The notes under the pieces: model-generated
What the model was told of the DNA's origin: nothing
The model's input: only the letters and a program-made list of their open reading frames with translations
Database searches by the model: none
Translations under genes and position numbers: made by a program
Shown here: positions 1 through 64,000 of the stretch, in pieces
Numbering within the stretch: the stretch's first letter is position 1
Layout of the letters: each line of letters starts with the position of its first letter
Source: Scytonema millei VB511283
GTDB taxonomy: Bacteria > Cyanobacteriota > Cyanobacteriia > Cyanobacteriales > Chroococcidiopsidaceae
DNA length: 64,000 nt
Assembly: GCF_000817735.3 (NCBI RefSeq)
Contig: NZ_JTJC03000001.1
Span: forward strand, 505,710-569,709
Direction: 5' to 3'

Positions 1-1284
1 GAACGATTGGTACAAGAAGACTTGTATACTTCAATTCACGTCGAAAAGTATGAAATTGAGGCAAGACAAACCAAACTCGGACCCGAAGAAATTACCCGGG
101 AAATTCCTAACGTCGGGGAAGATGCCCTGCGACAGTTGGACGAACAGGGAATTATTCGCATTGGTGCGTGGGTAGAATCGGGCGACATCTTAGTTGGCAA
201 GGTCACGCCCAAAGGCGAATCCGATCAGCCGCCAGAAGAAAAGTTGCTCCGGGCAATTTTCGGTGAAAAGGCACGGGACGTGCGCGATAACTCCCTGCGC
301 GTACCCAACGGCGAAAAAGGGCGCGTGGTAGATGTGCGCGTATTTACCCGCGAACAGGGCGACGAATTACCCCCTGGCGCTAACATGGTCGTGCGCGTTT
401 ATGTCGCTCAAAAGCGCAAGATCCAAGTTGGGGACAAAATGGCAGGGCGACACGGCAACAAGGGGATTATTTCCCGCATTTTGCCCCTAGAAGATATGCC
501 CTACTTGCCCGATGGCAGACCTGTAGATATCGTATTGAACCCCTTGGGCGTACCCTCCCGGATGAACGTGGGACAAGTGTTTGAGTGCCTCTTGGGATGG
601 GCAGGGGCTAACTTGGGTTCGCGGTTTAAGCTGACTCCGTTCGATGAAATGTTTGGCGAAGAAGCTTCTCGCTCGATCGTCCACGGCAAATTGATGCAAG
701 CCAGAGAAGATACAGCTCAAGATTGGATGTACGACCCAGAGAATCCTGGGAAAATCCAAGTCTTCGACGGCAGAACTGGAGAACCCTTCGATCGCCCGAT
801 CACGATTGGCATGGCTTATATGCTGAAGCTGGTGCATTTGGTAGACGACAAGATTCACGCCCGCTCTACTGGTCCTTACTCCTTGGTGACGCAACAACCC
901 TTGGGTGGCAAAGCACAGCAAGGCGGTCAGCGATTTGGCGAAATGGAAGTGTGGGCGCTGGAAGCTTTCGGCGCTGCCTATACCCTGCAAGAACTACTAA
1001 CGGTGAAATCCGACGACATGCAAGGACGGAACGAAGCCTTAAACGCGATCGTCAAAGGCAAGGCTATCCCCCGACCTGGCACGCCCGAGTCTTTCAAGGT
1101 ATTGATGCGAGAGTTGCAGTCTTTGGGGCTAGATATTGCCGTGCATAAGGTAGAAACTCAAACTGACGGTAGTACCTCTGATGTCGAGGTGGATCTGATG
1201 GCAGACCCGGCTGGTCGTCGCACTCCTTCCCGTCCCACCTACGAATCCCTCAGTCGCGAATCGTTGGAAGAAGAAGAAATTTAG
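1..1284 (+). CDS. rpoB: RNA polymerase beta subunit, 3' part (partial)
   Basis: C-terminal part of the RNA polymerase beta subunit; the reading frame is open at the left edge, so the N-terminal half lies outside the window. Invariant beta motifs are present: [10 protein letters not shown] with [11 protein letters not shown] and [13 protein letters not shown] (catalytic-centre lysines and switch region), then [16 protein letters not shown] and [25 protein letters not shown], which dock onto beta-prime. It ends in an acidic ESLEEEEI tail. It begins the rpoB-rpoC1-rpoC2 operon, with rpoC1 starting 85 bp later. The rifampicin-binding region is not in the window. Confidence 0.98.
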
Positions 1285-1318
1285 TGGTGAGTGGTGAGTG
1301 ATGAGTGGTGTTCCTACT

Positions 1319-1360
1319 CTTTACTCCCTACTCCCTACTCCCTACTCCCTACTCCCTTAC
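1319..1360. repeat. CTCCCTA heptamer tandem repeat in the rpoB-rpoC1 gap
   Basis: About five consecutive copies of the heptamer ACTCCCT/CTCCCTA fill most of the short rpoB-rpoC1 intergenic space and end about 10 bp before the rpoC1 ATG. The same heptamer recurs near 28.1, 39.55 and 62.65 kb. It leaves little room for a conventional ribosome binding site. Confidence 0.85.
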
Positions 1361-1369
1361 CCCTCAAAT

Positions 1370-3247
1370 ATGAGACCAGGATTATCAAATCAGTTCGACT
1401 ACGTAAAAATTGCGATCGCCTCGCCCGACCGAATTCGGGTCTGGGGAGAAAGAACCTTGCCTAACGGTCAGTTGGTGGGTGAGGTGACAAAGCCAGAAAC
1501 AATTAACTATAGAACGCTCAAGCCAGAAATGGATGGGCTATTCTGCGAGCGGATCTTCGGTCCGGCGAAAGATTGGGAGTGTCACTGCGGTAAGTACAAG
1601 CGCGTCCGCCATCGGGGGATCGTTTGCGAGCGTTGCGGTGTAGAAGTCACCGAATCTCGCGTTCGCCGCCACCGGATGGGATTTATTAAACTCGCGGCTC
1701 CAGTTGCCCACGTTTGGTATCTCAAGGGCATTCCCAGTTACATTTCAATTTTGCTAGATATGCCCTTACGGGATGTCGAGCAAATCGTTTACTTTAACGC
1801 TTATGTCGTCCTCAAGCCAGGTAATGCTGAGACCCTAACTTATAAACAACTGCTCAGCGAAGACCAGTGGATTGAGATTGAAGACCAACTTTACAGCGAA
1901 GACTCTACCCTAGAAGGTATAGAAGTAGGGATTGGGGCTGAGGCATTAGCGAATTTGCTCTCGGATATCAAACTGGAACCAGAAGCAGAAACGCTGCGGC
2001 AAGAAATTGGTACGGCAAAAGGACAGAAACGGGCAAAACTAATCAAACGGCTGCGGGTGATTGACAACTTTATCGCCACTGGCTCGAAACCAGAGTGGAT
2101 GGTGATGAGTTACATTCCGGTAATTCCTCCCGACCTACGCCCGATGGTGCAGCTTGATGGCGGACGATTTGCTACGTCTGACTTAAACGACCTGTATCGT
2201 CGCGTGATCAACCGGAACAACCGTCTGGCGCGCTTGCAAGAGATTTTGGCTCCTGAAATCATCGTCCGTAACGAAAAGCGGATGCTGCAAGAAGCTGTCG
2301 ATGCTCTGATCGATAACGGTCGGCGGGGACGCACGGTGGTAGGCGCAAACAACCGTCCGTTGAAATCCTTGTCAGATATTATCGAAGGGAAACAAGGTCG
2401 CTTTCGGCAAAACTTGCTCGGAAAACGGGTGGACTATTCGGGACGCTCGGTGATTGTTGTCGGACCGAAACTCAAAATTCACCAGTGCGGTTTGCCACGG
2501 GAAATGGCGATCGAGCTGTTCCAGCCCTTCGTAATCCACCGTCTGATTCGCGGTGGAATTGTCAACAATATTAAAGCTGCGAAAAAATTAATTCAGCGCA
2601 ATGACCCTAGCGTGTGGGACGTTCTAGAAGAGGTGATTGAAGGACACCCAGTCCTGCTCAACCGCGCTCCAACACTCCACCGCTTGGGGATTCAATCTTT
2701 CGAGCCAATTTTGGTAGAAGGTCGTGCCATTCAGCTCCATCCTTTGGTCTGTCCGGCGTTCAACGCTGACTTTGATGGCGACCAGATGGCGGTTCACGTG
2801 CCTCTGTCCCTGGAATCGCAGTCAGAAGCAAGATTGTTGATGCTAGCTTCTAACAATATTCTGTCTCCAGCAACAGGTAGACCGATTATTACTCCCAGCC
2901 AAGATATGGTTTTGGGCTGTTATTACTTAACTGCCGAAAATCCCAACAACAATCGTGGTGCTGGCAGTCACTTTGCATCGCTCGATGACGCGATCGTAGC
3001 TTACGAGCAAGAGCGAGTAGACCTACACGCTAAAGTTTGGGTACGCTACGACGGCAAAGTAGAGACGGCGAAGCCAGACAGCGAGCCCTTAAAAGTAGAA
3101 CAGCAGGGCGATGGCACTGTAACTAAACACTTTCGCGAACGACGAGTCCGAGAGGATAGTAGCGGTAATTTGCTGTCGCAGTTCATCCTGACAACTCCTG
3201 GTCGGATTATTTACAACAAAGCAATTCAAGACTCGATTGTCAGCTAG
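1370..3247 (+). CDS. rpoC1: RNA polymerase gamma subunit (beta-prime N-terminal half)
   Basis: Cyanobacterial gamma subunit, the N-terminal half of beta-prime made as a separate 625-aa protein. The four-cysteine zinc site (C71, C73, C86, C89 in CHCG...CERCG) lies in the clamp. The catalytic loop [12 protein letters not shown] is near residue 465 and carries the three Mg-binding aspartates of the active site. The frame is open back to 1298, but those 24 residues are translated heptamer repeat. The ATG at 1370 gives [14 protein letters not shown], matching the usual RpoC1 N-terminus. The length is normal for the family. It is followed by rpoC2 after a 180-bp gap holding a fold-back repeat. Confidence 0.97.
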
Positions 3248-3304
3248 GGATTAGGGGCTGGGGACTAGGAAAAATGCAAAATTCGCAATTAACTCACTCC
3301 CCCT

Positions 3305-3371
3305 GTAAGGGCGGGTTTAACCGCAGAAGGATTTATTCCAGAACAGGTATCTTCAAAAAACCCGTCCCTAC
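3305..3371. repeat. Fold-back repeat (GGGCGGGTTT family) between rpoC1 and rpoC2
   Basis: About 14-bp arms, GTAAGGGCGGGTTT and its near complement AAACCCGTCCCTAC, enclose about 39 bp. Same family as the elements near 12.75, 15.06, 36.93 and 59.6 kb. Inside an operon it would form a hairpin in the transcript. No T-run follows, so it should not act as an intrinsic terminator. Confidence 0.85.
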
Positions 3372-3427
3372 GATTCCCCACTCATCACGCGCCACGCACT
3401 ACTCACTACTCATTACTTACTAAAAAC

Positions 3428-6400
3428 ATGGCAGACGGTAAGGAATTTATTTTTCGCAACCGCGTAGTTGGTAAAAGCCAGCTGAGAAATCTAATTGCTT
3501 GGTCGTTCACGACTTACGGCACTGCTCGCACGGCAGTTATGGCAGATAAGCTGAAAGATTTAGGATTTCGCTACGCGACGAAAGCAGGGATCTCAATTAG
3601 CGTTGACGATTTGATGGTTCCGCCTTCTAAGCGATCGCTCTTGGAAGCTGCCGAAGCCGAAATTAGAGCTACGGAAGCGCGTTACCAACGGGGAGAAATC
3701 ACTGAGGTCGAGCGTTTCCAAAAAGTGATCGACACTTGGAACAGTACTAGCGAAGCCCTCAAAGATGAAGTGATGAGTCACTTCGAGCGGACGAATCCGC
3801 TGAACTCGGTACACATGATGTCTATTTCTGGGGCGCGGGGTTCGATCGCCCAGGTGCGGCAGTTAGTCGGAATGCGTGGGTTGATGGCAGACCCTCAAGG
3901 GGAAATTATTGACTTGCCAATTAAAACGAATTTCCGCGAAGGGCTGACCGTTACCGAATACATTATCTCGTCCTACGGGGCAAGAAAAGGTCTGGTAGAT
4001 ACGGCGCTGCGCACGGCAGACTCCGGTTATTTAACACGACGCTTGGTAGACGTATCCCAAGACGTGATCGTGCGGGAATTTGACTGCGGTACGACCCGCG
4101 CCATTCCCGTGCGCCCGATGATGGATGGCGATCGCACTTTGATTCCGATCGGCAATCGCTTGCTAGGTCGAGTCGCGGCAGTTGACGTAATCCACCCAAA
4201 AACGAAAGAAGTTTTGGTGCAGAGAAACCAGCCCATTTATGATGAATTGGCGCAGGCAGTAGACAAAGCAGGCGTTGAAGAAGTGATGGTACGATCGCCC
4301 CTCACCTGCGAAGCAGCGCGATCGGTCTGCCAGCACTGTTATGGCTGGAGTTTGGCACACGCCAAGATGGTAGATTTGGGTGAAGCGGTGGGGATCATTG
4401 CCGCTCAAAGTATTGGCGAACCAGGCACGCAGCTAACCATGCGTACCTTCCACACGGGCGGCGTATTTACCGGAGAAGTGGCGCGACAAGCACGGGCAGA
4501 ACAAGACGGCACGATTCGGATGCCGCGCAATCTCCGCAATCGTCCGTTTAGAACCCGCCACGGGGAAGACGCGCTGATGGCGGAAAACAACGGAGCGCTG
4601 ACTTTGGAGCTTGCCAATGGTAGCAAAGTGACTATTCCCGTCAACCAAGGTTCGATCGTCTATGTCAATGACGGTCAGACAGTGACAACCGGGCAACTAA
4701 TCGCTGAAGTCCCCGTTGGCAACCGTACCACCAGAGTGAATACGGAAAAAGTTACGAAAGATGTAGCTTCGGACTTGGCAGGAGAAGTCAAATTTGCGGA
4801 TGTCGTCGCCGAGGAAAAGACCGACCGTCAAGGTAACACGACGACGACTGCATCTAGAGGCGGCTTGATCTGGATCTTGTCGGGAGAAGTTTACAACTTG
4901 CCCCCAGGTGCAGAACCAAGCGTTAACAACGGCGATCGCGTCGAAGCGAATAGCGTCTTGGCGCAGATGAAACTGACCAGCGTGCATGGGGGTGTCGTCC
5001 GCTTACCCCAAGCTGCTGATGGGGCGCGGCAGCGAGAAATTGAAATCATTACTGCCTCTGTGGTTCTCGATACGGCTACCGTGCGATCGGAAAGCTTCCA
5101 AGGTCGCGAGCATTACACGATCGAAACAAGTAACGGTCAACAATTTTCGCTCTTAGCGACTCCAGGCACAAAAGTGCAAAACGGTCAAGTTGTTGCAGAG
5201 CTAATTGACGATCGCTACCGCACTGCTACTGGTGGAATTGTGAAATTTGCTGGTGTAGAAATCGGGAAAAAAGGTAAGGCAAAGCAAGGTTACGAAGTCG
5301 TCAAGGGTGGAACCTTGTTGTGGATTCCTGAAGAATCTCACGAAGTCAATAAGGATATCTCCCTGCTGATCGTCGAGGACGGCACGTATGTCGAAGCGGG
5401 TACGGAAGTCGTGAAGGATATCTTCTGCCAGAATAGCGGCGTTGTCACCGTGACTCAGAAGAATGACATTTTGCGCGAACTGGTGGTGAAGCCAGGGGAA
5501 TTGCTGATGTTAGACGACCCAGAAGCAGCACTCGGCAGAGACGGAACTTTAGGTCAGCCTGGAGAAGAAATCGTCCCAGGACATACCCTATCCGAACTGC
5601 GTTATATCGAGTATGTCGAATCGCCCGAAGGTCCAGCCTTACTGCTACGTCCCGCGATCGAATATGCCGTACCAGATGTTCCACCCGTACCCAGCACGCA
5701 ATCCGTTAATCAATCGGGTCGCCGGATTGAGTTGAGATCGATGCAGCGTATTGCTTTTAAAGATTCCGAGCGGGTGAAGTCGATTGAAGGAGTAGAACTG
5801 CTGCGGACGCAATTGGTCTTGGAAATCGAGCAAGACACGAGCGGAGAACACGGTAGTTCGCCAATGGTGGCAGATATCGAATTGATTCCCGATGCAGAAG
5901 ATCCCGAACTCCAGCGCTTGCAGTTGGTAATTTTGGAGTCTTTAACAATCCGCCGCGACGTAGCCGCTGATGCTACCCAAGGCAGTACTTCGACCACATT
6001 ACTCGTAGAAGACGGGCAGAACATTCCTCCTGGTGCAGTCGTGGCACGGACGGCAATTCAGTGCAAAGAAGCCGGAGAAATTCGCGGTATTCGCGAAGGT
6101 GCAGAAGCCATTCGCCGCATACTGGTGTTGCGAGAAAGCGATCGCCTATCCATTCCAACCAAAGAACGTCCTCAAGTCAAAATTGGTGACTTGGTTGTAG
6201 CAGGTATGGAAATCGCTCCGGGAGCAGTTGTGGCTGAATCCGGGCAAGTACTGGAAATTAAGAAGGCAACGGGAGATAAAAAAGAGCAGGAACAACCAGG
6301 TGATGGAGCGTTGGTTAGCAACGCTTATGAAGTGGTTGTACGCACAGGTCGCCCTTATCGCGTCAGTAACGGTGCGGTATTGCAAGTCGAAGACGGCGAA

Positions 6401-7474
6401 CTGGTTCAACGGGGCGATAACTTAGTGTTACTGGTCTTTGAACGGGCAAAAACCGGAGACATCATTCAGGGTTTACCCAGAATTGAGGAACTACTGGAAG
6501 CACGCAAACCAAAAGAAGCGTGTATCCTTGCCCGTGCTGGCGGTACGGTGGAATACAATCGGATTGAGGATGAAACTGTTGCCATTAAGGTGATTGAAGA
6601 TTCTGGCAATCTTACCGAGTATCCAATTGGACCTGGGCAAAATGCCATTGTCTCTGATGGAGCGCACATAGAGTTAGGTACACCACTGACCGACGGTCCA
6701 GCAAATCCCCATGAAATTCTGGAGATTTTCTACAATCGCAATGCTGCCGAGGGTGTCTATGCTAGTGCGCTGGAAGCTTTACAGCGAGTCCAGACATTTC
6801 TAGTGAATGAAGTTCAGTCCGTCTACCAGTCTCAAGGCATTGATATTTCTGACAAGCACATCGAAGTGATCGTGCGTCAGATGACTTCCAAGGTGCGGAT
6901 CGACGATGGTGGCGACACGACCATGTTGCCAGGGGAGTTGATCGAACTGCGGCAAGTCGAGCAGGTCAACGAAGCGATGAGCATCACTGGTGGGGCGAAA
7001 GCACAGTATACGCCGATGCTCTTGGGTATTACCAAGGCATCGCTGAATACAGATAGCTTCATCTCAGCAGCTTCGTTCCAAGAAACGACGCGGGTACTGA
7101 CTGAAGCAGCGATCGAAGGTAAATCTGATTGGTTGCGGGGTCTGAAAGAAAACGTGATTATCGGACGCTTGATTCCAGCAGGAACTGGTTTTAACACCTA
7201 CGAAGAAGTCAGTACGACCAGTACTGACGATTTCGACACCATGTCAACTAGCGTCTTTGATGATGGTGACGATGCCATGGATGTCGTCCTCGACGATCGC
7301 ACGGCTCGCGCTTACAACCTAGAAGGCATGGGAGATAGCTTCGGTTTCGATCGCAACTCTGCCATCCTGGATGAAGATGACGATCTGATGATCGACGACT
7401 CTTCGGCTGGCGACATGGATGATGACGATGATGACGATGATGACGATGACGACTTCGACGACGACGATATCTAA
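3428..7474 (+). CDS. rpoC2: RNA polymerase beta-prime subunit (C-terminal half)
   Basis: 1348-aa C-terminal half of beta-prime, specific to cyanobacteria and plastids. A second zinc site is visible at C220, C294, C301 and C304 (DCGTTRAI ... [11 protein letters not shown]). The trigger-loop region [27 protein letters not shown] follows just after. The middle (about residues 370-1020) is the long beta-sandwich insertion of cyanobacterial RpoC2. The bridge and jaw return at [21 protein letters not shown]. The end is unusual: twelve consecutive Asp, Phe, four Asp, Ile, encoded by GAT/GAC trinucleotides. It ends the operon at a strong terminator. Confidence 0.97.
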
Positions 7475-7483
7475 CTAAAAAAT

Positions 7484-7510
7484 AGGGTGGGCATTGCCCA
7501 CCCTTTCTGT
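7484..7510 (+). terminator. Bidirectional intrinsic terminator after rpoC2
   Basis: Perfect 9-bp stem AGGGTGGGC / GCCCACCCT with a 3-nt loop, followed by TTCTGTTTT on the plus strand and by ATTTTTTAG on the minus strand. It lies between rpoC2 (+) and the protease gene (-), which converge here, so it can end both transcripts. Confidence 0.85.
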
Positions 7511-7555
7511 TTTCTGCCAAGAGGCAAAATTTCGCCTCTCGATAAACAAAATCTC

Positions 7556-8746
7556 TTATTTGAGCGAAGCGCTTTGCAACTCGCCCGTGCGGACGGAAAG
7601 TTGTTGAGTTCGATCGCCCCGCCGGACTTTGACTTGAATCGCCTGCCCGACTTGAGTATCCTCAACTAAACTTTGTAGCTGTTCGGCTTTCGTAATCGTC
7701 TGCCCGTCTACTTGGACGATGACATCTCCCCGACGCAATCCAGCAGCAGCAGCAGGCGAGTTGGGTAAAACTCGCACTACCAATACGCCATTCACTTCGG
7801 GAATTTGAATCGTCGAATTAGGATCGCTGTTATTTTGTCTTGCCAACGAGGGGGTAAGGGTTTCCATTTGTACCCCAATATATGGGTGGGCAACTTTCTC
7901 ACCTCGAATTAACCGATCTTTAATCGCTTTAGCTTTGTCAATGGGAATTGCAAAACCAATTCCCATCCCGTCAGCGCGAATCGCCGTGTTGATGCCAATC
8001 ACTTCGCCGCGATCGTTCAATAGCGGACCTCCAGAATTACCAGGATTGATCGCCGCATCGGTTTGAATGAAATCTAGCCGCTTGTCGGGAATGCCAACTT
8101 GAGCGCTAGAACGCTTGAGAGTGCTGACAATACCAAGGGTGACGGTGTTATCTAATCCCAAAGGATTTCCCACGGCGATCGCCCAGTCTCCAACCTGGAC
8201 GCTAGAAGAGTCTCCCAAGGGTGCTACGGGCAAATTTTTGCCGTTGACTTTAATTGCTGCCAAATCGGTAACTTCATCTACACCTTGCACCTGACCTTCC
8301 AAAACACGCCCATCTTTTAAAGTTACCGTCACCTTATCGGCTTGAGCGACAACGTGGGCATTGGTTAAAATCTCGCCGCTAGAATCGACAATGAACCCAG
8401 AACCCAATCCTTGTAAACGTTCGGGTGGCAATTGTTGGGGAAAGTTTTCGCCAAAAAAACGGCGGAAAAATGGGTCGTCTGAAAAAGGATCGGGTAGGCG
8501 GCGCGTAATCGTGCGTTCTGTGTCGATGCGTACCACCGCTTGTCCGACGCGATTCACTGCGGCAGTCACAAAGCTGTTGGGCTGGATGGCAGCTTTTTGA
8601 GTTGGGGTTGGTGGTGTGGGAACTTGGGAAATCGTTGCTTGAGGGACTGGGTCTGCTTGTGACGGTAGTACCTGCAAACAACCGCTTAGAAATACACCTA
8701 TAACAATCGCCAACACATAAGAACTGAGTTGGCGCATATACTGCAT
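7556..8746 (-). CDS. htrA: HtrA/Deg-family serine protease, probable lipoprotein
   Basis: Trypsin-like serine protease with one PDZ domain (396 aa), of the kind that handles misfolded proteins in the periplasm or thylakoid lumen. The N-terminus has a hydrophobic segment ending in VFLSGC, a lipobox, so lipid anchoring is likely. The catalytic triad is H131 (TNAHVV), D161 (DLAAIKV) and S238 (GNSGGP). The PDZ domain covers the last 100 residues ([29 protein letters not shown]). An ATG 18 bp upstream is also in frame; I chose 8746 because AGGA sits a few bases before it. Cyanobacteria usually carry HtrA, HhoA and HhoB paralogues, and I cannot tell which one this is. Confidence 0.93.
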
Positions 8747-8786
8747 AATTTTTCCTAATCGCATAGAATCAATCGAACTCAGTGAA

Positions 8787-8824
8787 CAGTTATCAGTTAT
8801 CAGTTATCAGTTATCAGTTATCAG
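8787..8824. repeat. CAGTTAT heptamer tandem repeat
   Basis: Five near-perfect consecutive copies of CAGTTAT, about 40 bp upstream of the protease start, in the divergent gap before the metal-sensor gene. Confidence 0.9.
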
Positions 8825-9012
8825 CAACTAACAACCGTCTTCACGGCGTGTAGCGGAGCGCGTTTACTGTCAACTGTCAACCAACAACTAATAACAACCC
8901 TTTTAGGGTGTCATATCTAATATTTTGGCAAAGCTTGCAGCAGATAGCGGAAACTGACTCAATTGCTCTAGGCTAGAATTTGAACTAACTTTATTAGCGG
9001 GTGCGATCGCGC

Positions 9013-9408
9013 ATGAACGGCACAGATAAACTGACAAAAAGCTCCTCGTCAATTGCTAAGACTGAAATACTCTCCCCATCTACTGACTTAGACCTCAGCC
9101 ACGGTCACGTTCACGAGCAGGGAGCGGCTCACGCTCACGTCCATAGTGAAGAATCTCTACGCGCCGTGATCAATCGGCTTTCTCGCATTGAAGGGCACAT
9201 TCGCGGGATTAAAACTATGGTGCAAGAAAACCGAGATTGTCCTGAAGTCTTGACGCAGATTGCAGCCGTGCGCGGAGCGCTCGATCGCGTGGCTCGAATG
9301 ATTTTAGACGAGCATCTGACTGAATGTATTGCTAGAGCTGCTCAAGTGGGAAATTTGGAAGACGAGATCGATGAATTGAAAAAAGCTCTGGATCGATTTT
9401 TGCATTAG
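9013..9408 (+). CDS. CsoR/RcnR-family metal sensor, InrS-like repressor
   Basis: 131-aa all-helical metal-sensing repressor (DUF156 family). The core INRLSRIEGHIRGIKTMVQENRDCPEVLTQIAAVRGAL is typical. Metal ligands C76, H101 and C105 fit the CsoR/InrS Cys-His-Cys pattern. The N-terminal extension carries two His clusters (HGHVH and HAHVH), as in the cyanobacterial nickel sensor InrS, so nickel is the best guess; copper or cobalt remain possible. The frame opens at a GTG inside a HIP1 site; the ATG at 9013 is preferred. An inverted repeat ACCCT-TTT-AGGGT at 8897-8909 could be part of an operator. No exporter gene lies next to it. Confidence 0.85.
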   Translation: MNGTDKLTKSSSSIAKTEILSPSTDLDLSHGHVHEQGAAHAHVHSEESLRAVINRLSRIEGHIRGIKTMVQENRDCPEVLTQIAAVRGALDRVARMILDEHLTECIARAAQVGNLEDEIDELKKALDRFLH

Positions 9409-9492
9409 TCCAGCATCGCAGAAACAAACTGCCAACAAATCACAGCGCTAAATGCTCGTAGATTTAGATTTTTTGACTTCTAACTTCTCGTA

Positions 9493-10227
9493 CTAAAACC
9501 GGACTTTATACAACTGAAATAACTCTCCTGCTTGCCGTGCCACAATTTTAGCGCCAGTAGCTTTTATCGTTTTTTCCCACTCAGATATAGGCTCCAGAAA
9601 CACTTCTGCACCCAGGTAGGTTTCTAAAACTGCCCAATCTTCTGCTAGGGGTGTTTCGGGGTTGAGGATGTCGAAGACAAAAAAACCATTCGGTTTCAGC
9701 ACTCGCTTGACTTCTGCCATGACAGTACTCCAGTACTCGCGGGGAAAATAGCAGCTAAATCCAGTGGCGATCGCTAAGTCAAATTGAGCTGGAGAGTAGT
9801 TTAACTGGTGGGCTGGTCTTAATTCAACACCTTTAAATAACTTTGAGTTCAACTGCGGACTGCGAGCATTCAAGGTATCCCGTGCTACTGTACTGACTTC
9901 TTGACCGTAAAAAAATGCTTGCCATTCCGTCCAAGGATAAATAAGAAAGCTAACACCGCAGCCAATATCTAGGCAAGTTTGGTTTTTCTGTGGTTGAGCC
10001 ATCTCCCAAAAAGGAGAAGCCAGTCTGCCAGCTAAGATACCAGTTTTCCACTCATGAAATATTGGCATTGCCTGCACTTCTGGCGGGAGTGCCAAATCTT
10101 GACCTTGATACTGTCGGTTAAACCGATATCCTACTTGCTTGACTGTTTCCTCCCAATTTTGCGATTGAAAGATGTTGCTGCCGTGAAAACTAGGCGAATT
10201 AGAATTACTACTGCTTTGTTTAGACAT
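9493..10227 (-). CDS. SAM-dependent class I methyltransferase
   Basis: 244-aa methyltransferase with motif I LDIGCGVSFLI (near residue 100 after an N-terminal extension), FDLAIATGFSCYFP (motif II region) and VKRVLKPNGFFVFDILNP (motif III region). This is the Methyltransf_11-type Rossmann fold; the substrate is unknown. The open frame reaches 10302, but the first 25 residues overlap the end of cobJ on the same strand. The ATG at 10227 (MSKQSSSN) leaves a 20-bp gap to cobJ and is preferred. Co-transcription with cobJ is likely, but nothing in the protein ties it to cobalamin synthesis. Confidence 0.85.
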   Translation of the reverse strand: MSKQSSSNSNSPSFHGSNIFQSQNWEETVKQVGYRFNRQYQGQDLALPPEVQAMPIFHEWKTGILAGRLASPFWEMAQPQKNQTCLDIGCGVSFLIYPWTEWQAFFYGQEVSTVARDTLNARSPQLNSKLFKGVELRPAHQLNYSPAQFDLAIATGFSCYFPREYWSTVMAEVKRVLKPNGFFVFDILNPETPLAEDWAVLETYLGAEVFLEPISEWEKTIKATGAKIVARQAGELFQLYKVRF

Positions 10228-10247
10228 GGTAGAAAGGTAACAGCCTG

Positions 10248-12218
10248 CTATGCTTTCATTTCTGGCACAAAATCCAAATAACCCCGTGGGGTGATTATCC
10301 AATCGGCATAGGTGCGAGTACTAGAATTACCAATTAATACTGTAGATAGCATATCGACAGGCAAATCGAGAAACTTTTCTAAAGTTGTTAGGAAAATTTG
10401 TTCGTCTTGACGGTAAGCCGCACGGACGATCGCCACTGGAGTGTTTGGGTCGCGGTATTGTAAGAAAATATCTCTGGCGATTTGTAGCTGTTGGACGCGC
10501 GATTGCGATCGCGGATTGTAAATTGCCGTGACAAAATCAGCCATTGCTGCGGCAATCAAGCGCTTTTCAATGACTTGCCAAGGGGTGAGTAAATCGCTTA
10601 AGCTAATGGCGCAAAAGTCGTGCATTAGAGGCGTGCCGACGCGGGCGGCGGCGGCTTGCAACGCTGTAATTCCGGGAAAAACTTGCACTTGAGGCGTGCT
10701 TCCGTCCCAGTCTCCTGCTTGCAATTCTTCCATCACCAACCCTGCCATACCGTAAATGCCGCAGTCTCCCGAAGATACCACCGCCACTGTCAAACCCCAT
10801 TGTGCCAGTTCGATCGCTCTTTGAGCGCGCTGTCTTTCTTGGGTAATGGGTAAAGTTTCGATAATTTGCTGGGGTTGTAACAATGTCGCAATCAATTCTA
10901 TGTAAAGAGAGTAACCGATAACTGCATCCGCTGTGGCGATCGCGCTTTTGGCAGCTGGGGTGATTTGCTCGATCGCACCAGGTCCTATTCCCACGAGGAA
11001 CAGTTTACCAATACGACCCGTATATTCGATTTCCGATTGGGCGATCGCGATCGTGACTGCACCCGTGAACTCGGGAGTCGGGATTCGGTACGGGCAGGTT
11101 TCCAAACCCGCCCGTACGGGAGTCGGGGTGTTGGGTTTGAAAATTTGTTTGGGAACCAATAGCGTAGGTGTTACCTTGCGATCGGAATCTGTGTGGTGCG
11201 CCTTTGTATGAGGTGGATTTAAACAAGCGCATAAAGCCGCAGCTTCAGCAACGCTGGGAGTCCCGACTTCTCGTTCTACAACTGGGGAGGGGTTAGGGAC
11301 GGAAATCGCGCTCAAGATTTCGGCGGGGAAAGTCCGTAAGGGAAAATCGTAGGCGTGGCACAATTCGACTAACCCAACTTCATCAGCTTTCAGGTCGATC
11401 GTCGCAATCCCCGCGATCGCGTCTGTGGCAAGTTGATTTTCTCGGCAGATTTGCTGAATGCCAGCTTCAATCAGTTGTCTTGAGGTTCCCCGTTCGCAAC
11501 CGATTCCCACCCACAAGACACGGGGATGCCACTGAATTTGAGGCTGAAGGGAATTGCTAGTAGGGGCGCACGGCTGTGCGCCCTCAATCGGGCGTGGCGT
11601 AATCCAAATTTTGGCTGTTGCGTCAGGAGATGGCTCAAAACTCAAATTTGACTGCCGGACGCTGGCTGTCGATCGCCACAAGGTAGAACCAGCTTCTTGA
11701 ATGACTTGTACGGGTTCGCCACGCACTACTGCCGCACTCACTTCCGTCCAATCTCCTCTCCCTTTATGCCATCCAAAGGGAACGCCCAATAAATCTATGG
11801 CGGGTAATCCTAAACTTGTAGAAGCGCTGGTTAATATTGGAGTTGCATCGATGAGCTGGGCAATTATTTTTGCGATCTTGTCAGCCCCGCCTTGATGTCC
11901 GCCGCACAGACTAATGACAAACTTTCCTGCCTCATCAACTACGACAACTGCCGGATCGGTGGCTTTGTTTTGCAATAAAGGTGCAACGATCCTCACAACT
12001 GCCCCAGTTGCCAAACAAAAAACGAAGGCGCGGTGAGATTGCCACAATTCGGCTACGTGAGATTTGAGCGAACCTGAGTAGGCTTGCACTCCGGCAAGAC
12101 TCGACAGAGACTCTGGAACCCAGACTGGATTATTAGGTTGACAAATAGACCGCAATCTGTTTGCACCAATAGAAGTCGTCGCGATCGCGCACAAAGGTTG
12201 AAAGTCTTGCAGCAACAC
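10248..12218 (-). CDS. cobJ: CbiG-CobJ fusion: cobalt-precorrin-5A hydrolase / precorrin-3B C17-methyltransferase
   Basis: Bifunctional cobalamin-pathway enzyme of 656 aa. The N-terminal part is CbiG-like: FVFCLATGAVVRIVAPLLQNKATDPAVVVVD with SLCGGHQGGAD, then a C-terminal CbiG domain (VGIGCERGTS...). From about residue 410 a tetrapyrrole methylase follows: KLFLVGIGPGAIEQITPAAKSAIATADAVIGYS, SSGDCGIYGMAGL and AIYNPRSQSRVQQL, typical of CobJ/CbiH. The fusion order is known in cyanobacteria. The start is GTG at 12218; no in-frame ATG is nearby. Two palindromic repeats are translated in frame, giving GAQPCAPT in the CbiG part and PVRAGLETCPYR in the linker just before the CobJ domain. The gene may be co-transcribed with the methyltransferase downstream. 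Confidence 0.92.
   Translation of the reverse strand: MLLQDFQPLCAIATTSIGANRLRSICQPNNPVWVPESLSSLAGVQAYSGSLKSHVAELWQSHRAFVFCLATGAVVRIVAPLLQNKATDPAVVVVDEAGKFVISLCGGHQGGADKIAKIIAQLIDATPILTSASTSLGLPAIDLLGVPFGWHKGRGDWTEVSAAVVRGEPVQVIQEAGSTLWRSTASVRQSNLSFEPSPDATAKIWITPRPIEGAQPCAPTSNSLQPQIQWHPRVLWVGIGCERGTSRQLIEAGIQQICRENQLATDAIAGIATIDLKADEVGLVELCHAYDFPLRTFPAEILSAISVPNPSPVVEREVGTPSVAEAAALCACLNPPHTKAHHTDSDRKVTPTLLVPKQIFKPNTPTPVRAGLETCPYRIPTPEFTGAVTIAIAQSEIEYTGRIGKLFLVGIGPGAIEQITPAAKSAIATADAVIGYSLYIELIATLLQPQQIIETLPITQERQRAQRAIELAQWGLTVAVVSSGDCGIYGMAGLVMEELQAGDWDGSTPQVQVFPGITALQAAAARVGTPLMHDFCAISLSDLLTPWQVIEKRLIAAAMADFVTAIYNPRSQSRVQQLQIARDIFLQYRDPNTPVAIVRAAYRQDEQIFLTTLEKFLDLPVDMLSTVLIGNSSTRTYADWIITPRGYLDFVPEMKA
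11088..11117. repeat. In-frame GTACGGGCAGGTTT palindrome in cobJ
   Basis: 14-bp arms GTACGGGCAGGTTT / AAACCCGCCCGTAC around a 2-nt centre, with one mismatch. A short version of the fold-back family, lying in coding sequence and flanked by GGGAGTCGGG motifs. Confidence 0.85.
11560..11585. repeat. In-frame GTAGGGGCGCAC palindrome in cobJ
   Basis: Copy of the 28-bp palindrome family (left arm GTAGGGGCGCACGG, right arm slightly truncated). It encodes GAQPCAPT on the cobJ strand. Confidence 0.9.
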
Positions 12219-12253
12219 AATTTTTCGCTCTAAAGCACTGATGTATAAAAAGT

Positions 12254-12274
12254 AAGGTGAGCAATGCTCACCCT
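12254..12274 (-). terminator. Hairpin between cobJ and the upstream small membrane-protein gene
   Basis: AAGGTGAGC-AAT-GCTCACCCT stem (one mismatch), the same family as the rpoC2 terminator. On the minus strand it follows the 12326-12703 gene by about 50 bp and is followed by TTACTTTTTATAC, so it could terminate that transcript before cobJ. Confidence 0.5.
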
Positions 12275-12325
12275 ACCTATGAACCATTACAAATGACCAA
12301 TGACTAATGACCAATGACTGATAGA

Positions 12326-12703
12326 TTATTCCCAAGAATCAAGATTAAAAGCTTGAAATCCTTCCCGTTCTGCTAAAGCAAACATGCTGCCCAACTGATA
12401 CCAGACTAACAAACCAGTCAGTAACGTCAGGGGAACGGCAAAAGCATAAGACATCATGATGGGGAAGCCAAAAATTTCAATCCCAGAAGCAAGAAAGACG
12501 CAAACACCAACAGCCATGCCCAAGAAAGGAAAAATTAATTGTCCGGTGCGGATTTTAGCCATTGTATCGGTATCGGTGGCGCGATCGCTCGACCATTTTT
12601 GTAGCAGCTGTTTGAGCGTGCCAGAAAACGCCGCTCCAGAAGTCAAGGCGACAAACAAACCTACAACGAGCAGGAAATAAGGCGGAGTGGACGGGTAAAA
12701 CAT
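12326..12703 (-). CDS. Hypothetical membrane protein, 125 aa
   Basis: I do not recognise a named family. The protein has three hydrophobic segments: YFLLVVGLFVALTSGAAFSG near the N-terminus, LIFPFLGMAVGVCVFLASGIEIFGF in the middle and MMSYAFAVPLTLLTGLLVWYQLG next to it. A hydrophilic tail ends in FNLDSWE, and a short polar loop (KWSSDRATDTDTMAK) separates segments 1 and 2. The ATG at 12703 is preceded on its strand by AAAGGTATC, a weak ribosome site. The neighbours give no functional clue. Confidence 0.75.
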   Translation of the reverse strand: MFYPSTPPYFLLVVGLFVALTSGAAFSGTLKQLLQKWSSDRATDTDTMAKIRTGQLIFPFLGMAVGVCVFLASGIEIFGFPIMMSYAFAVPLTLLTGLLVWYQLGSMFALAEREGFQAFNLDSWE

Positions 12704-12753
12704 GAAAGATACCTTTTTTAATGGACGAAAAGAGCGATCGGGGCGAGACGCTC

Positions 12754-12819
12754 GTAGGGGCGGGTTTATCGAGTTATTTCTATAAGTAGTAGAGATTTCT
12801 CAACAAAACCCGCCCTTAG
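12754..12819. repeat. Fold-back repeat (GGGCGGGTTT family)
   Basis: Arms GTAGGGGCGGGTTT and AAACCCGCCCTTAG about 38 bp apart, in the gap between the kinase and small membrane-protein genes. Confidence 0.88.
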
Positions 12820-12967
12820 AGTCGATAACATCGACCGAGCAACCTGCCGCGATCTTCCGGTCAATTAACCAGATTCGATCTGACAAGCGAGCGCACAAGT
12901 TACAATTTTTAATTTTAATTTTTGTGACTCTCAACATCTTACCCTTTTGCATCCATCATGTATCCCC

Positions 12968-14683
12968 TTACGGCTCTCGATCTGGGGTAGCAATGAGTGA
13001 AAATACTGCTGTCGGGAGAATCGCCGCCGCTCTTTCTCTAGATAGATTGGCGATCGCTCCAATCGCGGCATCAAACAGACGTGCGGGCTGAATCTCATCC
13101 TTGACTAAATTCCAGATCCGCTGTACTTCTGCTGTATGCAGGCGATCGTCTTCCGTCAGTGCCATCACCAATTGTTGCCGTAGGTATTTCCCTTCTTCAG
13201 ATAGAAGATACTGCAAGCCGAGTTGAGCGGTGGGTAGAATATCAAAACTGTCGTCAGAGCTGGCGATGTCGAGCAAATCTTCCAACCGCTGCCACTGAAA
13301 CTTACCATTTTTGAACAAGAGATTGAGTAACCTGCGCCGCAGTTCGGGGGTTTCACCCGTCAGTAACCGCCGCGCCACATAGGGATAAGCAACTTCAATG
13401 ATCTTGAAATCAGGATTGAGGCTGAGGGCAATTCCTTCTTGCGTAATCAACGAACGGATAATTAACGCAAATTTAGAAGGTACGCGGAAAGGATAATCAT
13501 ACATCAACTCCGAATAGGAGTCGGTGATGGTTTTAAAGTTAAAATCTCCCACATTTTTACCGATCGCGCTACCCCAGACTGCTTCTAAAGCTGGGATAAT
13601 CGGGCGAATATCAGTGTCCGGCGTGAGAAATCCTAGCTTGACGTAATCTTCTGCCAATTCGTCGTAGTCTTTATTCACCAGATGCACGATCGCATCGACT
13701 AGCGTTTCTTTCGTCCGCTCGTCCAACTGATCCATCATGCCGAAGTCAATGTAAGCCATCCGTCCGTCTGGCATGGCAAACAAATTACCTGGATGAGGGT
13801 CAGCGTGAAAGAAACCATGTTCTAATAGCTGTTGCAGCCCAGCTGTTACACCAATTTCGATCAATTCATCTGTATTCAATCCCGCTGCTTGGATGCTAGC
13901 AGTGTCATTCAGCTTAAATCCGTTAATCCACTCCAGCGTCAGGACGCGAGTATTCGTGTAACGCCAGTAAATTAAGGGAACTTTGACGTGAGGATCGTTG
14001 CGGAAGTTGGTCGCAAACTTTTCGGCATTCCGTCCTTCGTTAAGGTAATCGATTTCCTCAAATAGCTTCGTCCCAAATTCGTCTACAATCATCGTCAGAT
14101 CGTGACCGAGATTGAGAGGCAACCAAGGAGATAGCCAACTCGCCGCCCAACGCATTAAGTAAAGGTCGAGGGTAATCGTCGGGCGTAAATTCGGACGCTG
14201 TACCTTAACGGCAACTTCTTCGCCACTATGGAGCCGAGCGCGATATACTTGTCCCAAACTTGCAGCAGCTACAGGGTGCGGCGAAATCTGGCTGTAAACT
14301 TCTTCAACCGAACGTCCCAGTTCAGCTTCAATCGTGCGGAAAGCGATTTCCTGCTCGAAGGCAGGTAATTGGTCTTGCAGCTTGACCAGTTCGTCCAAAA
14401 AATCTTTTCTCACTAAGTCTGGGCGAGTGGAGAGCGCTTGACCGACTTTGATAAACGTCGGACCCAGATCGGTGAGGAGCTGCCGCAGTTGGACGGCTCG
14501 TTTGAGCTTATTTTCTTCTTCGCGATCGCGCCAATCGTCCCACTTTAAACCAAAAATAAACCCAGCAAACAACCAGACGACCTTGAAAGTCCGCGCTACA
14601 GCCAGCAAAGGACGGAAGCGATAATACTGCGCGATCGCTTCTGGATCGTAGCGTTTAAGCTGAGCGAGTTGATACTGACCCAC
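12968..14683 (-). CDS. ABC1/UbiB-family atypical protein kinase
   Basis: 571-aa member of the ABC1 (AarF/UbiB) family, linked in cyanobacteria and plastids to prenylquinone metabolism and stress responses. Family hallmarks: the KxGQ motif K79-Q82 (FIKVGQALSTRPDL), the Ala-rich nucleotide loop AAAS (139-142) replacing a glycine-rich loop, lysine in EVAVK (K160), the catalytic HADPHPGN (293-300) and DFG (313-315). A hydrophobic stretch lies near residues 30-45 (LAVARTFKVVWLFAGFIFGL). Cyanobacteria carry several paralogues, so the substrate cannot be assigned. It stands alone on the minus strand. Confidence 0.92.
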   Translation of the reverse strand: MGQYQLAQLKRYDPEAIAQYYRFRPLLAVARTFKVVWLFAGFIFGLKWDDWRDREEENKLKRAVQLRQLLTDLGPTFIKVGQALSTRPDLVRKDFLDELVKLQDQLPAFEQEIAFRTIEAELGRSVEEVYSQISPHPVAAASLGQVYRARLHSGEEVAVKVQRPNLRPTITLDLYLMRWAASWLSPWLPLNLGHDLTMIVDEFGTKLFEEIDYLNEGRNAEKFATNFRNDPHVKVPLIYWRYTNTRVLTLEWINGFKLNDTASIQAAGLNTDELIEIGVTAGLQQLLEHGFFHADPHPGNLFAMPDGRMAYIDFGMMDQLDERTKETLVDAIVHLVNKDYDELAEDYVKLGFLTPDTDIRPIIPALEAVWGSAIGKNVGDFNFKTITDSYSELMYDYPFRVPSKFALIIRSLITQEGIALSLNPDFKIIEVAYPYVARRLLTGETPELRRRLLNLLFKNGKFQWQRLEDLLDIASSDDSFDILPTAQLGLQYLLSEEGKYLRQQLVMALTEDDRLHTAEVQRIWNLVKDEIQPARLFDAAIGAIANLSRERAAAILPTAVFSLIATPDREP

Positions 14684-15138
14684 GCCTTGACTTGCCTCTT
14701 TACAATCGGATATTTACACTCGTTTACTAACCAGGGTAATCTCGTGACTACTTTTAACTACGAGTCAATCGGCTTAGATTCCCAAACAGTCAACTATAGC
14801 CTTTTAAAACTGCCCTGTCGATGTCTTCTTATACGTAGAATACGTTATTTAAATTGTATCTATTCTTAACATAGTATATAAAAGTACAAATCAATTGATA
14901 AGAAAAGTTAAGAGGAGGGGTGAGGGGTGAGGGATGAGGAGTGAGGAAATTTTGGATTGGTAAGGGGTGAGGGGTGATGGGTAATTAGTTGTTGGTTGAC
15001 GGTTGATGGTTGTTGCTCCTCAGCTCCCCTGCTCCCCTGCTCTCTTTCCCAACTCCTGTACGGGCGGGTTTAACTGAAGAATTTTTGGTTCTATCATGGG
15101 TATCCTCAAAAAACCCGCCCCTACCGACTCCCGACTCC
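14684..15138. other. Intergenic region, no gene
   Basis: AT-rich first half (possible promoter of the kinase gene; no clear -35/-10 pair). The second half is GAGGGGT/GTGAGGG-type low-complexity repeats, GCTCCCCT repeats and one fold-back element. Short open frames here consist of repeat sequence and are not called. Confidence 0.7.
15058..15124. repeat. Fold-back repeat (GGGCGGGTTT family) downstream of pepN
   Basis: Arms GTACGGGCGGGTTT and AAACCCGCCCCTAC around about 39 bp. It ends 15 bp from the pepN stop codon and could serve as an RNA 3'-end hairpin. Confidence 0.88.
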
Positions 15139-17730
15139 CTAGTTAGCAGCCTTAGCCTCCAGACTTTCCAGCCGACTCATCAGGGTTTGGTTTTGTTTTT
15201 TGAGCTGGTCGATTTCGTCGCGTAGTTGCTTGACGGCTTGGTCAGAACCTGCTGAGCTTTGGACTTTTGAGACGGCTTCTTCGGCGATTCGTTGGACTCG
15301 TCCATCCAAGGATTGCGTTGCTAGAGTTTGTAAAATCGCGATCGCTTTGGGAGTTTCCATTTGTCCCAGGGCAGTGACGACCGAGACTTGGGTGAGGAAG
15401 AAACTTTCGTGAGATAATTCGGTCAATCGCTCTAGAATTCGGTCTAAATTGGCAGCAGATTGTCCCGTGGAGATGGCTCCGAGGGCGCGTATGGCTGCAA
15501 GACGCAAGGCTTGAGGAACTCCTAAACGGGTGTATTCTAGAATCAGGTCGAGTGCCTCGGCTGAGGTTTTCATTTGACTCAAGCCCGCGATCGCCCCAGA
15601 GCGCACGACTTCGTTCCAGCCTGCTTTGTTTTCTAAAATCGATCTGAGCAGCTTTAAGACTTTTTCTTCCTTGGGCTTTTCCTCCAATTTAGCGGCAGCG
15701 ATGCTACCAATTGCCCTGGCTGCGGCTGCTTCTACGTAATAACTGCGATCGCCATCCTCTACAATCGGCTTCAGGGCTTTGTAGCTAGCATAAGTTTTGA
15801 TGTTCCCCAAAGCCTCGACTACAGCACGTCGGACTAAGGGATGTTCATCGTTTAATCCGACAACTAAAGCTTCAAAAGCTTGGTCGAGCTTAATTTGAGC
15901 TAATTGTTTTGCAACTTCTACTTTGACACCCCAAAAGCGATCGCTTTTCAATGCTTCAGCGAGGGCATTGAGCGCCTCTAGACCACCTTTTTTCCCCAAA
16001 GCTTCAGCTGCATAGATGCGAGAAATCGAATCGGGATCGAATTGCAACTGTGCCTTTAGTTCTGGAATGGAATATTCTAAAGACACGGTTTTCAAGTAGT
16101 TATTACTAGCATCAAAGCTAATAAATTGGGGTTTCTCTGCCAAAGGAAAGTAGAAACTCTGTTCCTTTTCATTGACGCGCACGGTAAATGTTTTTTGTAG
16201 GGGCGCATAGCTATGCGCCCCTACATCGCCTTGTGCATAACCGAAAGCGATTGGAATTTTCAAATCGAACAAATCGTTTTGAGTTTGGTTAACAGTCACC
16301 TTCGCTAATTTGCTATCGCCATCCCATGTGTAAGCAACTTTGAATTCAGGATGACCGCCGCGATAGACGTATTGATCGAAGAGAAATAAAAGATTTCGCC
16401 CTGTAACTTTCTCAATTGCCCGTAGTAGATCTACAGTTTCTACAGTATTGTGAGCGTTATCTTGCACGAAAGTTTGGATGGCTCGCCAAAATAACTCTTC
16501 TCCCAACTCTGCCCGGATCATGTGGTAGACGCAGGAACCCTTTTCATACAAGTGGCGATCGTATAATTCGATCGCCTCTCGATAAACGTGCGTTACAATT
16601 GGGCGACGATAGCGGCTGCTGTCTTCAGCCAGATAGTTGCGGGCTTCTAGCAAGCGGTAGTAAGCAGCATCTTCGACTCCATACTCCTGTTCCGTCCACA
16701 TCACCTCAGAGTAGGATGCCATGCCTTCTTTAATCCAAGCATGAGACCAGTGTTTAATGACAACTAAATCACCAAACCACTGATGGGCGAGTTCGTGCGC
16801 TACTAGGCTTTCCGTGAGGCGGTTATCAATTGCTGCGCGTTCGTCTAACAAACATCTATCTGTCAGCAGGGTGGTAGATGTATTTTCCATCCCACCAAAA
16901 ATAAAATCATCTACGCAGACTTGAGCGTATTTGGGAAAAGCATAAGGATAACCGTATTGTTGGCTGAAGAATTCCACCATACGGGGAGTTTTGCCCATGC
17001 TGCGCCGCGCATCTTCCTCTCTGCCTTTTTCTACGTAGTATGTGACGGGTTTGCCATTCCATTCATCCTGAATTTCGGCAAAGTCGCCTACTGCTAAAGT
17101 CATTAAGTAGGATGGGTGGACTTGCTCTTGCAGCCAGTGAAAGATTTTGTCGTCGCCGTTTTCTTCAGTGTGGATTAATCTACCGTTAGAAATGGCAATG
17201 TAAGGTTTGGGGACGCGCACCCGAATTTCTGAAGTTGCGAGTTGTCCTGGGTAGTCGAAACAGGGAAACCAAAAACGGGAGTCTTCATCTTCTCCTTGCG
17301 TCCAGACTTGGACTGGTTTTTTGGGGTAGTGTTTATCTGGGGCGATGAAGTAAATTCCGCGTTGGGGTTTCGCGACTGAGTAGGCGATCGCAATTTTAAT
17401 CGATTGTCCGGTTTGTGTGGGTTCAGCTAGATGTACCTGTAGCTGTTGCCCGTCATAATCGTATGTCGTTGAGGTAGCATCGACTTGAACTGAGTGAATA
17501 TTCAGACTGACAGCATCTAGTGTCAGGCGATCGATCCCATTACGGACGGGTTTGAGTTGAATCGTGCAAGTCCCGTTATAGCTTTGGTTGGATATATCTA
17601 AATTGAGATCGAGGAAAATATGCTCGACTTGTCCGGGGCGATCGGGATTATAGTGGGGTTTTGCCCCTGGAAGCTCAAAAGATTTATGTTTATGACCGTT
17701 ATTGTCTGTATCGAAATAGGATTGCAGCAT
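15139..17730 (-). CDS. pepN: M1-family zinc aminopeptidase with HEAT repeats
   Basis: Zinc-dependent aminopeptidase that removes N-terminal residues from peptides. Numbering from a TTG 12 bp further upstream, the exopeptidase motif GGMEN is at 283-287, HELAH at 316-320 and the third zinc ligand at E339 (HExxH-x18-E). The ATG at 17730 is the preferred start (863 aa). The C-terminal third, from about residue 560, is HEAT-like helical repeats (EALNALAEALKSDRFWGVKVEVAKQLAQI, EHPLVRRAVVEALGNI). A short coiled coil ends the protein (QLRDEIDQLKKQNQTLMSRL). A 28-bp palindrome is translated in frame, giving GDVGAHSYAPLQ between beta-strands before the HEAT region. It is probably cytoplasmic, as no signal peptide is seen. 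Confidence 0.93.
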   Translation of the reverse strand: MLQSYFDTDNNGHKHKSFELPGAKPHYNPDRPGQVEHIFLDLNLDISNQSYNGTCTIQLKPVRNGIDRLTLDAVSLNIHSVQVDATSTTYDYDGQQLQVHLAEPTQTGQSIKIAIAYSVAKPQRGIYFIAPDKHYPKKPVQVWTQGEDEDSRFWFPCFDYPGQLATSEIRVRVPKPYIAISNGRLIHTEENGDDKIFHWLQEQVHPSYLMTLAVGDFAEIQDEWNGKPVTYYVEKGREEDARRSMGKTPRMVEFFSQQYGYPYAFPKYAQVCVDDFIFGGMENTSTTLLTDRCLLDERAAIDNRLTESLVAHELAHQWFGDLVVIKHWSHAWIKEGMASYSEVMWTEQEYGVEDAAYYRLLEARNYLAEDSSRYRRPIVTHVYREAIELYDRHLYEKGSCVYHMIRAELGEELFWRAIQTFVQDNAHNTVETVDLLRAIEKVTGRNLLFLFDQYVYRGGHPEFKVAYTWDGDSKLAKVTVNQTQNDLFDLKIPIAFGYAQGDVGAHSYAPLQKTFTVRVNEKEQSFYFPLAEKPQFISFDASNNYLKTVSLEYSIPELKAQLQFDPDSISRIYAAEALGKKGGLEALNALAEALKSDRFWGVKVEVAKQLAQIKLDQAFEALVVGLNDEHPLVRRAVVEALGNIKTYASYKALKPIVEDGDRSYYVEAAAARAIGSIAAAKLEEKPKEEKVLKLLRSILENKAGWNEVVRSGAIAGLSQMKTSAEALDLILEYTRLGVPQALRLAAIRALGAISTGQSAANLDRILERLTELSHESFFLTQVSVVTALGQMETPKAIAILQTLATQSLDGRVQRIAEEAVSKVQSSAGSDQAVKQLRDEIDQLKKQNQTLMSRLESLEAKAAN
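16197..16224. repeat. In-frame perfect 28-bp palindrome in pepN
   Basis: GTAGGGGCGCATAG followed by its exact complement. The central CATAGCTATG differs from the usual CACAGCTGTG but the two changes compensate, so the palindrome stays perfect. Confidence 0.92.
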
Positions 17731-17802
17731 GGTAAGGGTCAACCCGCGATAGATAAAAATAGCTGACGTTTATCTTCTATTCTTTCCAGGGTAACGCCTT
17801 TG

Positions 17803-17834
17803 ACAGTTATCAGTTGTCAGTTATCAGTTGTCAG
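17803..17834. repeat. CAGTTAT/CAGTTGT heptamer tandem repeat
   Basis: Alternating CAGTTAT and CAGTTGT heptamers, four units. Confidence 0.85.
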
Positions 17835-17997
17835 ATTTGTGGGTGAGAGTATTTCGCGATTTCAGCCATGCAGCAACAGATTATGTCTGTTTCAGGTGCT
17901 AGTTCTACAGTTACGTCTGAAAAACAACAGAATGCTTCCAATTTTTATCCCTACTCGATCGACTTATGCAGAGATATCTGATACAATACAAAAATAC

Positions 17998-18037
17998 TTA
18001 GGAAGTCCCCCGGTCTGACAAACTGAGGACTTCCTAA
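17998..18037 (+). other. Long-stem hairpin upstream of the 18073 gene
   Basis: Inverted repeat TTAGGAAGTCC / GGACTTCCTAA: 11-bp perfect arms, 18-nt loop, ending 35 bp before the ATG. It could be a 5'-UTR hairpin or an operator. No other copy was noticed in the window. Confidence 0.6.
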
Positions 18038-18072
18038 ATCAAAAAGCAAATATAATTTACTTGTGTAACCGT

Positions 18073-18708
18073 ATGTTAGCACAAACAAATCCTGCTGCGA
18101 TCGCCTCCAACAAAAATTCTTTAAAATCGCGCGATATAAATGAAAGAATCCGACAGCGCGATCGCCTGATAGTCGAGAATGCCTTAGCTCAAGGCTACGA
18201 CTATTGGCAGATGTCCAAAGCTATGCCCAAAGACACGTTCAAAGCTTGGCTAGAGTCGCAAGGCAAGACTTTGGCTGAAGCGAAAAAGTTCATCCGGCTA
18301 TTTGAGACATTCCGAGATTTTGCGATTGAGAAGATAGAGCGGATCTCTCTAACTACGTTATTTGCCCTCACTCAAAAGCGATATCAACAGTTAGTATCCA
18401 GGTTGTGGGGACTGCCAGCCACAAACGAAAAGCAGGTTTCTGAATTGATGGCAGAAGAAAGGAAGAAGCAGCAACAGGACTCTACACCAACACGAGATGT
18501 TCGAGGACTCGTCAACCTACCCAGTGGTGGGAGAGCATTTCAGTTTCCTCTATTGCACGATGATGAAACAATTGCCCGCTTGTTGCAAGTTTTACAGGAT
18601 TGGGGGTTAACGCCGCAACAACTCTTAATTGAGGCGATTGTAACTCTGCACTCTAAGCTGGAAGTTGTGTCGAGAGATAGGCAAGTGTTTGAGGCGATCG
18701 CTGTATGA
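18073..18708 (+). CDS. Hypothetical protein, DUF3102-like N-terminal region
   Basis: 211-aa soluble protein I cannot name with certainty. The N-terminal half (RLIVENALAQGYDYWQMSKAMPKDTFKAWLESQGKTLAEAKKFIRLFETF...LERIS-like LTTLFAL) resembles plasmid/phage-type DUF3102 proteins, with 'large batch of work then helix-turn-helix' spacing; this likeness is from memory. The C-terminal half carries LPSGGRAFQFPLLHDDETIARLLQVLQDWGLTPQQLLIEAI, probably helical. The frame opens at a TTG at 18061; the ATG at 18073 is more likely. Both ends are bordered by small accessory genes, in keeping with a mobile or variable locus. Confidence 0.65.
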   Translation: MLAQTNPAAIASNKNSLKSRDINERIRQRDRLIVENALAQGYDYWQMSKAMPKDTFKAWLESQGKTLAEAKKFIRLFETFRDFAIEKIERISLTTLFALTQKRYQQLVSRLWGLPATNEKQVSELMAEERKKQQQDSTPTRDVRGLVNLPSGGRAFQFPLLHDDETIARLLQVLQDWGLTPQQLLIEAIVTLHSKLEVVSRDRQVFEAIAV

Positions 18709-18764
18709 TGTTCGCATTTGAGAGTTATGCAATTTGCGATCGCGCTTGTCGAGCATATTGACTT

Positions 18765-18977
18765 TTATCTATTTGCCAGAAACTCATCTACCGTCATTCC
18801 CGCTTGTCGAATCAAACTTCTCAGCAATCCTGGTGCTAATTCTCGATGATTTGGGACTGATAAAGTGGGTCTTGATTCGTGCCAAAGTATCATATGGCTT
18901 CCAGTTTGATGGTCTAACACATAATCAAATTTTACAAAAACTTTGACTGCTTCTTTACCGAGTGAATAATGATTCAA
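18765..18977 (-). CDS. HicA-like toxin (mRNA interferase family)
   Basis: 70-aa protein with the HicA (YcfA-like) double-stranded-RNA-binding fold: GKEAVKVFVKFDYVLDHQTGSHMILWH, with the catalytic-type His in TGSH, then TLSVPNHRELAPGLLRSLIRQAGMTVDEFL. HicA toxins cleave mRNA and normally pair with a HicB antitoxin. The only possible start is TTG at 18977, because a stop lies seven codons upstream. No HicB follows or precedes it; the neighbour is a divergent DUF4926 gene whose start overlaps this one by 9 bp. It may be an orphan, or may pair with the DUF4926 protein. Confidence 0.78.
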   Translation of the reverse strand: MNHYSLGKEAVKVFVKFDYVLDHQTGSHMILWHESRPTLSVPNHRELAPGLLRSLIRQAGMTVDEFLANR

Positions 18978-19193
18978 GAACTCGATCGCGTCATTCTAAC
19001 AACTAATATTCCAGAACATAATTTAGAGCAAGGCGATCTTGGTACTGTTGTTTTAGTACATCGAGATCGTCAAGGATATGAGGTGGAATTTATGACCTTA
19101 GATGGAGAAACGGTAGCAGTGATTTCACTGTCGAATGAGCAGGTTCGTTCCATTGGTAGAAAAGAAATTGCTCATGTACGAGTTTTGAGTTAG
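18969..19193 (+). CDS. DUF4926-family small protein
   Basis: 74 aa, MIQELDRVILTTNIPEHNLEQGDLGTVVLVHRDRQGYEVEFMTLDGETVAVISL...; small SH3-like beta-barrel proteins of this type are annotated DUF4926. They are common in cyanobacteria and often sit beside toxin-antitoxin-like genes. It is transcribed away from the HicA-like gene, with the two start regions overlapping by 9 bp, so promoters of each must lie inside the other gene. The function is unknown; an antitoxin role is only a guess. Confidence 0.75.
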   Translation: MIQELDRVILTTNIPEHNLEQGDLGTVVLVHRDRQGYEVEFMTLDGETVAVISLSNEQVRSIGRKEIAHVRVLS

Positions 19194-19260
19194 TGCGATC
19201 GCTTGTTGTCAAATAAATTTTGAAAAGGGCGATCGCGCCTTTGTTTTCTAAACATACATT

Positions 19261-19401
19261 TTAAATTTTTTGAGGCTTGTTGAGTGCTTGTTTTTTCTCC
19301 TGCTTGAATTTTCGCAGAAAGACTAAACCAGAAAGTAAAGAAATTGTAGAAATTACCAATCCTAAGATTGCTATCAAAGCAATTAGTAAGCTAACACTCA
19401 T
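19261..19401 (-). CDS. Small single-span membrane protein, 46 aa
   Basis: Open frame too short for routine gene calling: MSVSLLIALIAILGLVISTI, then SLLSGLVFLRKFKQEKKQ and a lysine-rich tail. One long hydrophobic segment (residues 3-29) is followed by a basic cytoplasmic tail. Its ATG overlaps the TGA of the preceding 134-aa membrane-protein gene (ATGA), the arrangement expected for translational coupling. This overlap and the membrane-protein composition are the reasons to call it. The function is unknown. Confidence 0.6.
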   Translation of the reverse strand: MSVSLLIALIAILGLVISTISLLSGLVFLRKFKQEKKQALNKPQKI

Positions 19402-19802
19402 GACGATACTCCTATTGTCAAAATTTTACAAACACCACTGATTAACAGCGAACCAGTGGATAGCAAAATAGATGCTTTACTAGCAAATTGATTTACTTGC
19501 GGTGTCCTCTGAAAGCTAGTATCTGATAATTCAGCATAACCATAACAAGCAAACAGCATAAACAACATACAAATTGCACCAGATACAATTTTCCAGGTAA
19601 GAAATTCTTGTCCGTTGGATATAATGCTACCAAGTGCATCTGCATCAATTGCCACGGCGACAATTAATAACTCACCTTTACTGAATAGTTCCTCAAGCGT
19701 TGGTTCTCTTCCCTCCATCTTAATTCTAAAAACACTAAATCCAAAAGGTAATAAGGCAATGGTAACGTTGAACAGAAACCAAAGCAGTAATTGATCTGTC
19801 AT
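19398..19802 (-). CDS. Hypothetical membrane protein, 134 aa
   Basis: Three or four hydrophobic segments: LLLWFLFNVTIALLPFGFSVF, LLIVAVAIDADALGSII, IVSGAICMLFMLFACYGYAEL and ILLSTGSLLISGVCKILTIGV. A charged loop MEGREPTLEELFSKGE separates the first two. I recognise no family. It is the first gene of a two-gene unit with the 46-aa membrane protein, overlapping it by 4 bp. The size and small-partner layout recall membrane sensor or holin-like pairs, but nothing specific supports that. Confidence 0.75.
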   Translation of the reverse strand: MTDQLLLWFLFNVTIALLPFGFSVFRIKMEGREPTLEELFSKGELLIVAVAIDADALGSIISNGQEFLTWKIVSGAICMLFMLFACYGYAELSDTSFQRTPQVNQFASKASILLSTGSLLISGVCKILTIGVSS

Positions 19803-19964
19803 TTACGCGGCAAAAGCTTTTAGTATAATCATATACTATACAACGAAAACTTTCAGTAAAACTATTTAATTTTTGCTTGACATGTAGAGCCTGTTACTTT
19901 GACAAGCGAAGCTTTTACAACTGATTCTTTTGCGATCGTATGGTTTAAGTCGCAGCTATAAAAT

Positions 19965-19985
19965 AAAACCTGCATCCGCAGGTTT
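19965..19985 (-). terminator. Intrinsic terminator downstream of the DUF1232 gene
   Basis: AAACCTGC-ATCC-GCAGGTTT stem of 8 bp; on the minus strand it is followed by TTTTATTTTA. It lies about 75 bp past the DUF1232 stop. Confidence 0.7.
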
Positions 19986-20059
19986 AAAATCTTTCTATAT
20001 TAGTCTGCGAAGGCGGACTTCGTTTGTGTAGCCGCGAATTCTATTCGCCCAACTGTATT

Positions 20060-20350
20060 TTATGAATTAAAGAAATCATTAGCTTTTTTCCTATGCTCAT
20101 CTGTAATGTGAATGCCTACAGTTGCAAGGGCTGTTGCAATTACACTAGCATCATCTGTAAAACCTATACCTGCCATTACATCAGGTATAGCATCCATTGG
20201 TGATAAAAAATAGGTAAGTGCAGATGCAATTACAGCTTTCGCATAAGCTGGTGTTTTAGGATCGAGCATACAGAAATACATGGCTACTGCATCTTTTGTA
20301 AAAGGAACAAAGCCGAGAAAACGTCTAGCATTGTTCAGGAAATCATTCAT
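20060..20350 (-). CDS. DUF1232 (YkvA-like) protein
   Basis: 96-aa protein with the DUF1232 signature YFLSPMDAIPDVMAGIGFTDDASVIATAL. The family consists of small, probably membrane-associated proteins of unknown role; many carry the same (S/F)P-x-D-x-I-P-D turn between two helices. The frame opens two codons earlier at a TTG; the ATG at 20350 is chosen. It is a single-gene unit with its own terminator. Confidence 0.85.
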   Translation of the reverse strand: MNDFLNNARRFLGFVPFTKDAVAMYFCMLDPKTPAYAKAVIASALTYFLSPMDAIPDVMAGIGFTDDASVIATALATVGIHITDEHRKKANDFFNS

Positions 20351-20532
20351 GCTCAATTTACTATCAATACTCCAATATGCTTTAGCATAATTAATTATCT
20401 ACTGCTTTTTAAAGAGTTCATTCGGTTCAGTTTATTCTTTTATCTAAACTTATATAATTTAAAGTAGGAATGAAGAGTGAAATATACGTAGGGAAATGCT
20501 AATGCATCTGCGTGCATCTGCGGTGAAAAATA

Positions 20533-20560
20533 GTAGGGGCGCACAGCTGTGCGCCCCTAC
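20533..20560. repeat. Perfect 28-bp palindrome (GTAGGGGCGCACAG family)
   Basis: GTAGGGGCGCACAG plus its exact complement, 37 bp downstream of the transketolase-like gene; may act as a 3'-end hairpin. Confidence 0.95.
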
Positions 20561-20596
20561 CAATATCATGCACCTAACCAAGAATTACAATGAAAT

Positions 20597-22810
20597 CTAA
20601 CCCACCAACTCCAAAGCGCGTTTCACCAAATTCTCAGCCGTCATCCCATTTAACGCCATCAATTGTGCGGGACTTGCGGTGGTTTCTCCCCGCTTCCAAG
20701 CGAAAGTATCGCGATTGCAATGACTGCGCAACATAATTGGTTCCAACATCCCACTTGCACCAGATGCTACTCCAACCAAAGCATCGCCACCAAATAACGC
20801 CTCAAACCCAGCATCATTCAAAAATTCCCCATCCGGTTCAGAACAGGAATCCCAAGCAACATCGCTAGGACGATACAAACGACGAGGATTCACAACAGAA
20901 ACAATTCTCACGCCAATTTCTTGCGCTTCTAAATAAGTTGCAGCTTCAAATACTGGCATCAACACCATATCGCCAATCACCGCAAATACTACTGTCTTGC
21001 TACCCTTAATTTCTTGCAGTACCACCGCGCCATCTTGAATTGCTTTGCGACTCTGTTCAAATGTCGTGCGAATTGGTAAAGGTGACTTACTTGCAGTAAT
21101 GACAACACCCTTATTCTTCGTCGTCAGCGCCCAATCGTAACAAACTTGAATTGAATTTGCATCGGGTGGAAATAGGGGAAATACATTTCCATTCCGCATC
21201 ATAGCGGCGAAATATGCTTCAATTTCAGGGCGTTGGTGCGTCCAGCCGTTACGCCCTTGTTCTAACGCCCCAGCCGTAAATAAAGTTACGGTAGAAGGTG
21301 TAGGACGACGTAATTCCGCCATTGCTTGCGTTACCGTTTGCCAAATTGGTAAACCATTAATCGCAAAAGACTCATAAGAACACCACAAGGTACGACTACC
21401 CATCAACGCCGAACCAGCAGCTAAACCCGCACAAGCATCTTCACTTAGCGGTTCGTAAACTTGTCCGCCTGGGGTTTGGTTATATACAGGATCTTCTGTG
21501 GGGTGGATAATTTTTAGTGCTTGGTTAATGTTGGCAATTCCCGAAGCTTCATTACCGTCAGCATTGGTGACAATGTAGTTGCGATCGCATTCTCCCACTT
21601 TCGCCACTAATTTACCCATCGCCGTTGTCGATACTTTCGGATCTCCCCCTACAGCATATTCTTCTAACGGCAATTGCCCAAGTTCTGCTAGCGGTAATAC
21701 AGATTCCGTTACAGCTACCCGACTCGCCGAACCACCACCAGCGCGTTCGCAGTTCGTCCGCACAATTTCCCATGCAGCAGAGGATAAAGCACGCGATTTC
21801 AAGGCGTTGACAATATCGGGGTTATCGAGAGTATGCATCGCATAGAGGTTGTGAGATTTTGCCCCTCTCGCGTGGACTCCTGCCCCTTTTAATTGTTTGA
21901 TAATTAATACCGTCAGTTTTCCACTCAAAGCAGAACGGGTAGCTTCATCGGTTGCAACTAACACGGCTTTGGTGAAAGCCAAGCGCTGCTCGAAGGAAAA
22001 AGCCGTACTATCGACATAATCGCCTGGTTGGTTTTTGTCGTCAAAGTCTTTGGCATCGACTAACACGACTTCTTCAAAACCATTACCGTGCCAGTATGCC
22101 ATCATCCGTTCGTTGGATTGAGTGGACACCATGCTGTGATGTTCCTGACTGTAGCCATTCCACACCAAGACGGGCAAGAAATTTGTCACGCCGGGATAGG
22201 CTGTGTGGAAATGCGCCATGCTACTCATGATGTAGGGTTCGCCCAATCCACCATCGCCAATCGTGACGGGGAATAATTTATCGGGGTGGAGACGGGCGGC
22301 TGACATGGCGAAATGTTGCCCTTGTCCCAATGGACCCGCAGGGGCGAGAATACCAGGAATAAAGCCAGAAAGGTGTCCGAGTAAACCGTGATGTTCGCGG
22401 AAGCGATCGCGCAGTTGTTGTACGGTGGTAATGCCCATGTCTTCTAACGACCGATCTAAAAACATGGCGCTGTAAAATCCTGGGGCGTGGTGTCCCACTT
22501 CGGTAATAATGTTTTTGTAGCCCAACATCACCAAGGCTGCATATGCTTCTACTTGCGAGGCAAAGCCACCAGGGTGTCCCGAAGCTTTACTTCCCGTAAC
22601 TTGGACTGTTAAATAACGTAAAGCATCGGCATAGAGGAGGGTTTGAAATACAGCCGTCGGATCGCTAGGATCGGTAATAGCAGTTTTATTTGGTGCGATC
22701 GCTGCTTGTTTGCCATATTGCTCGAATCCTGGCAAAGCTTCGCCAAAATACTGAATTCCTTGACAAAATTCTGGTGTTGCTATCTTTGCCGCTTCGGTCG
22801 ATGCCGTCAT
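20597..22810 (-). CDS. Transketolase/phosphoketolase-superfamily ThDP enzyme
   Basis: 737-aa thiamine-diphosphate enzyme. SGHPGGFASQVEAYAAL and GQGQHFAMSAARL fit the transketolase N-terminal domain. GDGGLGEPYIMSSMAHFH...VLVWNGYS supplies the GDG-N Mg/ThDP-binding motif. The C-terminal half, NGWTHQRPEIEAYFAAMMRNGNVFPLFPPDANSIQVCYDWALTTKN, reads like the phosphoketolase sequence (NGFTHQ...LPPDAN), not classical transketolase. The substrate is thus uncertain: sugar-phosphate ketol transfer or phosphoketolase-type cleavage. It stands alone, without an acetate kinase or transaldolase nearby. A probable second, specialised paralogue of the Calvin-cycle transketolase. Confidence 0.8.
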   Translation of the reverse strand: MTASTEAAKIATPEFCQGIQYFGEALPGFEQYGKQAAIAPNKTAITDPSDPTAVFQTLLYADALRYLTVQVTGSKASGHPGGFASQVEAYAALVMLGYKNIITEVGHHAPGFYSAMFLDRSLEDMGITTVQQLRDRFREHHGLLGHLSGFIPGILAPAGPLGQGQHFAMSAARLHPDKLFPVTIGDGGLGEPYIMSSMAHFHTAYPGVTNFLPVLVWNGYSQEHHSMVSTQSNERMMAYWHGNGFEEVVLVDAKDFDDKNQPGDYVDSTAFSFEQRLAFTKAVLVATDEATRSALSGKLTVLIIKQLKGAGVHARGAKSHNLYAMHTLDNPDIVNALKSRALSSAAWEIVRTNCERAGGGSASRVAVTESVLPLAELGQLPLEEYAVGGDPKVSTTAMGKLVAKVGECDRNYIVTNADGNEASGIANINQALKIIHPTEDPVYNQTPGGQVYEPLSEDACAGLAAGSALMGSRTLWCSYESFAINGLPIWQTVTQAMAELRRPTPSTVTLFTAGALEQGRNGWTHQRPEIEAYFAAMMRNGNVFPLFPPDANSIQVCYDWALTTKNKGVVITASKSPLPIRTTFEQSRKAIQDGAVVLQEIKGSKTVVFAVIGDMVLMPVFEAATYLEAQEIGVRIVSVVNPRRLYRPSDVAWDSCSEPDGEFLNDAGFEALFGGDALVGVASGASGMLEPIMLRSHCNRDTFAWKRGETTASPAQLMALNGMTAENLVKRALELVG

Positions 22811-23180
22811 GCTGAATACCCTCTCTAATTTGAGTATTTGTACTTTTTAGATAATTTTAATTATTTTACATTTAATCTCTGCTTTATGTTGTATACGGTC
22901 TGTCTATACATATCAGTTGGATTTGTCTAACTATAAATCGCCTGTTTGCAGCAAAAATTCTGACGCAGATGAGTGCGCCTAAAAATTAGTTTCAATCGAA
23001 AATTCATTGAAGGCGAGCGAAATAATATGATAAAATTTTAAACTGTATTTTTACTATGTGGACTTTATCCAAAATTGTTTCTACTTCGACCCTAATAAAT
23101 ATGAATATATTTCTATTCTCAAATAATCTTTAGGTAATATATAAATAAATCTCCGTAGCAGCATTGTCTACCAATTTAAG
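22811..23180. other. Divergent promoter region, no gene
   Basis: AT-rich gap between the transketolase-like gene (-) and the P450 gene (+). A weak inverted pair TGTATA...TATACA lies near 22890-22915. Nothing else is recognisable. Confidence 0.6.
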
Positions 23181-24546
<1,366 letters not shown>

Positions 24547-24551
24547 TATAA

Positions 24552-24576
24552 GTAAGGTGAGCAATTCCCACCTTAC
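24552..24576 (+). other. Hairpin after the P450 gene
   Basis: GTAAGGTG / CACCTTAC arms with a 9-nt loop, related to the AGGGTGGGC hairpins at 7484 and 12254. No T-run follows, so a terminator function is uncertain. Confidence 0.5.
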
Positions 24577-24660
24577 TATATGCCAAATTATAGATACATT
24601 TCTTAATGCTGCGTGTCTAGATTGATCTCATAGCAATTCTCGATTGCGTGCGTGACATTT

Positions 24661-24688
24661 GTAGGGGCGCACAGCTGTGCGCCCCTAC
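24661..24688. repeat. Perfect 28-bp palindrome upstream of the DUF2993 gene
   Basis: GTAGGGGCGCACAG plus exact complement. The frame of the following gene reads through it (RGAQLCAPT), but the start is placed downstream. Confidence 0.95.
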
Positions 24689-24752
24689 AAACCGTGTGTT
24701 TTACCCAATTGAAAAGCGCTATCAAGCAGAGTCAAAAGGATGCGATCGCGAG

Positions 24753-25499
24753 ATGGATAACGAGCCACGGTTAGACGAAAAGGTAATTGATACAGTAGCA
24801 GAATTAGGAATATCTAGCCAAGTAGATAACGCTGACAAAATTGATGTTGATATTCAAACAAACCTCTTAAAGCTAATTTTAGGGCAAGCAGATTCAGTAG
24901 ATTTTACTGGACAAGGCGTAGTTATACAAAAAGACATCCGCCTGCAAGAAATTGAGGTGCAGACAGATAAAGTTGACGTGAATCCACTCAGCGCTATTTT
25001 TGGCAAGGTTGAATTAGAGCGACCGTTAGATGCTATTGCCAAAATTGTGATTACAGAACCAGATTTAAATCGCGCTTTGAATTCTGATTACGTGCTAAAA
25101 AAGGCACGTAATTTTAAATTGAATGTAGACGGGCAAACTGTAATTTTAGAAATGCAGCAAATGCAATTACAGTTACCAGGAGATAATAAAATGCTCTTCG
25201 ATGGTAAAGTATTGTTGCATGAAAAAGGCGAAACACAGCCACTTAGTTTTACAGCTACATTTCGCCCCCGTACCCAGAAGCAACCAGTTATCGTTGAGAA
25301 TTTTCAATGCGATCGCGGGGAGGGAATCTCTTTTGCGATCGCGCTGTCATTAATGGAAAAAGTCAAACAATGGATGGAGTTACCCTATTTCGATCTAGAA
25401 GGAATAGCACTCAGAGTTGAAGAAATGACGGCGCAAGCAGGTCAGTTAGCCTTACAATTACAAATAAGAATGAAGCAAATACCTCAAGATTTAATGTAA
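24753..25499 (+). CDS. DUF2993 (LmeA-like lipid-binding fold) protein
   Basis: 248-aa protein with the DUF2993 pattern: NLLKLILGQADSVDFTGQGVVIQKDIRLQEIEVQTDKVDVNPLSAIFGKVELERPLDAIAKIVITEPDLNRALNS shortened here to its recognisable parts VDVDIQTNLLKL, GQGVVI, and ITEPDLNRALNS. The family is plentiful in cyanobacteria and related to mycobacterial LmeA, which binds lipids. No signal peptide or membrane segment is visible. The frame is open to 24648, but those 35 residues are translated palindrome; the ATG at 24753 (MDNEPRLDEKV) is chosen. Confidence 0.82.
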   Translation: MDNEPRLDEKVIDTVAELGISSQVDNADKIDVDIQTNLLKLILGQADSVDFTGQGVVIQKDIRLQEIEVQTDKVDVNPLSAIFGKVELERPLDAIAKIVITEPDLNRALNSDYVLKKARNFKLNVDGQTVILEMQQMQLQLPGDNKMLFDGKVLLHEKGETQPLSFTATFRPRTQKQPVIVENFQCDRGEGISFAIALSLMEKVKQWMELPYFDLEGIALRVEEMTAQAGQLALQLQIRMKQIPQDLM

Positions 25500-25563
25500 A
25501 AGAACCCTAGTTAATTAGAAAACATTTGTTAACAGTTGACGGTTAACGGTTAACTGTCAACTG

Positions 25564-25719
25564 TCAACTATTAATCGTTAATTCTGTTTGTCCATACTTA
25601 CTCATAATCTTGCGGTAAGTAGCAATTATGCTAGGAATATAGCGCCACCAGGTTGCTATGAGGGCTACACTGAAAGTAGAGACAAAGCCGAAGGTGAAGA
25701 ATTTCTCTAGAATTGACAT
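25564..25719 (-). CDS. Small single-span membrane protein, 51 aa
   Basis: Short frame below the usual calling limit: MSILEKFFTFGFVSTFSVAL, then IATWWRYIPSIIATYRKIM and a polar tail. One hydrophobic span (residues 8-23) with a WWRY boundary is typical of small membrane subunits in cyanobacterial complexes, but I cannot match it to a known one. It lies alone between DUF2993 (+) and purU (-). The last codons and stop run into GTTGACAGTTGACA repeat sequence. Confidence 0.5.
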   Translation of the reverse strand: MSILEKFFTFGFVSTFSVALIATWWRYIPSIIATYRKIMSKYGQTELTINS

Positions 25720-25878
25720 AGAAATTGCCTTTGTAGATGGAACAAATATTAGAAAATTCTTAAGAACTGAATTGATTGTAGTTTTTGTATATTGAGGTCA
25801 TCCTCTGTAAAAACACTGTAATTGTATTTTTATCGGGCGGAGCAGCTTTTCATGGTAGTCTACGCATAATCTCTTTCA

Positions 25879-26733
25879 CTACTCAAACACCACAGTCTTA
25901 TTCCCGTAAATTAAGACACGGTGTTGTAGATGCGATCGCACGGCTCTAGCTAAAACGACTCGTTCTAAATCTTTACCTTTACGGATCAAGTCGCTCACTT
26001 CATCGCGGTGGCTGATGCGGATGACATCTTGCTCGATAATGGGTCCAGCATCGAGTTCTGATGTCACGTAATGAGCAGTAGCACCGATAACTTTTACTCC
26101 GCGTTCGTAAGCTTTCTGGTATGGATTCGCGCCTACAAAAGCAGGAAGGAACGAATGGTGAATGTTAATTGCTTGAGGAAATCGGGTAATAAATTCGGGA
26201 CTGAGAATTTGCATATATTTTGCCAGAACGATGAGATCGATGTCGTACTGGTGCAAAAGTTCTAACTGTTTTTCCTCTTGAGCCGCTTTGTTATCTTTGC
26301 TAACGGGAATATAGTAATAATCTATACCAAATTGTTTTGCCACCCATTCTAAATCGGGATGATTGCTAATAATTAGGGGAATTTCTGCGGCATACTCTTT
26401 TGCCTGTTGTCGGAGAATTAAATCGAATAAGCAATGTTCTTGCCGACTCACCCAAATAGCAAGGCGTGGGATAGTGTCGGAAAAGTGTAGTTGCCATCGA
26501 GCCTCTAGCGGCTGCGCGATCGCTCCAAAGGCAGGTGCAATTAGCTCTCGCGCTAGATGAAACCCTTCTAATTGCCATTCGATGCGCGTTAAAAACAAGC
26601 CAGCAGCAAAGTCTGTATGCTGATCGGCGTGGATGATGTTACCACCATTGGCATAGATAAAATTGGCAATTTTTGCAACTAATCCTTGTCGGTCGGGACA
26701 AGAAACGAGTAGAGTTGCTGTCAGTCTATTCAT
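25879..26733 (-). CDS. purU: Formyltetrahydrofolate deformylase
   Basis: 284-aa PurU: hydrolyses 10-formyltetrahydrofolate to tetrahydrofolate and formate, balancing one-carbon pools and supplying formate for PurT. The N-terminal ACT domain (TATLLVSCPDRQGLVAKIANFIYANGGNI, residues 5-80) is followed by a formyltransferase domain. That domain carries AKYMQILSPEF, the catalytic-type INIHHSFLPAF, and VTSELDAGPIIEQD. The length is normal. It is a single gene whose divergent upstream region carries the candidate 6S RNA. Confidence 0.95.
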   Translation of the reverse strand: MNRLTATLLVSCPDRQGLVAKIANFIYANGGNIIHADQHTDFAAGLFLTRIEWQLEGFHLARELIAPAFGAIAQPLEARWQLHFSDTIPRLAIWVSRQEHCLFDLILRQQAKEYAAEIPLIISNHPDLEWVAKQFGIDYYYIPVSKDNKAAQEEKQLELLHQYDIDLIVLAKYMQILSPEFITRFPQAINIHHSFLPAFVGANPYQKAYERGVKVIGATAHYVTSELDAGPIIEQDVIRISHRDEVSDLIRKGKDLERVVLARAVRSHLQHRVLIYGNKTVVFE

Positions 26734-26854
26734 ATTACTTAACCTTCGTTTGATGTATAAGAAAACCTTTATAAACTGTCTTCTATCTTCAGTACCAACG
26801 TAGTATTAGATATATCCAGTTTGAATTTCATTTCCTCTGGCGCTTGCCTCTGTA

Positions 26855-26885
26855 TTGTCCGCAACTTAAAAGTGTGAAATAATAC
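26855..26885 (+). promoter_or_regulatory. Possible promoter of the structured RNA
   Basis: TTGTCC at 26855 and TAATAC at 26880, 19 bp apart (long for sigma-70 spacing), placing a start near 26892, just before the closing stem of the predicted RNA. Confidence 0.35.
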
Positions 26886-26891
26886 ATAAGC

Positions 26892-27142
26892 AAGTTGGGG
26901 ACTGCTGGGAGCGCGTGTGAGAGTATACGAGCATTCATAGCACTAGTCTGGAATAACTTTTTGGGCTGGCGTATTTCATTGTCAGAGTCTTTTGCGGCTT
27001 GGAAGCCACTAACAAGGTGTTACGGATAAATGTCGATTAGGTATGGCTTTCGGGTCAGGTCATTACAGGGTGTTCGGACTAAATAGCGCTCAAAAGAGCG
27101 TATTAACGATAACTTCGTTTATCGCGCTGCTAGTTTGGGGTA
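26892..27142 (+). ncRNA. Candidate 6S RNA (structured non-coding RNA)
   Basis: A 460-bp gap with no credible frame folds by eye into a 6S-like rod. Closing stem 26904-26915 with 27123-27134: 12 positions, one mismatch. Second long-range stem TAGTCTGGA (26944-26952) with TTCGGACTA (27073-27081): 9 pairs including two G-U. Terminal stem AAGCCA (27003) with TGGCTT (27044). Between the outer stems is an asymmetric bubble whose 3' side holds a small hairpin, CGCTC-AAAA-GAGCG (27087-27100). Closing stem, central bubble with a 3'-side hairpin, and terminal rod match 6S RNA, which binds sigma-70 RNA polymerase. The G-U pairs support the plus strand. The ends are approximate and identity is not proven. 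Confidence 0.55.
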
Positions 27143-27196
27143 GCTGCTGAATTCTTTTCAGACTCAACCTGTTTTTAGAAAATGACTTTTTAGAAG

Positions 27197-27490
27197 ATGA
27201 TGCTACAAACAATTATTACTGCTGGGGCGACTTTCTATATTACAATCGCGGCTTGTCTGTTTACTCAGTGGGCAGACATCATGCAGCGAGACCTTGGCAA
27301 ACGCTCTCAATTACTTCTACTCAGAATATTTTTAGTCATAGTCACTCTTTTTTGGCCAATTATCGTACCCATTGCTTATCTAGAATTGTTAATTAAAGTT
27401 AAGAAAGACAAAGAAAAAATGAGTTGGTTGGCGGAGCGATCGCCTGAAAGTTTTTCAGCAACAACCGCTGACGATTCATTGCTGTCATAG
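27197..27490 (+). CDS. Hypothetical membrane protein, 97 aa
   Basis: Two membrane segments, TIITAGATFYITIAACLFTQWA and LLLLRIFLVIVTLFWPIIVPIAYLELL, then a basic stretch KVKKDKEKM and a Ser/Thr-rich tail. It is a compact alpha-hairpin protein of a type widespread in cyanobacteria; no name can be given. It starts 55 bp after the candidate 6S RNA, so the two could share a transcript. It ends at a shared terminator with trxA. Confidence 0.72.
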   Translation: MMLQTIITAGATFYITIAACLFTQWADIMQRDLGKRSQLLLLRIFLVIVTLFWPIIVPIAYLELLIKVKKDKEKMSWLAERSPESFSATTADDSLLS

Positions 27491-27552
27491 CTGATATCAT
27501 TACCGTTATCATAATTGTCATCATTGCGAATAAAATAGCTTTTTCCTATAGT

Positions 27553-27576
27553 AAAAGCCCGCAAATGCGGGCTTTT
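27553..27576. terminator. Bidirectional intrinsic terminator
   Basis: AAAAGCCCGC-AAAT-GCGGGCTTTT: 10-bp perfect stem with T-runs on both strands, between the convergent 97-aa gene (+) and trxA (-). Confidence 0.9.
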
Positions 27577-27596
27577 TATTGAATGAAATATTTTGA

Positions 27597-27914
27597 CTAA
27601 ATTAGAGCTTGCAAATGTTCGATTAAATTAGGTGCTGGTACTACGCCCTCAATGCGATCGACTGGTTGACCTTGCTTAAATAGTACTAATGTGGGCAGGG
27701 CATGAATTTGATATTGACTGGCGAGTTGTGGATATTTATCAGTATCGATTTTCACAATACGGATTTTAGATTTGAGATGCTCGTTGACTTGTTCTAAAAT
27801 TGGAGCCATCATCTGGCAAGGACCGCACCATGCAGCGTAAAAGTCTACCAGTACAGGCACATCCGCACCAGAGATCATTTCAGCAAAATTATTGAACTGC
27901 TGTTTAGTAGCCAT
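27597..27914 (-). CDS. trxA: Thioredoxin
   Basis: 105-aa cytoplasmic thioredoxin with the redox site W29-C-G-P-C33 (VDFYAAWCGPCQMMAPILEQ) and the cis-proline loop HALPTLVLF. It reduces protein disulphides, in cyanobacteria mainly under light-dependent electron supply. The open frame extends 12 codons further up; the ATG at 27914 (MATKQQFNNF) is the typical start. Cyanobacteria have several thioredoxin types; this looks like an m/x-type short form, but the exact type is not certain. Confidence 0.92.
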   Translation of the reverse strand: MATKQQFNNFAEMISGADVPVLVDFYAAWCGPCQMMAPILEQVNEHLKSKIRIVKIDTDKYPQLASQYQIHALPTLVLFKQGQPVDRIEGVVPAPNLIEHLQALI

Positions 27915-27991
27915 GAGATTTAACTCAGTTTTTTTACTGTTATATCTCAAGTAGCGGTGAGTGGTGCGATCGATACGGGTGTAGGGTGTAG

Positions 27992-28115
27992 TGAGTGGCT
28001 GGTAGCTAGTGGCTAGTGGCTGGTAGCTGGAATTCCTCCCTCAACTTCCTCAGCTTCCTTGTCCCCCTTGTCCTCCTTGTCTCCCTACTCCCTACTCCCT
28101 ACTCCCTGCTCCCTA
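27992..28115. repeat. Two heptamer tandem-repeat blocks upstream of fabG
   Basis: TGGCTAG/TGGTAGC units at 27992-28030 and CTCCCTA units at 28080-28112 take up much of the trxA-fabG divergent gap. Confidence 0.85.
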
Positions 28116-28175
28116 TTGATAAGATGGTTAGCGCGGTGGTTTAAGTGCGATCGCTAAGTGAGAGTATCTACGTAA

Positions 28176-28952
<777 letters not shown>

Positions 28953-28961
28953 GAGCGATTA

Positions 28962-28998
28962 GCGTTTAGCAATTAGCTGTTAGCTAATTGCTAAACGC
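28962..28998 (+). terminator. 17-bp perfect hairpin after fabG
   Basis: GCGTTTAGCAATTAGCT, a 3-nt loop and its exact complement. There is no strong T-run, so termination is probable but not certain. It is built from TTAGCAA-type repeat units. Confidence 0.6.
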
Positions 28999-29009
28999 CA
29001 GTAGTTTCA

Positions 29010-29036
29010 TTAGCACTCAACTCAAGAGAGTGCTAA
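29010..29036 (+). promoter_or_regulatory. CIRCE operator (HrcA-binding site)
   Basis: Exact consensus TTAGCACTC-N9-GAGTGCTAA, ending 33 bp before the groEL ATG. HrcA represses chaperonin genes through this element until heat or light stress relieves it. Confidence 0.97.
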
Positions 29037-29069
29037 ATTGACTAATGGAAGCTTGAGGAAACGAAGCGT

Positions 29070-30737
29070 ATGTCAAAAATCGTTGCGTTTGATGATGAAT
29101 CGCGGCGGGCATTGGAACGGGGTGTGAATGCCCTTGCCGATGCCGTAAAAATTACCCTGGGTCCAAAAGGTCGCAACGTCCTATTAGAGAAAAAATACGG
29201 TGCGCCTCAGATTGTCAATGATGGGATTACCGTAGCTAAAGAAATTGAATTGGAAGACCCCCTAGAAAATACTGGGGCGCGTCTGATTCAAGAAGTTGCA
29301 TCGAAAACCAAAGATGTAGCTGGAGATGGTACGACGACGGCGACAGTTCTTGCCCAAGCAATGATTCGTGAGGGGTTGAAGAACGTTGCAGCGGGAGCTA
29401 ATCCAGTGGCACTGCGTCACGGAATTGAGAAGACCGTTGCCAATTTGGTAGAAGAAATTGCTGCTGTCGCTAAACCAGTTGAAGGAAATGCGATCGCCTC
29501 TGTAGCGACTGTCTCGGCTGGAAACGATGAAGAAGTCGGCGCGATGATCGCTGAGGCAATGGAGCGAGTCACCAAAGACGGTGTAATTACCGTTGAGGAA
29601 TCCAAGTCTCTAACTACCGATTTAGAAGTGGTAGAAGGGATGCAGTTAGATCGAGGCTATATTTCTCCCTACTTCATCACCGACAACGAGCGGATGGTAG
29701 CAGAGTTTGAGAATCCTCGCCTGTTGATTACAGACAAGAAAATCAGCACGATTCAAGATTTGATTTCGATTTTAGAAAAAGTCGCTCGTGCCGGACAACC
29801 TTTGATTATTATTGCTGAAGATGTCGATGGAGAAGCTTTAGCAACTTTGGTTGTGAATAAAGCTCGTGGCGTGTTGAGCGTCTGCGCGATTAAAGCCCCA
29901 GGATTTGGCGATCGCCGTAAAGAAATGTTGCGCGACATCGCCGTACTAACTGGCGGTCAGTTGATTTCGGAAGAAATCGGCTTAAGCTTAGATACCGCTT
30001 CTTTGGAGATGATGGGTGTTGCTCGTAAAGTCATCATCGACAAAGAATCTACCACAATCGTCGCTGAAGGCGAAAATAAAGCTGATGTGGAAAAGCGCAT
30101 CAGCCAAATTCGCAAACAACTAGCAGAATCTGACTCGGACTACGACAAAGAGAAACTGCAAGAGCGAATTGCCAAGCTAGCTGGTGGTGTTGCAGTGATT
30201 AAAGTTGGTGCAGCTACCGAAACCGAACTCAAAGACCGCAAACTGCGAATTGAAGACGCACTGAACGCGACGAAAGCCGCAGTCGAAGAAGGTATCGTCC
30301 CTGGTGGTGGTACGACCCTAATCCACTTAGCGAAGAAGGTGGACGAATTCAAAGCCAGCTTGCAAGACGAAGAAAAAGTGGCAGCTGAGATCGTCGCTCG
30401 AGCGCTAGAAGCTCCCTTACGCCAAATGGCTGACAATGCAGGAGTTGAAGGCTCTGTAGTCGTTGAGAGAGTGCGGGAAACCGATTTCAACGTCGGCTAT
30501 AATGCGGCAACTGGAGAATTTGAAGATCTGATTGCTGCTGGCATTCTCGACCCTGCTAAGGTCGTGCGTTCGGCATTACAAAATGCTGGTTCTATTGCTG
30601 GTATGGTGTTAACGACCGAAGCCCTAGTCGTTGAAAAGCCCGAGAAGAAAGCCGCTGCTGCTCCTGACATGGGTGGTATGGGTGGCATGGGCGGCATGGG
30701 AGGTATGGGCGGTATGGGTGGCATGGGTATGATGTAA
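29070..30737 (+). CDS. groEL: Chaperonin GroEL (monocistronic copy)
   Basis: 555-aa Hsp60 chaperonin. [23 protein letters not shown] and [16 protein letters not shown] form the nucleotide-binding equatorial domain. The C-terminus is a Gly-Gly-Met repeat ending GMGMM, which lines the folding cavity. No groES precedes it; the upstream gene is fabG. Cyanobacteria usually have a groESL operon plus a second lone groEL (cpn60/groEL2), so this is probably the second copy. The perfect CIRCE element upstream shows HrcA control. The ATG at 29070 follows GAGGAAACGAAGCGT. Confidence 0.95.
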
Positions 30738-30764
30738 TATCGTCTGCGTGCGTGCATAACCTTG

Positions 30765-30792
30765 GTAGGGGCGCACAGCTGTGCGCCCCTAC
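30765..30792. repeat. Perfect 28-bp palindrome between groEL and selD
   Basis: GTAGGGGCGCACAG plus exact complement, between convergent genes. Its last TAG (minus strand) is the stop codon of the selD fusion. Confidence 0.95.
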
Positions 30793-33236
30793 AAAATAGA
30801 CAAGGCGATTGGTTGGCGATCGCCCTCTAAATCTACTACCTTGCCAATAGTGCAACTTTGTGCATAACCTAAACCGTGTAGGTTATTTAAACATTGATTG
30901 GCTTGCTCTGCTGGAATTGATGCTAGTAAACCACCCGATGTCTGTGGATCGAATAAGAGAGAGTACCGAGCAGACTGGCTGACTGATTCCGCACGAGCGA
31001 TGTTTAGATCGGTAATAAAATGAGCAATGCGTAAATTTTCCGCTTGCAGCGAACTGACAATCCCTTTTTGTAATGTAGCGATCGCGCCTTCTAGAGCGGG
31101 AATTGCTGCTAAATTTAAATCTACAGCCACTTGGGAAGCTCGAACCATTTCGTATAAATGTCCGGCAAGTCCGAAACCCGTAACATCAGTACAAGCAGTG
31201 GCTCCATGTGCCATTAAACAAGCAGCTGCGACTTGATTCGATTGCAACATTGATGTTACAGCGCGATCGATCCAATCTCCCTTAGCTTCCCGTTGCATCT
31301 CGGCTGCAAAAAGGGTTCCCGTACCGAGGGCTTTAGTTAAAATTAAGACTTGCCCCGCCAGCATCCCACCTTTGCGGAGAAGTTTGTCGGGATGGACTAA
31401 ACCGTTACAAGACAATCCAAATTCTAATTCAGCTCCTTCAGTGGTGTGTCCGCCAACTAGAGGTGTCTGCGCGTCAGATAGCACCTTGACTGCACCGGAG
31501 AGTAACTGATAGAGAGTTTCTTCTGTTTTGGATTCTAAAGCGTAAGGAATGGTAGCGATCGCCAATGCACTTTGAGGTGTCGCACCCATTGCAAAAATAT
31601 CGCTGAGACAATGGTTAGCAGTAATTTTTCCAAAAATATACGGATCGTTGATGAGACTGCGGAAATGATCTATGGTGTGTACCATCCACAATCCTCCTGG
31701 TACTTCCACCACCGCCGCATCATCAGGAGCATCTAGCCCGATAATAATATCTTGGCGATCGCACCAGTTAGTACTATCCTGCTTGATTTGATTGAGTACC
31801 CTTTCTAAAACTGTGCTACTAACTTTAGAACCGCAGCCAGCGCAAGGCATTTTTGAGGGAGTCGGGAGTGGGAGAGTGGGAGTCGGAGGATTTTGGATTG
31901 TGGATTTTAAGTTTTGACTTTTGACTTTTGACTTTTGACTTTTTTCTGCCATTTGCGGTAAATTGCTAAACCGTTGCATAAATTTGCGATCGATTGCATC
32001 TTTCCAGCGCCACAGCCAGCCAGTAGCGCCAAAACCAAAGTTTCCCCATGCCGCGATCGCTTTGCCGTCTCCCGTACCGATTAAACTTAAATATTGTTTC
32101 TGTGGTTTGTAAGGTTGTAAAGATTGCCCTAATATTGCCCGTCGTAGGTTTTTAAATAAAGGTTTACCCTGACGGACGGCAAAGACTCCAGCTTTAGGAC
32201 GGGGATAATTTGCCATTGAAGCAATATCACCCGCCGCAAATACATCTGGATGGGAAATTGACTGTAGCGCATTGTTGACGAGAATAAAACCGCGTTCGTC
32301 AGTCGCGATTCCGGCGGCTTCCAGCCAATCGGGTGCAGAGGCTTGCGTCACCCAAAAAATGCGATCGCATTCTACCTGCAATCCAGATTCGCAGTTGATG
32401 GTATGGGATGTAGGGACGCACGGCTGTGCGCCCGTACGGGAGTCGGGAGTCGGGAAGGATTTTTTAATTTTACAAACGGTTTCTCTTAGATGTATTTGAA
32501 TTCCTTTCTGAATTAAAATCTCTTGGCAGCGATGCCGTACCCAGGAATTGTAATTTGGCATCAATTCATCACCGCGTTGAAATAAATGAATTTCTAAATC
32601 TCGATCTTTCCTTTCCTCCCTGAATAAGAGAGAAGACTTAGCCCCCCTTTTTAAGCGGGGTTGGGGGGATCTGATAGACTGCAAATGACCCTGCATTGCC
32701 ATTGCTAACTCGACTCCCCCAGCACCTCCACCGACAATTCCTAAGCGTAGAAGCCCCCCTTTACAAGGGGAGTTAGGGGGATCTGCTACGGTAACGTCTC
32801 TACACAATTCATCCCAATGTTGCAAAAACTGCGACACTGGTTTCGCGGGAATTGCGTACTCTGCTGCACCAGGTACGGAAATTTGCGCCGGAGTGCTGCC
32901 AATATCAACGGAAAGTAGATCGTAGGCTACAGGCGGACGATTGGCACAAATAACTTTTTTATTGACTAAATCTAATCCAATAACGCGATCGCGATAGAAT
33001 TGCACCTGAGCAAATTGAGCTAAACACCGCAGATCGATATGACATTCTTCATGCGTGTAGAATCCAGCTACATGTCCAGGTAACATTCCTGAATAGGGAG
33101 TATCTGACGCTTCTGTAATCAACGTGACTCGAATGCCTGGTATCGGTTTCATGCCCAGCATTCTCAGGACAATAGCATGGCTGTGACCGCCGCCAATCAG
33201 GACTAAATCTTTAGTAACAAGTTGCGATCGCTGCAT
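30789..33236 (-). CDS. selD: FAD/NAD oxidoreductase fused to selenophosphate synthetase
   Basis: 815-aa two-domain protein. Residues 1-400 form a type-II-NDH-like pyridine-nucleotide oxidoreductase: DLVLIGGGHSHAIVLRML (FAD), LGIVGGGAGGVELAMAMQGH (NAD) and DVFAAGDIASM. From about residue 460, PCAGCGSKV starts SelD, which makes selenophosphate from selenide and ATP. GGHTTEGAELEFG and DVTGFGLAGHLYEM are SelD signatures. The active site is Cys, with no selenocysteine codon. The fusion is known in cyanobacteria; selenophosphate would serve tRNA 2-selenouridine synthesis. Four repeat elements are translated in frame: at 32752, 32641, 32410 and 31913. The last encodes KSQKSKVKSQ in the linker. The stop codon lies in a 28-bp palindrome. 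Confidence 0.92.
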   Translation of the reverse strand: MQRSQLVTKDLVLIGGGHSHAIVLRMLGMKPIPGIRVTLITEASDTPYSGMLPGHVAGFYTHEECHIDLRCLAQFAQVQFYRDRVIGLDLVNKKVICANRPPVAYDLLSVDIGSTPAQISVPGAAEYAIPAKPVSQFLQHWDELCRDVTVADPPNSPCKGGLLRLGIVGGGAGGVELAMAMQGHLQSIRSPQPRLKRGAKSSLLFREERKDRDLEIHLFQRGDELMPNYNSWVRHRCQEILIQKGIQIHLRETVCKIKKSFPTPDSRTGAQPCVPTSHTINCESGLQVECDRIFWVTQASAPDWLEAAGIATDERGFILVNNALQSISHPDVFAAGDIASMANYPRPKAGVFAVRQGKPLFKNLRRAILGQSLQPYKPQKQYLSLIGTGDGKAIAAWGNFGFGATGWLWRWKDAIDRKFMQRFSNLPQMAEKSQKSKVKSQNLKSTIQNPPTPTLPLPTPSKMPCAGCGSKVSSTVLERVLNQIKQDSTNWCDRQDIIIGLDAPDDAAVVEVPGGLWMVHTIDHFRSLINDPYIFGKITANHCLSDIFAMGATPQSALAIATIPYALESKTEETLYQLLSGAVKVLSDAQTPLVGGHTTEGAELEFGLSCNGLVHPDKLLRKGGMLAGQVLILTKALGTGTLFAAEMQREAKGDWIDRAVTSMLQSNQVAAACLMAHGATACTDVTGFGLAGHLYEMVRASQVAVDLNLAAIPALEGAIATLQKGIVSSLQAENLRIAHFITDLNIARAESVSQSARYSLLFDPQTSGGLLASIPAEQANQCLNNLHGLGYAQSCTIGKVVDLEGDRQPIALSIL
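31913..31941. repeat. TTGACTT heptamer repeat in the SelD fusion linker
   Basis: Four TTGACTT units within coding sequence, read as Lys/Ser/Gln-rich linker just before the SelD domain. Confidence 0.88.
32410..32437. repeat. In-frame 28-bp palindrome in the oxidoreductase domain
   Basis: GTAGGGACGCACGG / CTGTGCGCCCGTAC, imperfect copy encoding GAQPCVPT. It is followed by two GGGAGTC units. Confidence 0.9.
32641..32671. repeat. In-frame CCCCCCTTTTTAAG repeat
   Basis: GCCCCCCTTTTTAAGCGGGG with TTGGGGGGATC; read on the selD strand as PQPRLKRGAKSS. Same family as the elements near 56.0 and 60.8 kb. Confidence 0.8.
32752..32783. repeat. In-frame CCCCCCTTTACAAG repeat
   Basis: AGCCCCCCTTTACAAGGGG with AGTTAGGGGGATC, 100 bp from the previous element; read as DPPNSPCKGGLL next to the NAD-binding glycine motif. 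Confidence 0.8.
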
Positions 33237-33314
33237 TCACTCTCAAAGTAAAATATCTCTCATATTGATTCTGACAAATTAGCCAAGCTAAAAGTCGATT
33301 ACTGATACGAATCT

Positions 33315-33342
33315 GTAGGGCTGCACAGCTGTGCGCCCCTAC
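33315..33342. repeat. Imperfect 28-bp palindrome
   Basis: GTAGGGCTGCACAG / CTGTGCGCCCCTAC, two mismatches in the left arm, between the EamA and selD genes (both minus). Confidence 0.9.
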
Positions 33343-33371
33343 AAATGTATTTCTATGAGACGCGATCGCAC

Positions 33372-34235
33372 TTATTTCTCATTTTTTGGATTAATGACTA
33401 ACCAAACGCTCAATAAAATTGTTATCAATCCAAAAATTAAGCCAGAATTCACGGGTTCGCCGAGGAAAATATTGCCAAATAACAGACTGAAAACAGGAAT
33501 TAGAAAAGCAACGGTTATTGCTCCAGTGGCACCGATGTTAGAAATTAGTTGAAAGTAGAGTGGATAGGCAATAGCAGTACACGCGATCGCCAGTACGACG
33601 ACTGCAAAAATCGCTTCGAGCGAGGGAATTGTTTGAGGAAAAGTTGCAACAGCAACCGGAAGCAGCAAAATACTCGAACTAGTTAATTGTCCGAAGGCAG
33701 TTTCAGCTACTCGATCGTGTATAAATCTGCGACGAGCATACACAGCAGCAATACCATAGGAGAGAGCTGCAATTAAAGCCGATATTCCTCCTAGAATAAC
33801 TGGGGATGTTAGCGGTAATGGACTCCACCCAACTAAAATAGCAACTCCAACAATCCCTAACACTAGTCCGATAACTTTGCGTTTGTTTAATGATTCTTTC
33901 AACCAAATAGCTGAAACGATCGCTGTAAATAGAGGAGCTGTTGCATTTAAAATTGCTGCAATTGAGGCATTAATGTTAACAACAGCGATCGCAATTAATA
34001 AAAAAGGAATAACATTGTTGAATAAACCTAAAAGAAGATAAGACTGCCAACGGCTTTTGAGCTTAAATGGTGAGGCGATCGCGCCAGATAAACCCAATAC
34101 AACCGCTGCTAAAATAATCCGTAAGCTGATAGTAAAGAAAACTCCTAAAACAGGAGCTGCAATACGGATAAATAAATACGAACCACCCCAGAGCGCGGCA
34201 AGTAAAAATAAACGCGCCAGATCGATTAGTTTCAT
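33372..34235 (-). CDS. EamA/DMT-family exporter
   Basis: 287-aa drug/metabolite transporter with two EamA repeats and about ten membrane helices. It starts LARLFLLAALWGGSYLFIRIAAP. The first repeat ends IVSAIWLKESLNKRKVIGLVLGIVGVAIL and the second ends VFSLLFGNIFLGEPVNSGLIFGLITILLSVWL. Substrates of this family include amino acids, purines and other metabolites and cannot be predicted here. Its ATG overlaps the TGA of ada by 4 bp (ATGA), so translation is probably coupled to ada. Confidence 0.9.
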   Translation of the reverse strand: MKLIDLARLFLLAALWGGSYLFIRIAAPVLGVFFTISLRIILAAVVLGLSGAIASPFKLKSRWQSYLLLGLFNNVIPFLLIAIAVVNINASIAAILNATAPLFTAIVSAIWLKESLNKRKVIGLVLGIVGVAILVGWSPLPLTSPVILGGISALIAALSYGIAAVYARRRFIHDRVAETAFGQLTSSSILLLPVAVATFPQTIPSLEAIFAVVVLAIACTAIAYPLYFQLISNIGATGAITVAFLIPVFSLLFGNIFLGEPVNSGLIFGLITILLSVWLVINPKNEK

Positions 34236-35341
34236 TTAAATTTTCCAGTGCGTTCTAGTTCTAGCAGCAACCGTTTTCGCCAAATGCCGCCGTTGTATCC
34301 AGTTAACTGTCCATCTTTGCCGATAACACGATGACAGGGAATCAGGATATCGATCCGATTCATTCCATTCGCTCTAGCTACGGCACGAATTGCTGTAGGT
34401 TGACCGATGCGTCGAGCCAGTTCGTCATAAGAGATTGTCGTCCCATAAGGAATGCGTTGTAACTCCGACCAAACTTTTTCTTGAAATGCAGTCCCTTGTA
34501 GAACTAAAGGAATTGTAAATTCGGTCAGCTTACCTGCGAAATAACGCGCCAGTTCATCTTTTAAATGCTCGATATGATGATTCGTCACAGGCAGAATTGG
34601 ATAACCAAAATGCTTGCGAATTGTGGCATAGTGATGTTCGAGCATTTGCTTATCTGTATAGGCGATCGCGCATATTCCTTGACTAACCGCACCAACAAGT
34701 AAGGCTCCTAAAGGTGTTTCTAAAATTTGCGTGGCTACAAAGTCGCTGGTTTGGCTTTGTCCTGGGGGGACACCAAAGGCTTTGCTGAAGGCTTCTCTAA
34801 ACCCACTATGAGATTCATATTGATTGGCAAAGATAACATCATCTAACGTGGCTCCCGCTCGGATTTGAGTGAAAGCATTCGCCAATCGTCTGCCGCGACA
34901 CCATTCTACAAATGTCATGCCGTAATGCTCTTGAAACCAGCGTCTAACTCGTTCGGGAGTTGTTCCCAGCTCCCGCAGTTCTGCGGTTGTAATTTTTAGA
35001 TCTGGTGCGGTTTCCACGCGCTGCATTAATGTCGTTACCCAATCTGGTAATGCTCCGTATACCAAGAGTGGATGACATCGTTTACAGGGACGATAACCTG
35101 CAAGCACGGCATCCCGAATTGTGGGAAAGAATTCAACGTTTTCCAGTTTTGCACGGGCAGGACAAGAAGGGCGACAGAAAATCCCTGTCGTGCGAACAGC
35201 GACAAAAAACACGCCGTCATAGCTAGCATCTTTGCTACAGGCGGCTTGTTCCATTTCAGTGCGTGATGGCAAGAGTTCTAGAGTCATTTGAACGGGTACG
35301 CAACTCGATTCCATATGGGATATTGTTACAAGCCCACGCAT
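34232..35341 (-). CDS. ada: Ada: DNA-alkylation repair methyltransferase and activator
   Basis: 369-aa bifunctional Ada. The N-terminal zinc domain has C56, C60, C86 and C89 (GIFCRPSCPARAKLENVEFF...GYRPCKRC), equivalent to the four cysteines of E. coli Ada including the phosphotriester acceptor. An AraC-type helix-turn-helix follows (RVRRWFQEHYGMTFVEWCRGRRL). The C-terminal O6-methylguanine methyltransferase has the acceptor C336 in IPCHRVIG. All functional residues are present, so it should sense and repair alkylation and activate its own operon. Other ATGs in frame (35314, 35287, 35254) could be the true start. It overlaps the EamA gene. Confidence 0.93.
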   Translation of the reverse strand: MRGLVTISHMESSCVPVQMTLELLPSRTEMEQAACSKDASYDGVFFVAVRTTGIFCRPSCPARAKLENVEFFPTIRDAVLAGYRPCKRCHPLLVYGALPDWVTTLMQRVETAPDLKITTAELRELGTTPERVRRWFQEHYGMTFVEWCRGRRLANAFTQIRAGATLDDVIFANQYESHSGFREAFSKAFGVPPGQSQTSDFVATQILETPLGALLVGAVSQGICAIAYTDKQMLEHHYATIRKHFGYPILPVTNHHIEHLKDELARYFAGKLTEFTIPLVLQGTAFQEKVWSELQRIPYGTTISYDELARRIGQPTAIRAVARANGMNRIDILIPCHRVIGKDGQLTGYNGGIWRKRLLLELERTGKFK

Positions 35342-35469
35342 TGCCGTCTACCGAAAAAGCGACGTGACGTTTATCTTATACACTTTTTGTGAAGGATGAA
35401 GTGCGATCGCCAGTCAACCGTAAAACATACAGATACAATTATGAGAACAAGACTGCTAACAGGGGCAAT

Positions 35470-35817
35470 ATGCCAAAAATTACTGTTGAAATCCCAGAAG
35501 AACTCTCTGAGCAACTAGCTAGTGTTGGCGATCGCCTCCCCGAACTACTTGCTCTTAGTCTTCACCAGCCGCCCTTACCAGCTTACATTTATCATTACAT
35601 TCTTAGCTTTTTAACTAGCAATCCTACACCCGAACAAATAGCTGCTTTTAGCCCTACACCTGAAATGGTGGCACGGTTATGTACTTTGCTACAACGCCAC
35701 AAAGCAGGTGAAATTACAGATATGGAGCGTCAAGAACTAGATGAATACGAGCGCATCGAGCATTTAATTGTCACTATTAAAGCTGGTAATTTACCTTATC
35801 TAAAATCTAGGTCGTGA
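35470..35817 (+). CDS. Small protein coupled to an HNH nuclease, possible antitoxin-like partner
   Basis: 115 aa, beginning MPKITVEIPEELSEQLASVGDRLPELL, which resembles the N-terminal strand-helix of small RHH-like antitoxins in cyanobacteria. The middle has LTSNPTPEQIAAFSPTPEMVARLCTLLQRHKAGEITDMERQELDEYERIEHLI, largely helical and acidic. The frame extends 27 codons upstream, but ATG 35470 (after AGGGGCAAT) is better. Its TGA overlaps the GTG of the HNH gene (GTGA). I recognise no named family; the operon layout suggests it controls or assists the nuclease. Confidence 0.75.
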   Translation: MPKITVEIPEELSEQLASVGDRLPELLALSLHQPPLPAYIYHYILSFLTSNPTPEQIAAFSPTPEMVARLCTLLQRHKAGEITDMERQELDEYERIEHLIVTIKAGNLPYLKSRS

Positions 35818-36221
35818 GCGTAACTTATATTCCAGTCGCGTTGCGTCGCTTAGTTGAAGAACGAGCAAACCATAGCTGCGAGTATTGTCTGCTTCCTGCG
35901 GGTTTAGCTTTTTTTCCTCATGAAGTTGACCACGTAATTGCAGAAAAGCATGGTGGTATAACGGAAGCTGATAATTTAGCTTATACCTGTTGGCGTTGCA
36001 ACCGTCATAAAGGTAGCGATCTTGGTTCTTTCGATCCACAATTAGGAAGTTTCAGTTTTTTATTCAATCCGCGCCAACAAAGTTGGCTAGAACATTTCAT
36101 TATTGAAAATTTTACGATCGCCGGATTATCGTCAGAAGGACGAACAACAGTGAAGTTGCTACAACTAAACAGTGATGAGCGAATAGCCGAACGGCAGAAA
36201 TGGCTATTAGAAAATCTTTAG
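35814..36221 (+). CDS. HNH endonuclease
   Basis: 135-aa HNH nuclease. Zinc ribbon cysteines C22 and C25 (SCEYC) pair with C59 and C62 (CWRCN). The catalytic stretch HEVDHVIAEKHGG has H36, D39 and H40, followed by DN at 53-54 and N63-R-H65-KG. The ββα-metal fold should be complete. The GTG start overlaps the previous gene by 4 bp. HNH proteins of this size nick or cut DNA in restriction, mobile-element or unknown roles. There is no methylase or recombinase nearby. Confidence 0.9.
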   Translation: MSVTYIPVALRRLVEERANHSCEYCLLPAGLAFFPHEVDHVIAEKHGGITEADNLAYTCWRCNRHKGSDLGSFDPQLGSFSFLFNPRQQSWLEHFIIENFTIAGLSSEGRTTVKLLQLNSDERIAERQKWLLENL

Positions 36222-36252
36222 TAACACAAGTTATGGCGATCGCCTCCACTTT

Positions 36253-36819
36253 CTAATCGATCCATTCGAGTAATCCTAAAGAAGTAATACTACCGATTAA
36301 ATGAGTCCCAATTAAGTTAACATTCGATAAAATCACCAAAATGTCTAAAGAACGAATTAAGTTTTGGCGATTGTAGATTGCAACTCCTTGAGGCACGGAT
36401 AAGGATTTTGATAAGACTGCGATCGCGCTGACTTCAGATGCAACAAAAGCTATTAACATGCCGATAAAACTGACAATTAGACCAATTTTTAAAGCTTGAA
36501 TGACTTCTTCTTTACGAGGATGAATCGTGCGATCGCTCGATTGCAAGCGTCTGGCTAAGCTTCGATCTCTAAAAGCCCAAACTATACTAAAAACAGCTAG
36601 TAATACCCCAACAATTGCTAAAAATATACTAAAACTAAGACCTACACTATTAGGGACTTCGCCAACATTGCGGCTAAGGATGGCAAATATTAAGGCAATT
36701 CCAGAGGTACTAGCTAATGCTAATTGTATCCAAAAGCTAAACCGACTAACAATGCGAAAAGCAGCAGCGAATCTTTGTTTGGTTGGTGTGGGTAAAGTGT
36801 CTTTGATTAATTCAGACAT
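36253..36819 (-). CDS. DUF3611 family membrane protein
   Basis: 188-aa protein with four membrane segments: FWIQLALASTSGIALIFAIL, LSFSIFLAIVGVLLAVFSIVWAF, LKIGLIVSFIGMLIAFVASEVSAIAVL and LDILVILSNVNLIGTHLIGSITSLGLL. The order and the FRIVSRFSFWIQL start match DUF3611, a family of cyanobacteria and plastids with no known function. The basic N-terminus (PTPTKQRFAAAFR) should be cytoplasmic or stromal. It is a single gene convergent with the HNH gene. Confidence 0.85.
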   Translation of the reverse strand: MSELIKDTLPTPTKQRFAAAFRIVSRFSFWIQLALASTSGIALIFAILSRNVGEVPNSVGLSFSIFLAIVGVLLAVFSIVWAFRDRSLARRLQSSDRTIHPRKEEVIQALKIGLIVSFIGMLIAFVASEVSAIAVLSKSLSVPQGVAIYNRQNLIRSLDILVILSNVNLIGTHLIGSITSLGLLEWID

Positions 36820-36927
36820 GGATGTTTCTCGCAGGCGTATTTTACCTTTGTTATAAAGAAGCTACTGAGAGAAATCATCAACCCAAAGTTAGCTGTTGGA
36901 ATAATTTTATATATAATGACATATACC

Positions 36928-36988
36928 GTAGGGGCAGGTTCACCAGCAATCTCTGCATTTATGTAAAGATATTTGTAAACCTGCCCTT
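36928..36988. repeat. Fold-back repeat, GGGGCAGGTT variant
   Basis: Left arm GTAGGGGCAGGTT and right arm AAACCTGCCCTT; the C-to-A change in one arm is compensated in the other, so the stem is kept. Confidence 0.85.
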
Positions 36989-37094
36989 CTCGGGGTATTT
37001 GTCAAAGATCTGTTTTTATGTCGCGCAAAGACGCATACGCGGAGCGTTCTCGAAGAGTAGGCGCAAAGAAGGGCGCGAAGATATTTTGCTAGAA

Positions 37095-37916
37095 CTACTT
37101 TGAGGGTTTGAAGTTGGAGAATTCGCAAATTGCACTGAAGGAACAATGCCGACAGTGATAACCTGGATTAGGAGGAAATATTTTACTAAACTTATACGGC
37201 TCTTGTTCGTAGTTATTAATATCTTGTTGGTGACGAGTTGCGATCGCAGCTAGCTGATTTTCAATTGCGTCAAGTTGGCTTGGTGTGACGCGGATTAGAG
37301 CAGATTTCTTACATTGTTCTAAATTATAAAATGAGGCAACTGCTGTATATTGAGGATATAAATAACGGGCAGCAACGAGATAGACAAATGCTTGTCTTTG
37401 GTCGAAAATAGATTTACCTGTTTTAAAATCGATAATATGTAATGTTTTATCTGATTCTGTTAAAATACAGTCCATCGTAGCATAAAGTCGAAATCGGTAA
37501 TTTTGTTGTTCGATCCAAATTGGTTTAGGAAATCCTTCCTCACCACTGGTTAATTCGATGATATGTTTTCCTGCTAATAATGGATGAGCGTGATAATTTT
37601 TGAGAATCTGCGTTACTCGCTGCTGAACTTGTGCGGTTAATTTACCAAGTTTAAGTAACTGCGAGACTCTTTCCACACCATCTGGTTGAGTCAGAAATTG
37701 ACGGTGACGGTGGAACTCGTAAACGCCTTTTTGCGCCAACAACCCGATCCGCTGCGGAATGCTAGCTTGAGTAAGCAAGGATTGAACGATCGGTTCTTTT
37801 TGCCTCGCCTTAATAAAACCCCGCTTCATTTGGCAATGCCAGCGTTCTTGTCCTGCGGCTGGGACAACTAACGACCACAAGTGATAACTAACAAAGGGTT
37901 GCCCAAGAATTGGCAT
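37095..37916 (-). CDS. PD-(D/E)XK nuclease-family protein with cysteine cluster
   Basis: 273-aa RecB/Cas4-like nuclease. YATMDCILTESDKTLHIIDFKTGK carries the D-x(n)-DxK catalytic core, and the QAFVYLVAARYLYPQ helix follows. The C-terminus has C-x2-C...C (YHCRHCSFSAICEF), as in AddB/Cas4 iron-sulphur nucleases. The protein is short and lacks any helicase part. The ATG at 37916 is chosen; seven residues more are possible. No cas genes lie nearby, so a Cas4 role is unlikely; a general DNA-repair role is inferred. Confidence 0.82.
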   Translation of the reverse strand: MPILGQPFVSYHLWSLVVPAAGQERWHCQMKRGFIKARQKEPIVQSLLTQASIPQRIGLLAQKGVYEFHRHRQFLTQPDGVERVSQLLKLGKLTAQVQQRVTQILKNYHAHPLLAGKHIIELTSGEEGFPKPIWIEQQNYRFRLYATMDCILTESDKTLHIIDFKTGKSIFDQRQAFVYLVAARYLYPQYTAVASFYNLEQCKKSALIRVTPSQLDAIENQLAAIATRHQQDINNYEQEPYKFSKIFPPNPGYHCRHCSFSAICEFSNFKPSK

Positions 37917-37989
37917 CGTTCTCAGAAGAAACAACAAAAATACGGACTGTTTGACAAAGGCATGAAGTAAGAAACTTCTTGTACTATTG

Positions 37990-39444
37990 ATGATGAATAG
38001 AGGGTGGCAAACTGTGAATGCCAGTCAGATCGGCAAAATTAAATTTGGTACTGACGGATGGCGAGGAATCATCGCTGACGATTTTACCTTCGCCAACGTC
38101 CGGCGAGTGACAAGGGCGATCGCAAGTTACCTAGAAACTGCATACACTAAAAGTAGACCAGTTTTGGTGGCTTACGACACCCGTTTTCTGGCAGAAAAAT
38201 TCGCCCGCACCGCTGCTGAAGTTTTAGCAGAATTGGGATGGAGTGTGAAAATTACCGATCGCGACTGTCCGACTCCGGTAATTGCTTATAATGCCCGTTA
38301 CTTAAACTCAGCAGGGGCATTAATGTTCACTGCTAGCCATAACCCTGCACCATATTGCGGGATTAAATATATTCCCGACTATGCTGGTCCTGCGACTCCA
38401 GAGATTACTGATACAATTGTGGCAAATATTTTTGGTGTGGAGGATACTTCACCAAAATTTATCCGCAATGACAGAATTTCTACTTTTAATCCCCAACCAG
38501 AATATCTAAAATTTCTCTACTCTCTGATCGATATCGAAAAAATTCGTCATGCGAGGCTGAGAGTCAAATACGATGCCCTCTACTCAACTTCTCGCGGCTA
38601 CTTAGATACGGTATTGAGACACTGTGGTTGTGAGTTAGAAACATTCCACGCCTATCGAGATGTCTTGTTTGGTGGTGGAATGCCGGAACCAAAAGGCGAA
38701 CAGTTAACTCAGCTAGTTGCAGCCGTACAAGCAGATGCCGCCGACTTAGGCTTAGCAACGGATGGAGATAGCGATCGCTTTGGTATTGTAGACGAATTGG
38801 GCAGTATCTTAACGCCGAATGCTGTCTTGTTAGTGCTTGCCCGTCACTTAATTGAGAACAAAAACAAAACTGGGGCGATCGTCCGTACCGTCGCCACCAC
38901 ACGTTTACTCGATAATTTTGCCGCTAAATACGGATTACCCTTGTACGAAACTCCTGTAGGATTCAAGTACATCGGGGAAAAAATGCGCGAAACCACCGTT
39001 TTGATTGGCGGCGAAGAATCGGGCGGTTTAAGCATCATCGGACATATTCCCGAAAAAGATGGGATATTAGCAAATATGCTAGTCGCTGAGGCGATCGCCT
39101 ATACGGGTAAGCCATTGAGTCAACTAGTTGCAGAAGCAATTGCCGATGCTGATGGTCCCCTGTACAACCACCGCATCGATTTGCACCTCAGCGATGCCCA
39201 CAAAGCCGCCATTATTGACAGTTTTACTCACAATCCTCCCAGCGCGATCGCCGGAATTGCCGTTAAAGAAGTGGGGCGCAAAGACGGAGTTAAACTGTAT
39301 TTAGCAGAGGGTAGTTGGATACTCTTACGCCCTTCGGGTACAGAACCCCTCATGCGCGTCTACATGGAAACCAACTCTCTCGACAAGCAAGATCGAATTG
39401 CGATCGAAATGCAACGGTTGATTCGGCAAATTGGTAGTTGGTAG
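37990..39444 (+). CDS. Phosphoglucomutase/phosphomannomutase family
   Basis: 484-aa alpha-D-phosphohexomutase. KFGTDGWRG near the N-terminus, the phosphoserine loop TASHNPAPYCGIKY, the Mg loop DGDSDRFGIVD, the sugar-binding GGEESGGLS and the phosphate-binding RPSGTEPLMRVY are all present. It interconverts hexose 1- and 6-phosphates for glycogen or cell-envelope sugar synthesis; the exact sugar cannot be told. The start is uncertain between ATGs at 37990 and 37993 and a GTG at 38014. Heptamer repeats follow the stop codon. Confidence 0.9.
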   Translation: MMNRGWQTVNASQIGKIKFGTDGWRGIIADDFTFANVRRVTRAIASYLETAYTKSRPVLVAYDTRFLAEKFARTAAEVLAELGWSVKITDRDCPTPVIAYNARYLNSAGALMFTASHNPAPYCGIKYIPDYAGPATPEITDTIVANIFGVEDTSPKFIRNDRISTFNPQPEYLKFLYSLIDIEKIRHARLRVKYDALYSTSRGYLDTVLRHCGCELETFHAYRDVLFGGGMPEPKGEQLTQLVAAVQADAADLGLATDGDSDRFGIVDELGSILTPNAVLLVLARHLIENKNKTGAIVRTVATTRLLDNFAAKYGLPLYETPVGFKYIGEKMRETTVLIGGEESGGLSIIGHIPEKDGILANMLVAEAIAYTGKPLSQLVAEAIADADGPLYNHRIDLHLSDAHKAAIIDSFTHNPPSAIAGIAVKEVGRKDGVKLYLAEGSWILLRPSGTEPLMRVYMETNSLDKQDRIAIEMQRLIRQIGSW

Positions 39445-39485
39445 TTGGTAGTTGGTAAGTCAAAAGTTAAAAGTTAAAAGTCAAA
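39432..39485. repeat. TAGTTGG and AAAAGTT heptamer repeats
   Basis: Three to four TAGTTGG units overlapping the end of the mutase gene (its Gly-Ser-Trp-stop is encoded here), then AAAAGTT/AAAAGTC units. Confidence 0.85.
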
Positions 39486-39535
39486 ACTGAGGAATCAGGA
39501 GTCAAAAGATAGGAGAAATATAAACACAAACTCTC

Positions 39536-39577
39536 ACTACTCCCGACTCTCTACTCCCCACTCCCTACTCCCTAATC
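39536..39577. repeat. CTCCCTA-type heptamer repeats before lapA-like gene
   Basis: Degenerate ACTCCC(T/C)ACTC units ending 3 bp before the ATG at 39579. Confidence 0.8.
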
Positions 39578-39578
39578 T

Positions 39579-39848
39579 ATGAAATCCCTCGCTAGTTTTC
39601 TCACTTCTTCGGTTGTCGCTGTTTGGATTGTGGCAATCTCGCTACTATCTATGCAAAATGCCGATCCAATTCGGCTGAAGTTTTTACGCTATCAAACAAT
39701 TCAATTACCCGTTGGTTTTGTTTTGGCTGTTAGTGCTGGTGTAGGAGTCGTCGCAACAGCTTTGATGCAGCCTCTATGGGGTATGGGTGATACGCCTGCA
39801 CGATCTATTGAGGACGATATTGAAGATGAGTTTTCTTTTGATGAATAG
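39579..39848 (+). CDS. LapA-like (DUF1049) membrane protein
   Basis: 89 aa with two membrane segments, SVVAVWIVAISLLSMQNADPIRLKFL and VGFVLAVSAGVGVVATALMQPLW, spaced as in the LapA/DUF1049 family (QN-x-x-P-x-x-L-x-FL between spans). E. coli LapA helps assemble lipopolysaccharide control complexes; the cyanobacterial role is unknown. An acidic tail ends DDIEDEFSFDE. The ribosome site region is occupied by repeats. It converges with psiE. Confidence 0.82.
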   Translation: MKSLASFLTSSVVAVWIVAISLLSMQNADPIRLKFLRYQTIQLPVGFVLAVSAGVGVVATALMQPLWGMGDTPARSIEDDIEDEFSFDE

Positions 39849-39858
39849 CGTAGAAACG

Positions 39859-40395
39859 TTACATCTCATGTAGAGACGATACATGTAACGTCTCTATACG
39901 ATCTTCTGGTACAGATCCGTTGTGGTGGGTTTTGGCGTACCGTTTTTCAGGATCGATACCTTTGAATGTGGGGGGTATCCAAACGCGGACAACGAGTAGA
40001 GCTGCTAATACCAGCAAAAAAGCACATGCAGCCAAAATTTGATTCCAGGGTACTTCCAAAACTCCCCGCACGATCACTTCTCTTAATACAGATACGATCG
40101 AGACTTCTACAGCGACACCAATCGACACTCGCTGTTCTTGCAGGTAAATAATTAGCAGTCGAAACAACTCAACCAGAATTAATAAAAAGAGAATATCAGC
40201 AGTGATTTGATGAAAGTTGAGGGGAGGTAACAGCATAAAGAAGATTCCCCTCAGTTGAATTGCCATCACACAGAACAAACCGACGCACAGAGAAATGACA
40301 ATTAAATCCTGAATTGTTTCTAGGCTACGCACGATCGCACTACGATTGAAAAATTCATACCAATAATGCAATGGGCTTTTTAAAGGTTGATTCAT
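39859..40395 (-). CDS. PsiE-family membrane protein
   Basis: 178 aa with four membrane segments and the PsiE core LVELFRLLIIYLQEQRVSIGVAVEVSIVSVLREVIVRG, so it belongs to the phosphate-starvation-inducible PsiE family. Its molecular role is not known. No Pho box was found upstream. The last residues (TLHVSSLHEM) and stop codon are encoded within a GTAGAGACG palindromic repeat, so the native C-terminus may have been altered by repeat insertion. Confidence 0.87.
   Translation of the reverse strand: MNQPLKSPLHYWYEFFNRSAIVRSLETIQDLIVISLCVGLFCVMAIQLRGIFFMLLPPLNFHQITADILFLLILVELFRLLIIYLQEQRVSIGVAVEVSIVSVLREVIVRGVLEVPWNQILAACAFLLVLAALLVVRVWIPPTFKGIDPEKRYAKTHHNGSVPEDRIETLHVSSLHEM
39871..39896. repeat. 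TAGAGACG palindrome at the psiE 3' end
   Basis: TAGAGACGATACAT/GTAACGTCTCTA, palindromic with one mismatched pair; a partial third arm (GTAGAAACGTTACAT) lies just before it. Confidence 0.8.
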
Positions 40396-40701
40396 TGGAA
40401 AATCCTCCTGTGTGCGGTTAGCTCGTTATGCTTACATTAACTTATGTTTTTAAGTTTTAAGTTTTGAAAAAGTTATATAAATAATTATTGTCCTCGATCG
40501 CAAGCGATAACTACGACTATTTACAGAAGACGGGTAATCGTTGCTGTGTTGAGTATCTGGAGCGATCGCCTGCCAAATTTTTTTCAAGATAGGTAAACAT
40601 ACCACAGAGATTTTGTTCTCTAAGCACATCTTTCCTTAGGAGGATTTGGGAAATTATGTGCGATGATTTCATGGAAAAAGTTTGTTTGAGGTGTAACTTG
40701 C
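40396..40701. other. Divergent intergenic region with possible uORF
   Basis: AT-rich near psiE with AAGTTTTAAGTTTTGAAAAAG. An AGGAGG (40639) precedes an 18-codon frame (40656-40712) that overlaps the DUF4168 start; otherwise nothing is recognised. Confidence 0.45.
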
Positions 40702-41271
40702 ATGAAAGCTAGATATCTATCATTCATAGGTATGGCGATCGCAGTGGCATTGAGTGGTGGTGCTGCTTGGGCGCAATCAAGTTCTGTACCGAAAGAAATC
40801 CAGCTTTCACAGGCAGATAGCCCGTCCCAAAGTCCGACTCAACCAACTCAACCCTCCCAGTCTCAGCCACCGACTCAAAAACCAGCCCAATCACAGGTTA
40901 GTCAGAAAGAACTGCAACAATTTGCTAACGCAGTCAAAAAACTACAACCAATTCAAGAGAACGCCCAAAATCAGATCGTTCAAGCAATTCAGCAGGAAAA
41001 TTTGAGCGAAAAACGATTTGGTGAAATTTACCAATCGCGCCGAAACCCTCAAGCGCAGCCCACAGCTAAAATTACCCCTGACGAAAATAAGAAGTTCGAC
41101 CAAGCCAACGCGAAAATCGAAAAAATCGAGCAGTCCACCCAAGGGCAAATGGAGCAAGCTGTCAAGGGCGAAGGTTTAGATATTCAGCGATTCAATCAAA
41201 TCTTTCTCACTCTGAGACAAAACCCAGACTTGCTGCAAAAAGTGCGAGAAATGGTTAAGACTTCCGGGTAA
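40702..41271 (+). CDS. DUF4168 secreted protein
   Basis: 189 aa with a signal peptide (MKARYLSFIGMAIAVALSGG, cleaved after AWA-Q), so exported. A Ser/Gln/Pro/Thr-rich linker (about residues 35-65) leads to two DUF4168 helical units: ELQQFANAVKKLQPIQENAQNQI...RFGEIYQSRRNP and KFDQANAKIEKIEQSTQGQM...RFNQIFLTLRQNPDL. The family is common in cyanobacteria and proteobacteria and is of unknown function; the repeats suggest an extended coiled bundle in the periplasm. Confidence 0.85.
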   Translation: MKARYLSFIGMAIAVALSGGAAWAQSSSVPKEIQLSQADSPSQSPTQPTQPSQSQPPTQKPAQSQVSQKELQQFANAVKKLQPIQENAQNQIVQAIQQENLSEKRFGEIYQSRRNPQAQPTAKITPDENKKFDQANAKIEKIEQSTQGQMEQAVKGEGLDIQRFNQIFLTLRQNPDLLQKVREMVKTSG

Positions 41272-41332
41272 AGAGTTAACAGTTGACAGTTGACAGTTAA
41301 CCGTTAGCTGTCAACTGTTAACCGTCAACCGA

Positions 41333-44116
41333 TCACAGCCAATTCCCTACCAAAACGTAGGGTGCCCAGTAAACTGGATGGCGATAGCGGGGATTTTGTA
41401 GTAGAGCGAGTTGAGCGCGGCGGAGTGCCTCGGCTTTTGTCATTTCAGCCGTAGATAGCTCCTGGTAAAACTGACTCATTAATGGTACGGTAGCGGCATC
41501 GCTGACATACCAGAGAGTCGCCAAGGTGCTACGCGCTCCGGCTCGTACTGCTACTCCAGCCATACCAAGCGCAGCTCGTCTATCTCCAGCGACGGTACGA
41601 CAGCCGCTTAACACCAGAAGTTCGATCGCGTTTGGTCGTTCTAAGTCCGAGCTAGGTTCGCGTACCCGCAGAAGTTCGTCTAACTGCTTAACATTGATCG
41701 GTCCATCCCAAGCGAGAATATATGTTTGATCGGCTTGCGAGCCAAACTGAGCGTGACTGGCGATATGGACGATGGAAAAAGGCAGAGATTTAATTTGGTT
41801 TCTGAGCGATGTGCTAGTGAAATTTTGATTGAGTAGCTCTCTTCCTGGCACTTCCGAGCGAATTTGATTCAGCTCTAAGGCTACATTCGTCAGCGCTGGA
41901 TAATCTCCTCGCGGTTCGGTCAATCCAGCAGTCAAGGCTCTCAAACGCTCTCGGCTTAAAGGTTGGGGCTGGAGTAATTCTAGACTGGGTGTGAGAGCGA
42001 CGCTATATTTTTGAACGAGAAACTGTTTGCCATCGTGCAGAGCCGCCATTGGTAGTTTCTGCAAGGAAATATCCAGCACGAATACCAAAGTTTTTACACC
42101 ACTCTTATCGATGTCAGCGGCGGCGGGTCGGATTAACCAGTCATAAACTTGTTGGGAGAGAGTCAAAAAGTCTTGAGAATAACGGATCACTAAATTTTGC
42201 CGTAACTGGTCGATCGCGCTTTCGACTTGAGTGCGAGGTAAAGCCGTGGCATAATGGCGTAAAGGTTGCTTGGGCAAGCTGAGAATAACTTCCAAACGGT
42301 CTTCTAAAATTACCGGATAAATCACAGCCGCTTGAGGATCGACGCGATCGATTTGAGTGGGCTGGGTATCCAAACAAGCTGCTCGAAAGAAATCGACGAG
42401 TTCGGCAGCTTTGAGAGATTCAAAGACGCTACGCGCTTGGTTGAGATTGTCTTGGCTCGGTTGAGTGCCATCATCTTGCAGCAGCAACCCGACAAACTGC
42501 CGATACACGGGTTCTACGCTCTCGCGGAAAGAAAACTGCACGCTGGGGTTGATGCTAACAAGATCGTTACGCAGAGATTGGAGAGTTTTCACCGCATCGG
42601 CATAAGCCGCGATCGCACCTTTATTATCTTGCTCCGCTTTCAGCAGCCTTCCTAACTGCCATTGCCAGCTATAAGCAATATCTGGAGCATCGATTGACTG
42701 AGTAATCGATAGTGCTTGCTGAGTCAGTTTTTTTGCCTCTGCCAACTGTCCCACCTGTTCGTACAATCCACCCAAGCTACCCAAAGCATAAGCTTCAGCT
42801 CGCGGATCTTTCAAACTCCGTGCCTGTTGCACCGCAGTCGCTAAGACTTTGGCAATTTCTTGGGTTGACGGTTGACGGTTAACGGTTGACGGTTGTTGCT
42901 CCTCTGCGCCTCTGCTTCCCTGCGTCTCTGCTCCCTCAGCTTTCTTCCCCCTACTCCCTGCTCCCTGCTCCCTGCTCCCTAACTTCATCAAACTATCCGC
43001 AAAGTTAATATGCGCGTAAACCGTAGCTCGGCTGGGAGGTAGTTGGGCTAGTTGAGTTTCGATTTGAGGAATTAATTCTCGGGCGGCTGAATCTCGTTGA
43101 GTTTGACTTAATACTTGCAGTTGATTGAGTTGAGCTTGAAGCTTAGTATTGGCAGTAGGAGCAGACTTTTCTGCTTGTTGATAGTAGTCTAAGGCTGCGT
43201 CGGTGTCTCCTTGAGCGCTGACCGTGTTACCTAAACTCAAGAGCGTTGCTGCGGTTTCTGGCGCAGAAGGTAGGCTTTGGGCAATTTGCAAACTTTCTTG
43301 TAGGGTTTTGCGAGACTGTTCCAGATCGCCAACTTGTTGTAGGACTTCTCCCAGGCTGCGCAAACTGACTGCTTTAGTGAGAGAAGCGGGAGTGTTACGC
43401 AGAGATTGGTTGAGTTCGGTCGATTTTGTCAAGGCACGGCTATAAAGCCCCATCGCCCGTAACGCTTGGACGGAATTAATCTGACTGCGGATCTCTCCTG
43501 CTTTATTACCAACTTGAGTATAGAGCGCTGCCGATCGCCCCCAAGTCTCGATCGCTGTTTCTGCTTCCCCTGTTAGTAGTTGCAATCTGGCTTGGATGTC
43601 TAAAGCTTGGGCGAGAACTTCTTGGGTGCGGGAGTCGGTAGGGGCGCACTGCTGTGCGCCCGTACAGGGGAGTCGGGATTCGGGGGTTTTCTCTGCTGCG
43701 TATCCGAGCAACTTGAGACTCTCATCGATCGCCTGTTTTGCTTCTGTCCAAGCGCCGAGTTGTTGATATGTTAGCGAGAGATTACTCAAAGCTAGGGCTT
43801 GCTTGAGAGTATCGTTTTTAGCACGGTAGTCTTGCAGTGCTTGTTGCAAGACATTGACTGCCTCTGCATACTGACCCGTATCGTAAAATGTTTTACCTTG
43901 TTGCAAGCGATCGCCCGTCTGTGCAATTGGGATTGACTGACTGGGAATCGTTGCAGATGGAGCGGGAATTTTGGCGATCGCGGGTACTTGTGTCGTACAC
44001 AGCAATGCTACCAGGGCAAATAAGCTATATATAATTCGTTTTCTGTTGAAATAGATAGGCTCTAGTTGCGATCGAAAATGGGAAGAAACAGATTTTTTTC
44101 TATGCGAGTTTTTCAT
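41333..44116 (-). CDS. TPR-CHAT protein (caspase-like protease domain)
   Basis: 927-aa protein. An N-terminal hydrophobic segment (RIIYSLFALVALLCTTQVPAIA) suggests export or anchoring. Several TPR units follow from about residue 75 (GKTFYDTGQYAEAVNVLQQAL, SNLSLTYQQLGAWTEAKQAI, SLGEVLQQVGDLEQSRKTL). The C-terminal CHAT domain has the predicted catalytic His788 (HIASHAQFG) and Cys839 (VLSGCRTV), both intact, as in separase-like peptidases. Two repeat-derived insertions are read in frame: a GAQQCAPT block and a long Gly/Ser/Glu/Gln linker. It lies just downstream of the first exoprotein gene on the same strand, suggesting joint function. The start at 44116 (MKNSHRKK) is preferred over an ATG 45 bp upstream. 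Confidence 0.88.
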   Translation of the reverse strand: MKNSHRKKSVSSHFRSQLEPIYFNRKRIIYSLFALVALLCTTQVPAIAKIPAPSATIPSQSIPIAQTGDRLQQGKTFYDTGQYAEAVNVLQQALQDYRAKNDTLKQALALSNLSLTYQQLGAWTEAKQAIDESLKLLGYAAEKTPESRLPCTGAQQCAPTDSRTQEVLAQALDIQARLQLLTGEAETAIETWGRSAALYTQVGNKAGEIRSQINSVQALRAMGLYSRALTKSTELNQSLRNTPASLTKAVSLRSLGEVLQQVGDLEQSRKTLQESLQIAQSLPSAPETAATLLSLGNTVSAQGDTDAALDYYQQAEKSAPTANTKLQAQLNQLQVLSQTQRDSAARELIPQIETQLAQLPPSRATVYAHINFADSLMKLGSREQGAGSRGKKAEGAETQGSRGAEEQQPSTVNRQPSTQEIAKVLATAVQQARSLKDPRAEAYALGSLGGLYEQVGQLAEAKKLTQQALSITQSIDAPDIAYSWQWQLGRLLKAEQDNKGAIAAYADAVKTLQSLRNDLVSINPSVQFSFRESVEPVYRQFVGLLLQDDGTQPSQDNLNQARSVFESLKAAELVDFFRAACLDTQPTQIDRVDPQAAVIYPVILEDRLEVILSLPKQPLRHYATALPRTQVESAIDQLRQNLVIRYSQDFLTLSQQVYDWLIRPAAADIDKSGVKTLVFVLDISLQKLPMAALHDGKQFLVQKYSVALTPSLELLQPQPLSRERLRALTAGLTEPRGDYPALTNVALELNQIRSEVPGRELLNQNFTSTSLRNQIKSLPFSIVHIASHAQFGSQADQTYILAWDGPINVKQLDELLRVREPSSDLERPNAIELLVLSGCRTVAGDRRAALGMAGVAVRAGARSTLATLWYVSDAATVPLMSQFYQELSTAEMTKAEALRRAQLALLQNPRYRHPVYWAPYVLVGNWL
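42863..42980. repeat. In-frame heptamer repeat block in the CHAT gene
   Basis: GGTTGAC units followed by CTCTGCG and CTCCCTG units, all in coding sequence. They are read as a roughly 40-residue low-complexity linker between TPR units. Confidence 0.85.
43638..43665. repeat. In-frame 28-bp palindrome in the CHAT gene
   Basis: GTAGGGGCGCACTG / CTGTGCGCCCGTAC, imperfect, flanked by GGGAGTCGG motifs on both sides; encodes GAQQCAPT. Confidence 0.9.
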
Positions 44117-44149
44117 ACCATTGATTTTTAAACGCGATAACGACGATCT

Positions 44150-44194
44150 GTAGGGGCGCACAGCTGTACGCCCCTAAAAATTGTGCGCCCCTAC
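44150..44194. repeat. 28-bp palindrome with an extra half copy
   Basis: GTAGGGGCGCACAG / CTGTACGCCCCTAA followed 3 bp later by a lone right arm TTGTGCGCCCCTAC, just upstream of the CHAT gene start. Confidence 0.88.
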
Positions 44195-44354
44195 AGATAT
44201 GTTTTGCATCCTTTTCCTACCGATCCTCACGGACGATTTCTATGTACAACTGGAGGACTAGGGGGAATCGTACCATTTACGGCTCAAAACCAGCATTAAC
44301 TAGTCATGAATATTTAGCCGTAAATTTTCAATGACAAATTTTAGATTGTGAATT

Positions 44355-47300
44355 TCACGAACCTTGGCATGAGGTAGGTGAACTGTATCCGCGAGTGGTA
44401 GCTGAGGGTGCAGTCGTCAGGATCACCTTGCCATCGAGATCGAATTGCCAAGATGTGGCTTCCTGAATGGGTTCTACAGGAGTTGTTGCAGTCTGCGTTA
44501 CCTCTGGGATACTTGACTCTACTGCGGCACGGTTTTGAGTTTCCGGCGTTTGCAGAGTTGCCCAATCGGTGAGGAGAGCATCAGGACTGAGTTTATCCCC
44601 TGGTGCGGGGGGTAACCCGCCACGTCCGGCGACGGTGAAGCGATTCTCTACTCCCGAAGGACACCCGGCTGCGACTAACGTGGAGGCATCGACCAATCCC
44701 GTAGGTAGTTCCACAATGTCTCGACTGGGATCGATATCAGCAGCGTTAAAGGTGACAGTACCGCTCAGAGAAGGATTAGTTTGAGAGATTGCGGTAATGT
44801 CGTTACTGGGTAGGCGGCTAGGATCTAACTGTGTCGGATCGTCAGTTCCCAACAAAGCCTGGAGTTCTTGACGCGAGAGTGGCGTGAAGCCAACGATACT
44901 ATCGGCTGTAATATCGACCCTACCACCATTGCCACTGAATGCATTTGCAGTGATATCGTTATTGCCATCAGAGTTGGCAATGATGAGGGGAGTATTAATT
45001 GTGATATTACCCCCATTACCAGGTTGTCGGTTCGTCCCTGCTGTGGTTGATATTTGACTGTTATTACGCAGTCGTATTCCTTTGTTAGCTCGTAGTTGAA
45101 TGTTACCGCCATCGCCTGAAGTGGTGATGGCAAAGATGTTACCTCGATCGAGGTTGAGCGATCGCACATCTACATCGATATTGCCTGCACTACCCTGTCC
45201 GACGAGGCTGCTGCTATTCAATTGAGCGCCATTAGTTAAAGAGAGCGATCGCCCCCGAAGGCGAATATCTCCACCTTGGCGATCGCCTCTTAACTCTGAA
45301 GTTCCTGAAATACTACTGAAAACGCTACTGGGAAGGTTATTGGTTCCTACACCATCCAAAACAATAGCATCGCGGGCATCAATCGTGACGTTGCCAGCGT
45401 TGCCTTGACCGAGGGAGCTAGCAGAGATTATCCCACCATTAGTCAAAGATATGGAGCCAGCTGCTACATTGACGTTACCACCATTGCCTACAGCTTGCGG
45501 TTGAACGGCGCTGAAAACCCCGCTACTAAATCCTCTATTACTCGTTCCATCAATGGAGAGGAGATCGCGGACATCGAGCGTGACGCTGCCAGCATCTCCT
45601 TGGCTAAAGGTGCTAGCAGAGATATTGGCTCCGTCTTTTAACGATAAAGAGCCTGTCGTGAGGCTGACATTGCCACCTTTGCCTACGCCTCCTTCCAAAT
45701 TGCTGAAGATCCCGCCGCCAACCAGTGGACCTGTACCATCGAGATTAGTGTTATTTGCTACATTGACTGTAATGTTACCAGCGTCTCCTTCACCCCCAGA
45801 ATTAGCATTGACTTGAGCGCCATCATTTATGGATAGCGATCCAGCACTCAAGTTAATGTCACCCCCCTTGCCTTTGCCAGTCGCTTCTACGGTGCTAAAA
45901 ATGCCACTTCTGAAGTTGCGATCGATCTCACTAATGCCAACCAAATCGACAGCATCGCTCACATCGATCTCTACATTACCTGCATTGCCCTGCCCCGAGG
46001 TACTAGTCGTGAATTGAGCGCCATTAGTCAAAGAGAGCGATCGCGCTTTGAGCTTAATATCGCCACCTCTACGTCCGCTTTCCGGTTCGGATGTTCGATC
46101 CAACACGCTTAAGACTGAGCTAGGCAAACCATTAGAGCCTACTCCGTCAAATGAAACGCGATCGCCAGCCGTAATTGTAATATCACCTGCACTACCCCCA
46201 CTAGTAGAAATGGCTTGCAATATCGAACCGCCGCTGGCAGAAATTCCCTCGGTGGTATTGACTTCTATATTGCCAGCATTACCTTTTTCCCTGGTTGAAG
46301 TCGCTATTTGCGTTCCATTTGTTAACGACAGCGATCGCCCATTGAGGCGAATATTTCCACCCAAGCGATCGCTTTGTATCTGTGGAATCTCGCCTAAAAA
46401 AGTAGAATTGCTCGGTATGTCTGATGGTAGAGCTAAAATGCTCGCTACTGCACCTCCATCAAAAGAAATGCGATCGCCAGCCGTAATTGTGACGTTACCA
46501 GCATTTCCCTGACTGTAGGAAGCAGCCTGCAACACTGAGCCGCCACTCACAGAAATACTTCCTGTGGTGTCAATTTGAATATTACCTGCATTACCTCTAC
46601 CAAGAGTGGAAGTGGCGATTAGCGAACCGTTAGAGAGGGACAGCGAGCCTGCACGGAGGCGAATGTCTGCACCGTTGCCAATCCCCGATGGTGCTACAAC
46701 ACTCAATAATCCACCACTAACTCCGGTAATGGATACTCGATCTCGGGCTTGGATATCAACCCTACCAGCGTTACCTTGTCCGTTAGTGAGCGAACCAACT
46801 TGGGCATTACCGATAATATTTAAAGAACCTGTGGCGATCGAAATATTACCAGCATTTCCCGAACCGAATGTTGAGTTTTGGATACCGCTACTAGAAGTTG
46901 AGGAACTCGTGCCGTCCACGGTGACTGTATCTCTAGCATTAATTTCTATATTTCCTGCTTGAGAGTCAACTGTCCCTTGAAATATTCCAACCACCAAGCT
47001 ACTTCTATCTGAAATACTGAAGTTTCGAGCATTGACGCTAATGCTACCACCATTGCTGGCAACCGTTCTCACATTGGCTGCGTTTGTGAGCGATATGTCT
47101 GATAGGGTTAAATCTGTAGGAAAGCTGAAGCGGAAACCACTGGGATCGGGATTAATTCCTACCACACCTGGAGCGGCGACTGCACCTAATTCTACACGTC
47201 CACCCGCAGCAGTTATGTCTCCGCCTTCTAAGCTGATATTCCCACCAATTAGCCCTATCGTTCTCCCAGGCTGTACCTGTAAACCGAAAGTACTAGCACG

Positions 47301-47870
47301 ATTGACGATATTCCCTGGATTCGTGCCAAATTGCAAACCCAAGGGAACGCTGACGGTGAGTAGCGGCGCACCTGTATCTGGGGTAGCGCTAAACTGCGTT
47401 CCATCAGCAAAGTCGATACTGTTAGCTGTCGTGGCAATGAAGGAACCACCGACTATGAGTCTGGCGTTTTGACCGAAAATAATCCCGTTGGGATTGAGTA
47501 GGAATAAATTCGCCGTACCTCTTGCTGCTAAAATGCCGTCAATCTCAGATCTGGAGCTACCCGTAACTCTGGTGAGGATATTTTGAATATTTGCTCCGTT
47601 GTCAAATAAAGCTGCCCGTCCATTGGGGATGGAAAATTGCTCGAAGCTATGAAATAAATTACTTCCCCGCGTGGCTCCACCAGAAATTGTATCTATACCA
47701 TCTGGGCTGGAGTTGACTATAGAATTATCTACGCCTAGAGTATTATCAGGTCTAATTGGGCTATCCGGTGGAACTTGAGCTAGCGTAAGACTCCCACTAG
47801 CGATCGCGCTTCCTACCACTACACCAACTAATCCTAGCCTGAGTGCCTCACACCAAAATATTCGCGTCAT
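44355..47870 (-). CDS. Two-partner-secretion exoprotein (haemagglutination-activity domain) 1
   Basis: 1171-aa very large exoprotein. A signal peptide (MTRIFWCEALRLGLVGVVVG...LTLAQ) is followed by a TPS domain: NLFHSFEQFSIPNGRAALF, IQNILTRVTG, NLFLLNPNGIIFGQNARL and GGSFIATTANSIDF, which guides export through a TpsB porin. The rest is a long beta-helix of short repeats (QGNAGNVTI, LSLTNGAQ). It ends DIVELPTGLVDASTLVAAGCPSG and a Thr-rich tail, also seen in the second copy. A TTG 42 bp upstream is in frame; ATG 47870 has GAGGAGAA before it. It probably forms an adhesin or surface fibre. No TpsB gene is in the window. Confidence 0.9.
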   Translation of the reverse strand: MTRIFWCEALRLGLVGVVVGSAIASGSLTLAQVPPDSPIRPDNTLGVDNSIVNSSPDGIDTISGGATRGSNLFHSFEQFSIPNGRAALFDNGANIQNILTRVTGSSRSEIDGILAARGTANLFLLNPNGIIFGQNARLIVGGSFIATTANSIDFADGTQFSATPDTGAPLLTVSVPLGLQFGTNPGNIVNRASTFGLQVQPGRTIGLIGGNISLEGGDITAAGGRVELGAVAAPGVVGINPDPSGFRFSFPTDLTLSDISLTNAANVRTVASNGGSISVNARNFSISDRSSLVVGIFQGTVDSQAGNIEINARDTVTVDGTSSSTSSSGIQNSTFGSGNAGNISIATGSLNIIGNAQVGSLTNGQGNAGRVDIQARDRVSITGVSGGLLSVVAPSGIGNGADIRLRAGSLSLSNGSLIATSTLGRGNAGNIQIDTTGSISVSGGSVLQAASYSQGNAGNVTITAGDRISFDGGAVASILALPSDIPSNSTFLGEIPQIQSDRLGGNIRLNGRSLSLTNGTQIATSTREKGNAGNIEVNTTEGISASGGSILQAISTSGGSAGDITITAGDRVSFDGVGSNGLPSSVLSVLDRTSEPESGRRGGDIKLKARSLSLTNGAQFTTSTSGQGNAGNVEIDVSDAVDLVGISEIDRNFRSGIFSTVEATGKGKGGDINLSAGSLSINDGAQVNANSGGEGDAGNITVNVANNTNLDGTGPLVGGGIFSNLEGGVGKGGNVSLTTGSLSLKDGANISASTFSQGDAGSVTLDVRDLLSIDGTSNRGFSSGVFSAVQPQAVGNGGNVNVAAGSISLTNGGIISASSLGQGNAGNVTIDARDAIVLDGVGTNNLPSSVFSSISGTSELRGDRQGGDIRLRGRSLSLTNGAQLNSSSLVGQGSAGNIDVDVRSLNLDRGNIFAITTSGDGGNIQLRANKGIRLRNNSQISTTAGTNRQPGNGGNITINTPLIIANSDGNNDITANAFSGNGGRVDITADSIVGFTPLSRQELQALLGTDDPTQLDPSRLPSNDITAISQTNPSLSGTVTFNAADIDPSRDIVELPTGLVDASTLVAAGCPSGVENRFTVAGRGGLPPAPGDKLSPDALLTDWATLQTPETQNRAAVESSIPEVTQTATTPVEPIQEATSWQFDLDGKVILTTAPSATTRGYSSPTSCQGS

Positions 47871-48066
47871 TTCTCCTCTTCCTGCTCGTTCCGCTTGTAT
47901 CTTTTTAGACAACTAACTTAGTGTCCAAGGCTACACTGCCTAAAGAGATATTGCCAGAAAAGTCATCTATCTGTGATTAAGAATGCTTGCAAGGGTGTAG
48001 CGAAGTTGAACGAAGCGATCGCATTATTTCTATCTAAAGCAATTCGCGATCGCATATATGACACTG

Positions 48067-48094
48067 GTAGGGGCGCACAGCTGTGCGCCCCTAC
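48067..48094. repeat. Perfect 28-bp palindrome upstream of the MazE-like gene
   Basis: GTAGGGGCGCACAG plus exact complement, 38 bp before the GTG start. Confidence 0.95.
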
Positions 48095-48132
48095 AGTCTG
48101 TAGGATAGAAAAGTATTCATTAGCGATCCCAA

Positions 48133-48354
48133 GTGGCTACAGAAAAAATTTCCGTCTCTCTCTCCTCATCTTTGGTGAGATTTATTGAGACTTACAAGAA
48201 TACACATCAGCATAAATCCCACTCTCAGGTAATTGAAACAGCCTTGCAGTTGTTGCAGCAGGAGTTAGAAGCAGCTTACCGCAAAGCAAACCAAGAGATT
48301 GATTTTGATTGGGAAGTGACTGTTGCTGATGGTCTTGCCGATGAAACGTGGTGA
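48133..48354 (+). CDS. MazE-like ribbon-helix-helix antitoxin
   Basis: 73 aa with a GTG start. KISVSLSSSLVRFIETYKNTHQHKSHSQVIETALQLLQQ is a ribbon-helix-helix DNA-binding unit. The C-terminus AYRKANQEIDFDWEVTVADGLADETW is the toxin-binding tail seen in cyanobacterial antitoxins paired with MazF/PemK toxins. The toxin that should overlap its end survives only as an 8-codon remnant, so the antitoxin is orphaned here. It may protect against a related MazF elsewhere or act as a solitary regulator. Confidence 0.82.
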   Translation: MATEKISVSLSSSLVRFIETYKNTHQHKSHSQVIETALQLLQQELEAAYRKANQEIDFDWEVTVADGLADETW

Positions 48355-48367
48355 GATTTACTCTTAA
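48341..48367 (+). pseudogene. MazF/PemK toxin remnant
   Basis: The ATG at 48341, inside the antitoxin's last codons, reads MKRGEIYS then TAA. MKRGEIY is a common N-terminus of MazF/PemK endoribonucleases. Immediately after, another frame reads TLNPSI, matching the next part of such toxins (e.g. LxLNPTIGSE), so a small deletion or frameshift broke the gene. Nothing further of the toxin is recognisable before the exoprotein gene. Confidence 0.65.
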
Positions 48368-48395
48368 CCCATCAATCTACATCTTCAGCTTTGAG

Positions 48396-51300
48396 CTATG
48401 AACTAGGGCAGGAAGTCGGTGTTGTCTTTAAATGACTTGATGATGTGGTATCGCCGCTAGTAAGAATTATCGCGCCGTTGCGATCGTATTGCCAGGATGT
48501 GGCTTCAGTTATGGTTTCTACGGGTGGAGTAGGTGTAGTATTAGTTGCTACTGGGGTAGTTGTTTCTACTGCGGCACGGTTTTGAGTTTCTGGTGTTTGC
48601 AGAGTTGCCCAATCGGTGAGGAGGGCATCAGGACTGAGTTTATCTGCTGGTGCAGGGGGTAAGCCGCCGCGTCCGGCGACGGTGAAGCGGTTTTCGGCTC
48701 CAGATGGGCATCCTGCTGCGACTAAAGAGGAGGCATCGACCAATCCTGTTGGTAGTTCCACAATATCGCGGCTGGGGTCGATATCGGCAGTATTAAAGCT
48801 GACAGTACCACTGAAGGAAGGATTTGTGAGGGAAATTGCTGCTACATCATTACTAGATGAGTTATTTAAGAAGTTGAGAAAGTCCTCTGCTGTGGGTGTA
48901 TCAGTGCCTAACCGAGATTGAAGTGTTTCACCGTCAATTCGGTTTAGTCCAAAAATGCTTTGAGCATTAATTTCGATCGTACCGCCTTTGCCATTAAAAG
49001 CATTAGCAAAAATATCGTTATTACCCTCTTGCTCTCCTTGACCAGCAATAACCAAGGGAGAGTCAATTGTAATGTTGCCACCATTTCCACCTTGTCCCTC
49101 GCTTCCTGCTTCGGTTGTGATATAACTACCTTTGCGTAACCTCACACTTTTACTTGCTTGCAATCGGATATCCCCACCGTCACCTGATTCAGAGCTGGCG
49201 AGGATACCACCGTTATCGAGATTAAGGGTGCGAACGTTTACAATGATGTTCCCTGCATCTCCTGTTCCAAAGTTACTGGCATTCAATCGACTATTATTGC
49301 TAAGAGAGAAAGATCGGGCTTTAATGTCAATTGTACCGCCGTTACCCACTGCCCCAGTTTGAACTGTAGTGAAAACTCCGCTGCTACCACTAGCACTGAA
49401 AGCATCGCGCACGTCAATAATTACCTTGCCACCATTGCCACGTCCACCTGACAGTTTATTCTCATGTCCCTCGATAGCAGCAATAATTTGAGCACCATCA
49501 GTGAGAGAGAGCGATCCTGCTTTGATGTCAATCGTACCGCCATTGCCTTCTGCTTCAGGCGACACAGAGCTAAAAATATAACTACTTGAGAGCAAAATAA
49601 AATTATCTGCTTGCAAGAAGACGTTTCCAGCATCTCCTTCTCCAAAAGTGCCAGCAGTCAATGAAGTATTATTCTCTAATGAGATCGAGCGCGCTTTGAG
49701 CGTGATGTCTCCACCTCGACCTGTGCCTCCTACTTCCAAGCTACTAAATACACTACTTCCGTCAAAAGTAATACGATCGCTAGCAGTAATAGTTACGTTA
49801 CCTGCATTTCCCCGTCCGGCATTACTAGTCTCCAGTAGCGAGCCATTGGTGAAAGAAACTGTTGGTGCTGAGATTTGGATGTCGCTACTATTACCTACTG
49901 CATTAAAATCTGTATTCGTCAAAATCGCACTTGCCGAAAAAGAAATCGAGTCATCCGCTTCGATAGAAACAACTCCTGAGTTGCCTTGTCCATTGGCAAA
50001 AAAACCAGCTTCTATCTGCGTTCCCTCGTTTAAGGACACGGTTTTAGCTTTGATGCGGATATTGCCAACATCTCCCTTTGCTGGTTGTCTCTCCAGACTT
50101 CCTATATTGCTCACAAGCTCGCTGTCTGATAAAGAAAGTGATTGTGCTGTAATAGTTATGTTGCCCGCATTTCCCTGTCCGGCATTACTGGTTTTTAGCA
50201 GAGAGCCATTGGTGAAAGAAACTGTTGGTGCGGAGATTTGGATGTCGCTACTATTACCTACTGCATTAAAATCTGTATTCGTCAAAATCGCACTTGCCGA
50301 AAAAGAAATCGAGTCATCTGCTTCGATAGAGACAATTCCTGAGTTTCCTTGTCCGTTGGCAAAAAAACCAGCTTCTATCTGCGTTCCCTCGTTTAAGGAC
50401 ACGGTTTTAGCTTTGATGCGGATATTGCCAACATCTCCCTTCGCTGGTTGTCTCTCCAGACTTCCTATATTGCTCACAAGCTCGCTGTCTGATAAAGAAA
50501 GTGATTGTGCTGTAATAGTTATGTTACCTGCGTTTCCCTGTCCGGCATTACTAGTTTTTAGCAGAGAGCCATTGGTGAAAGAAACTGTTGGTGCTGAAAT
50601 GAGGATGTCGCTACTATTACCTACCGCATTAAAATCTGTATTCGTCAAAATTTCACTTGCCGAAAAAGAAATCGAGTCATCCGCTTCGATAGAGACAATT
50701 CCTGAGTTTCCTTGTCCGTTGGCAAAAAAACCAGCTGCTATCTGCGTTCCCTCGTTTAAGAGCACAGTTTTAGCTTTGATGCGGATAGTGCCAACATTTC
50801 CCTTCGCTGGATTTCCCTGGGAGCTGCCTACATTACTGAGGAGAAAGCTGTTATTTAAGGAGACAGTATCTTGCGCCCGCACGTCTATGCTACCTGCATT
50901 ACCTTGTCCAAGGGTGGAAGTTGTAAGTCTCGCTCCATTAGTTAATTCTACCGATCGCGCCTTAATAGCGACATTACCACCGTTACCAGTAGCGTTTTCC
51001 CTAACACGGCTGAAAATTGTACTGCTATCTAAGGAGACGCTATCCGCAGCAGTTATATTAACATTGCCTGCATTACCAGTGCCAAAGACGCTGGCAGAAA
51101 TCACACCACTATCAGTTAAGGATAAAGAACCAGTATTAATGTCAATATTGCCACCTTTGCCTGTGCCACCCTCGTCTACATTGTTGAAGACCCCACTAGA
51201 AAACCCTCGCTGGCTTCGTCCGCCAATTGCGATTGTGCCTTGAGCATTAACGTCTATATCTCCTGCTACAGCCCCAACCACTTCTTGATTTTCGCCAATG

Positions 51301-52214
51301 CCAGCAACTAGTTCGCTACCTCCAAATAAATTTAAGTTACGGGTATTAACTGAAATATGACCACCACCTCCAGCACTGACATTAACTATTGAGTCATTGG
51401 TCAGCGATATGTCTCCTAAAGTGAGGTCTGTAGGAAAGCTGAAGCGAAAACCACTGGGATCGGGGTTAATTCCTACCACTCCTGGGGCGGCTACTGCGCC
51501 TAATTCGATTCGTCCGCCTCTAGCAGTTAACCAACCGCCTTCCAGATTTATGCTTCCGCCAATCAACCCCAGGGTTTTTCCTGGTTGTACCTGCAAACCT
51601 ACAACAAAATCGTTGCTGTCAGCAGATCGAGAACGATTGACAATCTCCCCTGCACCAGCACCAAACTGTAAACCCAAGGGAACGCTGACGGTGAGTAACG
51701 GCGCACCTGTACCTGGTGTAGCACTAAACTGCGTTCCATCAGCAAAGTTGATACTGCTTGCTGTCGTCGCAATAAACGAACCACCAACATCCAATCTGGC
51801 ATTCGGACCGAAAATAATCCCGTTGGGATTGAGCAAAAATAAATTAGCTGCTCCGTTGGCTCTAATCAAACCATCAATATCAGATACAGAGCCACCTGTA
51901 ACCCTACTAAGAATATTTTGAATATCTAAATCATTGCTAAAAATAGCTGCTCCGTTGGTCGGAACCGAAAACCGATCGAAACTGTGGAATAAATTACCAC
52001 CCTGCCTAGTTCCACCAGTAATTGTCTGCTCACCGCCACTGATACCACTGACAGCAGAACCAACAGTATTGTCTGGAACAACTTGAGCCAGCGCAGGACT
52101 CCCAAATACAACAGCACTTCCAAATACGTTAGCGAAGCTTAACGAAGTTATCGCACCAAACAACCCTAGCCGCGCGCACCAGCGCCCAGCAACTGAAGAT
52201 ATTTGCAAATACAT
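48396..52214 (-). CDS. Two-partner-secretion exoprotein 2, with 121-aa tandem repeats
   Basis: 1272-aa exoprotein closely related to the first. Signal peptide (MYLQISSVAGRWCARLGLFG...SPALAQ), TPS domain (NLFHSFDRFSVPTNGAAIF, IQNILSRVTGGSVSDIDGL, NLFLLNPNGIIFGPNARL), then a beta-helix. Residues coded by 49795-50883 form three near-identical 121-aa units (TNGSLLKTSNAGQGNAGNIT..., NEGTQIEAGFFANGQGNSG), the most regular part. The C-terminus again carries DIVELPTGLVDASSLVAAGCPSG. A TTG 45 bp upstream is possible. It probably forms a long surface fibre; repeat number may vary between strains. Confidence 0.9.
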   Translation of the reverse strand: MYLQISSVAGRWCARLGLFGAITSLSFANVFGSAVVFGSPALAQVVPDNTVGSAVSGISGGEQTITGGTRQGGNLFHSFDRFSVPTNGAAIFSNDLDIQNILSRVTGGSVSDIDGLIRANGAANLFLLNPNGIIFGPNARLDVGGSFIATTASSINFADGTQFSATPGTGAPLLTVSVPLGLQFGAGAGEIVNRSRSADSNDFVVGLQVQPGKTLGLIGGSINLEGGWLTARGGRIELGAVAAPGVVGINPDPSGFRFSFPTDLTLGDISLTNDSIVNVSAGGGGHISVNTRNLNLFGGSELVAGIGENQEVVGAVAGDIDVNAQGTIAIGGRSQRGFSSGVFNNVDEGGTGKGGNIDINTGSLSLTDSGVISASVFGTGNAGNVNITAADSVSLDSSTIFSRVRENATGNGGNVAIKARSVELTNGARLTTSTLGQGNAGSIDVRAQDTVSLNNSFLLSNVGSSQGNPAKGNVGTIRIKAKTVLLNEGTQIAAGFFANGQGNSGIVSIEADDSISFSASEILTNTDFNAVGNSSDILISAPTVSFTNGSLLKTSNAGQGNAGNITITAQSLSLSDSELVSNIGSLERQPAKGDVGNIRIKAKTVSLNEGTQIEAGFFANGQGNSGIVSIEADDSISFSASAILTNTDFNAVGNSSDIQISAPTVSFTNGSLLKTSNAGQGNAGNITITAQSLSLSDSELVSNIGSLERQPAKGDVGNIRIKAKTVSLNEGTQIEAGFFANGQGNSGVVSIEADDSISFSASAILTNTDFNAVGNSSDIQISAPTVSFTNGSLLETSNAGRGNAGNVTITASDRITFDGSSVFSSLEVGGTGRGGDITLKARSISLENNTSLTAGTFGEGDAGNVFLQADNFILLSSSYIFSSVSPEAEGNGGTIDIKAGSLSLTDGAQIIAAIEGHENKLSGGRGNGGKVIIDVRDAFSASGSSGVFTTVQTGAVGNGGTIDIKARSFSLSNNSRLNASNFGTGDAGNIIVNVRTLNLDNGGILASSESGDGGDIRLQASKSVRLRKGSYITTEAGSEGQGGNGGNITIDSPLVIAGQGEQEGNNDIFANAFNGKGGTIEINAQSIFGLNRIDGETLQSRLGTDTPTAEDFLNFLNNSSSNDVAAISLTNPSFSGTVSFNTADIDPSRDIVELPTGLVDASSLVAAGCPSGAENRFTVAGRGGLPPAPADKLSPDALLTDWATLQTPETQNRAAVETTTPVATNTTPTPPVETITEATSWQYDRNGAIILTSGDTTSSSHLKTTPTSCPSS
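49795..50883. repeat. 363-bp tandem repeat, three copies
   Basis: The same sequence recurs at 49861, 50224 and 50587 (exactly 363 bp apart, 121 codons). The copies near 49.9 and 50.3 kb are almost identical; the third (50.6-50.9 kb) diverges at its far end. It is translated in exoprotein 2. Confidence 0.9.
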
Positions 52215-52604
52215 CTCTGCTATATAAATATTTAAGTTAATACCGATGACAGATGCCAAACCACCAATAACTATAAAATATTCACCGTAATAAAATAAAG
52301 CCCTAAAATCTGGAGAAATTGCGATCGCGCTACTTCCCCATACAACCAGGACAAAAATGTGCGATTCATCACATTTGCCCTTTATTTACACCATCTTCAG
52401 GAAAAAATCCAGACTAATTTGTAGTATTTACAATAAATGAACGAACCGAACTTTCGATAGAGGGAAAGCCGTATTATAAAAATACTTAACTTAATTTTTC
52501 CCTAATTGAAGTGCGATCGCGTCGTTTGCTACTCTCTGGCTTAGTTGAATTTCTATCCAGAAAAGCTAATCGGTATAAAAAATATCTGTCTACGGAGAAC
52601 TGCA
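52215..52604. other. Divergent promoter region of exoprotein 2 and the DUF928 gene
   Basis: AT-rich. It holds a CRP-like palindrome at 52355-52376 and a short inverted repeat GTATT-ATAAA-AATAC near 52471. No gene. Confidence 0.6.
52355..52376. promoter_or_regulatory. CRP/SyCrp1-like binding site
   Basis: 22-bp palindrome AAATGTG-N8-CACATTT. It fits the cAMP-receptor consensus TGTGA-N6-TCACA except for one base (TGTGC-N6-TCACA). It lies about 140 bp from the exoprotein start and 230 bp from the DUF928 start. Confidence 0.55.
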
Positions 52605-53507
52605 ATGAAGATTAAACCGTGGCTGAAGTACGTAATCCCGATCTTGGCAATTGGTTGTTTTGCCCCTGTAGTCCCTACAACGACGCAGGCTGCACCCGCT
52701 AAAGCAGTCCAAAATGCCCAGTCCGATTACGATAACTTCATGCGACAAGGCTATCTTGCCACTGCTCAACGAGACTATGAAACAGCTCTAGTCAATTTTC
52801 GCAAGGCTCTCAACCTCCGGCAAGGAAACCCCTACGCTACCAGAGCAATTAACAACATCAGTAGCTATCTTTCGCAGCGCGGCGAAGCTACAATTTCCTT
52901 CGTACCCCCGGAGTGGGGCGCACCAGGAAACCGAGTTGGTGGTGCAACGCGGGGCTGTTTTAGTGGCAAACAAGCACTCACAGCTTTAGTTCCAAATACT
53001 AATACGGGAACGACGATCGCCGCCCAACCTACCTTATCGTTCTACGTGCCTGCAAATAAAGCCGAACAACTAGAATTAGTCGTACTCAACGATAAACAAA
53101 AGATCCTGCACAAATCTATTGTTGCTTCGCCAAAAACACCAGGGATTGTCAGCATCAACATGGCGAAAATGTCAGGTGCGCCATCTCTAGAGACGGGGAA
53201 AAACTATCAATGGTATTTCTCCATGATTTGCGATCCAAAAGACCGTTCGGCAGACGTAGTTGTAGACGGCTGGATTCAACGAGTTGAAGCCGATCCGATT
53301 CTGCAAAGCGAAATTCAAAAAGCCAAACCGAGCGATCGCGTCTCTTTATATGCGGCAAATGGCATTTGGTACGATACAGTAGCGGCAATGGTGGCAAGCC
53401 GTCAATCGACACCCAATAATTCAACCGTATCGCGAGAATGGTCGGATTTACTCAAATCTGTGGGATTGGGTGCAGTGGCTCAGGCTCCAATTGTATTGCT
53501 GAATTAA
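52605..53507 (+). CDS. DUF928 protein with TPR-like helices, exported
   Basis: 300 aa. Signal peptide (MKIKPWLKYVIPILAIGCFA...QAA). A TPR pair (YDNFMRQGYLATAQRDYETALVNFRKALNLRQGNPYATRAINNI shortened here: GYLATAQRDYETALVNFRKA). Then the DUF928 core: PPEWGAPGNRVGGATRGCF, TIAAQPTLSFYVP and YQWYFSMICDPKDRSADVVVDGWI. DUF928 genes in cyanobacteria commonly accompany CHASE2 kinases and exoproteins; the function is unknown. The frame begins 60 bp earlier, but ATG 52605 follows GGAG with good spacing. It is followed, after heptamer repeats, by a CHASE2 kinase. Confidence 0.88.
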   Translation: MKIKPWLKYVIPILAIGCFAPVVPTTTQAAPAKAVQNAQSDYDNFMRQGYLATAQRDYETALVNFRKALNLRQGNPYATRAINNISSYLSQRGEATISFVPPEWGAPGNRVGGATRGCFSGKQALTALVPNTNTGTTIAAQPTLSFYVPANKAEQLELVVLNDKQKILHKSIVASPKTPGIVSINMAKMSGAPSLETGKNYQWYFSMICDPKDRSADVVVDGWIQRVEADPILQSEIQKAKPSDRVSLYAANGIWYDTVAAMVASRQSTPNNSTVSREWSDLLKSVGLGAVAQAPIVLLN

Positions 53508-53622
53508 GATTCGTTCAACTCACTCGATCGAACAAAGCAATTATGCCCCTTGTCCCTAAAGCACCCCATGATTACGATAATTATGGACGTGCTTAGGGAA
53601 TTCTTGCTAATGGTCAGTTATC

Positions 53623-53752
53623 AGGGAGCAGGGAGCAGGGAGCAGGGAGCAGGGAACGGGGAACAGGGGGAAGAGAGTTGAGGGAGTAGTGACTAATGAC
53701 CAACTACCAACTACCAACTACCAACTACCAATGACCAATGACCAACAACAGT
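53623..53752. repeat. GGGAGCA and CAACTAC heptamer repeat blocks
   Basis: Five GGGAGCA units (53623-53655) and four CAACTAC units followed by CAATGAC units (53698-53750), in the DUF928-kinase gap. Confidence 0.9.
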
Positions 53753-53784
53753 CATAATGCAAGATATGATAAATCAATATAAAT

Positions 53785-55917
53785 ATGCGCTTATTATCCA
53801 AAGCTTCTCAATTGAGTCGTCTACGTAAAATTACAGAGGCGATCCCACCCATATTAGTTGCTAGCGCAGCCGTCTGTGGCTTAGTTATTGGCGTGCGTCA
53901 CTTAGGACGACTAGAAGGACTGGAGCTAAACTATTTCGATCGCTTCGTTCAACTGCAACCTGATGAAGGTGCCGATCCGCGCTTGCTGGTGGTTGCCGTC
54001 ACGCAAGACGATATTCAAGCACTGGATCGCTGGCCCGCGTCCGATCGCACTATAGACCAGCTTTTACAAAAACTCAAACAATATCGCCCTCGGATCGTCG
54101 GCTTAGATATTTATCGCGATTTACCCGTAGAACCAGGGAATGTCGAACTGACCACGCGCTTGCAGGTAAACGATAACATTATTGCGGTGTGTAAAGTAGG
54201 AGACGATAAGGGTTTGGGAGTCGCACCACCGACAGTAGTTCCTAAAACTCGTTTGGGATTTAGCGATTTAGTCTTAGACCGAGATGGGGTAGTACGGCGG
54301 GGTTTGCTGTTCATGACCCCAGAAAAAACCTCTAAGTGTCCTGCTACGACCTCCTTTAGCTTGCAACTAGCGCTGAAATACCTCAGCCGACAGGGTGTTC
54401 GAGCGCAACTAACTCCAGATAAGAATTTAAAGATCGGTACAGCAACTTTTCCCGCGATCGCCAATAACAGCAGTGGTTATCAAAATGTTGATGCGAGAGG
54501 ATATCAAGTTTTAATCAATTATCGCTCTCCTACTGCCGTTGCTCGACAGGTCTCGCTCAGTGACGTTCTTTCCGATTCCATTAACTCCTCCTGGGTGGAA
54601 GATAAAATCGTTCTAGTTGGCGTGACTGCCACGGAGATCAAAGATTATTTTTATACACCTTACGACCTCAGCCAGCAGCCGGAAACGAAAGGAAAAATGG
54701 CGGGCGTACTCGTCCACGCGCAGATTTTAAGCCAACTGCTGAGTACGGTATTAGATGGGCGATCGCTATTTTGGTATTGGTCGGAAACGACAGAAATTCT
54801 CTGGATCTGGGTGTGGTCTTTATTAGGTGGGGCGATCGCTTGGTACGTGCGTCCCTCCTGGCTGCTGGGAGTCATTGGGGCAAGTGCTTTATTAGGATTG
54901 GGTAGTATTTGTTTCGTCTTGTTTCTCCAAAAAGGCTGGATTCCCCTCGTTCCTCCAGCACTTGGTTTAGTGGGAACAAGTGGGGCGATCGTGGCTTATC
55001 AAGCCTACTTCAAAGCGCGTCCAAGTGGAGCAAAAAATAATAATTCTGCGCCAGAAGGCTCTTTCTCATCACTCACCACAGCCGCAGGCACTCAAGCAAC
55101 TCGAACCATATTAAAGGAACGATATCAAATCGTGCGCAATATTGGTGCGGGTGGGTTCGGTCATACTTTTCTTGCCGAAGATACTCAACGTCCAGGTAAA
55201 CCCTATTGCGTCGTTAAGCAGTTGATTCCATCCACGGATGAGAGATATATGCAATTGGCGCGGCGCTTGTTTCAATCTGAAGCAGAAGCTTTAGAAACAT
55301 TGGGAAGCTTCGATCGCATTCCTCAATTGCTAGCTTACTTCGAGCAAGATCGACAATTCTATTTAGTAGAAGAATTCATCCAAGGACATCCTTTGAGTGA
55401 AGAATTGGTTCCAGGTAAACGCTTATCTGAAACTGAAGTTGTAGCCCTCTTAAAAGATATTCTACTCGTCCTCGATTTTATTCATCACCGCAGCGTCATT
55501 CATCGAGATATTAAACCCAGTAACATTATTAGAAGACGATCGGATAACAGCTTAGTTTTAGTTGATTTCGGCTCAGTCAAACAATTGCAAACTCAAATCA
55601 CGATGGCGCAGGAAAAATACACTGTGGCGATCGGTACGATGGGATATGCTGCACCAGAACAGTTTTTTGGTAAACCTGTCTTTAGCAGTGACATTTACGC
55701 CCTCGGTACAATTGGCATTCAGGCTGTCACAGGAATTCCTCCAACAGAATTAGAAGAAGATCCCACAACCCATGAAGTGATCTGGCGAAACCACGTCCCC
55801 GCAATTAATGACACGCTAGCGGCTATTTTAAATAAAATGGTGCGTTATTATCCCAGCAATAGATTTCAATCAGCAACCGCAGTTTTGAGAGCTTTGGAAA
55901 GCGTTTGTATATATTAA
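53785..55917 (+). CDS. CHASE2-domain Ser/Thr protein kinase
   Basis: 710-aa transmembrane receptor kinase. One N-terminal span (IPPILVASAAVCGLVIGVRHLG) leads into an extracytoplasmic CHASE2 sensor (about residues 40-325: YFDRFVQLQPDEGADPRLLVVAVTQDDIQALDRWP). Three spans at about 335-410 follow. The cytoplasmic kinase has a G-rich loop GAGGFG (from about 454), catalytic HRD 573-575 (VIHRDIKPSNI), DFG 594-596 and APEQF, all intact. It should sense an external or periplasmic signal and phosphorylate proteins. It lies next to DUF928 and the exoproteins. Confidence 0.92.
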   Translation: MRLLSKASQLSRLRKITEAIPPILVASAAVCGLVIGVRHLGRLEGLELNYFDRFVQLQPDEGADPRLLVVAVTQDDIQALDRWPASDRTIDQLLQKLKQYRPRIVGLDIYRDLPVEPGNVELTTRLQVNDNIIAVCKVGDDKGLGVAPPTVVPKTRLGFSDLVLDRDGVVRRGLLFMTPEKTSKCPATTSFSLQLALKYLSRQGVRAQLTPDKNLKIGTATFPAIANNSSGYQNVDARGYQVLINYRSPTAVARQVSLSDVLSDSINSSWVEDKIVLVGVTATEIKDYFYTPYDLSQQPETKGKMAGVLVHAQILSQLLSTVLDGRSLFWYWSETTEILWIWVWSLLGGAIAWYVRPSWLLGVIGASALLGLGSICFVLFLQKGWIPLVPPALGLVGTSGAIVAYQAYFKARPSGAKNNNSAPEGSFSSLTTAAGTQATRTILKERYQIVRNIGAGGFGHTFLAEDTQRPGKPYCVVKQLIPSTDERYMQLARRLFQSEAEALETLGSFDRIPQLLAYFEQDRQFYLVEEFIQGHPLSEELVPGKRLSETEVVALLKDILLVLDFIHHRSVIHRDIKPSNIIRRRSDNSLVLVDFGSVKQLQTQITMAQEKYTVAIGTMGYAAPEQFFGKPVFSSDIYALGTIGIQAVTGIPPTELEEDPTTHEVIWRNHVPAINDTLAAILNKMVRYYPSNRFQSATAVLRALESVCIY

Positions 55918-55990
55918 AGTCAAAAGTTAAAAGTTAAAAGTCAAAACTTTTGCGATCGTGCAGTATATATTTCATGCGATTCAGATCGTA

Positions 55991-56096
55991 CGATCCCCCA
56001 ACCCCCTTAAAAAGGGGGCATTGTTCTCTCAGGTAATCCGATCCTTCACTCCTTAAAAAGGGGCATTGTTCCCGCCTTCTGGGGGGCTAGGGGAGA
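55991..56096. repeat. CCCCCAACCCCCTTAAAAAGGGGG repeat cluster, degenerate
   Basis: Units GATCCCCCAACCCCCTTA, AAAAAGGGGGCATTGTT and GGGGGGCTAGGGGAGATC, related to the elements near 32.7 and 60.8 kb. Confidence 0.75.
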
Positions 56097-56148
56097 TCTT
56101 CGTTAAGCAATTTATCTATCCGAAAAACGCGATGTATCGACAATAGTT

Positions 56149-56358
56149 TTACTGCAATAGTAGCGTTTTGATATCTACATCTAACGCTGCTGCTAGCCGT
56201 GTCAATTCATCTGCATAAGCAGGCGATACGTATGTTAACTCTGGTGTAGCACTTCCTACACCACCAACGATCGCATTTAGATCTGTCTCTTCTAGTTCGC
56301 TCAAATAGTCGAACTTGTCTAATCGATTTAAAAACTCATTCTTTTCCGAAAGATTCAT
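56149..56358 (-). CDS. Double-glycine leader peptide, possible RiPP/bacteriocin-like precursor
   Basis: 69 aa. The leader ends LEETDLNAIVGG (22-33), matching the consensus LSxxELxxIxGG of class-II bacteriocin-like leaders cleaved by C39 peptidase exporters (S to E, E to D). The part after Gly33 is 36 aa, VGSATPELTYVSPAYADELT and then RLAAALDVDIKTLLLQ, with no cysteine. Its end also resembles a small helix-turn-helix fragment, so the core is not a known class. A near-perfect ribosome site GGAGGAG precedes the ATG by 3 bp. No peptidase, cyclase or transporter gene is adjacent. Confidence 0.72.
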   Translation of the reverse strand: MNLSEKNEFLNRLDKFDYLSELEETDLNAIVGGVGSATPELTYVSPAYADELTRLAAALDVDIKTLLLQ

Positions 56359-56565
56359 AACTCCTCCGGTTATTGCATATATTTGAGTTTATGACAATCT
56401 AGTGTTAGTAGTCAATGATTTTTTTTTGAACACAGATGAACACATCTTTCTAGCACGTTTGGTGGTAAGTCAATAAAGCTGCGGCATGGTGCGTAGAAGA
56501 GATTGTACTTATATTCTTCTAACTCCTGACTTGCTGATAACTGATAACTGACAACTGACAACTGA

Positions 56566-59559
56566 TTATTTCGTTTCCATCCAATTTTGTCCGGCGCGGA
56601 CATCAACAACTAAAGGAACGCTAAAATCAACATCTGTACGTTCTAAGGCTGTTTCCATTGTGGTTTTAATTTGCGGTTGCAGTTCTTCCCATTCATTAGG
56701 AGGAATTTCAAATACTAATTCGTCGTGTACTTGTAGTAATAAACGTGCCTGATAGTTGTGTAATAATTCATGCAACCTTACCATCGCAATTTTAATGATA
56801 TCTGCACTAGAACCCTGAATTGGGGCATTAGCAGCCGCCCGTAACAATCCAGCATCGTAAGCGGATAGTCCTTTAATACTATCTAAATCGATTTCTTCTG
56901 GTTTTGCATTTAATAATTTTCGCAGGCGATCGCTGGTAAAATTAAAGTAGCGCCTGCGTCCTAAAATTGTCTCTACATACTCTTTGGAAATTGCATCTTT
57001 TTGAATCCCTTGTAAGTAGGCGAATACTTTCGGATATGTTTGGTTAAATTTCTCAATAAATATCTTACCCTCTGTGGCTTTCATGCCTGTTTCTCGCGCA
57101 AATCTCTGCGCACCCATACCGTAAATCACACCGAAATTAATAATTTTACCTAAACGGCGCTGTTCTGAGGTGACAGTCTCTTGTTCAAACAACAATTTCG
57201 CCGTGACTGTATGAATGTCTTCGTTATTTTGGTAAGCCGAAACTAACACAGGTTCCTGTGTCAAATGCGCTAAAATTCTCAATTCAATTTGAGAATAATC
57301 TGCTGCTACCATTAACCAACCTGATTCAGGTAGAAAAGCTTTGCGAATTTGCCGACTGAACGCCGTCCGAATTGGGATATTTTGTAAGTTGGGATTAGAA
57401 GAAGACAATCGCCCTGTCGATGTAGCAGTTTGATTGAAATCTGTATGGACTCGGTGAGTATCTGGACGTACCAAAGCTGGCAAAGCATCGACATAAGTAG
57501 ATTTTAGCTTTGCCAAAGTGCGATATTCTAAAATTGCGTCTACAACTGGATGATCTCCTTGTAATTTTTCTAGCGTTGCTGCGTCAGTTGAATAACCAGT
57601 TTGAATTTTACGTGACTTTCTCCGATCTAATTGCAACTTGTCGAATAAGAGTTCGCTGAGTTTTTTAGGAGAACCTAAATTAAATTTCTCACCAGCTACA
57701 GCATAGACTTTTTCTTCTAATCGAGCTAAATCTACTTCGAGTTGTTTAGAAAATTCATGCAGATAATTACTATCAATTCTAATTCCCGTGTATTCCATTT
57801 CTGCCAACACTGGTTCTAAAGGTTGTTCTACCTCCAGTAACAGCTTGTGCATCATCGGAATTTTATTGAGTTCTGCTCGTAATTTCGCCACTAATTGATA
57901 CGTGACATAAACGTCCATGCCACAGTAATCGGCGACACTAGAAATATCAATATCAGCAATAGTCTGACCTTTAGGAACTAATTCTGAATAACTGACAGTA
58001 TCTAATTTTAAATAGCGATCGGCAAGTACGCCTAAATTGCGTGTCACATCTGAATCTGGATTCAAGACATAACTTGCTAACAACGGATCGAAAACAACTC
58101 CAGCTAGTTGAATTCCTTGACAACGCAGAACTAAGCGATCGAATTTAGCATTTTGTAAAGCTTTCGGATAGCGATCGCTCTCTAAAATTGGACGTAGTTG
58201 TTCTAAAACTGTTGCCTTATCTAAATTCTTACCATCTCGATGACTGACTGGGATATATGCCATGTCATCTAATGCATTTCCCCAACAGCAGCCAATTCCA
58301 ACTAATTCTGCATCCCGTGGTTCTAGATCTGTCGTTTCTGTATCCCAAGCCACAGGATTAGTTGCATCAGTATATTTTTGCAACCTCTTAACTAATTCTG
58401 TCAATTTAGCAGGAGTATCGATAATTTGTGGTTGAATTGGCGACTGCGATTGTTGCTGCGCCACCTCCGTATCTTCTGCACTGAAAAACCAAAGTTCTTC
58501 GCTTTCGTATTCTGGTTCTTGGATGCGGGAGTCGGGAGAATCGTCTGTTTCGACTTTTGACTTTTGACTTTTAACTTTTGACTTTTCTTCCACTTCGCCG
58601 CCAAATTGCTGCTGAAGTTGGTTGACTTTTCCCAAGAAAGTTCTAAATTCTAACTTTTCTAAAATGGGTTCGAGGATGGTGCGATCGAATCCTTTGAGTT
58701 TGCAGTTTTCCAACTCAACTTCTAGCGGGACATCTAAGACAATTTGCGCTAAGTGACGGGAGTGATAAGCTGCTTCTTTACCTTCTTCTAACTTCTTTTT
58801 AGTAGCACCTTTAATTTGATCGATCGAAGCGTAAATATTATCTAAATTGTTATAAGTACTGAGGAGTTGTACCGCAGTTTTTTCCCCGATTCCCCTCACA
58901 CCGGGAATGTTATCAGATGTATCCCCGCACAAAGCTTTAAAATCAACAACTTGTGATGGTAAAACACCCATTTTCTCTCGTACTTGTTCTACACTAAATT
59001 CAGCCGTACCAGTGTTATTGCGCTGAATAAAAGCCGTACTGAGATACAAGACGCTAATTGCTTTTTCGGGATCGACAAGTTGAAATAAATCGCGATCGCC
59101 TGTCAAAATCTTTACCTGATACCCGGCTTCACTCGCCCGTAAAGCCAGAGTCCCTAATATATCATCCGCTTCAAACCCAGGCGCGGTCAAGACCTCGACC
59201 GCAAGTCCTGCGAGTAATTCATGCAAATTCTTCAGATCGGGGACGAAATCTTCTGGTGTCCCTGGACGATCTGCTTTGTAGGTGTCATCGGCTTCGTGGC
59301 GAAATGTCGGTAAACCCAGATCGAAGGCGATCGCCATTGCTTCTGGCTTCTGAGTAGCCATCACTTCTAGCAATGATTTCAAGAAGCCAAAACAAACACT
59401 CGTTGGAATACCCGTTTTCGTCCGCAGTCCACCATCTCGTCCCTTAGCAAAGGCAAAATAAGAACGGAAAGCTAAAGAATGCCCATCTACTAGGATAAAT
59501 GTAGGGTGCTGTGGTGCGGTACTGTTAGGAGGGGTAGAATCGGATGCAGCTGGAGTCAT
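56566..59559 (-). CDS. polA: DNA polymerase I
   Basis: 997-aa PolA with all three domains. 5'-3' exonuclease: ILVDGHSLAFRSYFAF, DDTYKADRPGTP and GDTSDNIPGVRGIGEKTA. Proofreading 3'-5' exonuclease: AWDTETTDLEPRD with DxE, and ADYCGMDVYVTYQL, so proofreading residues are retained. Polymerase: DYSQIELRILAHL, RRLGKIINFGVIYGMGAQRFA and VHDELVFEIP. It is about 70 residues longer than the E. coli enzyme. Part of the surplus is a Lys/Ser-rich linker (KSKVKSQKSKVETDDS) encoded by heptamer repeats between the two exonucleases. It fills Okazaki and repair gaps. Confidence 0.96.
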   Translation of the reverse strand: MTPAASDSTPPNSTAPQHPTFILVDGHSLAFRSYFAFAKGRDGGLRTKTGIPTSVCFGFLKSLLEVMATQKPEAMAIAFDLGLPTFRHEADDTYKADRPGTPEDFVPDLKNLHELLAGLAVEVLTAPGFEADDILGTLALRASEAGYQVKILTGDRDLFQLVDPEKAISVLYLSTAFIQRNNTGTAEFSVEQVREKMGVLPSQVVDFKALCGDTSDNIPGVRGIGEKTAVQLLSTYNNLDNIYASIDQIKGATKKKLEEGKEAAYHSRHLAQIVLDVPLEVELENCKLKGFDRTILEPILEKLEFRTFLGKVNQLQQQFGGEVEEKSKVKSQKSKVETDDSPDSRIQEPEYESEELWFFSAEDTEVAQQQSQSPIQPQIIDTPAKLTELVKRLQKYTDATNPVAWDTETTDLEPRDAELVGIGCCWGNALDDMAYIPVSHRDGKNLDKATVLEQLRPILESDRYPKALQNAKFDRLVLRCQGIQLAGVVFDPLLASYVLNPDSDVTRNLGVLADRYLKLDTVSYSELVPKGQTIADIDISSVADYCGMDVYVTYQLVAKLRAELNKIPMMHKLLLEVEQPLEPVLAEMEYTGIRIDSNYLHEFSKQLEVDLARLEEKVYAVAGEKFNLGSPKKLSELLFDKLQLDRRKSRKIQTGYSTDAATLEKLQGDHPVVDAILEYRTLAKLKSTYVDALPALVRPDTHRVHTDFNQTATSTGRLSSSNPNLQNIPIRTAFSRQIRKAFLPESGWLMVAADYSQIELRILAHLTQEPVLVSAYQNNEDIHTVTAKLLFEQETVTSEQRRLGKIINFGVIYGMGAQRFARETGMKATEGKIFIEKFNQTYPKVFAYLQGIQKDAISKEYVETILGRRRYFNFTSDRLRKLLNAKPEEIDLDSIKGLSAYDAGLLRAAANAPIQGSSADIIKIAMVRLHELLHNYQARLLLQVHDELVFEIPPNEWEELQPQIKTTMETALERTDVDFSVPLVVDVRAGQNWMETK
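58551..58587. repeat. TTGACTT heptamer repeat inside polA
   Basis: CTTTTGA/CTTTTAA units in coding sequence, read on the polA strand as alternating Lys/Ser/Gln/Val. The same unit encodes the SelD linker at 31.9 kb. Confidence 0.88.
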
Positions 59560-59584
59560 AAACCTATTTTAGCGATGTTAGATT

Positions 59585-59647
59585 GTAGGGGCGGGTTTAT
59601 CGAGATGATTTATCCTAAATGCAGAGATTTTTGAAAAACCCGCCCTG
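59585..59647. repeat. Fold-back repeat (GGGCGGGTTT family), copy 1 of cluster
   Basis: Arms GTAGGGGCGGGTTT and AAACCCGCCCTGAC around about 35 bp, upstream of polA. Confidence 0.88.
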
Positions 59648-59670
59648 ACGGTTGTTATCGGTGTCAGATT

Positions 59671-59774
59671 GTAGGGGCGGGTTTATCGAGATTATCCATG
59701 CCAAGTATTGTAGGGGCGGGTTTATCCAGATTATCTGTGCTAAGTGTAGAGATATTTGGAAAACCCGCCCTTAC
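59671..59774. repeat. Fold-back repeat copies 2 and 3, one truncated
   Basis: A lone left half (59671-59709) runs into a full copy with both arms (59710-59774: GTAGGGGCGGGTTT...AAACCCGCCCTTAC). Thus three left arms share two right arms. Confidence 0.85.
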
Positions 59775-59789
59775 AAATGTTACGAGCCA

Positions 59790-60668
59790 TCAAATACATC
59801 CAATATAATTAGCAATAATTTCCGGTTGTTCTACTTGAGGAACGTGACCGCAATTTTTCAACCAAATTAATTGCGAATGCGCGATCGCCTGTTGAAATTT
59901 CATCGCATCAGCCACTCCTAACGTTTCGTCTCTATCTCCCCACAAAATTGTAGTTGGCTTATCGACTTTGGCAATTTTATTTGCAATTTCTCCATAACCG
60001 CCGCTTTTCGTAAAACTTACCATTGCTTCCGACCAACTAGGCATTTCCGTATGTAATAAAGCACAGCGAATTGCATCGATTTCAAATGGAGTCAAATTTC
60101 CCAAACTAACACCCAAATTCAATGCTTGTAATTTCCGCTGTCGCCAAAATTCTACAGCAAAATAATCGAGCGGAAAAAATAAAAACTGACCCAAGGGAAA
60201 ATCGCCGCTAAAACCTACACTATTAATTAATACCAAGTGTTTTACAGCTTGAGGATAAGTCAGGGCAAAATCGATCGCCGTCGCCCCACCCATCGAAGCA
60301 CCTACTAAGATAACTGGTTTGTCAATCAGTGTTTTCCAAAAGTAATAAAGATGAGTTTTAATCGTTTCTGGATTGTAGTTGATTTCACGTGAACGATCGC
60401 TAAAACCAAAACCTAACAGATCGACAGCCCAAGTTTCGTTTTGTACTGCTAAAAGTGGGATGAGACGGCGAAACTCCAACACCGAACTATCAAAACCATG
60501 CAGCAATAGGAGGGGTGTATTCCCCTCACCTTGACGGACAAAACTCGTCGCGATCGCTCCAGAATGTAATGGAGTTGCGATCGCGCTTCGTTCGATTCTC
60601 TTAGCTAAAGCAATTGATTCAGGCTGCTGCAACAACTGCACTTGAGATGGCAGAAACAAAGGAAACAT
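59790..60668 (-). CDS. Alpha/beta hydrolase
   Basis: 292-aa alpha/beta-fold hydrolase. LLLLHGFDSSVLEF gives the oxyanion-hole HG motif, VGASMGGATAIDFA the nucleophile elbow (Ser in G-A-S-M-G), LWGDRDETLGV the acid and NCGHVPQVEQP the catalytic His. The fold is complete and no signal peptide is evident. Related cyanobacterial proteins are called generic hydrolases or putative esterases; the substrate is unknown. The ATG at 60668 is used. Flanks are repeat-rich. Confidence 0.88.
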   Translation of the reverse strand: MFPLFLPSQVQLLQQPESIALAKRIERSAIATPLHSGAIATSFVRQGEGNTPLLLLHGFDSSVLEFRRLIPLLAVQNETWAVDLLGFGFSDRSREINYNPETIKTHLYYFWKTLIDKPVILVGASMGGATAIDFALTYPQAVKHLVLINSVGFSGDFPLGQFLFFPLDYFAVEFWRQRKLQALNLGVSLGNLTPFEIDAIRCALLHTEMPSWSEAMVSFTKSGGYGEIANKIAKVDKPTTILWGDRDETLGVADAMKFQQAIAHSQLIWLKNCGHVPQVEQPEIIANYIGCI

Positions 60669-60770
60669 TTCAGTTATCAGTTAACAGTTAACAGTTGTCA
60701 GTGAAGAGTGGTAATTGGTAATTGGTAATCGGTAATTGGTAATCCGCGATGTGCAACTTTCTATAATGTT

Positions 60771-60853
60771 CCCCCTTTTTAAGGGGGGCTAGGGGGGATC
60801 TTTCGGTCAGTGGCGTAGTCTTCCGATCCCCCAACTCCCGCCAAATCGGGGGC
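60771..60853. repeat. CCCCCTTTTTAAGGGGG repeat
   Basis: Palindromic CCCCCTTTTTAAGGGGGG with GCTAGGGGGGATC and, 40 bp on, an inverted GATCCCCCAACTCCCGCC. Same family as the elements near 32.7 and 56.0 kb. Confidence 0.85.
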
Positions 60854-60906
60854 TATTTAATGAAACCGCACACAGGGTTAATCGGTAATCGGAAGTAAGA
60901 ATTAAC

Positions 60907-60957
60907 TGGTCACTGAGAACTGGTCACTGATAACTGATAACTGATAACTGATAACTG
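60907..60957. repeat. CTGATAA heptamer tandem repeat
   Basis: Four CTGATAA units plus two degenerate ones, directly adjacent to the malQ 3' end. Confidence 0.9.
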
Positions 60958-60960
60958 TCT

Positions 60961-62481
60961 CTATCCCCCATGCGTCACCTGCGGGGCGCGTCCGTACAGT
61001 TCGGTATAAAGCTTCAGGCGATCGCTTAATTCTTGCGTTAACACCTCGGGTTGATAGCGCCAAGCCCAGTTACCTTCAGCTTGACTGGGGACGTTCATTC
61101 TCGCTTCGCTCCCCAAGCCTAAAATATCCTGTAAGGGAATGATGGCTTGATTTGCCGTAGTACTAAACGCTAAGCGAATCAAATCCCAATGAATGCCGTC
61201 AGGACTAATACATCCCATGTAAAGTAAAAGTCTCTGTTTTTCGTAGTCGGATGCGGTGTTAAACCATCCTACACTCGTATCGTTATCGTGAGTTCCGGTG
61301 TAGACTACGCAGTTGCGGGGGTAATTGAAAGGCAAGTAAGGATTTGCAGCATCGGAACCATAGGCAAATTGTAAAATTTTCATGCCTGGAAATTCAAACC
61401 GATCGCGTAATGCTTCCACCTCTGGAGTAATAATTCCTAAATCTTCAGCTAAGACGGGTAACTTACCTAACTGCTGGGCGATCGCTTCAAATAATTCTAC
61501 CCCTGGCGCTTCAATCCACTCACCGTTAATTGCGGTAGTTTCGCCTTCTTTAACTGCCCAGTACGACTCAAAACCTCTAAAGTGGTCGATGCGGATGATA
61601 TCGACGTAATCCAACATTGCCTCAAATCGTTGCACCCACCATTTGAAGTGTTGTTGCTGCAATGCCTCCCAGTTGTATACGGGATTGCCCCATAACTGCC
61701 CCGTGACACTGAAATAATCGGGGGGAACTCCCGCCATCAGCGCCGCCGCGCCTGTCTCCTCATCCAGACAGAAGATTTCGGGATTTGCCCAGACATCAGC
61801 ACTGTCATGCGCTACGTAGATGGGAATATCGCCAATGATTTGAATGCCATGCATGTTGGCATAGCGTTTCAGTTTTGACCACTGTTGGAAGAATTCAAAC
61901 TGAATGAATTTTTGATAAAAAATTTCGCCATCTAACTGCTGTCGCCATTTTTCCATTGCTTCCGGTTGACGACGGGCGATTTCTGGTTCCCAATCGTACC
62001 AACTCTTACCCTCTAAGGCATCTTTGAGCGCCATAAACAGGGCGTAGTCATCTAGCCAGTAGGCTTTGGCTCTACAAAAACCAGCAAATTCTTGCTGCTG
62101 TAACTCTGAGGCGTTATTGCGAAAATTCTCGCAGGCTTTACGTAATAAAGGAATTTTAATTTCAATCGCGCGATCGTATTCTACGCGATCGCCCTCGAAC
62201 TCAGGTAAATTGGCAAAATCTGCTTCGCTGAGCAATCCATTTTCTTGCAATTGTTCTGGGCTAATTAACAACGGATTTCCCGCCATTGCCGAATAGCACA
62301 TATAAGGAGAATTACCGTAGCCCGTAGGTCCCAAAGGTAAGACCTGCCAGAGTTGCTGGTAACTATTGCTTAAAAAATCGATCAAACGGTAAGCAGCTAA
62401 ACCGAGATCGCCAATACCAAAGCGACCAGGCAGGGAAGTCGGATGCAGCAAAATTCCAGCGGCTCTGGGAAAAGTCGGCAT
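60961..62481 (-). CDS. malQ: 4-alpha-glucanotransferase (amylomaltase)
   Basis: 506-aa GH77 disproportionating enzyme, which transfers maltooligosaccharide units in glycogen and maltose metabolism. GYGNSPYMCYSAMAGNPLLISPE, VWANPEIFCLDEE, the nucleophile region IIRIDHFRGFESYW, the acid/base region LPVLAEDLGIITPEV and GTHDNDTSVGWF are all present, so the active site is complete. The length is standard for bacterial MalQ. The ATG at 62481 reads MPTFPRAAGILLHPTSLPG, a typical N-terminus. No glg genes are nearby. Confidence 0.95.
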   Translation of the reverse strand: MPTFPRAAGILLHPTSLPGRFGIGDLGLAAYRLIDFLSNSYQQLWQVLPLGPTGYGNSPYMCYSAMAGNPLLISPEQLQENGLLSEADFANLPEFEGDRVEYDRAIEIKIPLLRKACENFRNNASELQQQEFAGFCRAKAYWLDDYALFMALKDALEGKSWYDWEPEIARRQPEAMEKWRQQLDGEIFYQKFIQFEFFQQWSKLKRYANMHGIQIIGDIPIYVAHDSADVWANPEIFCLDEETGAAALMAGVPPDYFSVTGQLWGNPVYNWEALQQQHFKWWVQRFEAMLDYVDIIRIDHFRGFESYWAVKEGETTAINGEWIEAPGVELFEAIAQQLGKLPVLAEDLGIITPEVEALRDRFEFPGMKILQFAYGSDAANPYLPFNYPRNCVVYTGTHDNDTSVGWFNTASDYEKQRLLLYMGCISPDGIHWDLIRLAFSTTANQAIIPLQDILGLGSEARMNVPSQAEGNWAWRYQPEVLTQELSDRLKLYTELYGRAPQVTHGG

Positions 62482-62561
62482 AGATTATCGAGTGGTAACA
62501 GCAGGCAACAGCCAAAAATCTACCACGCCATAGCGAGGTTTTATCCCTATCTCTGGTTAAG

Positions 62562-62660
62562 ATTTACAGTTATCAGTGACTAGTGGTTGGTGGCTAGTGA
62601 CTAGTGACTAGAAGAATTGCTTCTTTGTCCTCTACTCCCTACTCCCTACTCCCTACTCCC
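62562..62660. repeat. CTAGTGA and CTCCCTA heptamer repeats
   Basis: CTAGTG(A/G) units at 62578-62610 and four CTCCCTA units at 62634-62660, immediately downstream of crtB. Confidence 0.88.
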
Positions 62661-62663
62661 TAG

Positions 62664-64000
<1,337 letters not shown>

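Follow-up and report, generated by a model that had tools for sequence, protein, structure and literature searches.

A TPR-CHAT caspase-like peptidase, two exoproteins of two-partner secretion (TPS), a DUF928 protein and a CHASE2 receptor kinase are encoded side by side in a 64-kb stretch of the Scytonema millei VB511283 genome (the window, i.e. the whole DNA segment that was analysed). Do these genes constitute a system, and which of them belong together? An earlier note had grouped them as a surface-signalling locus. Our analysis revealed that the grouping is kept across cyanobacteria far above chance and that it resolves into two tight pairs, DUF928 with CHASE2 and TPS with CHAT. In our interpretation, these two gene pairs make up a modular unit of surface signalling in cyanobacteria, and the window locus is one of its variants.

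Gene content of the locus

The five genes were found where the earlier note had placed them; all are intact and each exceeds its Pfam cut-off. The gene at 41333–44161 (minus strand) encodes the TPR-CHAT peptidase, whose CHAT domain (PF12770, E 1e-56) retains both predicted dyad motifs, IVHIASHA with the His and LVLSGCR with the Cys, as had been claimed. The N-terminus read from its translation is signal-peptide-like (IIYSLFALVALLCTTQVPAIA-K) and, given this export signal of its own, the protein is probably located outside the cytoplasm.

On the same strand there are genes encoding the giant TPS exoproteins 1 (44355–47912) and 2 (48396–52259). Both products match the TPS domain (PF05860, E 4e-62 and 5e-66, respectively) as well as TIGR01901, and both translations contain an NPNG motif. 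The two proteins share 45% identity and are tandem paralogues, in agreement with the relatedness proposed before. They end in the same C-terminal tail, C..GRGGLPP..C, with two invariant cysteines (44358–44760 and 48399–48800, minus strand, upstream edges approximate). Exoprotein 2 also contains an in-frame passenger repeat (2.8 copies of 363 bp, 49786–50810, minus strand).

The plus strand carries the gene of a secreted DUF928 protein (52605–53507; PF06051 profile match, E 2e-64), in which a signal peptide, TPR-like helices, an Ig/FnIII-like sandwich and C-terminal helices (MtxA-like) are predicted. The adjacent gene (53785–55917, plus strand) encodes a CHASE2 membrane receptor (E 9e-69) with a cytoplasmic Hanks-type Ser/Thr kinase (Pkinase, E 3e-35). 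The glycine loop, VK lysine, HRD and DFG of the kinase are all intact in the translation, the last two having been reported already. A divergent intergenic region (52260–52604) separates exoprotein 2 from DUF928, and the region between the DUF928 and CHASE2 kinase genes (53508–53784) contains heptanucleotide repeats. Since the exoprotein and CHAT genes lie on the strand opposite to that of DUF928 and CHASE2, the locus is not a single operon. No Rfam RNA families were identified in the region, promoter and terminator scans gave counts at the shuffled level and were uninformative, and none of the window proteins matched PorU or type IX domains in Pfam.

No TpsB gene is present within the 64-kb window, as the earlier note had observed. 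In the genome (5.97 Mb, 17 contigs) a single ShlB/FhaC (TpsB) gene was identified, on contig C3; its 614-aa product matches POTRA_2, ShlB and Omp85, and the gene is flanked by a paralogous TPR-CHAT gene and a paralogous TPS gene. The window exoproteins would exit via such a pore encoded elsewhere in the genome. A second, weaker POTRA_2 match was found on contig C2.

The genome has three long TPR-CHAT genes, each of which adjoins TPS genes, and three genes of DUF928, each in a locus that contains CHASE2 genes. The opposite strands and long spacers in the window could point to chance neighbours in a repeat-rich region. This explanation, contradicted by the repetition of the grouping at paralogous loci of the same genome and by the rotation and random-window controls given below, is scarcely credible.

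One of the paralogous loci, on contig C4, is composed of DUF928, TPR-CHAT, TPS, a sigma-like gene, DUF1822 and a CHAT-CHASE2 fusion, in this order. The fusion is also present in the locus at C1:1.63 Mb; in all, CHAT-CHASE2 with DUF1822 occurs in two loci of this genome besides the window locus. Profile searches built from the C4 paralogues detected neither DUF1822 nor the sigma gene near the window locus. Judging from the composition of C4, the window locus is therefore a variant that lacks DUF1822 and the sigma-like gene and in which a kinase replaces CHAT on the CHASE2 receptor. Systems that combine EACC2-caspase proteins, CHASE2, DUF1822 and ECF sigma factors have been described by Kaur et al. 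2021 (PMC8195603), and share with the window a CHASE2 receptor and a caspase-like CHAT within one genomic unit. A conflict or programmed-death function, as proposed for these systems, could be considered for the window as well, as the CHAT-CHASE2/DUF1822/sigma module occurs in paralogous loci of the same genome. However, the window encodes no cytoplasmic CHAT-CHASE2 protein, its CHAT is separate and predicted to be exported, and its CHASE2 receptor drives a Ser/Thr kinase; furthermore, the outputs found in DUF928-CHASE2 pairs include SpoIIE, cyclase and histidine kinase, among others. We consider such a function improbable for this locus.

Conservation of the grouping across cyanobacteria

The neighbourhoods of 79 DUF928 loci, and of further loci from additional genomes, were analysed, with 40 segments of 20 kb drawn at random from these genomes as a control. 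CHASE2 was found in 27/36 DUF928 loci versus 1/40 random windows, and that one window also contained DUF928. The corresponding values were 17/36 versus 1/40 for TPR-CHAT and 13/36 versus 1/40 for TPS. Kinase domains were not enriched near DUF928 (4/36 versus 5/40 in random windows), and the kinase was rejected as a regular member of the set.

A rotation test was also performed, in which gene positions in 13 near-complete genomes were rotated 500 times. The DUF928, CHASE2 and TPS matches used were complete apart from the weakest partial CHASE2 matches, while CHAT matches were included down to E ~1e-41. In these genomes, whose selection for carrying DUF928 calls for caution, CHASE2 was present within 10 kb of 42 of the 63 DUF928 genes (rotation mean 1.5, maximum 6; the other 21 had none at this distance), and 60 of the 102 TPS genes had CHAT fused or within 10 kb (mean 4.3, maximum 15). 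DUF928 was found within 10 kb of TPS in 23/63 cases (mean 1.4, maximum 6) and of CHAT in 29/63 (mean 2.4, maximum 9). None of the four observed values was reached in 500 rotations. DUF928-CHASE2 and TPS-CHAT are thus almost certainly real functional pairs.

In terms of genomic association the two pairs also co-occur above expectation, and compact runs of the whole set recur on unrelated plasmids. In a Pseudanabaena ABRG5-3 plasmid ShlB, CHASE2, TPS, CHAT and DUF928 are consecutive on one strand. A plasmid of Nostoc C052 carries TPS, CHAT, DUF928, sigma-70, DUF1822 and CHASE2, while that of Anabaena cylindrica PCC 7122 has ShlB followed by TPS, CHAT, DUF928, CHASE2 and DUF1822. Some plasmids with CHAT matches do not show such sets. 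The conservation in relatives that the earlier note had put forward for checking was therefore borne out, both by co-location in distant cyanobacteria and by these plasmids.

The linkage between the pairs is looser than that within either of them. Within 5 kb, DUF928 was accompanied by CHASE2 in 38/63 cases and by TPS in 5/63 (13 genomes), so the coupling of the pairs may be no more than loose. Neither TPS nor CHAT is found near many of the DUF928-CHASE2 pairs, many loci contain one pair only, and DUF928 was found within 10 kb of 27 of the 78 unfused TPS genes and of none of the 24 TPS genes fused to CHAT. It is possible, though rather unlikely, that a DUF928-CHASE2 sensor and a TPS-CHAT secretion and processing pair are independent modules, which share neighbourhoods without mutual signalling. 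The cross-linkage of DUF928 with TPS within 10 kb (23 observed versus 1.4 by rotation) argues against this, as do the compact plasmid runs, one of which comprises five consecutive genes including that of the exporter. We therefore favour a single modular unit composed of two pairs.

Exoproteins and their CHAT peptidases

In Bordetella, the FhaB/FhaC system comprises a TPS exoprotein, a TpsB pore and dedicated protease(s), the subtilisin-like SphB1 or CtpA. The cyanobacterial unit would be analogous in combining an exoprotein, a pore and a proposed dedicated protease, the latter being a CHAT peptidase that is sometimes fused to the exoprotein. Such fusions, in which the TPS gene runs in frame into a CHAT domain, account for 24 of the 102 TPS genes (13 genomes), and four of the fusion proteins were confirmed by Pfam. 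CHAT occupies their extreme C-terminus; of the dyad residues, His is preserved in 20/20 fusions examined and Cys, detected by motif, in 17/20. A strong separate CHAT was present within 10 kb of 36/78 unfused TPS genes, versus 1/24 fused ones. In its genomic association, the CHAT peptidase, which is predicted to be exported, constantly accompanies TPS exoproteins, as a fused domain or as the product of a neighbouring gene. The adjacency and the direct fusions strongly support the link between CHAT and exoproteins made in the earlier note, and suggest that the CHAT protease serves the surface proteins. No report of TPS-CHAT fusions, or of the dichotomy between fused and separate forms, was found in the literature searched, where subscription journals were mostly missing.

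A conserved tail with two invariant cysteines and a GxGG motif was identified in 57/63 complete unfused TPS ORFs sampled, versus 0/20 fusions. Most of the six tail-less unfused ORFs have a tail match in an adjacent frame and thus look interrupted. Among the proteins sampled, the tail is carried by unfused exoproteins only. The variable position of GxGG is basic, i.e. (R/K)GG, in 51 of the 55 tails in which the motif was found. At the putative site of cleavage the remaining four have Ser or Thr and no Arg/Lys, and no covariation of these tails with acidic residues of the neighbouring CHAT was seen. The exoprotein tail is conserved in a shallow alignment; its predicted structure is of low confidence and no fold is claimed. 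Conservation of this kind, with no confident fold, may be what is expected of a recognition site.

Peptidases of clan CD often cut after Arg or Lys, a preference that fits (R/K)GG and is no proof of cleavage there. We propose that the conserved tail is the target of the putatively exported TPR-CHAT peptidase, which would probably cut behind the basic residue of (R/K)GG and thereby mature, anchor or release the exoprotein. The chances that CHAT cleaves the exoprotein appear about even, and the processing or release suggested in the earlier note may take place in this way. A comparable peptidase is PorU, a member of the caspase clan located at the cell surface, which processes the cargo of type IX secretion at its C-terminus. 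The likeness would consist in a surface peptidase of this clan and a conserved C-terminal signal on the exported cargo, and would be an analogy of working only.

The position of CHAT at the far C-terminus of the fusions is the usual effector site of TPS proteins, as in toxins of the CdiA type. This position, the tandem and repeat-rich exoproteins and the carriage on plasmids would also suit contact-dependent competition or predation, with the exoprotein delivering CHAT as an effector. On the other hand, the separate TPR-CHAT has a predicted export signal of its own and needs no such delivery, unfused exoproteins have a conserved tail and not a polymorphic one, and a non-exhaustive search by neighbourhood clustering revealed no recurrent immunity-like gene. 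We regard effector delivery as quite unlikely, and retain processing of the exoprotein by CHAT as the preferred role.

DUF928, CHASE2 receptors and the proposed circuit

CHASE2 ORFs of DUF928 loci show operon-like spacing: 101/109 are located within 1 kb of DUF928, and 93 are on the same strand. By a crude rule, 108/135 DUF928 ORFs have a hydrophobic N-terminal segment followed by a cleavage-like site. The output domains of CHASE2 proteins encoded beside DUF928 include protein kinase, CHAT, histidine kinase with receiver, cyclase, SpoIIE, GGDEF-EAL, AAA_35 and TIR. In a quick CHASE2 tree with several long branches, in which a single class, "other", took in the cyclase and short forms, the output switches at least 16 times with DUF928 retained, and the two kinase-type receptors occupy separate places. 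By genomic association, DUF928 is a constant partner of the CHASE2 receptor, whatever the output domain, which suggests that it is a dedicated partner of CHASE2 sensors. Three observations go beyond the earlier note: DUF928 as the constant partner of the sensor, the kinase as one of many outputs, and an exporter located elsewhere in the genome.

The distances between DUF928 proteins are correlated with those between the adjacent CHASE2 proteins (r=0.91, or 0.81 with the TPR-CHAT distance removed; shuffled maximum 0.12). Shared ancestry contributes to this correlation, which therefore supports co-inheritance, not contact. A sharp clade-by-clade matching of DUF928 with CHASE2 was rejected as weak (adjusted Rand 0.1–0.3). 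No direct DUF928-CHASE2 fusion was seen, the longest among the DUF928 frames listed being 405 aa. On balance, the two proteins somewhat probably touch each other.

The sandwich and C-terminal helices of DUF928 were modelled by AlphaFold2 with pLDDT mostly >90 (residues 121–300), preceded by TPR-like helices. The best structural match of the model was the C-terminal part of MtxA (4z29; Z 10.0, 151 residues, rmsd 4.0 Å), spanning model residues 112–295 (an Ig-like domain, then TPR helices), and the second-best match had Z 7.3. The match to MtxA is structural only (14% identity), and a Z of 10 is little above the 7–8 typical for models without clear relatives. 4z29 was not among the matches of the DUF928 profile to PDB sequences, and sequence searches of solved structures gave no convincing relative of either DUF928 or CHASE2. 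The MtxA match was obtained independently of gene neighbours.

MtxA is an exported Magnetospirillum protein with Ig-like and TPR domains and a signal peptide, and the gene that comes after mtxA encodes a CHASE2-cyclase (PMC4439547). The arrangement of an exported Ig-like and TPR protein encoded beside a CHASE2 receptor is thus the same as here, although in another phylum, and TPS or CHAT genes are not mentioned in the passages of that paper considered here. A FecR protein adjoins the CHASE2-cyclase gene in all four alphaproteobacterial plasmid loci examined, a small set chosen by match quality. In the biofilm-linked BiofilmReg operon of Burkholderia, a LysM-FecR protein is encoded beside a CHASE2 histidine kinase (PMC5192318); a secreted partner gene adjoins the receptor gene there too, but the partner is FecR instead of DUF928. 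One profile comparison with a FecR neighbour revealed no sequence homology to DUF928.

In the proposed circuit, DUF928, as a secreted sandwich-plus-helix protein, would bind the outside part of CHASE2 and report the state of the envelope or of the exoprotein. CHASE2 would then switch the cytoplasmic kinase, which would relay the signal; the kinase may in this manner sense the surface state, as the earlier note had supposed. Together with exoprotein export and tail processing by CHAT, the whole circuit has slightly less than an even chance of working roughly as outlined. More tentatively, and with a distinctly lower probability, CHASE2 receptors may generally be two-protein sensors in which sensing falls to a secreted protein encoded beside the receptor: DUF928 in cyanobacteria, and FecR or MtxA-like proteins in proteobacteria. 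The cyanobacterial sensor would, as part of the same proposal, monitor a TPS system whose exoprotein is processed at its (R/K)GG tail by CHAT, in the fused or the separate form. Such a step would resemble those of sortase or PorU, and is not known from two-partner secretion.

A WD40-CHASE2-DUF928 cluster of Nostoc punctiforme was reported as a single species-specific cluster (PMC5587647). DUF928 is adjacent to CHASE2 there as well, but this was not given as a general pairing. No general DUF928-CHASE2 pairing was found in the literature searched, where subscription journals were mostly missing; DUF928 was mentioned solely in PMC5587647, and is therefore not named in PMC8195603. The component families are known and the CHAT-CHASE2/DUF1822/sigma variant has already been described (PMC8195603), while the rules of pairing seem to be new.

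CHASE2 is widespread and its ligands have been described as unknown (PMC10581220); a constant secreted partner is a concrete candidate for CHASE2 sensing. Filamentous cyanobacteria commonly have CHAT proteins; if these had a dedicated function towards surface exoproteins, many of them would gain a substrate and a setting other than programmed cell death.

Fusions of TPS and CHAT domains

In 13 genomes, 24 of the 102 TPS genes encode a single protein that combines a TPS secretion domain at the N-terminus with a CHAT domain at the C-terminus. Such fusions are exemplified by genes of the comparison loci L212 (locus positions 3493-6171), L215 (3839-7918), L225 (4355-8521) and L227 (4432-8793), and further ones are present in the set.

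Tandem repeats of the window locus

Heptanucleotide tandem repeats were distinguished at 53622-53746, between the DUF928 and CHASE2 genes, and at 42863-42980, within the TPR-CHAT coding sequence. By eye, the TPR-CHAT paralogues on two other contigs of this genome (C3 and C4) carry low-complexity inserts similar to the latter repeat. Exoprotein 2 contains an in-frame 363-bp repeat (49786-50810; 2.8 copies, 94% alike).

Sigma-like proteins near DUF928 and DUF1822

A family of 226-aa proteins, represented by L084 2119-2796, was identified in 22 sampled DUF928 loci and in none of the random windows. Its members resemble sigma factors by eye and are designated sigma-like; a Pfam search of the family gave no match. 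The 485-aa protein encoded next to DUF1822 in L011 (12541-13998), also without a match in Pfam, is likewise sigma-like, and the gene at the equivalent position in Nostoc C052 is annotated as sigma-70 family.

Gene neighbourhoods in Sinorhizobium and Acaryochloris

On pSymB of Sinorhizobium meliloti, a CHASE2-cyclase gene lies immediately downstream of a gene encoding a protein with FecR and TPR domains (L249 273-3902). The C-terminal region of this protein appears, by eye, outer-membrane barrel-like. An Acaryochloris marina plasmid (L257 5135-17606) carries consecutive genes for DUF928, a CHAT protein of 1756 aa, a pair of toxin-activating lysine-acyltransferases and a calcium-binding protein.

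Follow-up and report, generated by a model that had tools for sequence, protein, structure and literature searches.

How is a small gene to be understood that carries the leader of an exported peptide, yet stands alone between a DNA polymerase gene and a protein kinase gene? The question is raised by a short reading frame of Scytonema millei VB511283 (Table 1), situated within the stretch of 64,000 nucleotides that was analysed as a whole (hereafter, the window). An earlier note, made from the letters of the window, had read the frame as an orphan double-glycine (GG) leader peptide whose maturation genes lie elsewhere. In the following, its own genome (G000) is set beside two other genomes of the genus (G001 and G002). 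The account defended here, which we consider probable, is that the gene encodes an orphan GG-leader precursor whose core leaves the cell, probably in unmodified form, through a C39 transporter with its gene at another place in the genome, and acts outside.

Table 1. Features of the locus, in positions of the window
Feature	Position	Strand	Basis
GG-leader precursor gene, 69 aa, ATG to TAA	56149..56358	-	open reading frame; orthologues in 2/2 other genomes of the genus
Leader, residues 1-33, ending LEETDLNAIVGG	56260..56358	-	32/33 residues identical in three genomes
Core, residues 34-69, 36 aa, without Cys, net charge -3	56152..56259	-	9/36 residues changed against G001, dN/dS 0.43
Shine-Dalgarno region AACCGGAGGAGTT, directly before the ATG	56359..56371	-	identical in all three genomes
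Promoter-like TTGACT-18-TAAACT	56386..56415	-	scan; TTGACW-18-TARACT conserved in the three-genome alignment
CHASE2 and Ser/Thr protein kinase, 710 aa, convergent neighbour	53785..55917	+	Pfam PF05226, PF00069
DNA polymerase I (polA), upstream neighbour	56566..59559	-	Pfam PF00476

The two glycines occupy residues 32-33, with Leu at -12, Asp at -8, Leu at -7, Ile at -4 and Gly at -2 and -1, and the core is predicted to begin at Val34 (VGSATPELTYVSPAYADELTR). The GG leader announced by the earlier note is thus found in the frame, its GG is kept in both orthologues, and the 36-aa core is free of Cys as the note had said. The leader matches the consensus for C39 substrates, Leu(-12)-X3-Glu(-8)-Leu(-7), as given in the consulted portion of the LahT work (PMC6363468). 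Position -8 is Asp in G000 and Glu in G001 and G002, and the peptide shows the sequence traits of a double-glycine (C39/PCAT) precursor: shortness, Leu at -12, Glu or Asp at -8, Leu at -7, a hydrophobic residue at -4 and GG. The motif is not a product of chance: L...[DE][LM]..[IVALM].GG fits only the 69-aa peptide among the 309 window ORFs of 40-150 aa, has no match in 200 residue-shuffles of all 309, and, when this one peptide is shuffled, arises in 0.022% of cases. The shorter [LIVMF]..[LIVMF].GG is commonplace (2 window ORFs vs 2.79 expected by shuffling). Among curated families, the NCBIfam and Pfam matches of the three orthologues all stay under cut-off. Specifically, bacteriocin_sig gives the ORF 13.6 bits (cut-off 15.7) and ranks it second among the three places found genome-wide at E<=10, ComC is the sole Pfam match of the peptide at E<=10 (E 0.011, under cut-off), and lantibiotic and bacteriocin leader models yield only sub-threshold matches to the orthologues. 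The CTB family bacteriocin model NF038167 is absent from the NCBIfam models matching the peptide at E<=10, the ORF is absent from the seven places of the genome that match the Nif11 leader model TIGR03798 at E<=1, and no second copy of the peptide occurs in its own genome at E<=10.

The ORF is a real gene, because both other genomes of the genus carry the peptide at the same place. The orthologues are 86% identical to the peptide of G000, and the order kinase, peptide, polA is conserved in G001 and G002, with a gap from polA to the ATG of 92 bp in G002, 154 bp in G001 and 207 bp in G000. The strong ribosome site reported earlier is present as a GGAGG 4 bases upstream of the ATG (AACCGGAGGAGTTATG), and the site is the same in the three genomes. 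The promoter scan found 4 sites vs 1.9 +/- 1.5 in shuffles and is therefore weak alone; in the three-genome alignment, the region 5' of the promoter-like block varies in length and sequence.

The distribution of the peptide is narrow. Matches were obtained in 3 of 100 genomes (its own and 99 relatives), namely G000, G001 and G002, and a profile of the three orthologues found no further full-length match in 388 genomes of the order. In the family, polA was found in 17/19 genomes, and in the 14 polA-bearing genomes outside the genus no such peptide turned up when ORFs of 45 aa or more were read over the 1,497 bases that follow polA. Plasmid and phage collections hold no relative at E<=1, PHROGs no family at E<=10 and PADLOC none at E<=1. 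A match in Novosphingobium was rejected as fortuitous, for it covers 22 residues of a 789-aa ORF (L008) that we take to encode a transketolase-like enzyme.

Leader and core have evolved differently. Between G000 and G001 the whole gene has dN 0.074 and dS 0.29, the leader dN 0.013 and dS 0.24 (dN/dS 0.05, and 0.05-0.07 across the comparisons with G000), and the core dN 0.14 and dS 0.33; counted by codon position, the leader has 0/0/5 substitutions and the core 6/4/8. The single residue change among the 33 of the leader (D26 to E, at position -8, which equals the consensus Glu) compares with the nine in the core at Fisher p 0.014, and the dN of the core compares with values of 0.015 in the kinase and 0.020 in the C-terminus of polA. 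The close pair G001-G002 differs by 3 silent changes in the leader and by 2 replacement and 0 silent changes in the core, numbers too small for judging selection. Such a contrast fits a leader that a shared partner constrains, next to a core that can change more freely. The earlier note had asked how well the leader is conserved across relatives, and the answer is that the three genomes have all but one of its residues in common. Neither of the observations that the note would have counted against itself (homologues lacking the GG, or conservation of the whole protein as a cytosolic DNA-binding protein) was made: the orthologues keep the GG, and conservation is highest in the leader and not in a DNA-binding segment.

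The same data bear on the idea that the product is a cytosolic regulatory mini-protein with a small helix-turn-helix (HTH) and an accidental GG. An AlphaFold2 model places helices at residues 46-59 and 63-68, as such a protein would have, but its mean pLDDT of 53.6 is too low for use and no HTH family matches at E<=10 in Pfam or NCBIfam, so that the HTH segment which the earlier note had seen at the end of the core finds no support. Since, moreover, the block with the GG is the best conserved and its motif is not chance, a regulator of this kind is very improbable.

An exported precursor needs an exporter, and none adjoins the gene: the neighbours are polA and the CHASE2 kinase, with no transport, modification or immunity-like gene beside the peptide and no long-type exporter genes near it in the locus examined. 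As the note had supposed, the machinery would be encoded elsewhere, and the genome search that it had proposed returned C39-ABC exporters as well as further GG-leader peptides. Specifically, the genome has 4 C39 matches, of which 3 (C4, C17 and C8) retain the catalytic Cys. In these three the C39 domain is N-terminal in frames of 725-743 aa, the short type, the domains having been scanned for C17 only. Beside the exporters lie 12 GG-leader ORFs, 4 at C4 and 8 at C17, and NF038167 scores 4 of the 6 scanned C4/C17 ORFs over cut-off and 2 under. In the two short-type C39 exporter loci of this genome, L011 (5651-8310 and 12030-12350) and L010 (7102-8230 and 11919-12245), these GG ORFs (8 and 4) form arrays with several near-identical CTB-family copies. 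Each sister genome has relatives of C4 and of C17 at 95-98%, and C8 has a relative of 97% in G002 and none above 62% among the G001 matches. No GG ORF with a credible leader was found in the 20 kb around C8 or in the region read at C3; C8 itself (L009:7803-9947) is a C39 exporter with an intact Cys, and the genome has in it an orphan exporter beside the orphan peptide encoded elsewhere. A microviridin-type precursor lies at G000:C1:84366-84404 (L022:1351-1617, minus strand), over cut-off for PF12559 and NF033738, beside a 329-aa ORF that presumably encodes an ATP-grasp ligase.

The fourth match, C3 (L012:7806-10739), is a long-type transporter with a cNMP-binding domain, in whose C39 domain Ile replaces the Cys and Leu the His; its sister copies (97-98%) likewise are without the catalytic Cys. 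By its residues C3 would be a conserved dead peptidase domain, with a role perhaps in substrate binding. HetC, a C39 exporter with a cyclic-nucleotide-binding domain, has been shown to have protease activity (PMC10986499, in the part consulted). An intact long-type exporter is present in G001 and G002, with GG peptides about 6-7 kb off, and none is among the four C39 matches of G000. A long-type exporter of G001 (L114:11621-14829) is split into two frames that overlap, which looks like a break; two GG peptides whose leaders are of the HetP type lie some kb away. Because no intact long-type exporter was found in G000, C4, C17 or C8 would have to serve there if the peptide is exported.

The absence of an intact long-type exporter among the four matches is also what would be seen if the peptide were a relic of such a system, still made but no longer exported, its core drifting, and the fairly high dN/dS of the core agrees with this. 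A relic, however, would decay throughout, whereas the ORF is intact, as are the GG, the ribosome site and the promoter-like block, and strong constraint on the leader shows in the comparisons with G000; we regard a relic as unlikely.

Which class of exporter the leader resembles was approached through its relatives. A search with the leader profile hit 17/388 genomes including its own, and of the other 16 loci L148 was read. The three-orthologue profile hit 18/388 genomes at E<=0.1, including the three of the genus. Among the 16 loci that it gave besides the orthologues, 11 were read, leaving L027-L030 and L033, and a GG-leader ORF was present in five of these 11 (L025, L032, L034, L035 and L038) and absent in six (L026, L031, L036, L037, L039 and L040). 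The three-orthologue profile retrieved a peptide of G358 (leader DYIDELHNSEINHIIGG, E 1.8e-4), which is followed by three more GG peptides; about 4.7-7 kb from it lie genes that are presumably SurA-like and HlyD-like, judging by size and order, together with an ABC exporter of 1036 aa whose C39 Cys is intact. The leader profile retrieved four GG peptides in G052, including SYLQDLSDNEVNAIHGG, situated 0.7-7 kb from a gene set similar to that of G358, with the exporter Cys intact. Over the last 17 leader residues, ungapped, 8 are common with the G358 leader, 8, 7, 7 and 7 with those of G052 and 16 with G001, against 4 and 3 with two CTB leaders, 5 with the microviridin leader and 6 with the GG peptide lying downstream of C4, all in its own genome. 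BLOSUM scores of the leader are 31 vs the C4-linked peptide and 34-52 vs the five G358/G052 leaders, which came from the profile search, so that the comparison is one made after selection; it also holds locus L046 of genome G254. Judged by these residues the leader would lean towards long-type clusters, a soft link. Because the C4-linked peptide falls only slightly behind in a comparison of this post-selection kind, the C4 exporter may be taken as a fair candidate.

Among described systems, a close likeness is to be sought in cyanobacterial C39 clusters, for which the available text of Wang et al. 2011 (PMC3140520) gives 145 clusters and 290 precursors, with short- and long-type C39 exporters, SurA and HlyD, groups I, II and VI combining the long type with SurA. 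The precursors of the long-type clusters described there appear similar in the leader form YLxxLxxxE(L/V/I)NxIxGG, nearest in G358 and G052; those precursors have their exporter 0.7-7 kb off, whereas the present peptide is alone between polA and the kinase, and the cores differ. The CTB family bacteriocins of the same genome share a GG leader, a small core and a C39 exporter, but have another leader type (ELFVELSDEQQQLVAGG). By description, the peptide is also comparable to EbfG1-4 and PteB of Synechococcus elongatus, small GG-motif proteins and the C39 transporter that EbfG secretion needs. In the part of Parnasa et al. 2016 consulted (PMC4997328), biofilm requires the C39 Cys of PteB and also four small proteins of the GG kind, these proteins are found outside cells, cut after GG or GA, and their mature parts are stated to have no relatives in other cyanobacteria; EbfG1-3 form amyloid, most clearly EbfG2 (PMC9981879, likewise in part). 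Unlike the present gene, ebfG1-4 form one transcript adjoining pteB and have a biofilm role. The literature searches, in which sequences cannot be queried, gave no listing that names the peptide.

A further likeness was sought with peptides of the HetP type, whose leader motif is given as KIXDLXYLEX10GG in the available text of PMC3140520. A profile of two of them (G297 and G365) retrieved the gene of G000 at E 0.0035 and that of G002 at 0.032 and missed that of G001 at E<=0.1; hhalign gave a probability of 72% for the GG peptide vs the two, and in the reverse direction the three-orthologue profile retrieved L032 at E 0.0089. A wider profile of 21 HetP-type peptides missed the gene of G000 at E<=1 and found only that of G002, at 0.29. 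Unlike the GG peptide, the HetP-type peptides have a shorter leader and an Ala/Thr-rich core of about 80 aa. In the same three-orthologue search, eight loci with one and the same ORF stretch (three of them read: L026, L031 and L040) beat the score of L032, the best at 7.3e-4, and this stretch presumably belongs to an alpha/beta hydrolase. A core match of the size of L032's can thus be chance, since these stretches score better, and core homology with the G297/G365 peptides appears doubtful. Loci L041-L070 (alignment A3), from the search with the two-peptide profile, hold proteins of about 100 aa. Their leader reads DLxYLE...IxGG, and their core, Ala/Thr-rich and alternating, may perhaps form a beta-solenoid or fibre; six were scanned and none passed a Pfam or NCBIfam cut-off. 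A3 comprises 21 of these 30 loci, with L032 and L035 representing L041 and L042, and omits L048, L049, L051 and L065 by choice, L053, L058 and L067, which gave no ORF, L066, which showed none of this kind, and L068, which is the gene under study.

The properties of the core limit what the product may do. Its net charge is -3 in G000 and -6 in the sisters, its pI is about 4.1, it has neither Cys nor Trp, and its helical moment is moderate (0.41) in G000 and low (0.28-0.29) in the sisters. The acidity and the helical moment speak against a cationic antimicrobial or pore former. GG leaders are typical of bacteriocins, and a killer or competition peptide whose core diversifies as target and immunity co-evolve would account for the conserved leader, the faster core and the sub-threshold lantibiotic and bacteriocin leader matches; set against the composition of the core and the lack of an adjoining immunity-like gene, this role has a low probability. 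The earlier note had proposed a RiPP or secreted peptide: the GG leader agrees with secretion, whereas the RiPP part finds no counterpart at the locus, where no modification enzyme adjoins and the core has no Cys.

The kinase deserves separate consideration. The proximity to a sensor kinase remarked in the note is real, as a CHASE2 and protein kinase gene adjoins the peptide, and it is suggestive only. Three genomes of the family that yielded no match to the peptide nevertheless have full-length relatives of the kinase, at 53-55%; an obligate pair was rejected on this ground, and a dedicated peptide-kinase pair is unsupported. Elsewhere in the window, the large protein encoded at 48396-52259 contains internal repeats as well as a TPS secretion domain, and a DUF928 protein lies close to it at 52545-53507. 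A more elaborate history can be imagined, in which a genus-specific peptide left a long-type C39 cluster but retained its leader, acquired its own promoter and a fixed home between polA and the kinase, came to use a foreign short-type exporter and turned its fast core into a lineage-specific signal, possibly read by the CHASE2 kinase; we regard it as highly speculative and improbable.

The reading preferred here, an orphan precursor exported by a C39 transporter encoded at a distance, would operate as follows. The 33-aa leader would form a short helix that docks through Leu-12, Leu-7 and Ile-4 on the C39 domain of the ABC exporter; the exporter, presumably one of the intact C4, C17 or C8, would cut after Gly33; and the acidic core of 36 aa would pass through an HlyD/outer-membrane channel to the outside. 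There, unmodified, it would most likely serve as a matrix/biofilm or signal peptide and not as a cationic antibiotic.

The gene is of a fairly ordinary kind. The mining of bacteriocins and RiPPs is often cluster-based, and orphan GG peptides far from exporters are easily overlooked. Moreover, a small gene that is clearly under selection, in a genome with few candidate exporters, would lend itself to a clean test of whether C39 exporters of the short type take a long-type-like leader. Lastly, the peptide is an added candidate for the still short list of peptides secreted by cyanobacteria that possibly act in biofilm formation or cell-cell signalling.
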